64,000 nt of DNA from Tigriopus japonicus. Taxonomy: Eukaryota > Arthropoda > Copepoda > Harpacticoida > Harpacticidae. The stretch is from assembly GCA_010645155.1 (NCBI GenBank), contig CM021321.1, positions 7,968,390 through 8,032,389 of the forward strand, read 5' to 3'. The notes under the pieces are model-generated. The model worked only from the letters and a program-made list of their open reading frames with translations. It was not told the origin of the DNA and made no database searches. Of the stretch, positions 1-64,000 are shown piece by piece (positions within the stretch are counted from its first letter, which is position 1; each line of letters starts with the position of its first letter). Position numbers and translations under genes: made by a program.

Positions 1-2809
1 GTAGTAAAATTTTGATCAGCACGAAAAAGTTTCTTATATCGCGAAAATTTCTTAAACTGAGATATCTTATATGGAGATTCGACTGTAATTGATACATATT
101 TTTTTGAAAGCATTTACTTTAAGTGTTTTAGGTAAAAGTACTTGTTTTTGAACTCATGAAGAAACAAAAAAAAAAGATTAAATCTAAACTTATTCATAGA
201 CCACTGAATTCCAAGACTGTGCTGCCGCCGCCAATCATCAGATTCTCTTACATCAGTAAGGAAGAAACAGAATGTGGCGGGAGAGCATAATTGTTCAAGA
301 AAAGTGGTTTTAAGTCCCTTTGAGAATGAGTTTCATATGCTTAGCCCCATGCCACAACACTGGCTACCCTCTGGAAGTTTAGAAATTGATTCCTGATCCC
401 TGAACTTCAATGTTTTGTCCTGGAAATTTACAAATCCAACCTCTCTCCAAAAAGAAAAGTGAAAGAAGGCTAATTGTTGGGGAGGATGAAAGTCCAATAA
501 AAGAAGAAAGATTGAACCCATAAGCCAAGCTTTCATCATGTAAGAACCAAGGTATTATAGGTACCAAGGTCTACCAAGGTCTACCAAGGTAAGGTATTTT
601 ACCACTGAGAATTAGTACCAACTTCAAGCTGAGATTGTATTGCTGTCCTTGCAGAGTTGTCAACCATACCTCTAGAGAAGGATTTCTTAATTTAAAGGAT
701 TTGAAACCACATCAGAAAAGTGCCTGTCTCAAATTATGTGACATTTAGGCAACTCAAGCTAATTCTCATTGGGTAGGGTTGGCCACATTTGCCATTCAAA
801 AGGTGACAAGATCATTGACCATCAGACAACATGATTTCTTCTGATGGCAGCACAAGAACTTTTTACATTTTGAGTATTAAGTTCCTCCTGCAATTCATAG
901 GTTCATGGTAGGCTTCTATTATTTAAAGAAATGACTTGAGACTTAATTCTTTTTGCAAGGTCCAAATCACAATTATAGAAAGCCTTCAATTTGCAGTCAC
1001 ACTTTTTTGTTTTGCCAGTTGCTTCTCACTCACAGTATTATAAACATCTTGAAAAATCATCTTGAAATGTGATAAATTCGTCTGTGCAGTGCCTTTCATA
1101 TGTGTTTTTTAAATCGTAAGTTCGGTTCATTTGTTTCCTAGCAGTACTCCTTCATCTGCTATAGTGCCACAGTCTATGGTTGATGGCACACCCACCTTTG
1201 ATACACTTTAGTGACAGGAGCAAAATCACACCCAAATTTATTTTGGGAATCAGTCAAGTCTCAACTACTAATATATTCTTCATGGTGTGTGAGTTCATCT
1301 TGATGGCGGGGCTTGTTCTATTGGTGATTCAGCCACATACCTAAGTCCATTTACTTTTTCTAAATGTGAGTGAACCAAGAGAGTAAGATCAATTTAAGTG
1401 TTTGCATTGTGTGAGGCATAGTTTGGGGCATCTTTTAAGCTTAAAACAGATTATCTTCTTAAATTTGCCCAAAATTTCAACACAACTGCATTTGGTTCAT
1501 TGATCAAGTCACCAAAGAAAGAATTTTTATTTGATAATGGTTCTTGTAATGCTTCCCAACAATGAAGTGTTACTTGATGCACACAAAGAAATGTTCTTAA
1601 GCATATTTGGAAACTGTGGTAGTGTGATTTATATTGATTACTAATAACTATTTGAGTCCTTTCATAGGAGTGAATCAAATGAGAAACCCATGGGCTTGAT
1701 CATGTAATGGGAATGAGGAAGTAAGAAGGTGCACTCTGCCTGGATTGAAAAGAAGTTAGCTCTTCCTATTACTTAAAGAATTAATATAGTGTTATAAAGA
1801 TTGAGGAAATGAATAATGAAATAAAAAAATCCAACATCAAGCCAACAAAATTAGTTTATATCTATTGATATAGGAAACCAATGAAAGATCTAGAAATATC
1901 AAAGATTTTACAATATATGTCTTCATATGAATAAAGAATATCATTTGAGATTTCATTGTACTAATATGGCTGAACATCTGCTCGAGATTTATGGGAAAAA
2001 TGTTATGTCTATGCCAATCTATAGCCTCTTTTGATAGCTAGAACTTCAGTTTTGGAAATGTTAGCAATTTGTTTTAGGGATTTAATTACCTTATTTAACC
2101 TAACATATGAGAATTGGTTTAATGAAAGTTGTTCATTTTGACACTTTGACGTTGAAAAACGTATTTAAATTTAAAATCTTGGCATTTCATCAATGAGAGT
2201 TAAGCAATCCACCGTGCTTGGGAAAGACTTCCTTACTAACGTAAACGGCGATTTGAGGACCGGTCTCCAGTTTACAGTCCTCTATGACTTATTCTACGAT
2301 AAAAGAAACATACGAAAGTTTTTGGATCCTTGCATTTTCAAAAGTAGGAGCAATTTTGGGTCCAAAATAGACCACTCAAACACTAATACCTTAAGATCTA
2401 GTTCAAATATTTCCAATTACAATTAATTTCAAATCAAAAGATATCTAAGTGAGCTCTAACCTTACATTGCTCATGTTTTAAAAAATAAATCAACATAAAA
2501 GTGTAATATTACATAAAAAGGATTATATTACGTTATGATTGTACTTTTATTTAATTTATTATTATCATTATTACATAAAATTGCATAAGTACTATCATCA
2601 GGGGGCAGATAAAGTTGCAAAATGCAAGTTGCACCCTAAATTGGAACTTTTGGCTAATTTCCTCCAATTTAGCTACTTTTCAATTTTTGCTCAACAAACG
2701 GCAAATTTTGGCATTTTTTGTCTCGATCACGGGAAATTATTCGAAACATATTTTACATGCACTTCCATTGGACCTTTTCAAACCTTTTCAAAGAGTTAAT
2801 GGTTATAGC
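1..2809. other. Non-coding stretch, no gene recognised
   Basis: AT-rich sequence with only short accidental open frames on both strands. The one local pattern is a small tandem repeat near 560-597. From about 2600 the text is rich in short words such as TTTGCC and TTTTGG, like the interiors of the array-filled transposons further on, but I found no paired termini for it. Confidence 0.6.
560..597. repeat. Short tandem repeat, unit about 11 bp
   Basis: Three near-identical copies of a unit reading CTACCAAGGT follow one another, with partial units (GTACCAAGGT and AAGGT) at the edges. Nothing suggests function. Confidence 0.75.
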
Positions 2810-2814
2810 TTGCT

Positions 2815-3345
2815 GGCCCCAAAGAGATCGCTAAGGGCATCTACCGCGCCGAGCACCCAGCCCAAACCATGGTCTTGGGTGGCTCTGATGGCAAGAAGAT
2901 CCCGCCCTTGTTATTCCGCCGTGGTGAGGCACTCAACTCTGACGCTTGTTATCGTGTCCTCCAGTACAATGAATTACCGTGGTTAAAGGCCAACTACTCT
3001 GAGGGTAGTTACGTATGGCAGCAGGATGGTGCCCCTGTCCAAACAAACTCCAAAAGTTTTGAAGGTTGAAGGGCAAACATGGCTGAATTTTGAGGCAAGG
3101 ATGTTTGACCTCCAAGTTCGCCAAACCTCAACCCCCTCGATTATTTTGATGGGGCGCCATCGAGGAAAGATAAAATGCCACCCCCACCGACATTTGGAGT
3201 CACTCTAAGGTGCCATTCATCGTTAGTAGAATGCAAATCCTGATGGTGATGTTCGAGAAGGATGCAGTGGATTCAGGAGGCTCATCTAGGCCGTCATCGA
3301 GGTCAATGGAGGCCATAATGAGCAATAGGTTTCCCCAAGATCTTT
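2815..3345 (+). pseudogene. Decayed mariner-like transposase fragment
   Basis: An open frame at 2834-3069 ends in YVWQQDGAPVQTNSKSF, which resembles the second catalytic-aspartate block of Tc1/mariner transposases (WQQDGAPxHT). About 75 bp further on another frame reads PNLNPLDYF, the usual block around the third acidic residue, and near 3270-3330 a third frame reads FRRLI, a stop, then AVIEVNGG, like the common C-terminus of this group. The pieces are in different frames and broken by stop codons, so the element is dead. The N-terminal DNA-binding region was not found, and no terminal inverted repeats were identified. The family call rests on motif memory only. Confidence 0.7.
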
Positions 3346-3475
3346 TTTTCAAATTTCATTTGAAAATCTCTAGTCAATGTGAGTTTATTACAAATTTAGA
3401 ATAGAGTCTGACATTGTATTTTTGCTTCCTTATTCGGTAAAATGCACACCATAATTTCAGGCACGAGATTTGTAA

Positions 3476-5184
3476 TTATTTTTCTTTTGTGGACTTTCCT
3501 CTTTCTCTAGGATTTCTGGGTACTCCTTTATGAATAAATTTTATATGGCTTGCAAGGTTTGCAACCGCAGCGCAACTGTAATCACATAAGTTACATCTGA
3601 AAAACAAATACAATTCGTCAACGACCATTTTCCATCAACCCTATCACAAATCAATACTCACTTATGTGGTTTCTCTCCTGTGTGGATCCTATTGTGTTGA
3701 TCTAAGACAAATTTTTTTTTGAACTGTTTCCCACAAGTTGTGCAAGTAAATCTGGCTGGTTGATGAATGCTTATGTGACTGATGTATTTTTTTCGATTGC
3801 CACATCTCTTCCCGCAATCTGAACACTTGAACTTATCGGTCTTTAAGTGAACGACATTCATGTGAGCTTCCAACTTGTCGTCAGTGGGAAAAGTCTTCTC
3901 ACATTTGTCGCACATGCGCTCAGGTCCATGGTGTTCCTTTGTATGATATCGAAATGCGGTCTGGTTTCCACAAACTTTTCCACATTGATCACAAACGATA
4001 TTTGTTCTCGGCTCACTATCCGGCATTCTAGGTTTTCGCAAAATGCAATCAGGTACGATTTTTTCAGTCTCAACGATAGGGTCAACAAGAAGAGAATCTT
4101 CATATTCAAGTACAATTTCAGAGTCAGAATGACATATGTCTACGTGAAAGGTCAAATGCGACTTCAATCGTGCTTCAAAATCGCACTGATCACATTGTAG
4201 AAAACAAGATGTTTTCTCGTGATTTTGCAGCTCATCTTGGGTTTTGAAAGTTCGCCAACATAATAAACAGAAGTTAACTAATGGAATGAGATCTCCTTTG
4301 GCGTCCACCATAAACTTGGTTTTGTGACATGACTGAATATGATGAATCAACTCATTTGAGTTCTTGGTAATACTGATACGCTTCCGGCAATTAGGACACG
4401 TCAATTCCTCGTTTTCCGGATGAGCCATCGATGAATGTTTGGTTAGCGCTGATGCCGAATCAAACTTATCTGGACAATGGTTGCATTTGAACTCTCCAAA
4501 TTGATGGTGATACATTTGATGAATGCCCATGAATCGTTGAGCCACTTTTTTGGGACAAAACTGACATTTAACTCGATCGCTTTCTTCCATCCTTAACTCT
4601 GCTCCAATTTTGCTTAATTTCTTGAGTTCCAAGGGGTGTTTCCGCGGTTTCAAAGCCATACTAGTGTCAAGAATCTCATTGATATCAATTGGAGAGTCCG
4701 GAAATTCATCAATGGGATCAGTCTCCTCGGCCTTAATGTGACTGTTACTAGAAACACTGCCCTCAGTGACTTCCATTTCTTCACCCTGTTCCAATTTTTT
4801 ACGAGTCCGGCATTTCTGACACACATTAGAATCCTCAGATGAAGGAACAAGCCCTAAACAATCTTCAGCAAAAACGCAAGTAAGCGGGAAACCATCATCC
4901 AATGGTTTCATTCCGACACACGGAACCCCTCGATCAAAGAGGTGTCCGCATTTAGCGATAATCTCGGGATAGCTTTGAACGAATCCACTTTCGCGGGTTC
5001 GACCCCAAATCCGCCAAAGATATTGATGAGTTACTGAGTGATACAAGAGTGAAACGCCAAAGTAGGGCTCGAAATTGAACTGAAAATCGCTCTCCACTTT
5101 GAGAAATAAGCGCCATTGTCCCAAGGTGACTCGGGTGAATTTCAGGGGTTTGAGGCCACTATTGGGTGGTTCCGGAGGGTCCAT
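3476..5184 (-). CDS. C2H2 zinc-finger protein ZF1 (two exons, 547 aa)
   Basis: Probable nuclear DNA-binding protein; target unknown. Exon 1 is 5184-3662 and exon 2 is 3596-3476, joined across a 65 bp GT-AG intron (3661-3597) in phase 2. Residues about 11-127 form the shared N-terminal domain (EPYFGVSLLYHSVTHQY, a GRT block, PCVG, then FPLTCVFAEDC and a CxxC). An acidic linker follows, then about ten C2H2 or C2HC fingers from residue 207. The intron falls after TGEKPHK, and exon 2 supplies the last finger (CNLCDY to HIKFIH) and a basic tail. The ATG at 5184 is chosen because it precedes the conserved domain. ZF1 lies 25 kb from its four tandem paralogs and is the most divergent: it has FGVSL for FALxL and RIWGRT for RVLGRT. 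The splice join is inferred from frame and from the identical layout in all five genes. Confidence 0.9.
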
Positions 5185-5291
5185 GGTTCTTCAGCCACTA
5201 ATTCTGTCAAACTTTCAGCGCAAGAATTCCTATAAACGGCTGTAGAATTCCGCACAAGGTTTCGGGATTGGAGGTTGTTTACACAAATAAC

Positions 5292-6342
5292 CAGTGCTGC
5301 CAGGTTGTAGAGAAGCCTCTTGGCCACTTTTTTGATGCCTTAGGTAATTTTTTGCCACAAGACAAAACATTATTCCTCCCAAAAAATGACGTTTTCGCCA
5401 AACACTAAATTCAAGTTATTATTTCTTCTTCCAAAAAAGTCCCAACTTTCTTGAAAGTTACCAATCATTCAATAGTAGCAAAAAAATTGTTAGTACCTTA
5501 AATTGGAAAATATTAGTCTCGCAGTAATGCAATTTCCAATTTATCTATACAACATAAGCGCAGCCTATCTATCTACAAACGGAGAACCAAGAGAGGTCAT
5601 TGATCAGTTGACGAGTTCTTGGAGTTTGAATGGTCCATTTTTGAGCAAAACACAGTGATTGCCTGAAACCAAAGTTTTCTCCCGAGAGAAGCTTTAAATA
5701 ATTTTTTTTATAAGAATAAATTATCATGTCATGGGCCTCCCGAACCCAGAATGGGCCCATGACTTCATTACATTAATTGTATAGAATGTATATATAAATA
5801 TCCAATGAGACAAATCTCGCAATGAACATTATTATTATAAAAAAATATTTTTTTAACGATGAAAGTGGCGAAAATACTTTACAACAAAAAAAATGTACTT
5901 AAAGTATTTCTGATTTAATAAACCACGAAAACAAATAACCAATATTGTAAAGTTCTGGCACAATCCATTTTTTCTTTTTAAAATTCATATCATAAATACA
6001 CTCTGCTTTGATTGATGTGACAAAAATTAAAAATTCTCCGCAATTTTTTATCGAGTATGATTTCCATCCATATCTAGTTCTTACAAAATGAAACAATAAA
6101 GTTTGTTTTTGGAAGCAAAAGACCTGGTAGACAAATAAAATGAGCAGGTCATCTTAAAATGAATTAATATATGGCAAAAATGCAGGAGTCAGGCAAAAAT
6201 TCATACTTATATTGTAGTTTTGCTATTTTCTGCCACTTTTGCCGAAATTTTCGCCGAGAAACGTTTTTCTTACAGCCACCGAGTTTCAAATTTGGCCAAT
6301 TTTGGCTAAAATGGCCCAGGATTCGACCACCTGGCAACCCTG
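5292..6342. mobile_element. hAT-like non-autonomous element H
   Basis: Left end CAGTGCTGCCAGG pairs with the reverse complement of the right end, CAGGGTTGCCAGG. Flanking octamers are CAAATAAC (5284-5291) and CAAGTACC (6343-6350), a 6 of 8 match. Both subterminal parts are rich in TTTTGCC and TGGCCA words. No transposase frame is present. The left end lies 108 bp upstream of the ZF1 start codon. The imperfect duplication makes the exact borders less certain than for the other elements. Confidence 0.5.
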
Positions 6343-6464
6343 CAAGTACCAATTGCAATTCTGTGTACCCTAGCTGATTTCGGGCCGGCGCGAGAGCACT
6401 TGAAAATTCAAAACAAGGCTTCGAGTGATTGCTGTACATCCACTCGTTGATTTAGGGTGATGTG

Positions 6465-6928
6465 TACTGATGGGAAACAAACAAATATAACCAAGAACAA
6501 ACAAAGACAAACAAACGACAGCATACCAAACAAATAGAAATCATAAATAAAGAACAAACAAATTGGAAAGAGAAGTCAACAGCTGTTGTTTGTTTTGGTC
6601 TCCCCGAAAAACAGGGCTGCCAAAAATGCCCTTACGAGTTGAAAAAGGTCAAAAGAATATCAAAGTCTTGAAAAAATTTCGAAAGTAAAAAGTAAGTGTT
6701 CCATTTGCATGGAATATATCTCTTGGACCAATAAATCATTTCAATAGCAATAATTATTGTTGCAAAAAAAATCATTAGACACTCGGTTTTACAAATCATG
6801 ACAAATCTTGACAGCAACACTGTTTTTATTTGGGAATGGTACAAATTTACCCCAAACAAACAAATATTATGAAAACCCAAACAAATATACAAACAAACAA
6901 AAAAATGGCCAATTTGTTCGCATCAGTA
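6465..6928. mobile_element. hAT-like MITE I, AACAAAC-filled
   Basis: The element starts TACTGATGGGAAACAAAC and ends as the complement of TACTGATGCGAACAAAT. It is flanked by an exact 8-bp duplication, GTGATGTG, at 6457-6464 and 6929-6936. Much of the 464 bp is degenerate repeats of AAACAAAC, densest near both ends. There is no coding capacity. Confidence 0.85.
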
Positions 6929-6936
6929 GTGATGTG

Positions 6937-8114
6937 GTGAAAAGGCGGGCAAAATTTTGACGAATTTCCGTAAAATGGGTTGATGAAGGCTTCCCAATGG
7001 GGAGAAAGACCTAGAGACTTTCAGTGTAGACCCTTGTTCTTCCAATCTTGGTTTTCGCATTCCACAGACCACCTTTGCGACTTGGATGCTTTGAAAACTG
7101 CCGGATTTTATAATCCCGGATTCTTGATCTTTTGTTTCGTTATTTAAGCCCCGTTGCGCAACCAAAACCATTGTCAGGAGAAACTCACATCTCTCAACCT
7201 AGACGGGCAACGAGAATCTTTCGAATCCCATAATTTGAGTTCAAATCAACTACATCAGCCCAAAATATGTGGATTTGGGAGGGGATGATTCCCTCTACAC
7301 GATACAATAACTTTTAAGATCATATCATCTTGATTTCAAACATGAGCGACTTCAAAAGTTATGTATATGACTCGCTCTGATTTTTCCAAGTTGACGCGTG
7401 GAACAGCACCATCTCGTGATAATTCTCTGAACCTCAACGCACAACAAGCCCTTGATCTGGGTTAATTCTCGAGCTCCAGGGTGATCAAACTGGAATCTGA
7501 GAAACTGTGGACCCTCAAGTAAATCTGCTTTACAGTTAGTTGTAGTTGTAGCTATGACGAAATTTCATGATATTACGTTGATGAATACGGTATTCAAACA
7601 TATGTGTTTAATTTCTAGGATATTTTCGACCAAAATGAAACAAATTACAATTTATTAAATGTTTTGACGTGGAATAGTCATTAACTTATCCATAGACAAC
7701 GGAACCGAACTACCATCCTTAACTCATCATATCCTTGGACGTTCTCGACGATAATATGCAACTTGAGCCCAGGATAGTTGCTACTCTACAATTATTAGTC
7801 ATTGTTAGTGGTCATTTTTGTTTAAAAAGCCAGTAAATGCGCCTAGCTTAAAACGTCTACAGGTCTGGATGAATGTAAGAAAAAAATACAGCGAAATGTA
7901 ACCAAATTTTCGTTGTTTGAAGGGAAAACATGCACAATTTGAATTTGTTAAAGAATGAATGGTCAGCAGAAGAAACTGCAAGCACAAATACTGCAAAAAA
8001 AGATCCTATTTACACTGTGACTTAGTAACCAATGAGGCAGGGATTTATTTGGACAAAATTAGGTTTAAGAATATTTTTTGAATTTGATATGATTTTAACA
8101 ACATTCTTTCATGA
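6937..8114. other. Intergenic, no gene recognised
   Basis: Only short, unconvincing open frames were seen and no paired repeats were found. The antisense frame at 6923-7171 begins inside the right end of element I, which argues against a real gene. Confidence 0.6.
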
Positions 8115-8306
8115 TTAGCTCTCTGTCAAATCATCAATTATAAAATCTGCCATGTTCACACATCTCAGATCACAAACGCTACACTTGAAGTCATTGGATT
8201 CGGCATATATTCCGTTTCGGTGGCAAATTAATTGACTAGCTTTGGGGAAATTCCGACCACATTTATCACAACTTTGATGACAAACTTGCGAGTGTTTAGC
8301 CTGCAA
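8115..8306 (-). pseudogene. Zinc-finger gene relic (two decayed fingers)
   Basis: The open frame carries CDKCGRNFPKASQLICHRNGIY and FKCSVCDLRCVNMADF, which match in order the ZF1 region reading CDKCEKTFPTDDKLEAH and FKCSDCGKRCGNRKKY. The zinc-binding cysteines remain. The last histidine of the first finger is replaced by tyrosine, and both histidines of the second are gone. The frame has no ATG of its own (it starts at TTG), and neither an N-terminal domain nor a terminal finger was found beside it. It is best read as the remnant of a further copy of the ZF1-type gene, in the same orientation as all its relatives. Confidence 0.7.
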
Positions 8307-8619
8307 ATCGGCTTGGAAGTTGGTACAATACAGAAGGTCTCTCTTCTTTTGTATTCATTACCACGTTTCTCAAATATGATTTTATTTATGAGGTGGATTT
8401 CGAGGAAATGGATGATTTATCAACTCTTTGTGAATGATCAATTTCTTGGAATATTTTGTTTTGAAATTGCATTGACTAAAACCATCAAATTATTTGATTT
8501 ATGGTCTTCAGGTTGTACCCCCAATGCAATAATTGACTATTACTTTTTTAACATCCTTGAGAAAGGAAAAAGCTTATCACTTTTGTCCCCCTCCAATTTC
8601 AATGGATGAGTGTAAAATT

Positions 8620-8895
8620 CAGATGAGTGTAAAATTCAAACGAATTCAGCTGGGGATTCTGGAGTCAAAATGGCTGGGAATGTGTCAGAGTCAAGACTCA
8701 CCCTCCATAAAACTTCATCAAAATTCGTGAGCCCAATTCGTTTTCTTCATTTTGACAATCAATTGAAAAACGAATTTCTTTCTCACGTACCAAACTAAAA
8801 CTATGATGTGTCCGAACCTAGTTTTGACCCATCCCTAGCCATTTTGGCCCTAGAATCCTCAGTTGAATTCGTTCGATTGCACTCATCTATTGCTG
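8620..8895. repeat. Fold-back element with arms of about 60 bp
   Basis: The left arm (GATGAGTG, then CGAATTCAGCTGGGGATTC and CAAAATGGCTGGGAATG) is repeated in inverted orientation on the right (CATCCCTAGCCATTTTG, GAATCCTCAGTTGAATTCG, CACTCATC). The left outer edge is preceded by a second copy of ATGAGTGTAAAATTC at 8605-8619. No clear target-site duplication was found, so the superfamily is open. Confidence 0.7.
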
Positions 8896-9087
8896 ACATG
8901 TGTCCATATGAATATGAAGCCCAATCAAACCGAAATCTTGTCAGCAGTTTGTACATTGGACCATCTTGGTTTCTGGATGACAATCTGATATATGTTTGAT
9001 TGATTTTTCGGGTCTCTCAAAAATATTGGAAAAACATTTACATCCATAAGCTCAAATAAAATATTTCAACATTAAACTCGGCAGGTT

Positions 9088-9215
9088 TGCGAAAGGTCGA
9101 GCAGGTCCAAAGATGTTTCACTAGGAACATCACAGGAATGAGAGAGCTCTCGTATGGATTAGAGTTCTATGGATTAGTCCGGAAGTTCAAAAATGGAAAG
9201 ACCTATTTTAAAAAG
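9088..9215 (+). pseudogene. LINE reverse-transcriptase C-terminal fragment
   Basis: One frame reads VEQVQRCFTRNITGMRELSY, which resembles the conserved block just after the reverse-transcriptase core of jockey/CR1-like LINEs (VQRRFTRKIxGMxxLSY). The frame closes about 25 codons later with no further similarity. It is a different fragment from the one at 12285-12560, which carries the next block of the same type of protein. It is too short to name the clade. Confidence 0.5.
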
Positions 9216-9248
9216 ATATTTTGAAAACTTGATGGGCTACTGTTTAAC

Positions 9249-9304
9249 CCTCCATGTAAGTTGTCCTTAGCTAGAGAAATTTCTGGACAACTTGCATGGA
9301 GGCT
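9249..9304. repeat. Short hairpin
   Basis: CCTCCATGTAAGTTGTCC is followed by a loop of about 20 bases and then GGACAACTTGCATGGAGG, a near-perfect 18 bp stem. A weaker outer pairing (CTTGATGGGC with GCCTATCAAG) extends it. It could be a tiny MITE or a structured remnant; nothing shows a product. Confidence 0.65.
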
Positions 9305-10373
9305 AAGAGAGTTGCCTATCAAGTCTTCAAAATGTCTTGCTGATTTCAAAAAGATTCTGATGAATGTCAAAGGTATCTTATGACATGTAGGAAATCATGA
9401 ATAACATTATGGTTAACAAACTATCAACATTATTACAAAATATTTAAAACAGCCCTTTTCACATCCTAGTTTTCTGCATCAAAGTCCCATTTGGTATAAA
9501 TTGAATGCAACAAACTTTTTTTAAAACAATAATCACGAGTTTACTTAAAGAAACTCATGGGAAAAAAGCGCCGACACAGTCAGTTTGGCTTTTTTGAACC
9601 TTCTAATGTTTGCCATTGTCATCGCCACCATCAATGAGGAAGTTCAAGTCATAACCAAAGCCGATTTTGCAATCAATTTACATAGAACATGCCTGTAAAG
9701 ATTGATCTAGTCATTGGATCATAAAATAAGATGGATTGAAGCCCTTTCATGGATTTTTTTGGTCAAAGGCTCCTATGTTTGTATTTTTTTCTCTTGCACT
9801 TCCCTCTTGTTTGGCTTGCTAAAAGCTTCATGATAAAGCCACCGTTGCTAGTTTTCTGATGACACTTCTTTCACATGAACTTCTGTAAGTTTTAATCCCT
9901 TTGTTCACTTTGATTTTTATCTGAACTATCTGGAACCATGGATTCCTCCTATCCTCGTCTAAGTTGTTCCAAAACTGGGAGAAAAGCGTGTTAAATCATT
10001 AATTTTTCAATATTTTGACAGTAATTCTTCAAAATGATCCTTTCACTACATATATCTACCTCTTGGATGTTAAAATTTGTGCTTTTGTGTGATAGGCCAT
10101 CTGCAAGCCTTCGTAGACATGTTTGAAACAAAACACTTGCTCATTTTACTAATATGGAGTAGAGCTGTGCATCGGATCCGAAAAGTCGGATCCGATCGGA
10201 TTCGGATTCTTTCGGATTGACTCAATAATTTTCGGATTCGGATTCGTTCGGATTTGTCAAAGCCTGTCGGATTCGGATTCGGATTAACGAAATATTTTTC
10301 GGATCCGACAGAATCCGAAACCAATCCCAACTTTTTATTTTACTTTTTTTTATTTCAGTTAACAATATTTTCA

Positions 10374-10560
10374 TGTTGTGTTAGGATATCAATTGAATCT
10401 CCCGCTCGATGGTAATTAGAGGAAGCTAAAAAACTTGTTCTGGTGGAGGAGGAGAGGAAGTTTTTAGTTGCTAACTGAATATGAAATCTGCTGGACTCCA
10501 TGTTGCCCTTTATCCGAATTAAAGTTTACTGTTAAGAAGAACACGGTTGATTATTCAACA
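10374..10560 (+). mobile_element. Probable LTR of a retrotransposon
   Basis: The segment begins TGTTG and ends CAACA, the inverted termini expected of a long terminal repeat. It is followed at once (10561) by TGGCGCAGACGTTGG, which resembles the primer-binding site of some Gypsy-type elements (TGGCGCAGTCGG). A gag-like frame starts 70 bp further on. No second copy was found after the gap, so the LTR call is unconfirmed. Confidence 0.45.
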
Positions 10561-10629
10561 TGGCGCAGACGTTGGTCTTACCTACTCATTAAGTTATTAT
10601 AAGTGTGTGTGTGGATTAAAGATGAATCA

Positions 10630-10786
10630 ATGGCTAAAGTGGAAGTGTCGCTCAAAGCCTCTCGAGCTGAGGTTCGGATAGCTCTGCAACGATTGGAGCG
10701 AGCTCATAGGCGTGCTAACCGCTTAGTGAGATCTGCCAAAGAAAATCAAACGAAAGAAGCGATTGCAATAGCAGAGGCTGAATTAC
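10630..10786 (+). CDS. Gag-like N-terminal fragment, cut by assembly gap
   Basis: From the ATG at 10630 the frame reads MAKVEVSLKASRAEVRIALQ and continues as a strongly charged, helix-prone segment up to the run of N at 10787. Together with the LTR-like segment and primer-site-like motif just upstream, it is probably the start of a retrotransposon gag gene. I cannot assign a family from 52 residues. The in-frame ATG at 10603 is an alternative start. What follows the gap at 11037 shows no continuing frame. Confidence 0.4.
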
Positions 10787-11036
10787 NNNNNNNNNNNNNN
10801 NNNNNNNNNNNNNNNNNNNNNNNNNNNNNNNNNNNNNNNNNNNNNNNNNNNNNNNNNNNNNNNNNNNNNNNNNNNNNNNNNNNNNNNNNNNNNNNNNNNN
10901 NNNNNNNNNNNNNNNNNNNNNNNNNNNNNNNNNNNNNNNNNNNNNNNNNNNNNNNNNNNNNNNNNNNNNNNNNNNNNNNNNNNNNNNNNNNNNNNNNNNN
11001 NNNNNNNNNNNNNNNNNNNNNNNNNNNNNNNNNNNN
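10787..11036. other. Assembly gap of 250 N
   Basis: A run of exactly 250 undetermined bases, a size that may be a placeholder. It lies within the retroelement nested in element E, so it probably reflects a repeat that could not be assembled. Confidence 0.99.
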
Positions 11037-11889
11037 ATGTTGAAGGCTTTTTTGTTTAATAATTTGAATGCAATCTCCTGCCTTCAACTTTGAAATTTTT
11101 AATGGCTCCACAAGGTCTTTGAATGTTTCAGTTTTTACCAAATACATAATAGCATTTGCAGATCAAACATTTCTATATTAATAGAATCAAAGAAAAGTGT
11201 TGTGGTAAAAAAGCATCAAAAAGTTACAAAAAAGTCTTTAATGCAAAATCATCCTATTTGAATAAAATTGAAAGAATTTGCCAAGTATTCACCCCTGAAC
11301 TACAATTAAGTGCGTAGATATCAGCCCACTTGACACCAAACTGATTTAACGATAAAGTTTTCGTTATAACCCATTTGATGACGCAGTTTTTTCTGCATTT
11401 GACTCTTGGCATGATTGTGACTTTTTGCATTAATCTCCTTTTGTAAACATTTTAGCATATTTGGTTCATTTTGGGATACTCTACTGTGCAAAGAGCATTC
11501 ATTAATTTGCTCCAATTTTCCTGCAATATTTTGCTTAAAAAATCAAGAAATACTTATTTTTTCCTGGAAAATGCCAAAATGTTAAAAAGTCAAGGCAAAA
11601 TGTGGAAATATTAATAAATTATATTATATTTAAAAGAATATCTTCTGGGCCCTTCTGGTTAAAATAGTGATGGTATTTCCAAATTAGGCCAAAATAACAA
11701 AATAAGCAAATTTAAATCGGAATAAGCAAAAAATTTCTGATTAATGTCGGATTGAGCTTCAAATTTTCGGATTTTTTCGGATTAGCGCCCAATTTTCGGA
11801 TTTTTTCGGATTGGGCGCTAAATTTTCGGATTCGAAATTCGTTCGGATTGGGCAGCAAATTTTCGGATTCGTTCGGATTGGGCAAAACA

Positions 11890-12065
11890 TATTCTTTTTT
11901 TTGCGTATTGTTTATTACCGCTACAAGGTATGATGTTAATTGAAGGATTTCTCCCAACAGCTTCAATCCGACCCCCAACAGGATTCGAACCTACGCCGTC
12001 TGGGGAAGTACTTACACTCGGCACTTTTAAGTACGCGCTAGTACGCGTCGCCACTCTGGCTTCCT
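11890..12065 (-). mobile_element. tRNA-derived SINE inserted in element E
   Basis: Read on the minus strand, the unit starts GGAAGCCAGAGTGGCGACGCG, giving an A-box-like sequence, and carries a perfect B box, GGTTCGAATCC, at 11991-11981. It ends in an A-rich tail near 11890. The spacing between boxes is long, as in tRNAs with a large variable arm (Leu or Ser type). Acceptor-stem pairing is missing, so it is not a working tRNA gene. It interrupts the TTCGGAT array and is therefore younger than element E. Confidence 0.6.
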
Positions 12066-12284
12066 TTTTGTTATTCGGATTCAGATTCGTTCTGATTGAG
12101 TAGAAAATTTTTCGGATTCAAATTCGTTTGGGTTGAATGGAAGCTGTCGGATTCGGATTCAGATTCGGACTATAGAAATCAAGTTCAGATTGGATTTCGG
12201 GGACCTGTCGGATCCAATGCACAGCTCTACTATAGAGACAAGGAAGTTGGCCCCAGTGGAAAGAAAAAAAAGTTGTCACAAAAC

Positions 12285-13500
12285 TGGGCCGGACTAATCC
12301 ATTGGGAGAGGCTCAAGAAATTAGGGCTGTACAGTACTCAGAAAAGGTATGAAAGGTATCTATCTGATACTCTATGTTTTCAAGAGCACTCATGGGCTCT
12401 GTCCTAATCCAGGATTTGAGATCAGTTGTAGTGATCGTAGAGGTTTTACGTGCGTTCTGAGAGCACCTCCAAATCCAAGGGAATCGAGGCTAGTTCGAAC
12501 AATGAAGTCCTCCTCTCTTCTTTATCGGGCTCCTTCATTGTTCAATTTGTTACCCATTGGTAGAGCCAAGATTTTTAGGTGAAAAATTAGAAAATAATTT
12601 TTCACCTTTTTTAATGCTTTTGATGGAAAAAATTTTTTTTGCCCTTTTTAGCAAAAAAATAACTTTTTTGACACTTTTTGGGACAAAAGGTTAATAAATG
12701 CCGAGATTTACAACATTTACCACCTGGTTTAGAGAAAGTGATTTCTAACTTAGTGAAAAATGGTCATATTTATACTATCACTAAGGAAGGGCATTGATTT
12801 AAATTCACATTTAATTTCAAGAGGCTAGAGGCAGTTCTTTGAAACATGTAGAAATGAGTAAAATTTACAATTATTTTTTTCCATTGGCCTTCCAAAGAAA
12901 ATGGTTGGTAGTGCATTTATCTAACTTTTTCATTTTTTAAAGAATTGGCTTCTGGGCACTGCGCAAAAAAAAAAAACAACGCATTGGAGGTTTTGTGAGT
13001 CAATCAAATTTGGCGCCTCAAATGACAAGCTCGTAAACTTGTCCATGTTGAAAATGATGGTTCAAATGGCACAACTTGGTAAGAATGTGGTGTGGGCGTG
13101 GTATGGTAGCCGACTGCGCCATGCAGTGTGAGGCTACTGAGGTAATCAACGGCAATAATACTTCACATTATACATTCCGATAGAAATTCAAACAGTCTCA
13201 AATAAGGATAAAAAGCGTGTCAGGTGAATTGGGATTCTCAGGGTGACCTCGGTATACTTCAACATTCCAATATGTTCACCAATGTAAGTGCTTCTATTGT
13301 AAAAGGCGCACGATAAGAACCTTTTTTTTTACTTTTTTTTGGTTATTTTCTTCACCTATTTACCACTTTTTTGGCTTTTTTCTTCACCTAAAAATCCTGG
13401 CTCTACCCATTAGTCTTCGTCGGGAATGCCTTTGGCTTAGTTGTAAACCTGTTGAGTTTGATAAGATACAAATCAATTTGTATTTTAAGATCAGTTTTTG
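12285..13500 (+). pseudogene. LINE C-terminal fragment split by element J
   Basis: The frame reads LIHWERLKKLGLYSTQKRYERY, a conserved block of LINE polymerases downstream of the reverse-transcriptase core. After a frameshift near 12370-12400 it continues GLCPNPGFEISCSDRRGF and then SLLYRAPSLFNLLPI. The reading resumes after element J (12561-13405) as SLRRECLWLSCKPVEFDK, so the transposon landed inside an already present LINE copy. Frameshifts show that the LINE is dead. Confidence 0.7.
12561..13405. mobile_element. hAT-like element J inserted in a LINE
   Basis: Left end TAGAGCCAAGATTTTTAGG pairs with the reverse complement of the right end, TAGAGCCAGGATTTTTAGG. The flanking octamers are CCCATTGG (12553-12560) and CCCATTAG (13406-13413), 7 of 8 identical. 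Both subterminal parts carry TTCACCT and TTTTTTG words. The 845 bp hold no transposase frame. Confidence 0.85.
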
Positions 13501-16303
13501 GTCACACTTTCTTTTTCTTTAGGAATAGTATTCTTCAAACTCAAATTTAGGGTTGGCAACAATTATACTTTTTGACATGTATATTTTCAAATCTTAACGA
13601 TTTGATCTTCAACCCTCTGATAAGATGTTTTGTACCTGAGTCATTTTGACGTGCTCCTTTATTAAATTAGAAGAGTCAGAACATGCACCAACGTACAATT
13701 TGTCTCTCAAAAAACCACTGAAGATAATGATTTAAAAAGATGACATCCAAACCAATGGTTTAGGGTGGTAATGTTTGAAAAGACCCAATTTATTCAAATG
13801 TAAATATTTTTTGTATATGATCGAGTACCTCATGAAAAAAATGGCATATGTGGTGCATATGTGATGGCATGTGTTCAGGCTTTCAAAAATTTATCCAGGA
13901 CACAATTCATTAATTTCCTAAGAGGTGAACTTTTTGTAATAATTGTTCATCAAACTTTTGCAAATTTTTTAAAGCCTGAAGGACACGCTGAAAGAGAAAA
14001 TCGAAGATATTCAAGATATTATCGACTTGGCTGACGTGGACAAAGCAATACTAGATGAGTTTAGTACAGAAAACGATCTCATCCACTTTTGAATTGTTCG
14101 TTTTTCCTTGTAAACAAAACAAGCCTTCTTCAAACTAAATGACCCTTAACTGAAAAGAGGCCACAAATTTGTTTTCTTTGAGAGCTTCCAATATTTCATT
14201 TGTAAATTGTTCAGGTATTTTTAGCATTAACTAATTGCAATTCCTTTCAATTGCATAATATTGTTGCAATTAAGACACTTGAACTTCTGCATCTGAATTG
14301 TAAAAGAGTTTTTTTTTTCAATGCGTTGCAAATGTTATTACGTCTTTTTGCTTCAATGTATTTTTTATGTTACTTTGTTTGTTGTGTCAAAGTTTTAGTC
14401 ATCACTTGATTGTTTGCTAAACGCAAATGAAAGTGTAATAAATGTGAGGTGTTAAATATCTACAACTTGGCTTTTGAAAATGCATTGCAATATAGACTGA
14501 AACCGATAAAGAAACCCCAATTTCTACCCAAAAAATGGGATACTTTGGGTTGGAAAAGCAAGGTCTCGTCTAGAACCTCTGGAGAAAAACGAAGTTTTGA
14601 AACTTGTGGCGGAATGTTTTGATAATTTGGTCTCGCAACCTCGATAACCATCGCCTGGATTTATCGCCTAGAAAGTTTGACCGGTTCATTTTTGGCCCAA
14701 AAAAGCGATAAAACTTTCCGGGAATATGAAAACTCAAATTTCCAAGCAAATAATATAGGTTTTTGATGTCATTAGCCTCCACATATTTTGATGAGCAATG
14801 TAAACACCCAAATTCCGTTAACAAATGTTTTTCCCAAAGATGCTTTTAAGCAGCTCTTCGCAAATTGAACACATCCAAGTATGATTCCGACAAGATTTGG
14901 TTATTTCAAACCTGATGTTTTTGACACTTCCAACCCATGGTTATAGGTAATATCTCCAGGCTCTATCTTTAAAGAGAATAATTTGATATTAATTTGTTAT
15001 TTTACGAGGGTCCTTGGAGCAAGCGTAACAAATATTGGATTGATTTGGTTCCTCTGACTTTGCGACTATTATCGAGAAATTCTTAGAAAATTTGCATGAT
15101 AAGGGAAATTGGTGATTAGGTGGATCAATTCTAAGTCAAGTTTTGCCACTTTGGAACAAATCAGAGCATTTATTTTGAATCCCATGTATATTTTGAGCCA
15201 CGCTAGGTTGCATTTTCCGACCAAGACTCGACAGATGTGGTTGACACAGGAAGGTGAAAGTGAGATGTAGTTCTCCATCCATTAATATGAAAATCGTACT
15301 CATGTTTCATGAATAAAGTCCTAGAAAGTAGACACACTTTGCTTGGACTTCCATGGCCTTTAATATCTAAACTTTCAAAAGTCAACAAAGACAGTGTTGG
15401 TTGTTTCGGTTGGGTGGTTGGGTGGCGGTTTGGGTTTAGGGTATAAGAAGTTAGAGTCTTTTAGTTGTGGTCTCTTTTTTTGGTTGTGAGGTGACCAATG
15501 AAAGAAACCAAGGGATAACGTTGTGGATTAGACTGCTTGCACTTTATCAATGAGATGAAATTTAAATGTTGTAAAGGATTGATCCTCAGTTTCCTAAGTT
15601 AATAACTATTGATGTTCAATGTGTTGAATAATATCAATTGTTTGACCAAATTTTCCATACATCAAAAACGTTACTATAATTCTAACTCTGAATGACTTAA
15701 TAAAAAGAGTTTTTTTTCAAAAAACGTTGAGCTCTTCTTTTGCAGGGTTCGGATTGCGTTTGGTTTGGCCCATTTATATGATATGCAAAGCATTTTACGA
15801 AAAAACTTGGTTTTTTTTACATAATTTTATCAGTTTCGGTGTTGATGGTTGGTCCATACTACAACAAAAAAACTGTAACACCACTCTCACACCGCCGACA
15901 CCATCAAAAGCTTGATGAACAAAGTTTGGCATGCTCGCTTAACACTCCTCCCAATTAACACCCCAAATCCTAAATCCATCTCCATCTCATCTTACTTTTT
16001 TCCCCAGCCGTGTAGACGGGGGTAGGATATTGAAAAGCTCTTCTATATTTTTGACTCTGAGTCGTTTTTTTCTTCTGTTTCGATAAAGATCCTAAGCACC
16101 CAATCTTGCATTATTTTTATCACCCGCGTACTTTTCTAACTCGCAATCTTATACTTTGGATTTTGTGAGCAGTTATCTTGACTCTTGAGTGACGTGACAA
16201 TAAGGTTTGTAATTCAAGAAGACAGCCAGAAAGATAAGAAAAAAGTGCTCGTAGTTTCTTTATTGTCGAAAGGATAAGGTGAAGAAGACAAACATTTAGA
16301 AAC
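13501..16303. other. Intergenic with one candidate exon
   Basis: Apart from the candidate exon at 13975-14092 I see no gene. A G/T-rich patch near 15400-15450 and scattered homopolymers are the only patterns. The ADA promoter must lie toward the right end of this stretch but shows no motif I can defend. Confidence 0.5.
13975..14092 (+). CDS. Candidate terminal coding exon, unassigned
   Basis: After a pyrimidine-rich tract and AAAG acceptor, a 38-codon frame reads LKDTLKEKIEDIQDIIDLAD and on to NDLIHF before TGA at 14090. Its composition is less AT-rich than its flanks and the peptide looks like an acidic helix. An AATAAA lies near 14435. No upstream exon or homolog was recognised, so this may be the last exon of a gene whose other exons I missed, a remnant, or chance. 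Confidence 0.3.
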
Positions 16304-19300
16304 ATGAGTTTCAAGAAAAGGGCGTTTTCAATTCCGGACACTTTGGGTGAAGAATTACATGGTCATCGACCCAAAAGCAGGGTAAGACGAGTACTGCATT
16401 GATATTTCAACAATCGACTAACAGTTTTAGATTGGGGGGAAGGTTTTGGTATTACTGGAAGGTGCTAACAATACAAGGGATTAATTAACGAAATCCAATT
16501 TAAATCATTGGTATTCTGCCCATTAAATCAATGGATCTCTTTAAAGTAACATCGCTTTATAATAACGAGCATTCAAGTGAAAACTAGAATAGAAAAATTA
16601 AGGGGTGAAAGAAAGGAAAATCTGTGGAACAGGTGCGTTTTGCATTGGGTATTTCTCGAAGGACCAAGATTATGTAGTATTGAATTATCGAACCTTAAAA
16701 AAATTACAAAAAATGTATCAGTATACTTAGTGTTTACATGAGTTTATTGATTATATATCATTTAAGCTTATTTTGATGCAGAAAAATCTTTTCTGAGGTC
16801 GAGGCAAATTCAATTTGAAAAACTCTACAGATTAACGTAATGTTTTCACTTAATTTCAATTAAAGTGGTATCTAATTGTGCTCTCAATATGATTTGACTT
16901 AGTTTTAACAAGCCAGCAAATTTGATGGGGTTTCAGGTGGATGAATTTAATTTGCCGTTTATAATTTTTTGAGTCTGGTAAACACCTTATTGAGTTTGGG
17001 AATTTCCATGCTAACTTGATAGCCCATTTTGAGTTTCGTCCCTCAGGCTAAAAGGTCAGGCTTAAGATTTTTAATTTGATAAAGATAAAACATAAATAAC
17101 ATGGGTTTTTAGATACTTTTGATACAAACAAAGGAGGCCTTTGTTAATTGACCTGATGACGCGTACTCTTTGACCATTTACGGCTTACCAGAGATTGAGA
17201 TGGAGCTTTTACAAGTTACAATATTGCTGGGCACGATGTAGTCCAGTCAAATCTGATAACAGATATCTTTTAATTCTGTTTTAATGTTTTTTTTTTAAAT
17301 TTTCGACCAATAAATCTCACCTTTTCACCGCTAGGATTTTCGAAACCTTTCTCTGTTCCCACAGTAATACCAATGCAATGCTGAGGCCTAGGGTTTGATA
17401 AATTTTAAAATGGAAGGTCCATTTTGTCTAACATTACCTTTGTTTTTTTAAATAAGGTATGATAATACCACTGTTTTTACACGCTTTTAGGTTTGTATAA
17501 CATCGGGAACGTCTTGTAAACTACAAAAAATATGTTTCTGTCTTTATTTTTAAGGTTGAGCTACATATTCACTTGGATGGTGCAATCCGTCATGAGACAA
17601 TCTGGGAGTTACTCAAATCCAAAAACATTCCTCTTCCTGGCAACGGATCCCTGACAACTTTGAAAAAGAATCTTAGTGTGAGGAAGCCAAAAGATTTGTG
17701 TCATTTTCTTGAAGGGTTCACGACATTTTTCCCCATTTATATGTAAGTGTAATAAAAATCTTCACTAACTACGAGCAGCCGCAATTTTGGGTAATTTGCC
17801 ATTTTTTACATTCTTTTCATGTAATGTAGTGGAAACCTGGAAGTGATTAAGAGAATTGCTTTGGAATTTTGTGAAGATGAGGCTACTCATGGAGTGGCTT
17901 ATGTGGAGGCAAGGTTTTCTCCGCATCTGATGCTTTGTCCTAAATCACCCGAAGTAACAACCAAGGACATAATCAAAGCTGTCTTGGAAGGATTTAAAGA
18001 AGGAGAAGCTAAGTATTGCATCAAGGTATTTCAAGATTTACTTTGACCGAATTGAAAGAAACCGGTTTCATCCGAAGATAATATTTACTCCTAGCTACAT
18101 CAAGAATAATTGAAGTTCTTTTCTACTTTCTTCTTTTTATTTCTGGGCGAATTGTTGGCACATTTCAATCCATTGTTAATAGTAGCCAAGCCGGGTTGGT
18201 CTTTGTCGTCGACATTGTCAAGCAATCATCCATGGATAGATTAATGGATTCGATTAGATCATAGATTTGGAGAATGTTTCTTTGTGCATAAACACGTTTT
18301 TGCATGATCCACTTTGAGAAAATTTGACAAAAATGTTTCAGAACTGCACAAGGAGAACGACACTTATAATATCAAAGCTAGACTCCGCTAGATTTTATTT
18401 TGTACTGGATAATATATTTAATTGCTTTTGACACACAGATGCCCTCGATAATATCAGTATTTTTTTACAGGCCAGACTGATCTTGTGTTGCATCAGAGGC
18501 CGTGCCGACGAATGCATGGAAGTTTTGAACTTGTGCGAGATGTTCAGAAATGAAGGAGTTGTGGGTATGGACATCGCTGGAGATGAAGCGTCCATTGCCG
18601 AATCTGGTAAGACCATGAGAATTGAAACCAGTTTGTTTTTTAACAAGGATTACGTTGCTTATACAAACCGTTGCAAGTATTACATTACGTTCTGGATGAT
18701 AGCATCGTACCTAATTGTAACGAAATCAATCAAACAAGGTTTACTTTTAGCTAAAAAGTATTGGGTCATTTTCGGAGCAATTCCTACAAATAACAAAAAA
18801 TAGAACTTTCTAGTTTCTATCTCTTAACAGTTCACTTTCGGTCTTGGAAGAAACACGGGAATCATTACATTTAACTCGAAATCTAGAGCTATTGAAAATC
18901 CATAGGTTCTGTGGACAAGGAAATTGCGGCATTCACTGAAGCCAAAAAGTTGGGGATCCATAGAACTGTTCATGCCGGAGAAGCAGCCCCCGCAAGTAGC
19001 GTAAAGGAGGTAAATCAAATATGCATTGTTTTAGTCAGCGTAAAAATGTCAAAGCATTTTAGGCCTTGGATGTCCTTCATGCCGAACGTATTGGTCATGG
19101 ATATCGAGTTTTGGAAGATCCGGCACTGTATAAAAGATGCTTGGAGGAGAAAGTTCACTTCGAATGCTGTCCCCATTCGTCCATTCTGACAGGGTCCGTT
19201 TCTTTGGAGCATGTAGTAAAACATCCGGTGGTTCAATTTGCCATTGATGAAGCCAACTTTTCCATCAATAGTGACGATCCTACGATCACAAACACATATC

Positions 19301-19520
19301 TGCCCGAAGAATACGATATCGTCCAATCTTGGGGCTTGACTGAAGCCCATTTAACAAGAGCGGTGAGTTTTGAATCTTGAACACAGCCAACGAAAAATGT
19401 CTCATCAATAACCTCTAATTACAGAACTTCAATGCTGCCAAAGCGTCATTTTTACCAGAAGATGAGAAAAAAGCTCTGATCAAGGACTTGAAACAAGCCT
19501 ATGGAGTGACCGAAGATTGA
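16304..19520 (+). CDS. ADA: Adenosine deaminase (seven exons, 365 aa)
   Basis: Zinc enzyme converting adenosine and deoxyadenosine to inosine and deoxyinosine in purine salvage; usually cytosolic. Exons: 16304-16381, 17555-17742, 17830-18025, 18471-18606, 18906-19009, 19063-19362, 19425-19520; all introns are GT-AG and every join keeps frame. The 365 residues compare with 363 in human ADA. All key motifs are present: VELHIHLDG (two zinc-binding histidines), AYVEARFSPH, DIAGDE, HRTVHAGE (zinc histidine and catalytic glutamate), RIGHGY (catalytic histidine) and SINSDDP (zinc and substrate aspartates). The C-terminus FNAAKASFLPEDEK also matches the family. The N-terminus before VELHIHLDG is about 15 residues longer than in human. 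Introns of 87, 53 and 62 bp sit beside one of 1.17 kb. It belongs to the classical ADA type rather than the secreted ADGF/CECR1 type, since neither a signal peptide nor the extra N-terminal domain is present. Confidence 0.96.
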
Positions 19521-19649
19521 CACATTACATTGACTTTTCAATGAAGTTCATAAAGTACCGTGCTACACTGAATTATCAAACAATTATTTTCCGGCAACAA
19601 ATTAAGGATATTTTTTTCAAACAGATTTTAAAGTCATCGCCAAAGTCAA

Positions 19650-19937
19650 TTAAATAAGATTGCCCTGATTTCCCCGAATGTCGTAGTTGGGAGCTGAGTC
19701 TTCTAGGGCCCTAATAATGCCTTTGAAGAAGACATAGAACAAAGCTAGGACCACAACGAGCAAAACGAATAGGAACACCCCTAACATGATGTGCTGACAG
19801 TATTGGGAACCAGGGACGGGCGTGCCACCGGTGCAGCGAGTTCTGCGAGCCCTAGTCTCGTTGGGCGTTGCTTCAGGAGCTGCATCTTCCTCCTCTGGAA
19901 GTGCAATGACTGGGATGACCAAATGGGGTCGCGACAT
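19650..19937 (-). CDS. Small single-pass membrane protein, 95 aa
   Basis: An uninterrupted frame from ATG 19937 to TAA at 19650. Residues 1-48 are polar, with an acidic patch (EEEDAAPEA) and two cysteines (35, 47). Residues about 49-71 form a strongly hydrophobic helix (MLGVFLFVLLVVVLALFYVF), and the last 24 residues are polar (DSAPNYDIRGNQGNLI). There is no signal peptide, so a tail-proximal anchor is likely. Composition and codon use look coding, unlike the flanks. The gene is tail-to-tail with ADA, 129 bp apart. I do not recognise the family and cannot give a function. Further upstream non-coding exons are possible. Confidence 0.65.
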   Translation of the reverse strand: MSRPHLVIPVIALPEEEDAAPEATPNETRARRTRCTGGTPVPGSQYCQHIMLGVFLFVLLVVVLALFYVFFKGIIRALEDSAPNYDIRGNQGNLI

Positions 19938-20045
19938 CTCGTAAGCTTTGGAGTTTTCTTGAGGAGTGGATGAAGGTTAAGAGTTTCTTCGTCTACGTCT
20001 AATCCGTCTAATCGGTCTAATCATACATAACTTGAATGAACCAAT

Positions 20046-20900
20046 CAGCGTGACCAACTGATGAAGATCAAAAAGAGCTAAAAACCTTAGCTTCAAGGCA
20101 AATTTTGGAGCTAAAAGAGCTAAGTTTTGTTTAAAAAAGAGCTAAAAAAGAGCTAAATTTAAAATGGCCAAACACACTAATATTATCATACTTTTGGACG
20201 TTATGTAATTGGCAGGGTCTTTCAAGAAATGGCTTTTTAGAGGGTTTTTTTTTTACTTCCTTAAAAAAAAAGCCACGAAATGAGGTTTTTTCTGTGAAGT
20301 GATGTTGGCTTTTTGCATGTTACATATTGAGCGGGGATAATGAAAGACTTTTATGCCTCGGTTAATGGCAACAGCCGTTTTTTTTTATTTCTGGGCCGAT
20401 CACAGAAAAATCTAATTTAACCCACTATTTGTCGTAATTTAAAGCTCGCATGCTCAATTTCAAATTGATCAAATGAACTTTTTGTCAGTTTGAGTAGAAT
20501 AGTTTGAAGCAAAGCGTAATGTAAGTGGAGGTTTTAGTCGGTACCAGCACATAAATGGACATTGTGAACGACAAGCCAAAAGCTGCTACTTTTTTTGCTT
20601 TAGCATGATGAGCCATAGTTTGAAGTCGATTCTCCTGAAAATCCTACGTATTTTGTAAAAAGAAAAAAACATTTTTTAACAAGCAACATTTTGTTGGGTA
20701 GAAAATCTGCCAACTTGGAAAATTGTGAAAAGGAGCCAAAAATCCCTAAAATTCTCAGAAAAAGAGCTATAAACGGTAAAATATTTAAAAAAGAGCTAAG
20801 AGAGCCATAAGAGCTAAATGCCTAAATTTGGAGCTAAATTTCCAAAATAGCAGGAAAAAGAGCTAAATTTAGCTCTAAAGAGCTAAAATTGGTCAGGCTG
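20046..20900. mobile_element. hAT-like MITE F, GAGCTAAA-filled
   Basis: Left end CAGCGTGACCAA pairs with the reverse complement of the right end, CAGCCTGACCAA. An exact 8-bp duplication, GAACCAAT, flanks it (20038-20045 and 20901-20908). About 110 bp at the left and 140 bp at the right are degenerate tandem copies of GAGCTAAA(T); the centre is unrelated sequence without coding frames. Confidence 0.88.
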
Positions 20901-20908
20901 GAACCAAT

Positions 20909-22263
20909 AAAGTGATGAGCCAGGGTGGTCAGATATTTTTGGCGTATGGATGCTAGCTGAAGTCAAATCAGAGCTAGAAAAATTCTGGTTTGAGAGTAGA
21001 AAATGCAAAAAAGCTAATTTCGAAAGGTAGAACGAAGGGCTGTTCTGTCCAATAGGACTTATGAGAACTTATGTTTTTACTAAGATTTAATTGCGATTGA
21101 CAAACTAAAATTAGATTTGGTTTGTAAATAAGAGGAGAACGATTAAATCTACCAGAAAATTGACTTGTTCCAACCATTTTTAGAGGTGTTAAAAAATTTA
21201 GCCGAAGTTTACAAAAATCGACACTAGATGGAGGCAAAACAAGAGTAAAGTTGCTCGAATTTAGAGCTATTCTCAACTTCTGCTGTTTTTTGAGTCTGGT
21301 GTTTGCACTTTTTAGGCGCGTTGCGTCTTGTTGACGATGATGATATGTGCTATAAATGAGCCAAGTTTCAAATCTCCAGAGTGTTTGATTTTAATATTCT
21401 GAAGGATTTTAAATAATATCTTGGAATTGGAAGAAATGAAAAAAATCAATTAAATTCAAATTACTCCAAAAAAAATGGGGCGTGCGCCTCACTTCTTCAT
21501 AAAGAAATATAGGCAATTAGCAGAATATCTTTTGATGTATAATACATATTTCGAAGTTCAAATTTTGTCTTTGAACTTTTGTTTTTTAAGTTTTCATTTT
21601 CTTTGAAAATTTGAAAAACGCTAGACGACCTCAAAATCCAAGAAAATCCTAATTTTGACCAATTAGACGAAAAGAGAGGAATAAAATTGCCCAATGAGAC
21701 GAAAAAAAACGAATTAAAATATCAGACGAATAAACTTTTCGCGATGAACAACTGAAAAAGACGATCAAATTTATAATAGTAATTACTGGTGATGTCATTA
21801 TTTTTGGCGGGAAAAAAGGTCGGAAAACATGTTTCTGATGAGCTTGTAAGGTAGCTAAAACGAAAATTTAGGCCTGGTTATTTCAACAATCCCTTTCTCA
21901 TTTGCACAACTTGAAGTTAGATTAGCAATTCTTGACATTTGTTTTGCAAAAAATATGTGTTGTTGGTTTTATAAAAAAATTCTTACATTAAGAGGATTCT
22001 TCCGAATTTTTGAATCAGGAATGCCCAACATTGAATGACAAGATGGCCAGAAAAGATCGGTTCCCGGGACAGCTAAGCCTAAAAACAAATAATTTGTTTA
22101 ATTGAAGGCTTCCAATTTCTCCATTTGTTATTAAATTACTTTGTAACACTTCTCAACATACATAAACCATGCCATTGCTGTTGGATGCAACACTTTTCAA
22201 AAATCTGACCCTTGAAAACTGAGACATTTTTTGGCAAGCCTAGGTAATCGCTCCAAAGTTCCT
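20909..22263. other. Intergenic, no gene recognised
   Basis: AT-rich sequence. Around 21655-21765 the word AGACGAA recurs several times, reminiscent of the array-filled elements, but I could not find paired ends. Confidence 0.5.
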
Positions 22264-22676
22264 GTCCCTACTAGTGATGTGTTTCGAACCAGGAGTGCTG
22301 CCAGTTTTGACTCGAACGTTTATTGCTGTTGTTGCAGCCAAAATCCTACAAGCCTTAAAGATGATTAGATATATTCAAAGTTCTCATAATTAAGGGATCA
22401 AACACAAGTAACTGAACAAAAATTTCACACGAGTCCGGCTCTTCACGCCTATTCCACTTCAAAATGGCCGACCTTCCAAAAATGCGTTGAATCAAAAATA
22501 GGTCAATCAATTATATAGAGACACGTGATTGCTATCACGATTACTCGTCTAACATTAGGAATCCGGACAACGATAGCTGTTAATAAGGGCAGGTTGTATT
22601 GAACTTTTTGAAAAGACCTAAACAGGGACCAATTTGGCAACACTCAAACTAGTTCGATTTCGAGTTCCATCGATAG

Positions 22677-23480
22677 TACTGATGTGTTTCGAGTTGGATT
22701 TTTGGCAGAGTTTTGCCATTTTGGTTTTTAGAGTCAAAAATTTGACCACAACTAAACTTTTCAACAGGCAAAAGACCTTATCTGTCATAAAATATGGCAG
22801 CACTGCAACTCGAATTCCATTTTTATAACTTTGGATGGAACTCGAAATCGAACTAGTAGCAGCAACTGGCAGCACTCCTGGTTCGAAACACATGACTAGG
22901 GCCCGGAAAAATATTTGCAAAAAATTGACAAAATATTCAATATATATTTTCTTCAAAAGCCCAAAATATTTGGCTAAAAGCCGAATGATTATGAAATATT
23001 TTTTTGACAAGGCCATTTTTTGGCATTTTTGTCTATGTGCACCAATTTTCCAAATTTCTTTCTTGTGAAATGGATGCATTTAGCCGTTTTTGGGGGCAAA
23101 CTTGACATGTAATTGATTTAAACAATACAATTTTCAATTTGCCTCAAAAGATGGCGCAGTTTTTTCGTATATGATAGTAGTTTTGATTGTGAATGTCTAA
23201 TCTTAGTACAAATGCCATTTTGTAGAGATTTTTGTATTTTGGGTTCATTTTAGGAAGGCCCTTTTGAGCATTGGCCATTAATTTCTTTTCCTCAATATTC
23301 CCCAAAATATTTTTTTGACTGGAATATTCGACAAAAATATGTATTTTTCCTTGAAACAGCCAAAATATTTAAAAAAATCGAGGAAAAAAAGAGAAACATT
23401 TTTAAAATATTTTATATTTTAAAAAATTTAATCTTATTGTATCTATACCTTATTATATTTCCGGGCCCTACACAGCACTA
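22677..23480. mobile_element. hAT-like element R, nested in K
   Basis: Left end TACTGATGTGTTTCGAGTT; right end is the complement of TAGTGATGTGTTTCGAACC, so it is the same family as K but reversed. An exact 8-bp duplication, ATCGATAG, lies at 22669-22676 and 23481-23488. Element M split its right terminus about ten bases from the end. Excluding M it would be only about 230 bp, a shortened derivative. Confidence 0.85.
22897..23470. mobile_element. hAT-like MITE M, AAATATTT-filled, nested in R
   Basis: Left end TAGGGCCCGGAAAAATAT pairs with the reverse complement of the right end, TAGGGCCCGGAAATATAA. Flanking octamers CACATGAC (22889-22896) and CACAGCAC (23471-23478) match at 6 of 8. The 574 bp are rich in AAATATTT and related words, with no gene. 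Removing M restores a proper CACTA end to element R, which supports the borders. Confidence 0.8.
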
Positions 23481-23647
23481 ATCGATAGTAATAAAAATGG
23501 TTGAGTAGGCAATGCTGCCATTTTTTATGGTAGATAAGGTCTATAGTGTTTTGAAAAGTTTAGTTGTGGTCAAATTTTTTACCCAAAAAAACCAAAATGG
23601 CAAAACTCTGCCAAAAATCCAACTCGAAACACATCAGTAGTCCCTAC

Positions 23648-24426
23648 TGCTCATAATTGGGGAAATGCCATGAATCAAAATTCTAGTAGATCATTTTTCT
23701 GCTTCCTTTTCAAAATAGATATGCATCAAAACTACCTTTGAATTCAAATTGAGCAGTTCTAAGTAAATTATCAAATCTGTCCGATTCTGTCCTGAATTAT
23801 TTTAGATTCTGTCCGATAGTAGGTCATGTGTTTTGTGTTTGGAGATGCATGCTTGAAGCATACTTCATCAATCGACTTTCATCTTTTTTGAGTCTTTTCA
23901 ACATTTTCAGGCTTCTAAAATGACGCCATATGAATGTCAGCTTTTATATATTGGATGTTCAGCCCAAAATTTGATTTGAAATGCTCTAACAGGCCTAAAA
24001 TATGCTTGTAGTCTCAGCGTTGACGTGATAGAGTTTGACGTCTAACAGACTTCATTCTCCTCAGAAATTCCAAGGTGGATAACTTTGTGGCAGTGACTGT
24101 TTTCACCTCTTCAAAGCTCATGATGACTCACTAATAGAATCCTTACACAGAACATTGTCAACTACTCCCAAACGCCCTTTGATCCCATTTTGAAAGCTAT
24201 CAGTTGGTCATTAAATCAATTTGGGCGGCGACTTCACACTATCTCACTATTTGCTCAATCATGCCTTACTTTTCATTTCATCTTATAGAAAATTGAAGGT
24301 TCATTTTCAGTTTTATTTCATTTTCAAGGGTCCTTCGATATTCCCAGCTTCAGTTTGCCTTCAAACAATTTCCCCATCACACCATGGCCTCTTTGTTGTT
24401 GTAATTTTTGGCAACACTTTTGTTGA
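23648..24426. other. Intergenic, no gene recognised
   Basis: No supported coding region, repeat pair or RNA gene was seen between elements K and D. Confidence 0.5.
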
Positions 24427-24434
24427 CTGGCAAC

Positions 24435-24877
24435 TACTGATGGGATTTCTCAAGCTATCAAGCACTTCAATTTTTCAAGCTTGGCTTGTTTCCATTTCAG
24501 CTGCCTCAAGCAAAACCAAGCATTCAAGCCACAGGGCTCAGAGAACCTTTGGTGAATAGCAGGGTTGCCAAGCTATTTGTTGTCCTCTTTGCCTGATCTA
24601 AATATAGAGGCAGAAACTCCTATGCTGTTGCAAAATTTGCCATTTTTTCCCAGATTTTTCAAGATATTTACCTTCCTAGGGGCTAAATGAAGCATGCTTC
24701 GTTAAACTTGAGTACAAACTATTTTACTCCATTTCCAGTGGCCAACAAATTGAATTTTAACTGACAAGCCTGACATTGGGTGAAGGTGCTTGAAACTGCT
24801 TGCAAGCTTTCAAGCACAGCTGAAAACTGTTGCTTGGTCCAAACTCCTCTTCAAGCTGCAGCTTGTGCCCATCAGTA
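24435..24877. mobile_element. hAT-like MITE D, CAAGC/GCTTG-filled
   Basis: The element starts TACTGATGGG and ends as the complement of TACTGATGGG. It is flanked by an exact 8-bp duplication, CTGGCAAC (24427-24434 and 24878-24885). The interior is dense in CAAGC, GCTTG and CTTGAA words. It is 443 bp long and non-coding. Only 21 bp separate its right duplication from that of element B. Confidence 0.88.
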
Positions 24878-24929
24878 CTGGCAACAGCTGACTCTGAGGT
24901 GAAGCACAAGTCACTAGTGATGTGACTTG

Positions 24930-25634
24930 TAGTGATGGGGGGCAAACAAGAGATTGGGCAAGCTGTACTGACACAGTGCTTGGGCTTGCTGAAGCTTGGC
25001 ATAGCTTGGGTGTCTGTACAAGTACTTTTCCCAGCTAACAGGTTTGCCAAATTTGCTAAGAATGAAGAATAAACTTGCCATCCGAATCTCACTAAACCAG
25101 GCTGATTCAGCTAAATAGGGCCCACACCTTTGAAAGGATGTATTTTTAAGAAAATTACACACTTCAATTCTCTCACATGGGGAAATGCAAAAGATTTCGA
25201 GAATACTAAAAAAATATTTGGCATTTTACTTTTTCATGCCGGCAACTCTGAGTAAACGAGATTGTTCCGGAAGTGTGACTTCTAGATCTCGGTCTTGATT
25301 AGCCTCAAAAGTGCATTCATGTGTGGCCTAGAACCAGAAACAAAAAAAAAACATGGTTTTGCATATGCTAAATTGAAATATTTTTTGTTTCACTTCCACT
25401 ATTTATTGCTAAATTATTAAGGTCAAAAGATCATCGAAAATGCAACTTGACATTTTTTTCTTCTAAGTCACACTGCAAGTATCTTAACTCTTCCAAGAGC
25501 AACTGCCGGCAACTGCATCTTCCAATGTTCCTTGAGCTTGCCAAGTGTATTGGTGTATTGCCCAAGTAATGCTTGTCAACAACCTATTCTTGGGTGTCTG
25601 TGATGACTCATTACTTGCCCAAGTCACATCACTA
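24930..25634. mobile_element. hAT-like element A, nested in B
   Basis: Starts TAGTGATGGGGGGCAAACAAG and ends as the complement of TAGTGATGTGACTTGGGCAAG. Flanking octamers GTGACTTG (24922-24929) and GTGATTTG (25635-25642) are 7 of 8 identical and both derive from the TIR of B. CAAGC/GCTTG words fill the left and right parts, as in element D. Confidence 0.82.
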
Positions 25635-25695
25635 GTGATTTGGTACTTGGGCAAGCGTTTTTTGCGCGAGGTCGCAAGGTAGGGTCACCTAATGG

Positions 25696-25937
25696 CATAG
25701 GCGTAGGAGGCAGGGGGGCAGGGGGGGCAACTGCCCCCCCTGGCCTCCGGAGACTGCTAAAATTCGGGCAAATGAGTTGAGATATTCGGGCATTTGGGGA
25801 GGGGAAAATGATATTAAGTAACAAGATTAATAGTAAAAATACTGAAGAACCGGACAATAATTAATCGCAAATAAATTGTGAAATTCGGGCAAATTTGGTG
25901 TTGCCCCCCCAAATAAACCACACCTCCTACGCCTATG
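25696..25937. mobile_element. hAT-like MITE C, nested in B
   Basis: A compact 242 bp element with termini CATAGGCGTAGGAGG and their exact complement, next to runs of G on the left and C on the right. An exact 8-bp duplication, CCTAATGG, lies at 25688-25695 and 25938-25945. The interior has GGGCAAAT-like words but no gene. Confidence 0.92.
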
Positions 25938-26259
25938 CCTAATGGAGATTTCGTGTTGTGCTCAGCTATATCAGATAACACAATTTGAGTGTCATTTGCA
26001 ACCCTGTTCAGAAGTCACAAAAGTTAGGGACGCCGTTCCGTTCTCCTTGATGAAAAAACAGGTTTTTGAAGATTGGTAAGCAAAGAGGAATACGATTTCA
26101 CAAAGGTCCATTGGCGACACTACCTTACGACTTCGCGCAAAAAATCTTGCCCAAGTACCAAGTCACATCACTACAAGTCACTAGTACCGAAGTCAATAAT
26201 GGACGGAAGCATGCTTTGGTGCAGACAAAACATATGAGCTACTTTTGTCCATTTTAAGT

Positions 26260-26520
26260 ATGGTAAAGGACGATTCCGTCGTGGAAAAACTAGGCCTTGA
26301 GGCCCAACTCGAGGCCGTTGTGTCCAATCGCCGGAAGCTGGAAGAAGAGCGCAAGCATCTTAATGACGAGCGCAAGCGTATCATCGACCAGCTGTGCGCC
26401 ATCAACAACACCATCGAAAAGAAGAAAGAGTTTCAGCAAGCTGCGGACAACCTTAGTGAAGCCAAAGACATGGATCTTGTCAAAGGCGTCTACAACCTCA
26501 ACCTCAACGCCGAGAAGTAG
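26260..26520 (+). CDS. Small coiled-coil protein, 86 aa
   Basis: Frame from ATG 26260 (MVKDDSVVEKLGLEAQLEAV) to TAG at 26518. Residues about 12-75 are a charged heptad-like helix (RRKLEEERKHLNDERKRI, then IEKKKEFQQAADNL), typical of a coiled coil. The tail is MDLVKGVYNLNLNAEK. GC content and third-position pattern contrast with the AT-rich flanks, which supports a real gene. The frame is open a little upstream only through a TTG, so the ATG is preferred; AAG just before it could also be a splice acceptor. The composite transposon B ends 79 bp upstream including its duplication. I do not recognise the family; a subunit of a cytoskeletal or spindle complex would fit the shape, but that is speculation. 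Confidence 0.65.
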   Translation: MVKDDSVVEKLGLEAQLEAVVSNRRKLEEERKHLNDERKRIIDQLCAINNTIEKKKEFQQAADNLSEAKDMDLVKGVYNLNLNAEK

Positions 26521-27218
26521 GCGGAGGGAAAAGAAGAAGATAACTGGGTTCAAGAGTTTCAAGACAGCCAGCTCCTGGTCCTCAGGACCGGTCTCCAGTA
26601 AATCTTCCCCCTTTTTGCTGCTTGTCTCAATGTCCCTTGAATCGCCTTTTCTGTTACGAAAAAAAGGATTCAAGGTTGACACTAGTGGTTACTTTGGTCA
26701 AGACCTCTGCTCACCCTCTGTAAAAGGGGTTTTGTGAAGAAAAGGGGATTACAGTTCACAGCTTGAAAAAAGAGGATTGAGGTCCAAAACGTTTGAAATG
26801 AAGAAAATATTCTGGCTTACAAACATTTTGCTTTCTTAGCCAGCCATTAGATTATTATTATAATCATTAATCATTCATTAGAATCAGATTAGTTGAAAAC
26901 TGGTTGAGCCCCATTAAAATTGGGATTTATCTTCAAGTTTTAGGAGAGATGGGTAGAGTTTTACTAAGTTTTCTGAAAATTGGAAGGTCTGTAAGTGCCG
27001 AAAAAACAACCTTTTATCTACATTTCTTATACCTATTCATGAATGATGATAGTTTGGAAGGCATTGTTGATTTTATTTCAAAATTCTTGAATTATGTACC
27101 TTATCAATTGTATCACAAATGACATTTTCATTCCTAAAAAGATATTAAACAGATTGTGTGACATCTTTTCAATGAGAACAAGTCAAACACCATGCATCGT
27201 TGGAATGTTTCAAGTCAC
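26521..27218. other. 3' flank of coiled-coil gene, no other gene seen
   Basis: Probably holds the 3' UTR of the upstream gene and that of the convergent fucosyltransferase gene. The overlapping frames at 26290-26737 are other-frame readings of the coiled-coil gene and its flank. Confidence 0.5.
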
Positions 27219-28396
27219 TTAAGTGTCACTTTCGTGAGTTGGATCTTTAATAATGGTCCAATTTTGACCTCTTTCAGATCGAGCGTAATTGATGGCATAA
27301 AACTTATCCACTGTATAAGAGTTGGCAGCTATGACATGGCCTCCGGCTAAAATTGATGTCATGTATCCAAATGTTCCATAACTGCAAAGGCAAGAAAAGG
27401 CATAAGCCAAGGATTTGCAGCACCCAAACAAATATTGTTTTTGGAATGGAGAATATCTAATTACCTGAAAATTGAGTGATTGCAATGTGACAGCAAGGCA
27501 AAATCAAAGTGGACGGGATCAATTTTACCCATGTCCATCTTGGTAGAGAAGTAGACATCAGGAAACTTCGAAAATTTTGACTTGGACCATTTGGGGTCAT
27601 CTGTAGCCGAAACAAACACAACTGAAGGGCCAAATTTTTCTCTTACCATCTTCATGGCTTTATAGAAGTAATTTTCCGTTACAGCTTTCCCATTGTGTTT
27701 CTTGATATATCTGGCATAATCTGTCCTTCTGACATGAAGACCAACAAAAATGACATCGTCTAACTCTGGATGGCTCTTAAGAAAGTCTTCTTTCACACTT
27801 CGAAGGCCTTCTTGGACGTAATAGACAATCTTTGGGTTGAACTGGAAATCGTTCTGCTTTAGATCGTCAATGACTGGAATTAAATATGTATCCCGCAACC
27901 AATACTTTGGCAAGGAGATGATTGGGTCCTCCCATTCCTCCTTGAGGAACCCCGCTTTCACTTGCTCAGTTGTCACAAAGGGAAGATCCTTATCACTGCA
28001 CCCCATCTCAGAAAATGACGGGATGCTTAAGTTGGGGAACACTTCGGATAGATTCGTCTTCATTTCATCATTTAAGACCGGCTTGATTTGGAAGCCTTCA
28101 TGGTCTTTGATCACACCGTATAGGGCACCATACTCCATGACCACATTGGCCCATCGGCCACCAGGAAGGAGAGTCAGCACATGGCTACACTTTGGATAAG
28201 GTTCAAGAAAGTCCAGATTTTTGGAGTCTTCAGATCTTTTGCTTTGCAGGTAACCAGGTGAAGGACGAGGATCCAGTTCATGTATGCTTTGATAGGGAAT
28301 TGAAGGGTTCTGATTTACAGACCACCAACGCACGAAAAGCAGGAGTCCCAATACAATGAAAATGGTGTAAGAGGCTCGATAATTAATGAATGCCAT
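27219..28396 (-). CDS. GT11 galactoside alpha-1,2-fucosyltransferase (two coding exons, 364 aa)
   Basis: Predicted Golgi type II enzyme moving fucose from GDP-fucose to the 2-position of a terminal galactose. Exon 1 is 28396-27465 and exon 2 is 27381-27219, with an 83 bp GT-AG intron that splits a serine codon. Residues 11-23 are a membrane anchor after a short cytosolic N-terminus. LPGGRWANVVMEYGALYGV (78-95) corresponds to the family's GRxGNxxxxYAxL block. VGLHVRRTDY (218-227) is the GT11 HxRRxDY donor-binding motif. FVSATDDPKW and SHCNHSIF-S-YGTFGYMTSIL match the two C-terminal blocks. Several N-glycosylation sites are visible (NLS twice, NHS, NWT). Length suits the family. Immediately upstream, a splice acceptor (TTTCTTTTAG) shows that the 5' UTR starts in another exon. 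The acceptor substrate cannot be read from sequence. Confidence 0.9.
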
Positions 28397-28533
28397 TGTT
28401 GTGATATGCCGCCAAAGAAAGGTATTTGAAAACCTAAAAGAAACCAAGTAACATATTTTTGTTAGAATCATGTACATTCCAAAAGGAACATGCCCAAAGG
28501 TTGATCAAGTGAGCAATTTAAATTATACCGCCT

Positions 28534-29001
28534 GCGGTAAAACCGGACTGTCGGCTGTGCTGAGTTGCTCTGCCCATTTTGGCAAATTCCAGTCATTTCA
28601 ATTTTAGAGTGTATTCAAAGAGTCGAGGTTCGTGGAAACGATTGATTTTTCACGTTAAGATGCCTTGGCAGTAGTTGGGTCAATAGTAAACCAGATTCTC
28701 TTTCAAGGTTTTTGAATAAAAAGCTCTTAAGCAAGCCTTGTATGACAGCAAAAGTAGGACTTAACAATCATACAAAGAATAATTAAGATGCATATTAGTT
28801 CATTTGATTCCAAAGAATCACATCAAGATTTTAAAAATGTTCCTCATAGAGAAAAATACAATATTTTTTCTGCTTCTTTCTAGGAATGTACAAATTTTAT
28901 TATTACCATGTTGAATACTCGTACAAGTTAAAATTGAAATGACTTGAATTTGCCAAAATGGACCCAGCAACTCAGCACAGCCAACGGCCTTGTTTTGCCG
29001 C
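28534..29001. repeat. Fold-back element with arms of about 65 bp
   Basis: The left arm includes GGCTGTGCTGAGTTGC, CCATTTTGGCAAATTC and GTCATTTCAATTTTA. The right arm is the inverted copy (TAAAATTGAAATGAC, GAATTTGCCAAAATGG, GCAACTCAGCACAGCC). The outer parts GCGGTAAAACC and GCGGCAAAACA also pair. No convincing target duplication was found, so the superfamily is open. It lies just upstream of the fucosyltransferase, either in its promoter or in a 5' UTR intron. Confidence 0.8.
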
Positions 29002-30690
29002 TAGCAATATGATTAAAAAAAACTCACTTGAGCAACCTTTGTGCTTGTCCTATTAGATACATTCTGTAAACATTTGTTCCTTCTACAAGGTAGCTAAGTT
29101 AACAACATTTATTTTCTTGGGAGAAAGTTGTGTATTTACTCTTCGCATCAGGTGCTGCTTTCATTTACTGGCCCTGCAGGGAGGGTGAAATGAACCAAAA
29201 CTTTTTGTGCTCTATTATAAAAATTCCAACCGAAGTCCGCTCAAAAACATTTGGGCAAAGTTCCGCACAACTCTTCATGTTCAAACAAAACATCCTTATT
29301 TTGAATATCAAGAGTTCCAAAGTTACCACACGTATCGTACAGTACAAAGGGCATTAAAATAGGTATTCAAATGAAAGGTTCTACAGAGCTCAACCAAAAT
29401 CCTATTAACATCGGTTCAAATCAGGGAAAATGATTGTCTCGTAACTCTTTAGGGTTGGTGGCTAGTGAGAATTTGGCAAAGGTAGAAATATACTGTACTT
29501 TGTTTAAGGTCAAAACTAGCGCCATATTCTTATATCAATAGGTTTTAACACTTATCATTGTGTCTTACCTCAAACCTCTACGACAATGTCCACTTCCATG
29601 ATGGTTTCATGGACACTATTCCTTTTGAGCCAGTCATTTTGACTGCTCACGTTATCGCATTGTTTGTAGTACAGAAGCTTTAGAATGTAGCTTTGGCAGC
29701 TAGCTTCCAAGGTACCATGCTTCAATCCCTGCGTGCAACAGATTGGGACGCTCCAAGCTAAAGTTGTATGTACCTTGCCTCAATAAGTACGACGACGTTG
29801 TCCTGAATCTTCTTTTTGATGTTGAAAATATTCCGGCATGCAAACCTGAAGCCAGACGGGCAGTGTTTGTCAAGGTCTCAAGCGAAGATTCAGGTAGTGA
29901 CGTGGAACATAATTGGGCAGAAACGTTGATGGATTTATGATTTGAATTTGCATCGTGACAACTATTGGCATCAAGGATGTTTCCTCGAAAAGTAACTTCA
30001 CGTTTTGGATAGAACTTGCGTATTGATAGCACTTTCTATGGTTCTGTGTAGCACTCTAGCTCTCTGAATCGTGATTGATATCTATTGGTGTCTTCGGTTT
30101 TCAGGAAATAATTGGCCACAGTTTCGTTCCACAGAATTTAGAAATGAAAGAACATCTGGCGTGTATCAAATGTGAAATTTACACAACGAAACACAAATTT
30201 AAAAAATAGCGAGAAGGGCGCCCTATAATAGGCATGAGAAGTAAACTCATTGCATATAATTTGTCAAGAAACTTTTGTGAATCCAAAAAACTTGATTAGT
30301 ATTGAGAGACTTTGGTTGATATTGCCTTAATTTACTGAGCCAATTTTTGCGAAGTTGCTTGCCCTGTTAACTTCCGGCGGCTATTTTTGAGCTTTTACAC
30401 TTTTTCTGGTTGAGGTCCTCCGAGCAAATTAAGAAACCTTTTCCTCAAAAAGAAAATGAAAAAGAGGCGCCTACACTTTCCAAAATAGCATAGATGCATT
30501 CAATATGTTGTGTTAAATGTACATTGCATTAAAAACAAGCATCTCTCGACTTAGAATCCATATATGATCCATATTTATAATGTAATATCATAGTCGGTGA
30601 AAAAAATGTCAACATCAATTTGAGTGTATTTTTCAAAGAAACGTTGAAAATAAATAAATATCATAATAAAAATGTTCTTTTTTTTGTTTT
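29002..30690. other. Intergenic with candidate exons
   Basis: Two coding-looking stretches are listed separately or noted here. The frame at about 29558-29683 reads FHDGFMDTIPFEPVILTAHV and stops at 29681. The other is at 29742-29940. Otherwise AT-rich and featureless; the end of this stretch is the 3' flank of ZF2. Confidence 0.4.
29742..29940 (+). CDS. Candidate coding exon, unassigned
   Basis: After CAACAG, a plausible acceptor, the frame reads RSKLKLYVPCLNKYDDVVLN and ends HNWAETLMDL before TGA at 29938. Composition is less AT-rich than the flanks and the peptide looks protein-like. There is no ATG in frame. A second open stretch in another frame lies 60 bp upstream. It may be the last exon of an unrecognised gene or a pseudogene. 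Confidence 0.3.
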
Positions 30691-32170
30691 TTAAACGTCA
30701 TTTTGTTGTGTTGCATTGTTGGCCTCAATCTTGAGAGACTTATTCTTCTTCCGCAATTTATAACGCGAGATCCCACCGTGGACAAACTTCTTATGAACAC
30801 TCAAATTGGCGCTTGCTCCAGTGCAAAAACCACAAATATCGCACCTAAAAAGATAAAAATGAGCTAGAAAATGGACAAATTTAATCCAAATCCCACGCCA
30901 TTTCATACTTGTAAGGTTTCTCTCCAGTGTGTGTCCGGAGATGAACTTTTAGGTTCTCCTTAGTCTTTAACTTTTTTCCACACATGGGACACAAGATCTT
31001 CGGGTCATCATGAACAGTCATATGTTTCCGGAGTCTGGTGCTATCCCCACATCTCAAGCCACAAATTTTACATCCATGCATATCCACTTCAGCATGATAC
31101 TTGTTATGATGATATTTCAGTTTGGTCCCAGTACTGAAGGTCTTGCCACATTCGGCACAAATCGAAGGCTCCTTGATAGGTTTTTCATGATCCGGTGCTA
31201 TATTATGGACTACATGTCGATGTTTGACTAAATCATTGGCGTCTTTAGGTAAAAAATCACATTGATCACACGTCCCAACACATCTCCGCATATGCCGCTT
31301 GACGTGAAGTTTATAATGGAATATCTCATCACAAATGTTACATTGATAAGTGAATTTGACTCCGGGACCACCAAGTTTAGGTGTAATTTTTATCTTCTGA
31401 CAAGTTCGCCAATGACTCAAAAACCTGATTGGTTCCAAACCAACACTAACTGATTCCTCACATTGAGGACATCTCAACGAAGTCACATTGGGATGGTTTG
31501 AAGTAGAATGATCAATAAATTCTTCTACAGTGTCAAATTGAGTTAAGCACTCTTCACAAGCAAAGAGTCTGTTTGGAACTTCTTCCTTCAATTCACATTG
31601 ATCCTCAAAGTCATCGCCAAACATCGAATCTGGAGGGGATGTTACCTCATCTTGTTCCAATTTCAAATCATCGTCACTCTCAAATGAACTTGATTTATCC
31701 TTGGCCTTATCTGATTTCTTGGCCTTTAATCGTCGAGATCGCATTTCAGCCGAGCAATTGGTACAAACATTGGCATTGTTTGCCATTGGAACTAAAACGG
31801 AGCATGTCTCTGAGAATTCGCAAGACAAAGGGAACTTTTTGTTTGCATGTGAAAGACCCACACATGGAACCCCCATTTGAAACAACTTGGAGGCTTCAAG
31901 AATCAATTCAGAGATACTACCTAATGTCCCAGATTGAAAGGTTCGACCTAAAACCCGAAACATGTACTGATGTGTATGGCTATGATAGAGTAATGTGAGG
32001 GCGAAATGAGGTTCGTCATTGATCTGTAGATCCGGATGTTCTTTCAGAATCAAAAGCCAATGTCCTAATGACACTTTGACCAAACCAAGGGTCTTCCATG
32101 GGTCTGATGAGAGGCTGAGAGATGTGTTGTCCTCGGAAGTGAGGCTGTTAGAAGGCTGAAGAAGAGACAT
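30691..32170 (-). CDS. C2H2 zinc-finger protein ZF2 (two exons, 471 aa)
   Basis: Probable nuclear DNA-binding protein. Exon 1 is 32170-30909, exon 2 is 30844-30691; the 64 bp intron has phase 2 and follows TGEKPYK. Residues about 28-139 are the shared N-terminal domain: VSLGHWLLILKEHPDL, NDEPHFALTLLYHSHTHQY, RVLGRT, PCVG, FPLSCEFSETC and a CxxC. A linker of lysine-rich then acidic character follows (141-200). About eight fingers start near residue 203; several early ones end in C rather than H (C2HC). Exon 2 supplies the last finger (CDICGFCTGASANLSVH) and a basic tail. ZF2 and ZF3 are the closest pair: both have LGLxKxSLGHW and a terminal HGGI[ST]R after the last finger. First of four genes in head-to-tail array. 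Confidence 0.92.
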
Positions 32171-32976
32171 GATGAGAAGAAGAGGCAGGTGTCAAACAAC
32201 ACTTAGAAGAAAGGATTTAATGAAGAATTTCATGCTTGACAATCATATTTTCAGACATGAGAATTCAGGCCTATCTCGTAAATGAATCAGGGTAGCTGTC
32301 TTTTAAACATGAAATAAATGGATGGATGACAATGGAGGAAATGCTAAATCAATAAAACATAATTATGATGATAGAAAAAAGGCTTAGAAAAGAAGTACTT
32401 GATTATGATCGTTTATAAATATTGTCAAGATCCTTAGTTGGTAGATATTTGAAAGCTTGATGTTACCCTATGGACTCGTAATTGAACTTTACGTTTAGAA
32501 ATAATGTTATTTTTAGTTTGTTTCTTCAACAATACATACTCGAAGAATTTAAATTTCGGCATTTGCAAATTGAATCAAGATCAAGCATTTTTTTTCTTCT
32601 GCACAATGAACTGAATTAGCACTCTCTCCGAATACTTTTGGGTCACCATGACTGAGAAACTCATACAATCGGTGTTGCTAAAAATGTAGATAAGTAGCCA
32701 TACATCAGAAATTGAGGATTTGGCACTAAGACGGGGAAAAAGATACTTGAACATGTCCTAGCAAATTTAACTTCTTTAACAATATCAAATAATCGTCTGA
32801 TCAAAAACCTCTTTATTGCTTTCGCTCCATGAACTGGCATAAAATGTAAATTTTTTAACAGTGTTTATTTTATCGATAAAATAACGAGATAAATGCAGGC
32901 AATAACTGCTTTTATGAATCAAAACCGAAATAGCAATTGTATTCTAGACTGATTCAATGCGCACCCAAACATTTGG
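32171..32976. other. Spacer between ZF2 and ZF3
   Basis: About 0.8 kb of AT-rich sequence. It must hold the ZF2 promoter or 5' UTR and the 3' UTR of ZF3. No motif or transposon was identified. Confidence 0.6.
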
Positions 32977-34664
32977 TTACATGGAATCAGTTACTTCTTC
33001 ATTGACATTGGTTGATTTTTTCCCTCTTCGCCTCGTGATACCACCATGGACATATTTTTTATGATCCGTTAGATTTCCACAAGCACTGGCCCGGTAATCA
33101 CACAAATTGCATCTAGATTAAAGGAAAAAGCGGAATCATTAGCTTTATTGAAGATTTAAAGACAGGTTATTCATGCTTACTTGAAAGGCTTTTCTCCGGT
33201 GTGAGTTCGAAGATGGACATTAAGGTTTTGTTTGGTTTTGACCTTCTTTCCACACGTTGGACACAGAATCTTGGGTGCCTCATGAACCGTCATATGTTCT
33301 CCTAGGCGTGTTTTGGATCCACATCGGAATCCACAGATCTTACAAGCATGCTTATCAAATTCAGCATGATACTTATTATGGTGAGTTTGCCATTTGGCCT
33401 TGGACGAGAAACTTTTGCCACATTCTTCACAAACGCATGGCACGTTAGCTCTTCGTTTTTTACTCGGTGAGAAATTTGACGTACTTGTCTGTGATGGATT
33501 TGTGGTGAAGTCCCTCTTGTCATTCGGATTGGGTAAAGTTTGCTCACCGCAACTATCCCATTTGGCATCACACAAGAACACGTGGTTCTTTATCACATTT
33601 TGATGGCGAAAAGTCTTGGCACAGGCATTACACTCATACGTAAATTTGGAACGAGACCCTTCGATATGACGAATGGTTTTGTACCTCTGACAAGCTTGCC
33701 AATGGTCCACTAAACTCGAGGGATCAAGACCAATCGACACGTTCTTCTCACATTTTGGGCATCTTAGATGAGTGGCTCCCGGATGAATCAAGGAGTTATG
33801 ACTGGTTAGTTGAATGGGAGTTTTAAATGAAAATGAGCACTCTTGACACGCGAAAATCCCGGGTTCAGGAGGCGGTTCTTCTAAGGGTTTTTCTAGATTA
33901 TCGTCAATGTCGGGTGTAACAGTTGGGTTTTCAATAATATCGCCGATAATATCTTTGGTATCACTAAGGCGGTCGTCATACCCAAGAATTGGATCGACAT
34001 TGGACAGTGGAGGCTCCATTTTAATCTCCAGCTTATTTTCAACATAGGTTTCCAAATCAAAATCATCATCATAATCGTCTTCGTCTTGGTCTTCTTCATC
34101 CGTCTCAGTATAATTGGGAACATCTTGGAAACGAGTTCTTTGCCGATGGGATCTTCGCCGACGATCCTCCCGAACTTGAACTTCGGGCATCGCTTTAGGC
34201 TCATTTCTACTCATTATTCCTTGATTTGTGAGCTCTCCCCAACAACTAACACACACATTCGATCCTCCGGAATGTGGCACAACAATCGAGCAATCCCGGG
34301 AAAACTCACAAGATAACGGGAAATGTCGATCTGCCAATTTGAAGCCCACACAGGGTTTGCCATTTTGGAATAAATCAAAGGCCTTGATCATCAATTCGCC
34401 ATAATTGGTGACCTGGCCTTTGTAAAGAGTTCGACCCAGAACTCGAAATATGAATTGATGAGTTTGGGCATGGTAGAGCATGCTCAAAGCGAAATGGGGT
34501 TCATGGTTGATCATGAGATCGGGAAGTTCCTTAAGGAGCATGGTCCAATGTCCCAAAGATATTTTGGTCAATCCCAGAGCTTTCAATGGATCCATGGTGA
34601 GGCCATCGCGCTTGATGGGTGGGATTTGGACCGTATCTGATTTGGTTGGAGCTTCCAAGGCCAT
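32977..34664 (-). CDS. C2H2 zinc-finger protein ZF3 (two exons, 539 aa)
   Basis: Exon 1 is 34664-33181, exon 2 is 33112-32977; the 68 bp phase-2 intron follows TGEKPFK. Residues about 29-141 are the shared N-terminal domain (ISLGHWTMLLKELPDL, NHEPHFALSMLYHAQTHQF, RVLGRT, PCVG, FPLSCEFSRDC, CxxC). A long linker holds an arginine-rich patch (RRRRSHRQR) and a very acidic run (TDEEDQDEDDYDDDFD). Fingers start near residue 271. One finger present in ZF2 is degenerate here: the sequence KWDSCGEQTLPNPND has lost its first cysteine and both histidines. Exon 2 gives the final finger CNLCDYRASACGNLTDHKKY and a tail ending EEVTDSM. Nearest relative is ZF2. DNA target unknown. Confidence 0.92.
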
Positions 34665-35546
34665 GATATCGCCGGAGAATTGCGAGGTCTACTACGACCT
34701 TCTACACTTCACACGTACACTAAATCTAAAGAAAGGCTGACAAACAACACTCAAGTTCATAGAGGTGCTCAAGTTCAATCAGTGTTGCCATTTGGTCAAA
34801 CGTCAAAACTGAAATCAGTGTTGAGAGTTTTTTTTAGAACCAAAAGAAGGATAATGAAACACATTGGGATTTCCCTTGTGAGGTTGAATCATGCTAGATT
34901 CTAACGAAGTTGCCAGAAATTAAGCCTTGCTCATCTCTGGGTTCTTTTTTCCAAAAGCAATCTTTAAGAATGTAGCTTTGTGTTGCATGTGACTCTCTAT
35001 CAATTTGGGGCCCATTTGGAAACAATGTTCTCATAGAAGAATGAAGGAACTGCCACTACACAAGGGCTCTAAAACAAGAATCTCTTTACTAACATATTTA
35101 TTATTGTTTGTCAGCTGGTATTATGACAAAACTTCAACATTATGTGAGTGGGTTCATTTTCGAATATCAGGCCCTAGGAGAAGCTCTTCAATAAAGCAAC
35201 CAAATTCCCCAATCTGTGGGTTCTAATTGTCAAAAGATGTTCAAATCTATTTCAGTATTTGAGAAACGTTGACCTTTAAATGTACTCACACTGGCATCCT
35301 CTGCTTCATCAAACGTTCGAAGAACAGATTTTAGATTGAATAAACGAAACTAGACTGAGAAAAACAATCATTTCGTACCAATCGGCGTCTTGTATATTTT
35401 TGTTGTTTAGATTTCATTAATATTTTGAGCATCAATTGCAGTTACGTGATGTTCAATGCAACTCACGATTAGATTCTGGCTTTAACACCGTTATGCTATC
35501 TATGTTACTGCAAATTACATCATTTTCTTCATATAATGGCTAACAT
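34665..35546. other. Spacer between ZF3 and ZF4
   Basis: About 0.9 kb. Near 34780 a short stretch reads AGTGTTGCCATTTGG and later ATCAGTGTTGAGA, similar to termini of other repeats, but no complete element was found. Confidence 0.5.
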
Positions 35547-37394
35547 TCAAGCCATTTGATTAAACGAATAGCTGTTTTTCCAATGAGATTCGGGTTGAGA
35601 TGTATCCGGAAGAATCGAAGGTGGAATGGGAACGGCAGTTTCGGCGGAAACAGCCCCATTCACATTGTTTTTCACTCCTTTCCGGTTCTTAAGTTTCATG
35701 CCTTGATGAACTGACTTTTTATGATTGGTCACATTGGCAGAGTTCGTGCTGGCATATCCACAAAATTCGCACCTAAAAATAGATTCATAACCGAATAAAA
35801 GATTTCAAATCAATTTTGTTACGGTTCAATCTTACTTGTAAGGCTTTTCACCGGTGTGGATACGTTTATGAATGGTCAAGTTGTGTCGATGTCGGAAGAG
35901 TTTGCCACAATATTGGCATTTATGCGTGGGATCCAAGTGACTTCTCATATGATCTCGGAGCTCTGTGGTGTCTCCTGCTCGATAATTACACACTTTACAG
36001 ATGTAAGCATCAGACTCGAGATGAGCTCGGTTCTTATGTCTTTTTAATACTGCTGTACTCGTGAAAGATTTGTCACATTTGTCGCACATGAAGTTCAGAG
36101 ACTTCTCATGGATGGCCTTGACATGGCGCTCCAAAGTCTCGGGATCTCGAAGCTCTTTGCCGCATAATTCGCACACATAATTGGCTGCTAATCCTTGATC
36201 TTGCAAATGTCTTCGTTCGTGAGTCTCTAGGTTTCGTTTGTATTTGGTCTTAAAATCACAGGTTTGACAATGAAGCCAAGCATCGTTGTGAGTTCGTTGA
36301 TGGAGCTTCAGCAAATAGCTCGTCTCGAACTCTTTGCCACATTGTTCACATTGATGAATCTGTTCACGTTGCTTCAATTTGGTCTTTCTCACCTGTTCCT
36401 TCACTTTGCTTTTGATACAAGCTTCATAATGGGCCACTAATCCCTCTTGTTCAGAGGCCACGTCTTCAAGGCAAGAAGGACACCTTAAAGTTTTGACCTC
36501 AGGATGATGCTCATGGGTATGAGCGCAGATATCCTTGGCAAATTGGAAGCCTTCAAGGCAAATCTGGCAATGGAACTCACCCACAAAGTGGATGTTTCGC
36601 AAATGTTGAGCTGACGAAGCTTGTTTTAAGGTTTTGAGACAAATCTTGCAAGTCCAAGGACGCCGATCATAAGCTACTTTCGCCTTATGTCGTTTACTAG
36701 AAGTACTATGGTCATGATCAGAAGTATGAAGACCATAATCATCGGCGTTTTCAGAAGCTACTAAAGCACTGGTTTTCACATTTTCCCCATAAGAAAGTCC
36801 GAACGAAGAATCGTCATCCTCTTCCTCAAATTCTTTGAATTCATCCGACATAAAAGTGTGATCTTCGTGACTGAAGTCTTCATTCAAAGAGACTCGTTTG
36901 ACTTTCCTGGGCCTGCCTCGTTTTTTCTGGACTTTTTGCCCTCCATTTGATACTTCTGAACATTTCTGGCATTGAAGGCTCCTCATTTTTGAATCGTTTG
37001 TCTTGACCACAATTTGACAAGAGGGTGAGAATTGGCAAGATAAGGGGAAATCCTGATCCCTCTCCAATTTCCAACCTAAGCAAGGCACAGAATCCTCAAA
37101 GAGCTCTTGGCATTTGGATCCAAAATCGTCTCGAGATTCTAAGAATCCGGATGAAATTGTTCGGCCCAAAACTCGCCAAACGAATTGAAGATTACTAGGA
37201 TTGAATAGAAGATTGAGCGCAAAATAGGGCTCATTGTCGTGAATGAAAAGATCACATTGGCGAGGGAAGACAAGAATCCAAGAACCTATGCTACAATGGG
37301 CAAGATTTTGGGTCATGAGTGTTTCTAATTCAGAGGGAACGAGTTGAACTGAAGGATCCTCCGTTTTAATGGGAGTATTGTCTTGCAAATCCAT
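35547..37394 (-). CDS. C2H2 zinc-finger protein ZF4 with AT-hook (two exons, 594 aa)
   Basis: Exon 1 is 37394-35836, exon 2 is 35772-35547; the 63 bp phase-2 intron follows TGEKPYK. Residues about 31-145 are the shared N-terminal domain (SIGSWILVF, NEPYFALNLLF, RVLGRT, PCLG, FPLSCQFSPSC, CxxC). Residues 157-167, KKRGRPRKVKR, form a classic AT-hook with RGRP core, which binds the minor groove of AT-rich DNA; no other family member in the window has it. An acidic linker precedes about ten fingers (from about residue 245). Exon 2 supplies CEFCGYASTNSANVTNHKKS and the longest tail of the family, rich in Pro, Ser and Asn, ending SYSFNQMA. ZF4 pairs with ZF5 by sequence. Likely nuclear; targets unknown. 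Confidence 0.92.
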
Positions 37395-38420
37395 ATTGGA
37401 GTGTGTTTGAGGTTCTAATAAGGCTCCTTAGCGTGCTGTTTTCTTCATGGTTGAGATGCTTCTCACATGCTCCATGGAGATTCAGGAAGATTTCCTTGTC
37501 TTGTTCATTGCCTTGGTTTCATTCTACTCTATTTTTGGCTGTGTTTTGATTTGGTAGCAGGGCTGCCAAATTTGACATTCTTTTAGGTCAAAGTGATAAG
37601 ATTGCGATCCTGAGGTGAGTGAGCTTTCCGTCAGGTTTTGATAGATAGATGTGGGGCGAATTTCCTTGGTAAAGATCTTTAATCTAATCATAAGTTTTTA
37701 ACCATGTAATTAAGACATGCTACATTGAGAATTTCATTGGTATTTCAGCTTGCCATGTTGATGCAGAAGAAGGGATAAAGGAGGGGTGGAGAATTTCAAA
37801 TAAAAATTTAACATGATGTATTTTCTATTGTAAGTTCAAAGTTTTTGCCTCCCAAGTCAAATGTGAATGATAGGGGCTACGTGATTCTCCTTATTTACGT
37901 AATAAAATGTAAGGTTGGGTTAAAACATTAAAGTTCAGGTAAAGATAGCATGGGTTAAACAAAAGCAAATTGAACCACATTAGTCCCTTGCACACTGGTT
38001 TTTCAAGTGAGTTAGAAAAGAAATATGAATTGAGTAATAAGAATCCAGCTTTTAACTATGAGTCAAGTGTGATGCTCGGCCAAAGCCTTAGCCTTTCAAT
38101 GAGTGTCTGAGACCTAAGCAGAACACTATTTCAGGACTTGTTAATGGAGCCTACCCTCAAGCCTCTCAGGAGTCAGGGCCGAATCATTCATTCATCGGCA
38201 ATTGTGTAGCAATAGACTAAATAAGATAATTAAGACACTTTTTCCTCTCTGAACAATTGTAATATTGCTTCCCGTTGTTAAGAGCTGATTCTAATAACAT
38301 TTATTAGGTTAAATTAGACAATACCTAATGCATTCAGTTGCATTGGTACAGTACAAAAAAGTACTAAAAAAGCAAAATGGCACAGAGTTTGAGCTTCACA
38401 TATTCTCATAATGGAAACCT
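37395..38420. other. Spacer between ZF4 and ZF5
   Basis: About 1 kb without a recognisable gene or complete transposon. GCAGGGCTGCCAAATTTG near 37558 resembles a hAT-type terminus, but no partner end was found. Confidence 0.5.
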
Positions 38421-40097
38421 TCAGTCAGGAGACTTCTTTGCATTTTGATGGATGAACTTCTTATGATTGAGAAGGTTAGCACTGTTATTGCTGGCATAAT
38501 CACACATTTCGCACCTGAAACAGAAAGAAAGTGTGAACATGTGGTCCTCATTTTAATAGTGTGCCACGTTGACCTACTTAAAAGGTTTTTCTCCTGTATG
38601 AATGCGTTCATGAATCCGAAGAGATCCCTTGGACTTGAGCATCTTTCCACAATGAAGGCACTTAAAAGTGGGCTCCCCATGGCATCGGTAGTGGGTCTTT
38701 AATTCTATCTTATTCCCCGCTCGATAAGAGCACTTCTTACAAGCAAACTCCTCAGATTCCCCATGAACTCGATTCTTATGGCGTCTTAGAATATCTCGAC
38801 TAGTGAACTTTTTTTCGCATTTGTCGCATGCAAACTGCAACGATTTTTCATGAACTAATTGAATGTGAGTCGCTAAGCACTTCTGAGTCCGTAATTCCTT
38901 CCCACAAAGTTGACAAATGCATTTTTCTAACAGACCCTGGTCGAGTAAATGTTTTTTTATGTGCTTCTCTAGACAAACTTTCCACTTGGTTTTGTAGTCA
39001 CACATGTGACAATGGAAATTGGCGGCATCACTGTGGACTTTCATGTGTTTGGTGAGGTTGGACGCCGATGATAAAGTCTTTCCACATTCATCACATTGAT
39101 ATAATCTACCTTCAGCCTTGACCTTTATCAATTGCTTCTTGGCTTGATCGCTGGATCGTCGCCGAACACATTGTTTATAATGATCTTCCAAAGCATCTTT
39201 ATCAGTCTCAATTACAATGTCCTCCTCGCAAGACGGGCAAGACAAACGGTCTATTTTCGGATGACTTTCTTGATAATGTTGAGTGAGATCCTTGGCATAT
39301 TTGAACTCTTGAAAACAAATCAAACACTTGAAATGCCCTTCGAAATGAACGTGTTTCAAATGTTTGTAAGAGTTGCCAAATGCCAAAGACTTTTGGCAAA
39401 TGGGACAAGACCATGGACGGGCTTCTGTGACTCGATCTCTTTTGAGGATGCCGTAATCTTGACTAGATTTTGATTTCGAGGATTTCTTCTTGACAAGTGA
39501 TTCGGCCTCTAAAGTGGAGGGAGAGCTTTCCACATCTTCTTTGGTAAGCTCATCTTTGACTTCAAAATCGTTCTCAATATCTTCTGGTGGTTTTGTCTCA
39601 AGGAGTTTATTAAAAGACACCCTTCCGGATCCACCATTATTCTGACATTGAGGACAGATTCGTAATTCGAATTTTAAGGGAGCATTACTCAAAAATGTCT
39701 GCTGGCAAAGTTGAGAAAACGTGCAAGAAAATGGGAAATTGGAATGTGTCGGATTTAATCCCAAGCAAGCTACTTTATTTTTGAAATGGTCTTCACTTTT
39801 TACCAACAACTCTGAAAACGAATGAACAACACCTTTTTCTATGGTTTTTCCTAGAACTCTGCAGACATATTGATTAGATTGAGGTTGATAGAGGAGTGTT
39901 AGAGCAAAATAGGGTTCGTCGTTGTTTATGAAGAAGTCGCAAGTTTCTCGAATAATGAGAATCCAAGAACCGACAGAAACATACGTCAGTTTCAGATCCT
40001 TGAGCAAAGATAATTCAGCTTCTAGCAAGCCGCAATGTTGGTTCAAGAGCGTGGTCTGAACCTCTTCTTTTGGAACTGTCGGGTCTGGCATGGTCAT
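38421..40097 (-). CDS. C2H2 zinc-finger protein ZF5 (two exons, 537 aa)
   Basis: Exon 1 is 40097-38578, exon 2 is 38514-38421; the 63 bp phase-2 intron follows TGEKPFK. Residues about 38-151 are the shared N-terminal domain (VSVGSWILIIRETCDF, NDEPYFALTLLYQPQSNQY, RVLGKT, ACLG, FPFSCTFSQLC, CxxC). The linker has a basic serine-rich stretch (KKKSSKSKSSQ). About ten fingers start near residue 229. Exon 2 carries the last finger CEMCDYASNNSANLLNHKKF and a short tail ending KKSPD. ZF5 is closest to ZF4: finger order and the CDYAS/CGYAS terminal finger agree. The first ATG (MTMPDP) is used, with a second in-frame ATG two codons later. Outermost gene of the tandem array. Confidence 0.92.
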
Positions 40098-40671
40098 GAT
40101 TACATCCTATCTATATTATGTTGAGTGAAAATGCACTATTTGACTATCTTATTTTGTTTGTTTCTTCTGCAGATCTTTGTTTATCTTCATTTCGTGAGAG
40201 AGGTACAGCTGACAAAATGTTCTGCCCATTTAGCCTGTATCGTGGAGCTCTTCCTTGCATCTGCCATGGCTTTGCCCTGCCTTTACCGTTGAGAGCCCTC
40301 TGAAAACACTCAACCTCTTAATATTTTCAGCAGGTGTGGTTTTCCTTAATTTCACTTTTTACTTTGAAATTAGATGAAGTATAAGAGGCAACAACAAAGA
40401 TAGAAAATATGGTGATTCGAGTTAAGTGATTTTAGTGCACTGTAATAAAGAAATAGTAGTATCAATTGTGCCATCTTGTCTTTTAATGTGGTAACAGCTG
40501 GCAGATTCCATGAGATGGGTGGATTTCCAGATTTTGAAAAACTATTAACAGTTTTAGACAAACTAAAGTGCTTCAAATTTGAGGTGTAATTTTACCTTAA
40601 AAAAGAAGTGAAGTAGACTCTTCTTACTTTACGTTTTTTATAGCCTGAAAGCAAAGAAGGAAAGTGTCCTT
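40098..40671. other. Spacer upstream of ZF5
   Basis: Likely 5' flank of ZF5; no gene, promoter motif or repeat recognised. Confidence 0.5.
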
Positions 40672-40679
40672 TTGATGAG

Positions 40680-41179
40680 TGGGGTGCATATTTCAGGCAA
40701 ATAAGATTTTATGCCCAAAAACACATTTGCTATTTGCTAGCTTTTAAAATCTATTTGCCATTTTTCATTTTATTTCCCATTTGTGGGCAAATAAATACAA
40801 AATTTGTCGGATAATGGGCAATTAAATGCAAAATTTGTCGGGTTTTGGGCAAATCAATATAAAAATTGTGTTTTGTGGGAAAAACAGGAAAAACAAATTT
40901 TTGCCCAAAATGTTTTGTTTAAAGGATATATTGATTATTCAATGAAATAAAACTTTTTTCTTTTAAATGTTCATACACTTGCAGTCCACTTTATTGTTGG
41001 TTAAAAATTATGCTCATTTTCCTGAATTTAGAGGATAGTTCTGCTTTATCATGGTAAATTTTCGTGTCTATTTGCCATTTCTTGGTTTATATGCCATTTT
41101 ATTTGCCATTTTGGACGCGTTCATTTGCCATTTTTTGGGCCTAAAGGCATGTTTTATTTGACAGAAATCTGCACTCCTA
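40680..41179. mobile_element. hAT-like MITE G, TTTGCCATT-filled
   Basis: Left end TGGGGTGCATATTTC pairs with the reverse complement of the right end, TAGGAGTGCAGATTTC. Flanking octamers TTGATGAG (40672-40679) and TTGATGTG (41180-41187) agree at 7 of 8. Exactly 500 bp. TTTGCCATTT words and the complement-like GGGCAAAT(A) occupy both halves. No coding capacity. Confidence 0.85.
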
Positions 41180-41187
41180 TTGATGTG

Positions 41188-44100
41188 AGCTAGAACCAGA
41201 AAGTCCATGATAAGCGAAAAAATAAAGATGCTGAACGATTTCGTTCTTTTGCTTGGAAAGAACTTCTTGGCCAATCAATCCCGGAAATCTAAATATTACA
41301 TGAACCTGATCCTTGCCTGATTCATCTTAAGCTTCTATTCCGTCTGAAGTCAAATCAACATTTCAGATACCTCCGTTTGTTCAAAATATTGTATGATCGT
41401 TGCTGTTAGCTATAAATCCATGTACCTCATGGAATCGGCTAGTCGTAATGGATGGTGCACTTTATGTCTGTTTTCTTTTATCAACACCTCTGCGACTCAC
41501 AATCTAAAAAGTTTTTTTAATTAGACGTAAAATGTTTTTGGTCTTGGCAAGATTATAGTTAGACAATAATAAAATAATAAGGATTTTAAAGTACATTTTA
41601 TTATCTTACTTGCGAGGACATGCCTCATTGGATTGTTACAATACACTTTGTTTTGTTTCAATACAATTTTGACCATCTAGACAAGGGTCCATTCTGAGTT
41701 TGGTGAGGGTGCCATTCGAGGCAGCAATCCACTAGATTGGTTGGGGGAAGACCTGGGTTGGAACCATGATCCCAAAACAACTCGGACGCGCGTTGATCTA
41801 CTGCGCTACAACCATCTCCCCTATAAAAGGTAAATAAAAAGTACAATAATAAATAAGACAATATATAGCTATTCTAAAATGGAAATGTGGTGATGGTTAA
41901 ATTAGCTATTTCTTTTTCTATAAAATAGGTTGGAACAAAGAAGTTCTTCGTTTATATAAAAAAAAAGAAACGCCCACCATAGTCTCCGTGAAGGTGAAAT
42001 GGGAAATTATCAACCCTAATATATGGACTTTATGAGGCTCTGAAATGACGTCAGACAAATGATATTTTCACCTTGAAAAAATGATACGTAAACATCCTTT
42101 TTGAACTGAAATTTTGTATTTTCACATTTAAGCAGATTGATGAGAATTGAGATTTATTTGCGAGAAGATCGAATATTTGCTTGCTGTTATGAAACTGTAT
42201 AACTTAATCAAGTAAATGATTCATTGAAAATTGAAAAAAAGATTGAAAAAATGAAATTAATGATCACATGACAATCAAGTAAATGAAAGCTAACATAATG
42301 GTCTAGAAAGGTTTGCCAACCTTTAGATTCTTGAAATATCAAAATTCCTTGACAGTTTTTTGTCAGTGGGGTGTGCAACACATTAACTTTCTGGCCTTCT
42401 CAACAATTAATAAATCCAATAATCATAGGTTACTAGTGTTTTACAAAACATTCAATTGGGTCGTTTCAAGAACGATTTTTTACCATGACGAACTCTGTGA
42501 AACACTGCAAAACGTGTGTATCTCATAAACCATATTTTTGCGTAAAACCAGTTATTCAAAGCAATGATACCTTTTTTGCCCATCTTCAAATCTCTCTTTT
42601 TAAAAAATTTTTTTTCCTGAACAAATATCTTTTCATTTATTTCCCAAGTTTAACGTAAATTTGAACCCATTTGCATTTGCAAGTTTCTCCTTTCATAGTA
42701 TAATAAGCAACTGATGCATTCTGATCATAATCACTTTTTTGTTCTTTCATGTTTGGAGTACATTTCATAGTCATAACCGGAAAATATTCCTTTAGATTGC
42801 TCTTACGCAAGAGTTAAAAACTTGAATGGGTACTTTTGCCACTTCTCAACTTTGAAAGAGAAGAGCTAGATGATTTTGAAAAAGATAAAGCCACTAGACC
42901 ACAAAAGACTATCTTGAAGGGTCTTTCCTAATCCCCGTAGGAAAGAAGAAAAATGTCTCCAATTTGTCTGCCAAAATTCATAGATCTCGCGGGAAACAAA
43001 CACCTTAGATAAGGGATTCATGTACCTCAACGGGAAATTATAATCATGCACACACAAAAGTTTTAATCACAACAATGACGTGTATACTTGATCTGAAATG
43101 GACATTTGCTCAACTCATTCTTTCTTCAAAAATCTGACTTCCTCGTCATATCTATGAGCATTGCCTTGATGGAATTTGAACTTCTTAATCTTCTGGTCGA
43201 AAAGATCAATATCAAATAGCCTTTGGAAGAAGGTGACACTTTTCAAGGTGATTACAATTAAAAGGATTCTAAAGATCTTCCCCAGATATCTCCCCAGATA
43301 CGACCAGAATTAAGTAAACAACTTGAGTTGTTGAGTTTCATTCTGGGACCCTGATTCACCCTCATGGTTCAGAGATTATTGCTCTTTCTCCTCTCTCAAG
43401 GGTCAATCAGTGGCTAATACACGAATTTGACACGCCCGAACAGATTTAATTGCAATTGACATCTTCTTACTTTCCGCTACAACTGTCATCTTTTCCCCCT
43501 GCCGTCACTGTTAATAGCATCTATCTGTCCATTAGCCGGGGGAAACTTGTATAAACTCACTTAGTATGATACATTACGTGCCAGGCAGGCTTCTCAGGAT
43601 GCCTGGAGTTGTTGGACTTCCCTAAGGAAATTGCGTTCTTTTCCCCGTGGACAAAAAGGTCACCCAATCCGCTCTTTGAAAGCTGTTCATTCACGCCTGA
43701 TCAGTTCGGCTCAAAGGACCGAAAGGACATCATTGAATTAGTCTTGAAAAGGTTTTGCTCCCGTCTCGTCGCTGGTGGATATTCCACACATGACGTTTTC
43801 TTTCCCTCTTTTAAATATGCTCACGAAGAACCTTCGGAAAAGCTTTCAGACAAATATATGTTATTTCTCATAGTTTATGAGCCATTGCTTGCCATTGTCC
43901 TTGTGGATGATAGTGGTGCACAACACTACTGTTCTTTCTATTTGGTCACTGGTCAGTTCGAGGGCCAAGACTGAAGACAGGACCACCTCAAAAAGATTTA
44001 TGTGATAATGGAGGCTGTGATTTGCCGTAAATGACGTGGCCATCCTAACTCGGATGGGTCGTCTTCCCTTTGTTTCTGGAGCACCCAACAACGGTGGATT

Positions 44101-44836
44101 ATGGGCCAGGCCAATGGCCATCCCGGGTTCCATAATAAATGTGAGCCATAAAGAATGTCCCAGTTATATCGACCCTTTCAGACATTTTAGGTTGGTTTTT
44201 AAGACACTTTGCGAGGACTGAGCCTCAACGAATAGAAACTTTGCACTTGTACGACTACATTGGCAAAGAAATATTGCACGAATGCCACTAGGATGGGAAC
44301 CTTGGCTAAAACATAAGCAAATATATGCACTACTTGAATCGTGTATTCTAAAACCGTGCACATTCCTTAATCGCTTTAAACTTGTTTTTATATCAACACA
44401 CCTCCCGCCAGATGACTCAGCGCATTCCTTAAGGTATTTCAAACCCCAATCAAGCATTTAATACACTTTGCAAATATTTTCAAAACCTTAGAATAAATCT
44501 CAACCAATGCATTGCTTAGTTGGCTCTTTCGTTTTGCCGCCACTTTCCGCGCCCGATCTCTCTCTCCTTTTTATGCGTCGCTTTCGCCGTTTCGACATTG
44601 GCGTCGATCGCTGCCGCCAGTGTCGCCAGAGGAAGCGCTCGCATTTGGTGGCGATTCCTGCCAGGACTTGGTGAGAAGGCGGTCGTTTCAAATGGGAGGA
44701 GCCAATTACAACTCAGTTCGAGTCAAACCATCGTTAAAGCAACTTCCAAGATCTGAGGACAAACAAAGTCCTCCAGCCCAGCCGTGTGTAGTGGGGTCGA
44801 CTTCGCTGAACTGAGCTCTTTTATGTCGTGTCTACC
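41188..44836. other. 5' flank of the Islet gene
   Basis: Apart from the SINE head at 41.7-41.8 kb there is no gene or transposon I can support. The right part (about 43.3-44.8 kb) is less AT-rich and probably contains the Islet promoter and 5' UTR. I see no clear TATA box near the start codon. Frames at 43609-43974 and 44512-44814 lack any recognisable domain. Confidence 0.5.
41650..41823 (-). mobile_element. tRNA-derived SINE head
   Basis: On the minus strand the sequence GGTTGTAGCGCAGTAGATC includes an A-box-like TAGCGCAGTAG (41809-41799). About 35 bases later comes a B-box-like GGTTCCAACCC (41765-41755). Box spacing is right for a tRNA promoter, but the flanking parts do not fold into an acceptor stem, so it is a tRNA-derived repeat, not a tRNA. 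The tail end is not defined; the start of the feature is approximate. Confidence 0.55.
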
Positions 44837-47800
44837 ATGACCTCGAGTTTGGCACAAAAACATTCAAACAAAGGTAGGAAAATCGCAATCAAAACGAGTG
44901 CTAATATTTGCATCATCTTGGAAGAGTGGAGGAGAGTCTCTATAAACCACATGGGCAGAGTTTATTGAGGGACTTTTCGTGTTTGAATAACTCCCTTACC
45001 GGATCTGGCTCGAACATCAATCCAACCCTCCTTGTAAATCCTGGAGCGTAAAGAAGGGGTTTTACTTACTGTTTGCAAGTTTATTTGAGCCTTCCCCCTT
45101 TAAAACTACTCACTCGACAAGCGCCACGAGTCTAGACCCCAAGGTGCGAAGGAAAATAGGATTAGAGCTCGAGTTTGAAACAACAACTTCATGCCTCAAT
45201 TGTTACTTGAGACTACAACCCAGGTTCACGTAGGAAACCCCGATTCTGTTATCATTAAATTTACTGACCCCTTCCTGCATGAACGATCAAGACTTAATTT
45301 ACAAGCAAATGAATGCAAAGAAATGAATAGATTGTTAACATTACTGCAAGTGTGCTTTTGCCTCAAGGTACAGATACGAATAACCCAGCTATCTATTGCG
45401 AAATGTTCAAGTATTGAATAGAATAAATATGAAAGTAATGACAAACAGATTAAGTGATGCTTTTCGAGTGACATGTTCAATGCATTAACGTGATTTGCTC
45501 CGAGTCCAAAGACAAGATCTGGGTTCTGGAGGGGATGCTAGTGAGCTTCTCCCACTTATTAGATGGTTGGATTGCCTGATAGGCATCACATCGGCGCCTT
45601 AAGACATTCTTGATTATTCAACCTTGGCTAACTTGGAACCACAACATTTTCTAGCATGAAACCTGCGTGTAAAGATGCTGGTTGGTTTCTCGTTTCAGCT
45701 TTAAAGTCCTCTGGGAGTCCCCCGAGGATCTGTGTGGGATGTAAGGGACCCATCTTGGACCAATTCATCTTGCGCGTGGCTCCCAATCAAGAGTGGCACG
45801 GTTCCTGTTTGAAGTGCTCGGAATGTAAAATGTCCTTGGACGAGACTTGCACATGCTTTGTCCGAGATCAGAAGATCTACTGCAAAAATGATTATGTAAG
45901 GTATGGCTGATATTTAAAAAAGATATGTTGATGAGTCTGTGTGTGCGTAAATGCCGCCCCTATTGCGAACACTGAACCGAAATCCAGACCAAATCTGGCT
46001 AATTCTCCCCAGATCCTTTTTCATGCCCCGACTTTATCCTTTCACGCCCCCAACAAGTGAGCTGAGTTAGTGGTTAGCAGCTTGCTAGCTTGGACAAGTA
46101 GGGAAACTATGGAGCCCCCAAGCTAATCTGTGGTCTGGAGAACTGGCATGAAAAAGATTTGGTTACAACCATTAGAGGATTAAAAGCTGGGACGATGAGG
46201 ACGAAAAGCGGATTTTTTTCCCTCTTTAATGTCTGAGCTCCCGTGTTCTGGATACCAAGTACTAGTACTACTACTACGCACTTCAGCCACAGCCACTATT
46301 ACTACTACTACTCACACTTCGATTGGCCTCTGGGGCAAAGACGTACAAAACGCTCGGCTAGATGGAGAATCGAGGCTCCTAGGAGAAAACGGATCTTATG
46401 GAAAAAGATATACCAAAATACTGCGGCATGAAATGCAACAAGGGGACCATGAAACTTTGCCACTTTCCAAGCGAGGTCGTCCCAAATGTCATGGGACCAT
46501 GTGCTTTAGCCTCGAACTATCACATCCGTGATGTACAGTAAGATGCTCCAAAAGCCGGACCGTGATAAAACTTAAGCCAAGATTATTTTCACCGCGATGG
46601 GCATAGATTGTAGCCCTGTTCTGATAAGAGAAGCCTCAGGATGTACCCTCATACATCTCTGGGATCAACTTTAGTGAGCCCAATTATTGACATTTCCATC
46701 TTGAAAATGAATCGCCAGACTAGGAACTTCTTGTCGACTCTAAGAGTCATTCTTTCATGAGGCAATTGCTTAAAGACACACCCAAAATCTTGATCCTCCA
46801 GACATCTAGCTCGAAGGGTGTGAACTTAATTTGATTAGGGTATCTTGGTATCAAACCTGACGATAAGGAGAAAAGTAGCAGGGGGTGATACGTATAAGTC
46901 AAACTGTCTCAGTTTTGCTACAGTCACGTGGCCAACCTCAACTCTACCATTTGTCATCCACAACGAAGATTCAAAGAGATGTTCCCGATGAAACATTGAC
47001 AGAACGTCAAATTAGGTGGAATTCATGGCTGGGTTTCTGTTATTTAGTGCAATCAAAAAAATAGATCAAAACGGTGGCAATTAAAAGCAAATAAGAACTG
47101 GTTGAGCGGGAAGTTTATAAATGCCGTTTCATTGACATATACGTATAGGAATATCTGATTGAAAAATATCATCTGATATCTAGTGAAAAATCCGGTTGGA
47201 GTTCCTTCTAACTTGGCGAGTCAATTAACCGACACGTCTCTTTGCAATACATTAGTCAGAACTTATGCTTCGGTTTGGTTGTGCAGAAAAAAAATCATCG
47301 TTTTATCTGGGTCTTGGAGGACGAAGCTTTCCGCGGATCTCTTTGTGGGTCGCTTAGCTTATCTTTGTAAACGACTGTTTCTCTATTTTTGATGGCAATC
47401 AAAGTTTCGCCGCCTACTGTTTATCTCAGTGGTGATACTGGTGGTAATGTGGTTTGAAATTCGTTAATGAGACAAACCATTTCGCTTTGAAGGGAATAAA
47501 TCTCCTGAAAATGATCTAAGGTAGTCAAGAAGGGAGAAGGGGAGCTTCTTTTTGTTTTGGTGCAAGTGTACACACTCCTTCTGTAGTCTGAGATTACAGT
47601 GGAGAGATATTCTCTAGTTACTCTGTACACATTACAATACCGAGTCTCTATGCAAGGAAGGAGAACGAGTCTTCCATGACAGAACAGGAAGTAAAGACAC
47701 GAAAATAACAAGAGCTTCCCAGCCAATTCTTTCACCCTTTTTGGTTGCTCCAATGGACATACTATTGGTATCTTTTCCTTTCACGACGTTTATTCCTTAC

Positions 47801-50800
47801 CACAAAAAGAGCTAGTTGCTATAAAACGTTGACATTTGAGCCGTCACTCTATCTCCAGTTGGAAGTCAATTTAAAGCTCCAAGAGTGGCAAAAACTTGAA
47901 CTCTCGAACCTCCGGGGACAGCTCACATTTCAATAACTTGAGACATTAATGGATCAAGAGAATTGAACTTTTTGATGTCAATTTATCGAAGGTGTTGAAA
48001 GACCCGAGAATTTAGAGCCAGCAGGCGTAGCTACTAAGGCTAAAACGCCAAGTAGAAATGGACACCCGAGTTTGAGAGACTCTGAACCGGGTTCAAAAGA
48101 CCCTGAGAGACAAATCCTAGGAAAAGCTATGATCCAGATTTGCTGTGACCTGTTCCAGGCTCTTCAGTGCTCGTTGTGCCAAGTGCCAGGACCTCTTCTC
48201 ACCCGATGATTTTGTGATGAGAGCCAAGAACCAGATCTTCCATTTGAAGTGCTTCCAGTGTTTGTGCTGCGGTAAACAACTCGTTCAGGGTGACGAGTTC
48301 GCCCTGAAAAATGACAAGATCTTCTGCAAACATTGCGCTGACTTAGAGGCTTTTCACGAGCGATTTGAGGAACTCCCCGAGAGAAATAACAATAAGAGAG
48401 ATAACTACAAACAATCCAATCATTACCACAAGCTTTTCGCGGAAATGGCCTCAAAGTCCCACCAGGCCCAAGAGTGCTCATCAAGCACCACGAGTGAAGG
48501 GTTGAAGTCCTTCAAGGAGGAATCGGGGGAGGAAAAGGAAATGTTTGACTTTGACGAGGATGATGAAGACGACTCATCAGACATGAAATTCAATGGACGC
48601 GGTAAGTTCGAAAGAATGTTTGAAGAGCGAGGCTAAGTCATGCCCTACTTGTTTAATGCCTAAACCTAAAACTCACAATCTAGTTTCGTTCTTGACGACA
48701 TGCATTGTAGCCTTGTTAACTGAACTGTTTGAGTGTTAACCATAGCACGGGCTTTCTTTGGTAAGGAAGTGGGATATTGTGACAGGTTCTTCTCCACCGA
48801 CATCTGCTCTTTTGACTCTTTGTAGTGGGTCAGCATCCATCTCGAATGAATATTCCTTGTTGTGACTTGTTCTTGACAGTCTTGAAAAGTTTTCCGAAAA
48901 TGTATGGCAAGCCAAGATCGCTCTATGAGTCAACGTACTCTCACTCACACCCAATTGTAGCAGTAGCACACCAGGTGCCATTGGAGAATTCAATTTCGAG
49001 GTCCAGAAATGGAGACAAGAATGCCGAGGAGGACACTTCTCTCGATGGAACTGATCAGGAACAAAGATTACTCATGAGACCAGAACTGAGCACAAGTGAC
49101 ATTCCCATTAACAATCCCCAAACTTGAGTAGCTCAAGCTTAACCGAAAGCCTTGCATTCAAACCTCTGTGCACAATGTTTGAAGGTCACTGTGGATAATT
49201 GTTTTGACATGGGAAAGAATAACAACTGCCACCCTGGCCTCAATTGAGGGTGTAGTCGGCTCCAAATGGAAGAAGTCACTTAAAATATTTTAAAAGCACA
49301 TGCGACTGCCTGCCTGGCCCTTCGTGCATGCATTGAACGAGATGAAGCTTAGAGTTAGTGATATGGATCAAGGAATTCTTGGCTAGGGTCTTCAATTAAT
49401 TGCTGAGCTGTCCTGGCCTCACCTGTGTCATTAGATCTAGAATCGTACATCCAGCCAAGATCATTTCATGATCACGATGAAGTACACTCAAATTCATAAT
49501 GGCCTCATCATGGTGACCTAACGTCGATGTTAAATATCTCACTGTCTCCCATCAATCACTTGTCTTCCAACACACATCAGCTATCAATTCCTCATTTTTT
49601 CTGCCAAAAATGACGAGCTTCTTGCCCTCTGGGGAAAACAAAGGCACACAACATGTTTCTTAGCTGCCTATATGATCTCTTGTCAATCAACTGAATCCTC
49701 CCCACACCTCGTATTTATTTACCTTATTTTACTTCAGTGTTTTCCCCCATTTGTTCTCCATGTGTTTTGACTTGAAAAGTGTGGACAATTGAACAACACT
49801 CTGATGCACGTCTTGACCGGAAGTCGTTGACAAAACGGGACTCAGGATCATTGACTTGTGCCTTATTGGGTATTAAAGATAGTCATCTTTCCTTCCAACC
49901 GTTTTATGCTGGAAACTTGGAAGAGAAGAAGTCTGCATGCTTCCTTCACTCATTTCAATCAAGATCCTGCCAAATATCTTGGGAGTTTGAGTGGAGAGAG
50001 TGGGGGGATGTGTTTTCTCTTGGGAGCGTTGCAATATTTGTGGCTACAAAATTGAGCCCATCTCTTGCCGTATGACATGCTGACAATTGATTGATCATGT
50101 TTGATTAATGAAATATTACGGTTTGACGGGAGAGGGAAAACTTCCTTTGTTATTTGTTTTTCTCCAAGGAATTGGAGACGGCATCGAGATGGTTGGTTTC
50201 GCCATTAATCTCCATTCAAAATTGCCCCTTTCTTTCTTTTTTCATCATCGGAATTCAGACTCAATATTCTAATGACATGCTAATCAGAAACGCCAAAGAT
50301 GAGGGATTTTCCCCACGTAATTCTTCTCCATAAGTAAACAAAGATTTCAAATTAAGCCCAATCTGTTTGCTTTGTTCTTTGACTGGGTGTGAGTCTCTCT
50401 TCCTTCATTTTGTCCAAGAGCCCTAAAGGTTGGATATCTAGAACACAAAAGTTGTCGGGAGGAAACCCATTCCAATAACTCATAGAAAACAAGCCCAACC
50501 TTTTCACAAACAGACATAGACTATAATTGCTCGAGTGTCGAGCATTTGTTAGAAATGTGAGTCAATCACTTGATGACTCCATCATGTTTATCAACTACAT
50601 ATTCCCTAGGGAGTGCTACTGAAGCATGAGAATTTCAAATGGGAAGAAGCAGAGCATAATGAGAAGGAGAACCTCTGTCACCATCTCTCGCTCAAATCAA
50701 CTCCTCCAATCAGTCACAGATGTGCAATGTTTTCTCTTCCCTTTCAGATATGCAGAGATCTAGCTTAGATGAGAGAATCGAAGGCACCCCTGATAGCCAC

Positions 50801-53800
50801 TCATCTTCAGATGGAACCCTGAAATCTCCAGCATTGGGAGACGACCAGCAGCACCAGGTCCGGCGCAGTCGTGCTGGCCGGGTGCGCACTGTGCTGACCG
50901 AAAAGCAGCTGAACATGCTAAAAAGTTGCTACCAAGTGAATAAGCGCCCGGACGCGCTGGTCAAGGAGCAACTGGTTGAGCTAACCGGTTTATCCCCACG
51001 CGTGGTCCGTGTCTGGTTCCAGAATAAGCGTTGCAAAGACAAAAAGAAGTTGGCGCTTCTTCAAGAGAAGGTGAGTTCAGGGTGACTCTCTTGCGTAGGA
51101 TTGCATGCCATGGTGGGTGTGAATGTTGGTATTAAGAGTGGCTTTTGGTCATCACGACTTATTTGATCTTCGCGTGTGAGGTTGTTATAAATCTGTCAGG
51201 TGGAAAAAGAGCGAGTGGTTGGCGAGTTCGTCACCTAATAATTAGTGCTTTACCTGTTTTGTGGAGCGAGCTCTCAGGACATCCGGTTCCATTTCCGTAG
51301 CGGAGGGTAATCTAGAGACCAACTTTTTCCATGGAACATGACACACTATCATTATAGATCATGCAAGACATCGTCTAACCTCTTCGCCTCCTAGTTTGCT
51401 TTTCTCGTTCACTCCATTCTCCCTCTCCTTTTGAGTCCTTAATGGTGGGTAAGGTTTTTCTTTCCTTCCTCTAACTCTATTAGAGTCCGGCATGCATTCG
51501 TCCACTTCGTCGCAAGTGTCGAAGCGACAAAATTCCACCTCATTTGAATTTCCCCCACCTCGAGAGTCTCTTTGGCATCTTTCCTGCGTCGTTCGCAGAA
51601 TAAAGCAGCTCCAGGGAAAGAGCATCATGTTGATTCGAGAATGCGTGTGATTCAATTCACATGTTATGATTTCTATCTCCTTCCCCTCCTATTGCCCCCT
51701 GAAGTCTCCCAGGATCTGGCTAGAACACTTTATATATACGAACAAAGACCATCCCAACGAATGAATGGTTCTGTCTCCCGACGTCTTTCTTCATGAATCC
51801 ATTTTTCAGGTACTTTTGAACCCACCCAAAAAAAACGTTATTACAGAAACTGCAATACTTTGTTATAGAAAACTTTAGTTGTAAGGAGCAGGGAGCAGGC
51901 AGAGATCTCTTTTTGCTTCACGCCATTATGGCCCCTCACTTTTGGCAACTGCTGCTTCTAGTACTCTCAAGTGGATGTCCATCTTCGTATAAATAAACGG
52001 GGGGAGGTTCAGAGGAGCCAGGAAAGAAAGAAAGAAATAGAGAGATGTGCCTGTGGGGGGTTGAGTGGAACCCAAGTGAGTGTGTGACATCATACATTGA
52101 TGCTAACTTAGACGCCACTGGGATGCTCTTAAAGGTCTACTACGTACGATCCACCCGAAAAAAAAGGGAGAACTGGATCCAGCGATTTCGACTTCAAGCG
52201 ACTTTCCTCGACAATCAGAACCATGACACGACCATTTTTTGCATTTTCGATGAATCGATCACCGTGAAATATTGCAAGGCCAAGTTGTTCTCCGACGTGA
52301 AAGCTTTCAATGCATACGAGCGACTTAATGCATCTGTTTTTGGAATCGGATTCGAAACCCTTTATCAAATTGGAGTGACGTGGGGAAAAGCGAAAATAAA
52401 GTGGTGCGCCCATTACGAGTAAATAATGATCTGCGCGGGCAAGATGAAGGAGAGAGAAAAACTCTCTTGGTAATCCCAATACCATTACGTCGTTCATACA
52501 TCCAGCCAGATCATTTCCAGCAAATGGAATTATTAGATTTGAGCCGCAGGGAAAAGGGGTGGTGACTATAACAACCAAGAGTTTCTACTGGAAGGACTAT
52601 GAAGGGTAGAAGAAACGGGGATAATCCAGGAAGCCATTAATAAGAAATGAATTATGATCAGTTTCCTTGGATGTGATGGTGGCTTGATTGTGGCCCGGTT
52701 ATTTGAACACCATAAACATGCAAACTTTCGCCCAGAAAAAATGAGAAAGGGAAAAGATCCATCAACGATGAAAACTTGCCGAAGATGGGTCTTCCCTAGT
52801 GAACTCAATTGTGTGAGAAGAACAGTGACCTCTATGGCTACTAGGGATATTTGTATGAAATACATCCCATTTACTCAGTCATCATAAATATGTACTATAG
52901 GGAATGGGAGTCACAAAAAGGATCTGCTGAACTCTATTTTTACCCGCTAATACACGTACTATTTTCATTTGACACACTTGTTATTCTGAATCGTCCAATT
53001 GTTTGCTCCTTACCTTAGACAATGTGTCAGACTTTTACCTTCTGTTCCTCTTTTATTAAAGAATTATCTGAGGCTTGTACTGTCATCCTTAATTTTAAGA
53101 AGGAGTACTCAATGTGATAATTTGCAATGCCATTCTGACATGGCCTAATAATATGAAAAGCGCATTGTCAATGGCTAATAAGTCAGTTATTGAGAGCATT
53201 TAAAAGTATAGTCCAAGCATAGTAATACCCAGTAAAAATAACCATGCTTGAGTAATGTTCAGTACATAAGTCGCGTTTTTGCGATTGAAACACGAAGCTT
53301 ATGTAGTGAAACCGTACTAGAGCATGGTTATTTCTACCGCGTTTTACTCTGCTTCCAAATGCCCTCAACAACTGATCTCTAGTACCCGTATCGAACACTG
53401 CCGGCCAATAGTGCGAATGCTAGAGAGTGATCAAATTCCATTGAACCCTTCATCAATTTCACGAGAGATGAGCTCAATATTCACACCTTCTCAGCGGGTG
53501 GCTCGAAATTTCTATAAACAAGATCGCGCTTTGCGGTCTCATTTATGTTCCCTCAACGACTCAAGCACACCCTTCTCTAGCTGAAACTTCAATGGAGTTT
53601 GTCCATTTTTGAGAGGGGGAAAAAGAGACAGCAGATCAATGCTGGGAATGGCCAAATTGGAGAACAGGCTAAATTTGGAATATCATCTTGGTTGTTTACA
53701 TTCCCAGATCCATTCGGCCGTATCATCGAGACGAATTTGTTGTTTTAATAGTAAGAACGACGCTCACCGACATGTCCTCAATTGGAGCATTCTCAGGCAC

Positions 53801-56800
53801 GTCACGTTAAATAAGAACGTTCCTTCATCATCGTTTTTAATAACATCCCACTCGGAGTTTTGACCTGTCCTGTCATGATTTAAGTGGATACAAGTGCAAT
53901 AAACAAGTGTTCGAGTTGGAGGCTATTCTACTAATTAGCAATTTTTCGCCCCCTTCCTCCCTCGAGGCACATCATAGAGAAGTGAATAGGATAAAACCTG
54001 ATAGATACTCATCGGAAGGCTCCTATATTTATTGACATGAGACGCTTGTGTTTCTTTGCCTCGCCCACAGAAATCCTCTGTTCCAAGGTTCATCCCCTCA
54101 TTGTTGGTCATAGAACGCAGAGCCCACAAAGTCAACAATGCTATGTATGTACCAAGTTTGGATTTCAGGCCATCTGTGTTGACTTGTTCTCTCTCTTGCT
54201 CACATATTCACCATAGGACCCTTTTGAGGACCTCTAATGAAAGACAGCAAAGTTTGCTGGGGTCAAAAACATGGGGCCGAATCTCACGGGCTAAAGTTTC
54301 GTTTAATCGCAGATCAGCCGTAAGAAGCTCAGATACTTTTACTGTGGTCGATTATTTCATTGAAGGACCGTGTATGTACATAGTGTACTAATGACAATTG
54401 ACTCCTGTTTCGGGTGGTGTTGTGGATTGATCTTATCAGAATTTTAAGATAAGAGTGATGGGGTGCAAGGTAAAAGGTGGGCTTGGTAGAAGGTGTGATC
54501 CCCTGACAATTCTTCACATCTGGGGTAAATAATTTCCAGCAACGTTGCCCAAGCTTTTAAGAAGATTAGGCCACGGTTATTCGGGACCTTTTACCAAGGG
54601 CTTATCGACACTTGTTCTTGTTCTTCAGGAGAGCCAAAAACACGGCTATGGGAGCATGCACGGTATTCCTATGATAGCCTCCAGCCCTGTGATCAACGAT
54701 CCTAGCATGATTCCATCCATGGCCAATCAGCCCGTCGATGTTCAGCATTTTGAAGCACCCTGGAAGTCCTTGTACGACTTTGCCTCCAACTTAGATCCGG
54801 ACAAGATCGGAAGATATCCTCAGTTCCAGCCACTCTCCCAACAAGTAAGTCGCCTACTTACCATATGTGATTGAAATCATCAATCAGTCAAAGGAGTCAT
54901 TACGTAAGACGGGCTTTGAGCAAAATCAACATATTTGCCGGTTGCCACAAGGAAAGAAAGAGTCAGAGGGGTGATGATGACGCCCTTTGACGGCAAAAGT
55001 GTTCTACATGTCGGACTCTGATAAAGAGCTACTGTCAACGCTCAACAAACTAAAACAGACACTTACTCAGCAATAAGGATTAGAGCAACTCATTAGAGCT
55101 ATCATCGCTAAATAAATGCAAGCCGAAGTCTAATATTTTGACGATTCTGACGAATTTCCTCGAGTAAGATGAAACATTAGGTGAACTATTTGGAGCAATA
55201 AGTAGTAGCACAACTGGAGAATACAGTAGCTGTGTTTTCAAAGAAAAATAATGAACCCTTTTTGTCGAAGCTTCCAACTAATGATGGTATAGTACTATTA
55301 TGAACTTCAAACCGGGTCGGCAACCGGTGAGGGGACCAGGGGCAATTTGTGGGCCGAAGGATGGTCGTTGGTGGGCCCACGAGGGTTGGGAACAGTCTAG
55401 AATAGTGGGCCCGAGAACATTCATGGATTGTACTACTGGGCCCAGAGCTCTCAGATCCTTAATTTCTGGGCTCCTAAACCTACACAAAATCAAATTTGGT
55501 AGGCTTTGACCCAAAAAGTGTTGCCGACCCCTGTTTTTAGTAATTCACCTAATAACAATCACCTAAGACCAATCAAATTACATGTTTGATTTCATTGAAA
55601 GGAATATCAAAGGGGTTGATTGAGGAATTGTTTAAGAGTTACTTTATTCTATTCAAACGCAAGTGTGCAATACATTATCAAACTTGCAGAAGATCAATAA
55701 ACATTAGAACAAGTGTGTTTGTCCGCATGTGTATGGAGGAGACTTAAAGTTGAGCCAAAGTCACCACGGGAGTAATTATTGTAATGTCTGTATTGACAGA
55801 TCAAAGGCCGGTTGTTTTCAGTTTGGGGCACGATTTTGAGGGGTGATGTGCCTTGTCCGCGGATTTCCGAAGAAAACAAACAAAACAAGTCGTTGTGTTT
55901 GAGGGGGTAAAGAGCAAACGAACGAGTGAGTGAGAGGGCAAATCTATCCCTTTGAATCGATCCATGCCGACATTGGCGTCAGGTCCTTCGAACGAACGTC
56001 TGGAAGGAAGATGGAAAAAACATCCTCTGTGCTCTCTTTGCTTTCTTACATTTAGCAATCTGTCCCCGATAAAGCACTATTTTGTCTAGGTTTGTGGGAA
56101 CGAACGTTCCCGAGTTCATGACATGCGTTGCATTTCGACTAAGATCCTTCTATGTATTGTTAGTAAAAGTGCGTTGGATTATGGGAACAAGAGAACGGTC
56201 GTAGGTGCTAGATTCTTGACAGGCGTCATACTTCCTTTCGGCCTTTACAACTTTGTCTCTGATTCAACCATCAAAACGTCTAATTTCGTGGACTTCTTGA
56301 TGACAGATGTCCACATGAGTTGTCGTAGAGCGATTCGTTGTGCTAAGGATTCCACCTCTCTGATCTTATCACGCCCACCACCTCTTTTTCTCTCAATTTT
56401 ACAGCCCTCCTTTGTCATTAGATGATTCTCCATAGAGCCAGTCTTTCACTCAGTCATTCACAGGCAAAGAACATGGAGGAGGCACTCGAGGGTTGCCACC
56501 TGCGTTTTATTAGCTTGGCGACCCTGTCTGATGATTTTTCATTCAATTTAGATTTATGACGCTGATGTTCAAGGATGGGAAAATACTTTGTAACGACCAT
56601 TGGACATGTGCTTGAACAGCAGCGACTCCTCCTTTCATTTTTGAGGACTCAATATCAAGACAGTCTGAAAATGAGTCGTTTGCTTCAGTCCCAAGTAGTA
56701 ACTCAAATGGCTTCTGGACACGAGCCTTCATTTTATGGAAATGACTCAGGAGTTATCTCCCCTCCTGAGCTCTGGTTTTTGATTAGAAGTGCCCAACGCC

Positions 56801-59800
56801 GTTCTAAAGAGTCTCGGCAATGGCCTGATTTCGTGGCATGCATGTCATTCATTTCACGACCAAATAGAGGGGGGGATGAGAGATGTCACTGATTAGCTTG
56901 ACTTGACCAAGATGGATCCCTTAGTTTTCTTTTCTTACAATATACAGCTTAGGGTGATCTTCTTGGAATCAAAGGAGCGTAATTTATCCATAACCCCACT
57001 GTCAAAACTGTGCGGGTTTACATATCTACGGATGTCGTTAATTTAATAAAGGAATTTTTGGCCAGACTCGATGGCAAATGGGCACAGGTCAATCTGTGGT
57101 TTCCATTGAGTGACAAAAGAATATACCGGTCTTCCGATGCACCATCCATTAGTGAAAATGTGCCATGTATCTTGTGGAAATGTCAGTCGGATCAGAGTGT
57201 GCGACAACGACTAATGACCCTCAATCTCGCTCCCTACCTCCATCGCTCCTTCGTCCGCCTCTCATCCTCATCTAAATCAACAAAAGCTGCCTTGTCTTGG
57301 TCAGACGCTCAAATCTCAAATTAGACCTCATTTATTGTGACGGATTATCGATCACCCAGATCTAAAGTGGAACGGCCAATCCATCCCGGCTTGATCCATG
57401 CGGCAAGATCATCATGGTCTAACTATTACACTGAGACAGAGGGTGTCATTTCTCTCATCCGGGAGACAAGACGAAGAGTGTCCCGATGACCGACACTCTT
57501 GGCATTCCTCGCACTTTTTCTTGAGCTTGGTTTTGCCATTTGTATATTCATGCATGCATTCCAAGCATAATTTGTAGACACACGGGACAGGGAGAGAATA
57601 CTTCACCTCATGACAGCTTGAAGTCTGACATGCAATTTCAGATTAGACGGACCACGAGGGTTTGGGAGCCAAAGTGTCCAGCCACGTCGAACGAGCGTGC
57701 TTACATTCATTCTGATTCCGTTACGTAGTATATCTCATGGCCTATGAGAGCTCTTCTGGATCAAATCCGAGAAACTCTGCGACGTTATCAAAGTCCTACC
57801 AAAAGGGTGGCTGTGGCTTAAGGGGTATGAAGCTTGTCACTTGGCAATGTTAGGGTGGTATCTCTGCAGGGGATTGGCTCAGCAGGATGCAACACTTTTG
57901 AACCTTGAGCAGGTGCCCCATTCTAGGCCAGAAAAAAAAATCTTTGTCTAGCTTCCATTCAATTGGCAGGGTTACTGAAACGAGATCACGTTCTCGGAGT
58001 CTCGATTTTGGATCGACAACCAACATTGATTTTGTCTCTAAATGGAAAAGATGGTCGAGCTGCCGTGCTCTATTTTTGAGATTGTTTTCCAAACAGAGTA
58101 AGATCCTGGTTTAAGCTTTCGCATCCCTGGTCTGGCACGTCCCAACAATCCACTTACCTCACACCGCGTTTTTGGCACCCCCTCGTGAGATTTAGGTGTT
58201 GTGACATCCTCGTGTTTATGGAGGTCTCTCTGGACACACAGAAGGTGCCAATCTCTGAGTGAATTAATCATGTGAAGGTGACCATAAGCAGGGTCAGATT
58301 AACCCACCAACATGTCAACGTTATTGTTCCTTCAACTATTGGCATTGACCCAACCAACAATCACCCCCACAAAAGGACAGTTGTTCATATACTGACAACC
58401 AGTAATTGACAGATGGATTAATTGGTGTTTCCAGATCAATGGAAGCCTTCAATAATTTCTGTACATCAACGGGCTTGTACCCTATATTCATTCTTTGAAC
58501 GTCAATCGCAAACGAATCTTGTTTTTGCCAAGTTCTCGTGGACGGATGACCACCTCAACTTTGTTAGAGCGATGGAGAGAGACAATAAAAGTGAAGAAAA
58601 ACTCGTCTGCAGTAGAAGATCTGCAAATTATTGAGAACAGGTGTTGGAGGAGCAGTCAACGTCGTCAAGCACAGTCACGCCAGACAAAGTGAAGCGACAA
58701 TGAGTTTACAATCTTCGGCTGGCCTCCCAAGATCAATGCGATAACTAGCGATCCTTGCTTAGCAAGCAAATCAGTTTGAGATCCGATTCAAGTGTTCCCC
58801 TTTTGTGATTTTATTCCTGAAAGTAACTCTAGACATGGAATACCGTCCGCAGGGTTCATTTCTCTTATTGTCATAAATGCAGAAATATCAAGCAATAAGG
58901 GGGATGCAGGTGTTTCTCATGTCGCTTTTTTGCTCCTGTCTGGAGCCACAAAATGGAACTGTTCCAGGAACAGATTGGACAATCAAAACACAGTGGGCTT
59001 TAAAAAGCATAACTTTATCAGTTGGTCGCAAAGAGTGTCACGACAGGGCGAGATTCTCGTCGCGAAAGCCAGTCGAGACTTATGATCGGAATATGTCCAT
59101 GTGATGGACGAAAATATGTCGTGTTGGCAAATGGAACTGGAACTTACTTATCAAGCTTGGGAGTACGTAGTGTTCTAGGGGAATATCTAGAACACATGTA
59201 GTGATTCGGAGGACTGAGAGTGTTCGCAACAGGAGCGCTGAAAATGCAGATTTTGACAGAAAGAGAAACACTCACTCTCCTCCATTATTGTGGATGAGCT
59301 TCGTTGGCAGGCGGTTTGTTTTTGGAACTGATTGCACTTTTAGATTTCAGGATTGACACGAAACTTTTGCAAGAAGGTGGCTTTGAAGAGTGTGGTATGC
59401 TTGTTATGAAGGAGATAGGATGGAGCAGTTTTTCCTCTAGTGTGTTTTGATTAGCCATGCACATGTTTCGAAAAAAATAGATGATCGAGCATTCAAAATT
59501 ATCTTCACATTTTTCTTGTCATCCGGGTTTATTGATACTTCAATCTACCTAAGATTCATTGGCTTAAGTGAACAAAGTCAATGCAATGCCTTGTATGGTA
59601 CAAAATCAGCTATTTTACGTAGAATTAAAATCCCTTTTCCACGAACAGTTATGTTTCACAATGGGTTGTGTTCCAGGAAGATGGAAAAATCCTGATTCTA
59701 TTGAAGTGATGTGCGCAATAAGGTTACCTGTATTTGTTATTTGCTCCTGTATCGTTTTGCAATGTAAAGCCATCGAATGTTCATCAAAACCAAACGAAAA

Positions 59801-60870
59801 GCGGTCAGTTCTGAGGTCAATGGATCTTTTAAAGGGACCAGCCCTTCAAAGGTGGTAGTTGTTCCATTTTTATGTTGACTGGGAACTCCCTAAATACCAT
59901 TGGAAACTTCTCCGGGTTTCCCATCGTCAGTTCCCGCCCACTTCCGTGACTTGATCAGACACAACTTCCTGTGATCCTCGCAACTTTTATTCACGTAATT
60001 GACATGAGATTTAAAAAACTTTTTCCCGGTTCCCCTCTGTACTCAAACAAGCATTTGTTGTACACAAACCATGATCTACGTTCAGTACCAACCCTTAGTT
60101 TTGGGTTTCTTCCGAGGAAATGAAGGTCATATTGACCTGGACATTCTTGCCAAGGCAAAAAAGAACAGTTCCAAAAAACCTTTGAATTCACCAACCCCTG
60201 GGTTCCATTTTGGTGTTCAGTAACCTCGAAACTGTTTGTGAATGTTGTACCCTACATTTCTGGCGTTTCGGTCGATAGAGTTTTCATTTTCCTAATGGAA
60301 GTCGCTACTTACATTACGCATTGACTGGACGCGGACCAAGGCAAAGAGCGAACAAACCAACCAAAGAGAGGGAGTACTAGAGACTCAGAAGCAGGAACGA
60401 GTGCATTCAACGGAGTCTGCTCTTGCTCATGAACCACGTTTACTACCGTACGTACTACGTTTAGAGCAGCCCCTCTGAGATAGGAACTTTTGCCGAAGGG
60501 TGGAAAGATGGTCCAGAAAAGAATACACTTTCCGCAAGAAAAATGAAAGTTGCACTTTCACATGTTCTAATATCCAGGGTTTCTTCTCCAGATTCACGGC
60601 ATTGATATGAGTATGAGTGGAGGTGCTCCGCCTCATTCCTACCACTCTCACGTGTACCAAGATGGTCGATCCTCGGATTTCCATGGCCCTACCGACCTTT
60701 CCTACCTACCACCAGCTACAACAACCACTTCGTTTCCCTCGGGATTCATGCCTGAAGATCCCATGGGCTCGAGGTCAATGCCGATGAGTGAGCATTCAGT
60801 GGAATCGACGACCAATTATACCTTGACATCCTTGGATTCGACAACCAGTCCTGTGGGAAGTGAATCCTAA
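44837..60870 (+). CDS. ISL1: Islet LIM-homeodomain transcription factor (six exons, 499 aa)
   Basis: Ortholog of vertebrate ISL1/ISL2 and fly tailup, a regulator of motor-neuron and heart development. Exons: 44837-44873, 45699-45900, 48159-48601, 50748-51070, 54629-54844, 60592-60870; every join is GT-AG and keeps frame (phases 1, 2, 1, 0, 0). LIM1 starts [15 protein letters not shown] (from residue 24), LIM2 starts [18 protein letters not shown] (from 86). An acidic linker ([10 protein letters not shown]) precedes the homeodomain at about 269-328, with Islet-type helices [20 protein letters not shown] and [21 protein letters not shown] to APWKSLYDF (347-386) matches the LIM-binding region of ISL1 that contacts LHX3/LHX4. 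The tail is rich in Ser, Pro and His. The final LIM2 zinc ligand is Cys139 where vertebrate ISL1 has Asp. The symbol follows the vertebrate name. The first exon, encoding 12 residues, is the least certain part. Confidence 0.95.
45901..48158. other. Islet intron 2
   Basis: 2.26 kb. It contains a short ACT trinucleotide microsatellite at about 46257-46314. No transposon or other gene was recognised. Open frames here lack domains. Confidence 0.6.
46257..46314. repeat. Interrupted (ACT)n microsatellite
   Basis: Two blocks of ACT/TAC trinucleotides separated by about 20 bases inside Islet intron 2. Confidence 0.8.
48602..50747. other. Islet intron 3
   Basis: 2.15 kb with no recognised repeat or gene. 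Base composition is more balanced than in the left half of the window. Confidence 0.6.
51071..54628. other. Islet intron 4
   Basis: 3.56 kb. A short GAAA run lies at 52022-52036. The longest frames (52045-52422 plus, 52129-52578 minus) overlap each other on opposite strands and show no known domain. No transposon ends were found. Confidence 0.6.
54845..60591. other. Islet intron 5
   Basis: 5.75 kb, the largest intron, separating the exon with the LIM-binding region from the last coding exon. It holds one hAT-like MITE near 55.3-55.5 kb. Everything else is unassigned; enhancers are expected in such introns but cannot be read from one sequence. Confidence 0.6.
55312..55533. mobile_element. hAT-like MITE in Islet intron 5
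   Basis: The left part CGGGTCGGCAACC pairs with the reverse complement of the right end, CAGGGGTCGGCAAC, a terminus widespread among hAT elements. The 222 bp interior is rich in GGGCCC words. No matching 8-bp flanks were found, and the left edge seems eroded. Confidence 0.6.
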
Positions 60871-63800
60871 GTCCGGATTTTGGACCCTCTCATTACCCTT
60901 GTGTACTAAACATCGAGCTCTTGTCACGAGTGTGCGTGCATTGCATCCTTGTGATATTGGATGTCTTTCAAATCTTACGTGTATAATTGTCGACCCCAAT
61001 CCTCTCTATGACACTGTTGTTGATTATGTTTTTTATTAGTCTGAAGCACATTACTCGTAAACAGCCACTTAAAACTCGTTCACTTGCCATGCCCACAAAC
61101 CCGGATACGAAAATATAATTTTGAGCACTAAAACTGAGTGTGTCACGTGTTTTTTTGGAGGAGAGGTCATTTGGTAAAAGCCACCAGAACACTTTGAGAT
61201 TCATTTTAAATTTGTGATAAACCCTCTTAGTTTAAGTGCTTGTCATTAATAAATTATTTGCCATCATATTTAATGCACAACGAGTTCACGGCGATTCCTT
61301 TGAAGCATTACAAGTGCTCAAAAGAGCCAACATTAAAAGGGATGGGTAAAAAAAAGCGATCTCGACACCAACACTTCAGGAAGCATTAATCGGGTTCTAT
61401 TGCTGACTCAAAAGCACCATTTTCTACCAGCTACATAGTATTGCTATTTTCAATTGAACCATTTACGGGATGGTCCTGAAGTCGTATAACAGATACGAAA
61501 TTAATGACTTACATCAAGATATCTTGTTTAACAAATGTTGGACGACAATTATCTCAAACTTTTGTTTGGTCTCTGAAAAAAGTCAACAGACCACTTTTAC
61601 TGAGCTACACCTACGTTCATCGTTTTATAATTTTAACTATTCAGGTCCATGTCAATGTTTCTGTTCTTTCTATTAAACATACTCAAGTATTTAAAAAATT
61701 TACCCTTTTCATATTACTTACTTCGTCAGCAAAAGAGGAAATGAATTTGTGACACTTATTGTTGCTGACCACTTACCCTTTCAAAATTTCTAACAAAAGC
61801 ACAATTTAGCTTGTCACTCTTCAACGAATCCTATGTAGCTGATTCAAAGGTCAAGCAAAGTTCGTGAGAGAAATGAGTCCAAAGACATTAGAGACATTTG
61901 CCTGAAAATGACTGAACCGAAAGCAAAAAAAAAGCTCTTAATCCATTTACTTGTGCACTACAGCATCCTCTTTCCCAAATCTAAAGGAGCGAACAAACAA
62001 CATCCGACTTTTATACTTAGAGGTTCCTTCAACCGGAAGTGGTTCCAACATTTTTCTATTCATTACATTCCCTGAAAGCATGGCAGAAGTGCATTTCTAA
62101 AGTTTAAAGGTACCCTAGAAACGCTGTTTCTTTCCTCCTCGAAAAATGACACATCAGGGTGAGATGAGTACGACTCTTTTACAATCGCCCGACACAAAGA
62201 ACCGTTAGATGACGTCGATTTCCTTCCCGATTCATTGCTGAGGAATTGCCCACCTCGATTCTGGAGCAAAGTGCTTTCGATGGCAAAGTAAGGGTGACAT
62301 TACTGTACCAATACGAATGAATTCGTCTCTTTAGTCGATGAAGTGCTCTAAATATGGCACGAGATCTCGAGCCAGAAGTGGAAGACGATAAGAATCAATT
62401 CCCGACCAGATGGAACTGTGGAGATAACTGAGGACACAGACAACATCACGCTAATTGCCAATGAAGCCAGTTATGGCCTTAGGCTGGTTCGACACGAGTC
62501 TCCAAGAAATGTTGTCTCAAGTTTTGAGGGGTCTTCATCATTTTGTGAGCGAACTCAGCCATCCGAACAATTGAGTTCCGGACTTTGAGAAATTCAACCG
62601 TTTTTGAATGAGTCCATCAGGGATAGCGTAATGGACGTCTCTTTCTCACTTATCCGTTGGCCGATGGGTAATGAACCATATGGTTTTGACAGAGTGTTTA
62701 TTTATTTTCTCTATCCAGCCTTATCCACACAAAGTCACCGTGGTCCACTTGGAGCACTTTCAAATATTCAGGATGCTCTTTCGACACCATGGCTCCAATT
62801 CAACGTGGAGCCGGATTAAAAGCGTGTTTTTGTTCCAATGGCGTGGATCAAAATCTGGCTAGTGTTGGATTTTATTATGCATTCGGGTCTCATTTTACAC
62901 TAATCCGACGAAAGGATTGGAAGCAAAGAACTCGCATTGATTCATTCCACTAGCGTCTATCATGTGTATCAACACAAAAAAGGGAACATGACAGCAGATC
63001 GAAGTGACATCCAATTCCATTTCTGGCCTCTTGGATGTCGAATGACATTTTGCAGTCCACATTTAGACTTCTACAGTTTACTTTTCCTGTCTCAAGTGCA
63101 TTCAAGACGTATCTGGGACGGTTTAAATGGCTCCAAAGTTGAGAACCATCGATAGCTTTAAACTTGGATATGTCACAGCTCCGTTGTATTTACGTACACA
63201 GAAACCGAGCGAGAGCTCTCGTTGGGGAGAACAACGAGTACTTGATAGAGCCATCATGAATGTTTCATTGCCCAGGGATTAGAGGGCTAGTTAATTTCAT
63301 TACACATCTATCGCCTTCACAGCTGGCTGCTTTGCACACGAACGAGAGGGTCGAACCATCCAGAATCACCGATAGGCTCCCCTAATGGCAGATATGAAAC
63401 CTACCATTGAGTTTGACACATTTCCATTGTACATCTGCTGGGTCTTTTGTAGCGAAATGGATCCTTTGGAGTGCGATGGGGCCGGTTATCTGACCTCACG
63501 TCGATATCTATGAATGGCTGGTGCCAGCCAAAAATGGCAGTATGACTGAACATCTATCCAGAGAGAAATGGAGAGCGCAGGAACTCAGAAGTCTGAATCT
63601 GACATATGGGTTGCAGAACATCATGTCTCAAGTAGGATATGGAGCTATTTCGCCTCGACTTGGACCCTCTCGTTGGTTCCTTCCAAAAAGGACAACGCCT
63701 CTATGAGGAAATTATGGTATTCTCGCCCTCGACACTAAGGAAGATGTTGTTTGGCAACTAATCTCAATTTGACTAGTTTGAATGGAATGACTGTTATGCA

Positions 63801-64000
63801 TATGAGTATAGTCTATTAAAATCGTTTTCTGACTCCTCAATGATGAACGTCTCAGACACATGTGTTTTGTTGGTAAATCATTATTTTGATTAGATCTATA
63901 ATTAGGGTCTGTCTCCATTTGTGAGGCATTTACTAAGGATAAATCAATGTCGTTTTGAATTGAATCAAGTTACATTTGGGACTTTGAGGCCTTGGTTTTG
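60871..64000. other. 3' flank of Islet, no gene recognised
   Basis: Starts with the probable Islet 3' UTR. The remainder has only short frames without domains and no paired repeats. Composition is similar to the Islet introns, so it may belong to the same regulatory landscape. Confidence 0.5.
61250..61255 (+). terminator. Candidate Islet polyadenylation signal
   Basis: AATAAA about 380 bp after the Islet stop codon, in an AT-rich context. It is a canonical signal at a plausible distance; use is unproven. Confidence 0.4.

Follow-up and report, generated by a model that had tools for sequence, protein, structure and literature searches.

In tetrapods and insects, large protein families are known in which a single N-terminal module (KRAB and ZAD, respectively) is joined to zinc-finger arrays that vary. 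The window analysed here, a stretch of 64,000 nucleotides of the Tigriopus japonicus genome (C7:7968390-8032389), contains five zinc-finger genes with a common N-terminal pattern, and raises the question whether this copepod uses one of the known modules or a different one. We consider it fairly probable that the pattern represents an undescribed domain, a beta meander plus helix with a Cys-rich tail, which precedes C2H2 arrays at 95 or more loci, is stabilised by zinc, and pairs proteins or binds a cofactor.

The five zinc-finger genes of the window

Five open reading frames on the minus strand carry the N-terminal pattern, at the positions given by the sequence-only reading, whose ends for ZF1 (3476) and ZF2 (30691) equal the predicted stops (Table 1). 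Two exons are predicted for each of the five genes, with the last finger in exon 2; the predicted intron of 63-68 bp is in phase 2 and lies inside a Lys codon after HTGEKPx. Stop positions were derived from the start of exon 2 and the peptide length, and the stop of ZF5 was confirmed on the sequence. For ZF5, the sequence predicted from exon 2 is similar to the C-terminal end of P0002, a T. californicus protein. PF00096 fingers score 46.5-73.5 bits in all five proteins (curated cut-off 25.2). A genome search started from residues 1-166 of ZF5 returned 67 matches, among them the other four window domains at E values of 8e-26 to 4e-20, which excludes chance likeness and confirms that the five proteins share one N-terminal domain. 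The patterned domain is thus real, but it extends over about 125 residues when the final CxxC is included, rather than the ∼110 proposed before.

Table 1. Zinc-finger genes of the window and their N-terminal domains, in window positions (-, minus strand)
Feature	Position	Strand	Basis
ZF1 ORF	3661-5184	-	ORF list
ZF2 ORF	30884-32170	-	ORF list
ZF3 ORF	33180-34664	-	ORF list
ZF4 ORF	35835-37394	-	ORF list
ZF5 ORF	38577-40097	-	ORF list
ZF1 gene	3476..5184; exon 1 5184-3662, intron 65 bp, exon 2 from 3596, stop ends 3476	-	ORF + predicted splice
ZF2 gene	30691..32170; exon 1 32170-30909, intron 64 bp, exon 2 from 30844, stop ends 30691	-	ORF + predicted splice
ZF3 gene	32977..34664; exon 1 34664-33181, intron 68 bp, exon 2 from 33112, stop ends 32977	-	ORF + predicted splice
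ZF4 gene	35547..37394; exon 1 37394-35836, intron 63 bp, exon 2 from 35772, stop ends 35547	-	ORF + predicted splice
ZF5 gene	38421..40097; exon 1 40097-38578, intron 63 bp, exon 2 from 38514, stop ends 38421	-	ORF + predicted splice
N-terminal domain of ZF1 (L011)	4789..5163	-	family alignment A4
N-terminal domain of ZF2 (L004)	31733..32107	-	family alignment A4
N-terminal domain of ZF3 (L005)	34221..34595	-	family alignment A4
N-terminal domain of ZF4 (L002)	36939..37328	-	family alignment A4
N-terminal domain of ZF5 (L001)	39624..40013	-	first row of alignment A2; lead sequence, first structure model, pLDDT 91

The window also contains adenosine deaminase-like exons (18432-18800 and 19063-19377) and an open reading frame of glycosyl transferase family 11 (fucosyltransferase-like; 27464-28504), which adjoins the zinc-finger cluster. 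A LIM-domain exon (48133-48633) and a homeodomain exon (50663-51082), both on the plus strand, probably belong to one LIM-homeobox gene. Unknown bases at about 10782-11040 are read as X in the ORF list.

Family size, clusters and change among copies

In the 194.85 Mb genome of T. japonicus, 95 loci or more begin with the domain. The first 166 residues of ZF5 matched 67 places at E≤0.001, and queries with five other members, chosen from divergent branches, yielded 46, 50, 39, 69, and 50 matches, which overlap and were taken together as 95 distinct loci. A few partial matches (e.g. C4:5786689, C4:5836251, and C123:36343) were left out of the 95, and the counts are lower bounds. A profile built from 67 loci detects the domain in all 95, including 28 outside the building set. 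The local expansion is larger than the five genes had suggested, as these belong to a cluster of 24 loci within 137 kb of C7 (7.871-8.008 Mb). Other clusters comprise 28 loci on C4 near 5.74-5.88 Mb, 10 on C54, and 8 on C4 near 0.3 Mb, while 25 of the 95 loci lie elsewhere. In a tree of 93 domains the cluster label changes 16 times, compared to a mean of 51.7 after shuffling; this tree rests on few columns, with 37 of 90 inner branches well supported and 28 drawn open. The grouping of cluster members in the tree fits the expectation from tandem duplication.

Downstream of the domain, C2H2 fingers were detected by regular expression in 94 of the 95 loci, the remaining one (L083) being unreadable (N). 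At least two such fingers are in the same open frame in 90 loci, within the fetched stretch. L012 has one finger, L008 and L091 have in-frame fingers beyond a stop, and in L030 the fingers are in another frame.

Several single copies deserve mention. Within the largest cluster (C4, 5.74-5.88 Mb; loci among L048-L085), the frames are mostly about 500-730 aa long, and that of L083 is longer only through reading across N. Stops in the domain or shortly after it occur in L008, L091, and C4:5786689, which are probably decaying members of the family. The match of L050 (C4:1264323) is inside an open frame of 2699 aa that is partly N-masked. A second domain copy in L020, hinted at by a five-sequence profile, was not confirmed: the family profile detects a single domain there, and the other stretch is read as C2H2 sequence. 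L021, where one TGA had been flagged, was not counted as a broken copy, with the domain in an open frame and a Met ahead of it; the TGA probably sits upstream of the start.

Protein searches revealed 20 distinct relatives, 10 from T. californicus and 10 'lgn' proteins. The closest T. californicus proteins show 83% and 84% identity over the domain, and another one 94% over 531 aa. Over the compared stretch, the 'lgn' proteins match loci of the present genome at 98-100% identity and are thus probably from the same species. The locus tags in T. californicus are partly consecutive (TCAL_12902 to 12904), which suggests that clusters exist there too. No relative outside Tigriopus was found in these protein searches, which require shared 5-residue words. 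Among copepod genomes the search covered this one, and the lineage of the family is so far Tigriopus only. One family relative, L018, is seen as a spliced transcript: the protein P0014, from a contig of 1952 bases, is identical to its exon 1 over 542 residues and then continues into the next exon, located about 840 bp away in the genome, and an intron of this length is too long for the contig. P0001 ends at the intron, which is what unspliced sequence would give, and was thus not counted as expression of the window genes.

The domain is under purifying selection, with dN/dS values of 0.10-0.35 in all of 24 close paralog pairs, which overlap and were picked for domain identity. In the fingers, DNA-contact residues changed in 73 of 204 cases and other positions in 114 of 408, counted in 12 non-overlapping pairs over the 12 residues that separate the Cys from the His ligands (p=0.05 by Fisher and p=0.06 by Wilcoxon test; 7 pairs positive, 4 zero, 1 negative). 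This excess is weak. A stronger first contrast (164/408 vs 412/1810), based on the 24 overlapping pairs and with Cys/His ligands included in the latter count, shrank with non-overlapping pairs and was given up. In several recent pairs (L007/L010, L071/L076, and L056/L079) dS is far lower in the domain than in the fingers and linker, e.g. 0.09 in the domain of L007/L010 compared to 0.48 and 0.81. This contrast points to exchange of the domain among copies, or to gene conversion, but L075/L078 show the opposite contrast, and the choice of pairs by domain identity biases the comparison.

A clustered expansion with one conserved N-terminal module would also be expected if the domain, like KRAB, brought in a single common co-repressor and the family served to silence mobile elements or satellites, and a passage of PMC7655104 likens ZAD to KRAB proteins. 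We regard such a silencing function as conceivable but doubtful, since the domain has no KRAB match and the excess of change at DNA-contact residues is weak.

Conserved residues, predicted fold and named domains

Four residues are invariant in all 93 aligned domains, namely W, P, C1 (in PCxG), and C3. G85 and both cysteines of the final CxxC, C4 and C5, are present in 92 domains each, and the exception for C4/C5, L067, has a CxxC farther along. G61 and P104 (91/93), D26 (90/93), F77 (88/93), and R52 (86/93) follow. Of the pattern described from the window, W, P, C1, and C3 hold family-wide, while Q[YF] and, in part, R[VI][LW]G[RK]T are only local (R in 86/93, G in 76/93). The distance from C1 to C3 is 13-35 residues and that from C3 to C4 11-30 residues (92/93 domains). 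The four late cysteines had been proposed to bind zinc, but C2 is Cys in only 29 domains and Arg in 39, whereas the others are near-invariant, and therefore C1, C3, C4, and C5 are the likelier candidates for a zinc site. By eye, C2 is mostly Arg in the branch of the C4 cluster at 5.74-5.88 Mb. The conserved residues look structural and no conserved catalytic-looking set was seen, which suggests an interaction module as the best guess.

AlphaFold predicts a confident compact fold, consisting of an antiparallel beta meander and one helix, followed by the Cys-rich tail. Two confident models agree in this (pLDDT 91.0 and 87.2; pTM 0.83 and 0.80). Foldseek searches with the domain models gave no structure match at E≤0.001. 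Likeness to small folds of beta meander plus helix, namely the TriTu immunity protein, the C-terminal part of OspA, and polo box 3 of PLK4 (identity 2-16%), stays under the level at which the structure comparison counts a match as more than a common arrangement, and the Cys tail is hardly covered. By sequence, nothing convincing was found in the PDB. The best profile match (E 0.0012), a partial one of 43 profile positions to a stretch of PUF3, was rejected because PUF repeats are helical and the matching stretch of the domain is mostly predicted beta; single-sequence matches at E 0.059-0.18 were discarded likewise.

Small beta-sheet modules can bind nucleic acid, and the domain sits in DNA-binding proteins, where it might extend the DNA-binding surface. 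We consider such a function improbable, since, of the positions conserved across the family (W, D, P, R, Gly, Phe, Cys), R52 alone is basic, and no fold match with a nucleic-acid binder reached significance. It is quite unlikely, too, that the domain was acquired horizontally or through fusion of a mobile element to a zinc-finger gene: arthropod fusions of this type, one of them with a C2H2 region in mosquitoes, are described in passages of PMC13389597, but the Tigriopus case mentioned there is a different, chitin-related gene, viral structures gave no match at E≤0.001, and the relatives found are confined to T. californicus and the near-identical 'lgn' sequences.

In line with the sequence-only reading, which recognised none of these, the 93 domains show no ZAD, KRAB, SCAN, BTB or SET in Pfam at E≤0.01; two families reached this level with one member each (best E 0.0071). 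The five full window proteins have no KRAB, SCAN, BTB or SET/PR match in Pfam-A at E≤10, and with 67 domains no named family for the N-terminus appeared among the 25 of 34 weak families listed. In the genome ZAD (PF07776) gave one weak match, compared to 153 for BTB as positive control, in a search that is blind to introns and could miss split copies. Thus, ZAD is not the expanded module in this genome. The sole ZAD-like stretch found, L068 (C8:5653479-5653703), lies in a 132-aa open frame, matches zf-AD at 3.9e-06 with 27.5 bits, just below the 28-bit cut-off, and resembles the solved protein Serendipity delta (E 0.012), which we take to be a Drosophila ZAD protein.

KRAB zinc-finger proteins of tetrapods are similar in architecture and expansion pattern, but the domain has no KRAB match and, unlike KRAB, contains conserved Cys. 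BTB-ZF and PRDM (PR/SET) proteins carry an N-terminal interaction domain ahead of their C2H2 fingers as well, but differ in that no BTB or SET match occurs in the 93 domains; BTB is present elsewhere in the genome. ZAD C2H2 proteins of insects resemble this family in having a conserved N-terminal module that contains Cys, followed by a linker and a C2H2 array, and in a lineage-specific expansion in clusters. The position N-terminal to the array, a ZAD trait, is found here too. In contrast to the four Cys of ZAD, arranged in two CxxC pairs, the domain has a single CxxC at its end, after a beta-rich region with W and P. It comprises ∼125 residues compared to 75 profile positions in ZAD; its own predicted fold is a beta meander with helix. 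A highly diverged ZAD is therefore very improbable despite the same position, conserved Cys and type of expansion, as this Cys arrangement differs, PF07776 has no match in 93 domains at E≤0.01, and hhalign of alignment A4 with L068 aligned 10 columns at a probability of 0.4% (a weak test due to the single-sequence target). The missing Pfam match, the one weak ZAD, and the lack of profile likeness to L068 indicate, at the level of sequence, that ZAD's place is taken by a domain that is not ZAD.

These results support the earlier suggestion of a lineage counterpart of ZAD, with Tigriopus as the lineage so far: the Pfam scans gave no significant family, structure searches gave no match at E≤0.001, and 95 loci of this one genome carry the domain. 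In the literature, covered by titles and abstract openings and mostly excluding subscription papers, no paper turned up that treats an N-terminal domain in the zinc-finger proteins of copepods.

Proposed role of the domain

Most likely, the domain is a zinc-stabilised protein-interaction module, for which we infer dimerisation or binding of a cofactor. The Cys-rich tail would hold one structural zinc via C1, C3, C4, and C5, and the module would link each protein to a further copy of itself, to sister proteins or to a cofactor they have in common, while the finger array would select the DNA site. Tandem duplication, with the module retained and the fingers diverging, could then lead to many putative regulators with one partner mechanism. 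A shared mechanism of this kind has been proposed for the ZAD proteins of insects and the KRAB proteins of mammals.

With regard to its origin, we lean slightly towards an undescribed family that represents an independent invention of the module-plus-finger design, by which Tigriopus, and perhaps harpacticoids at large, would have replaced the arthropod ZAD repertoire with a zinc-stabilised module of its own, present at 95 loci or more. A crustacean case with ZAD nearly absent would help to separate the general traits of such expansions from module-specific ones, and the conserved module, tandem clusters, and diverging fingers are candidates for general traits. Since hybrid breakdown between populations is studied in Tigriopus as a laboratory model, a growing regulator family is directly testable there. 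Where insects use ZAD and mammals KRAB, this lineage seems to have built a large regulator family of its own.
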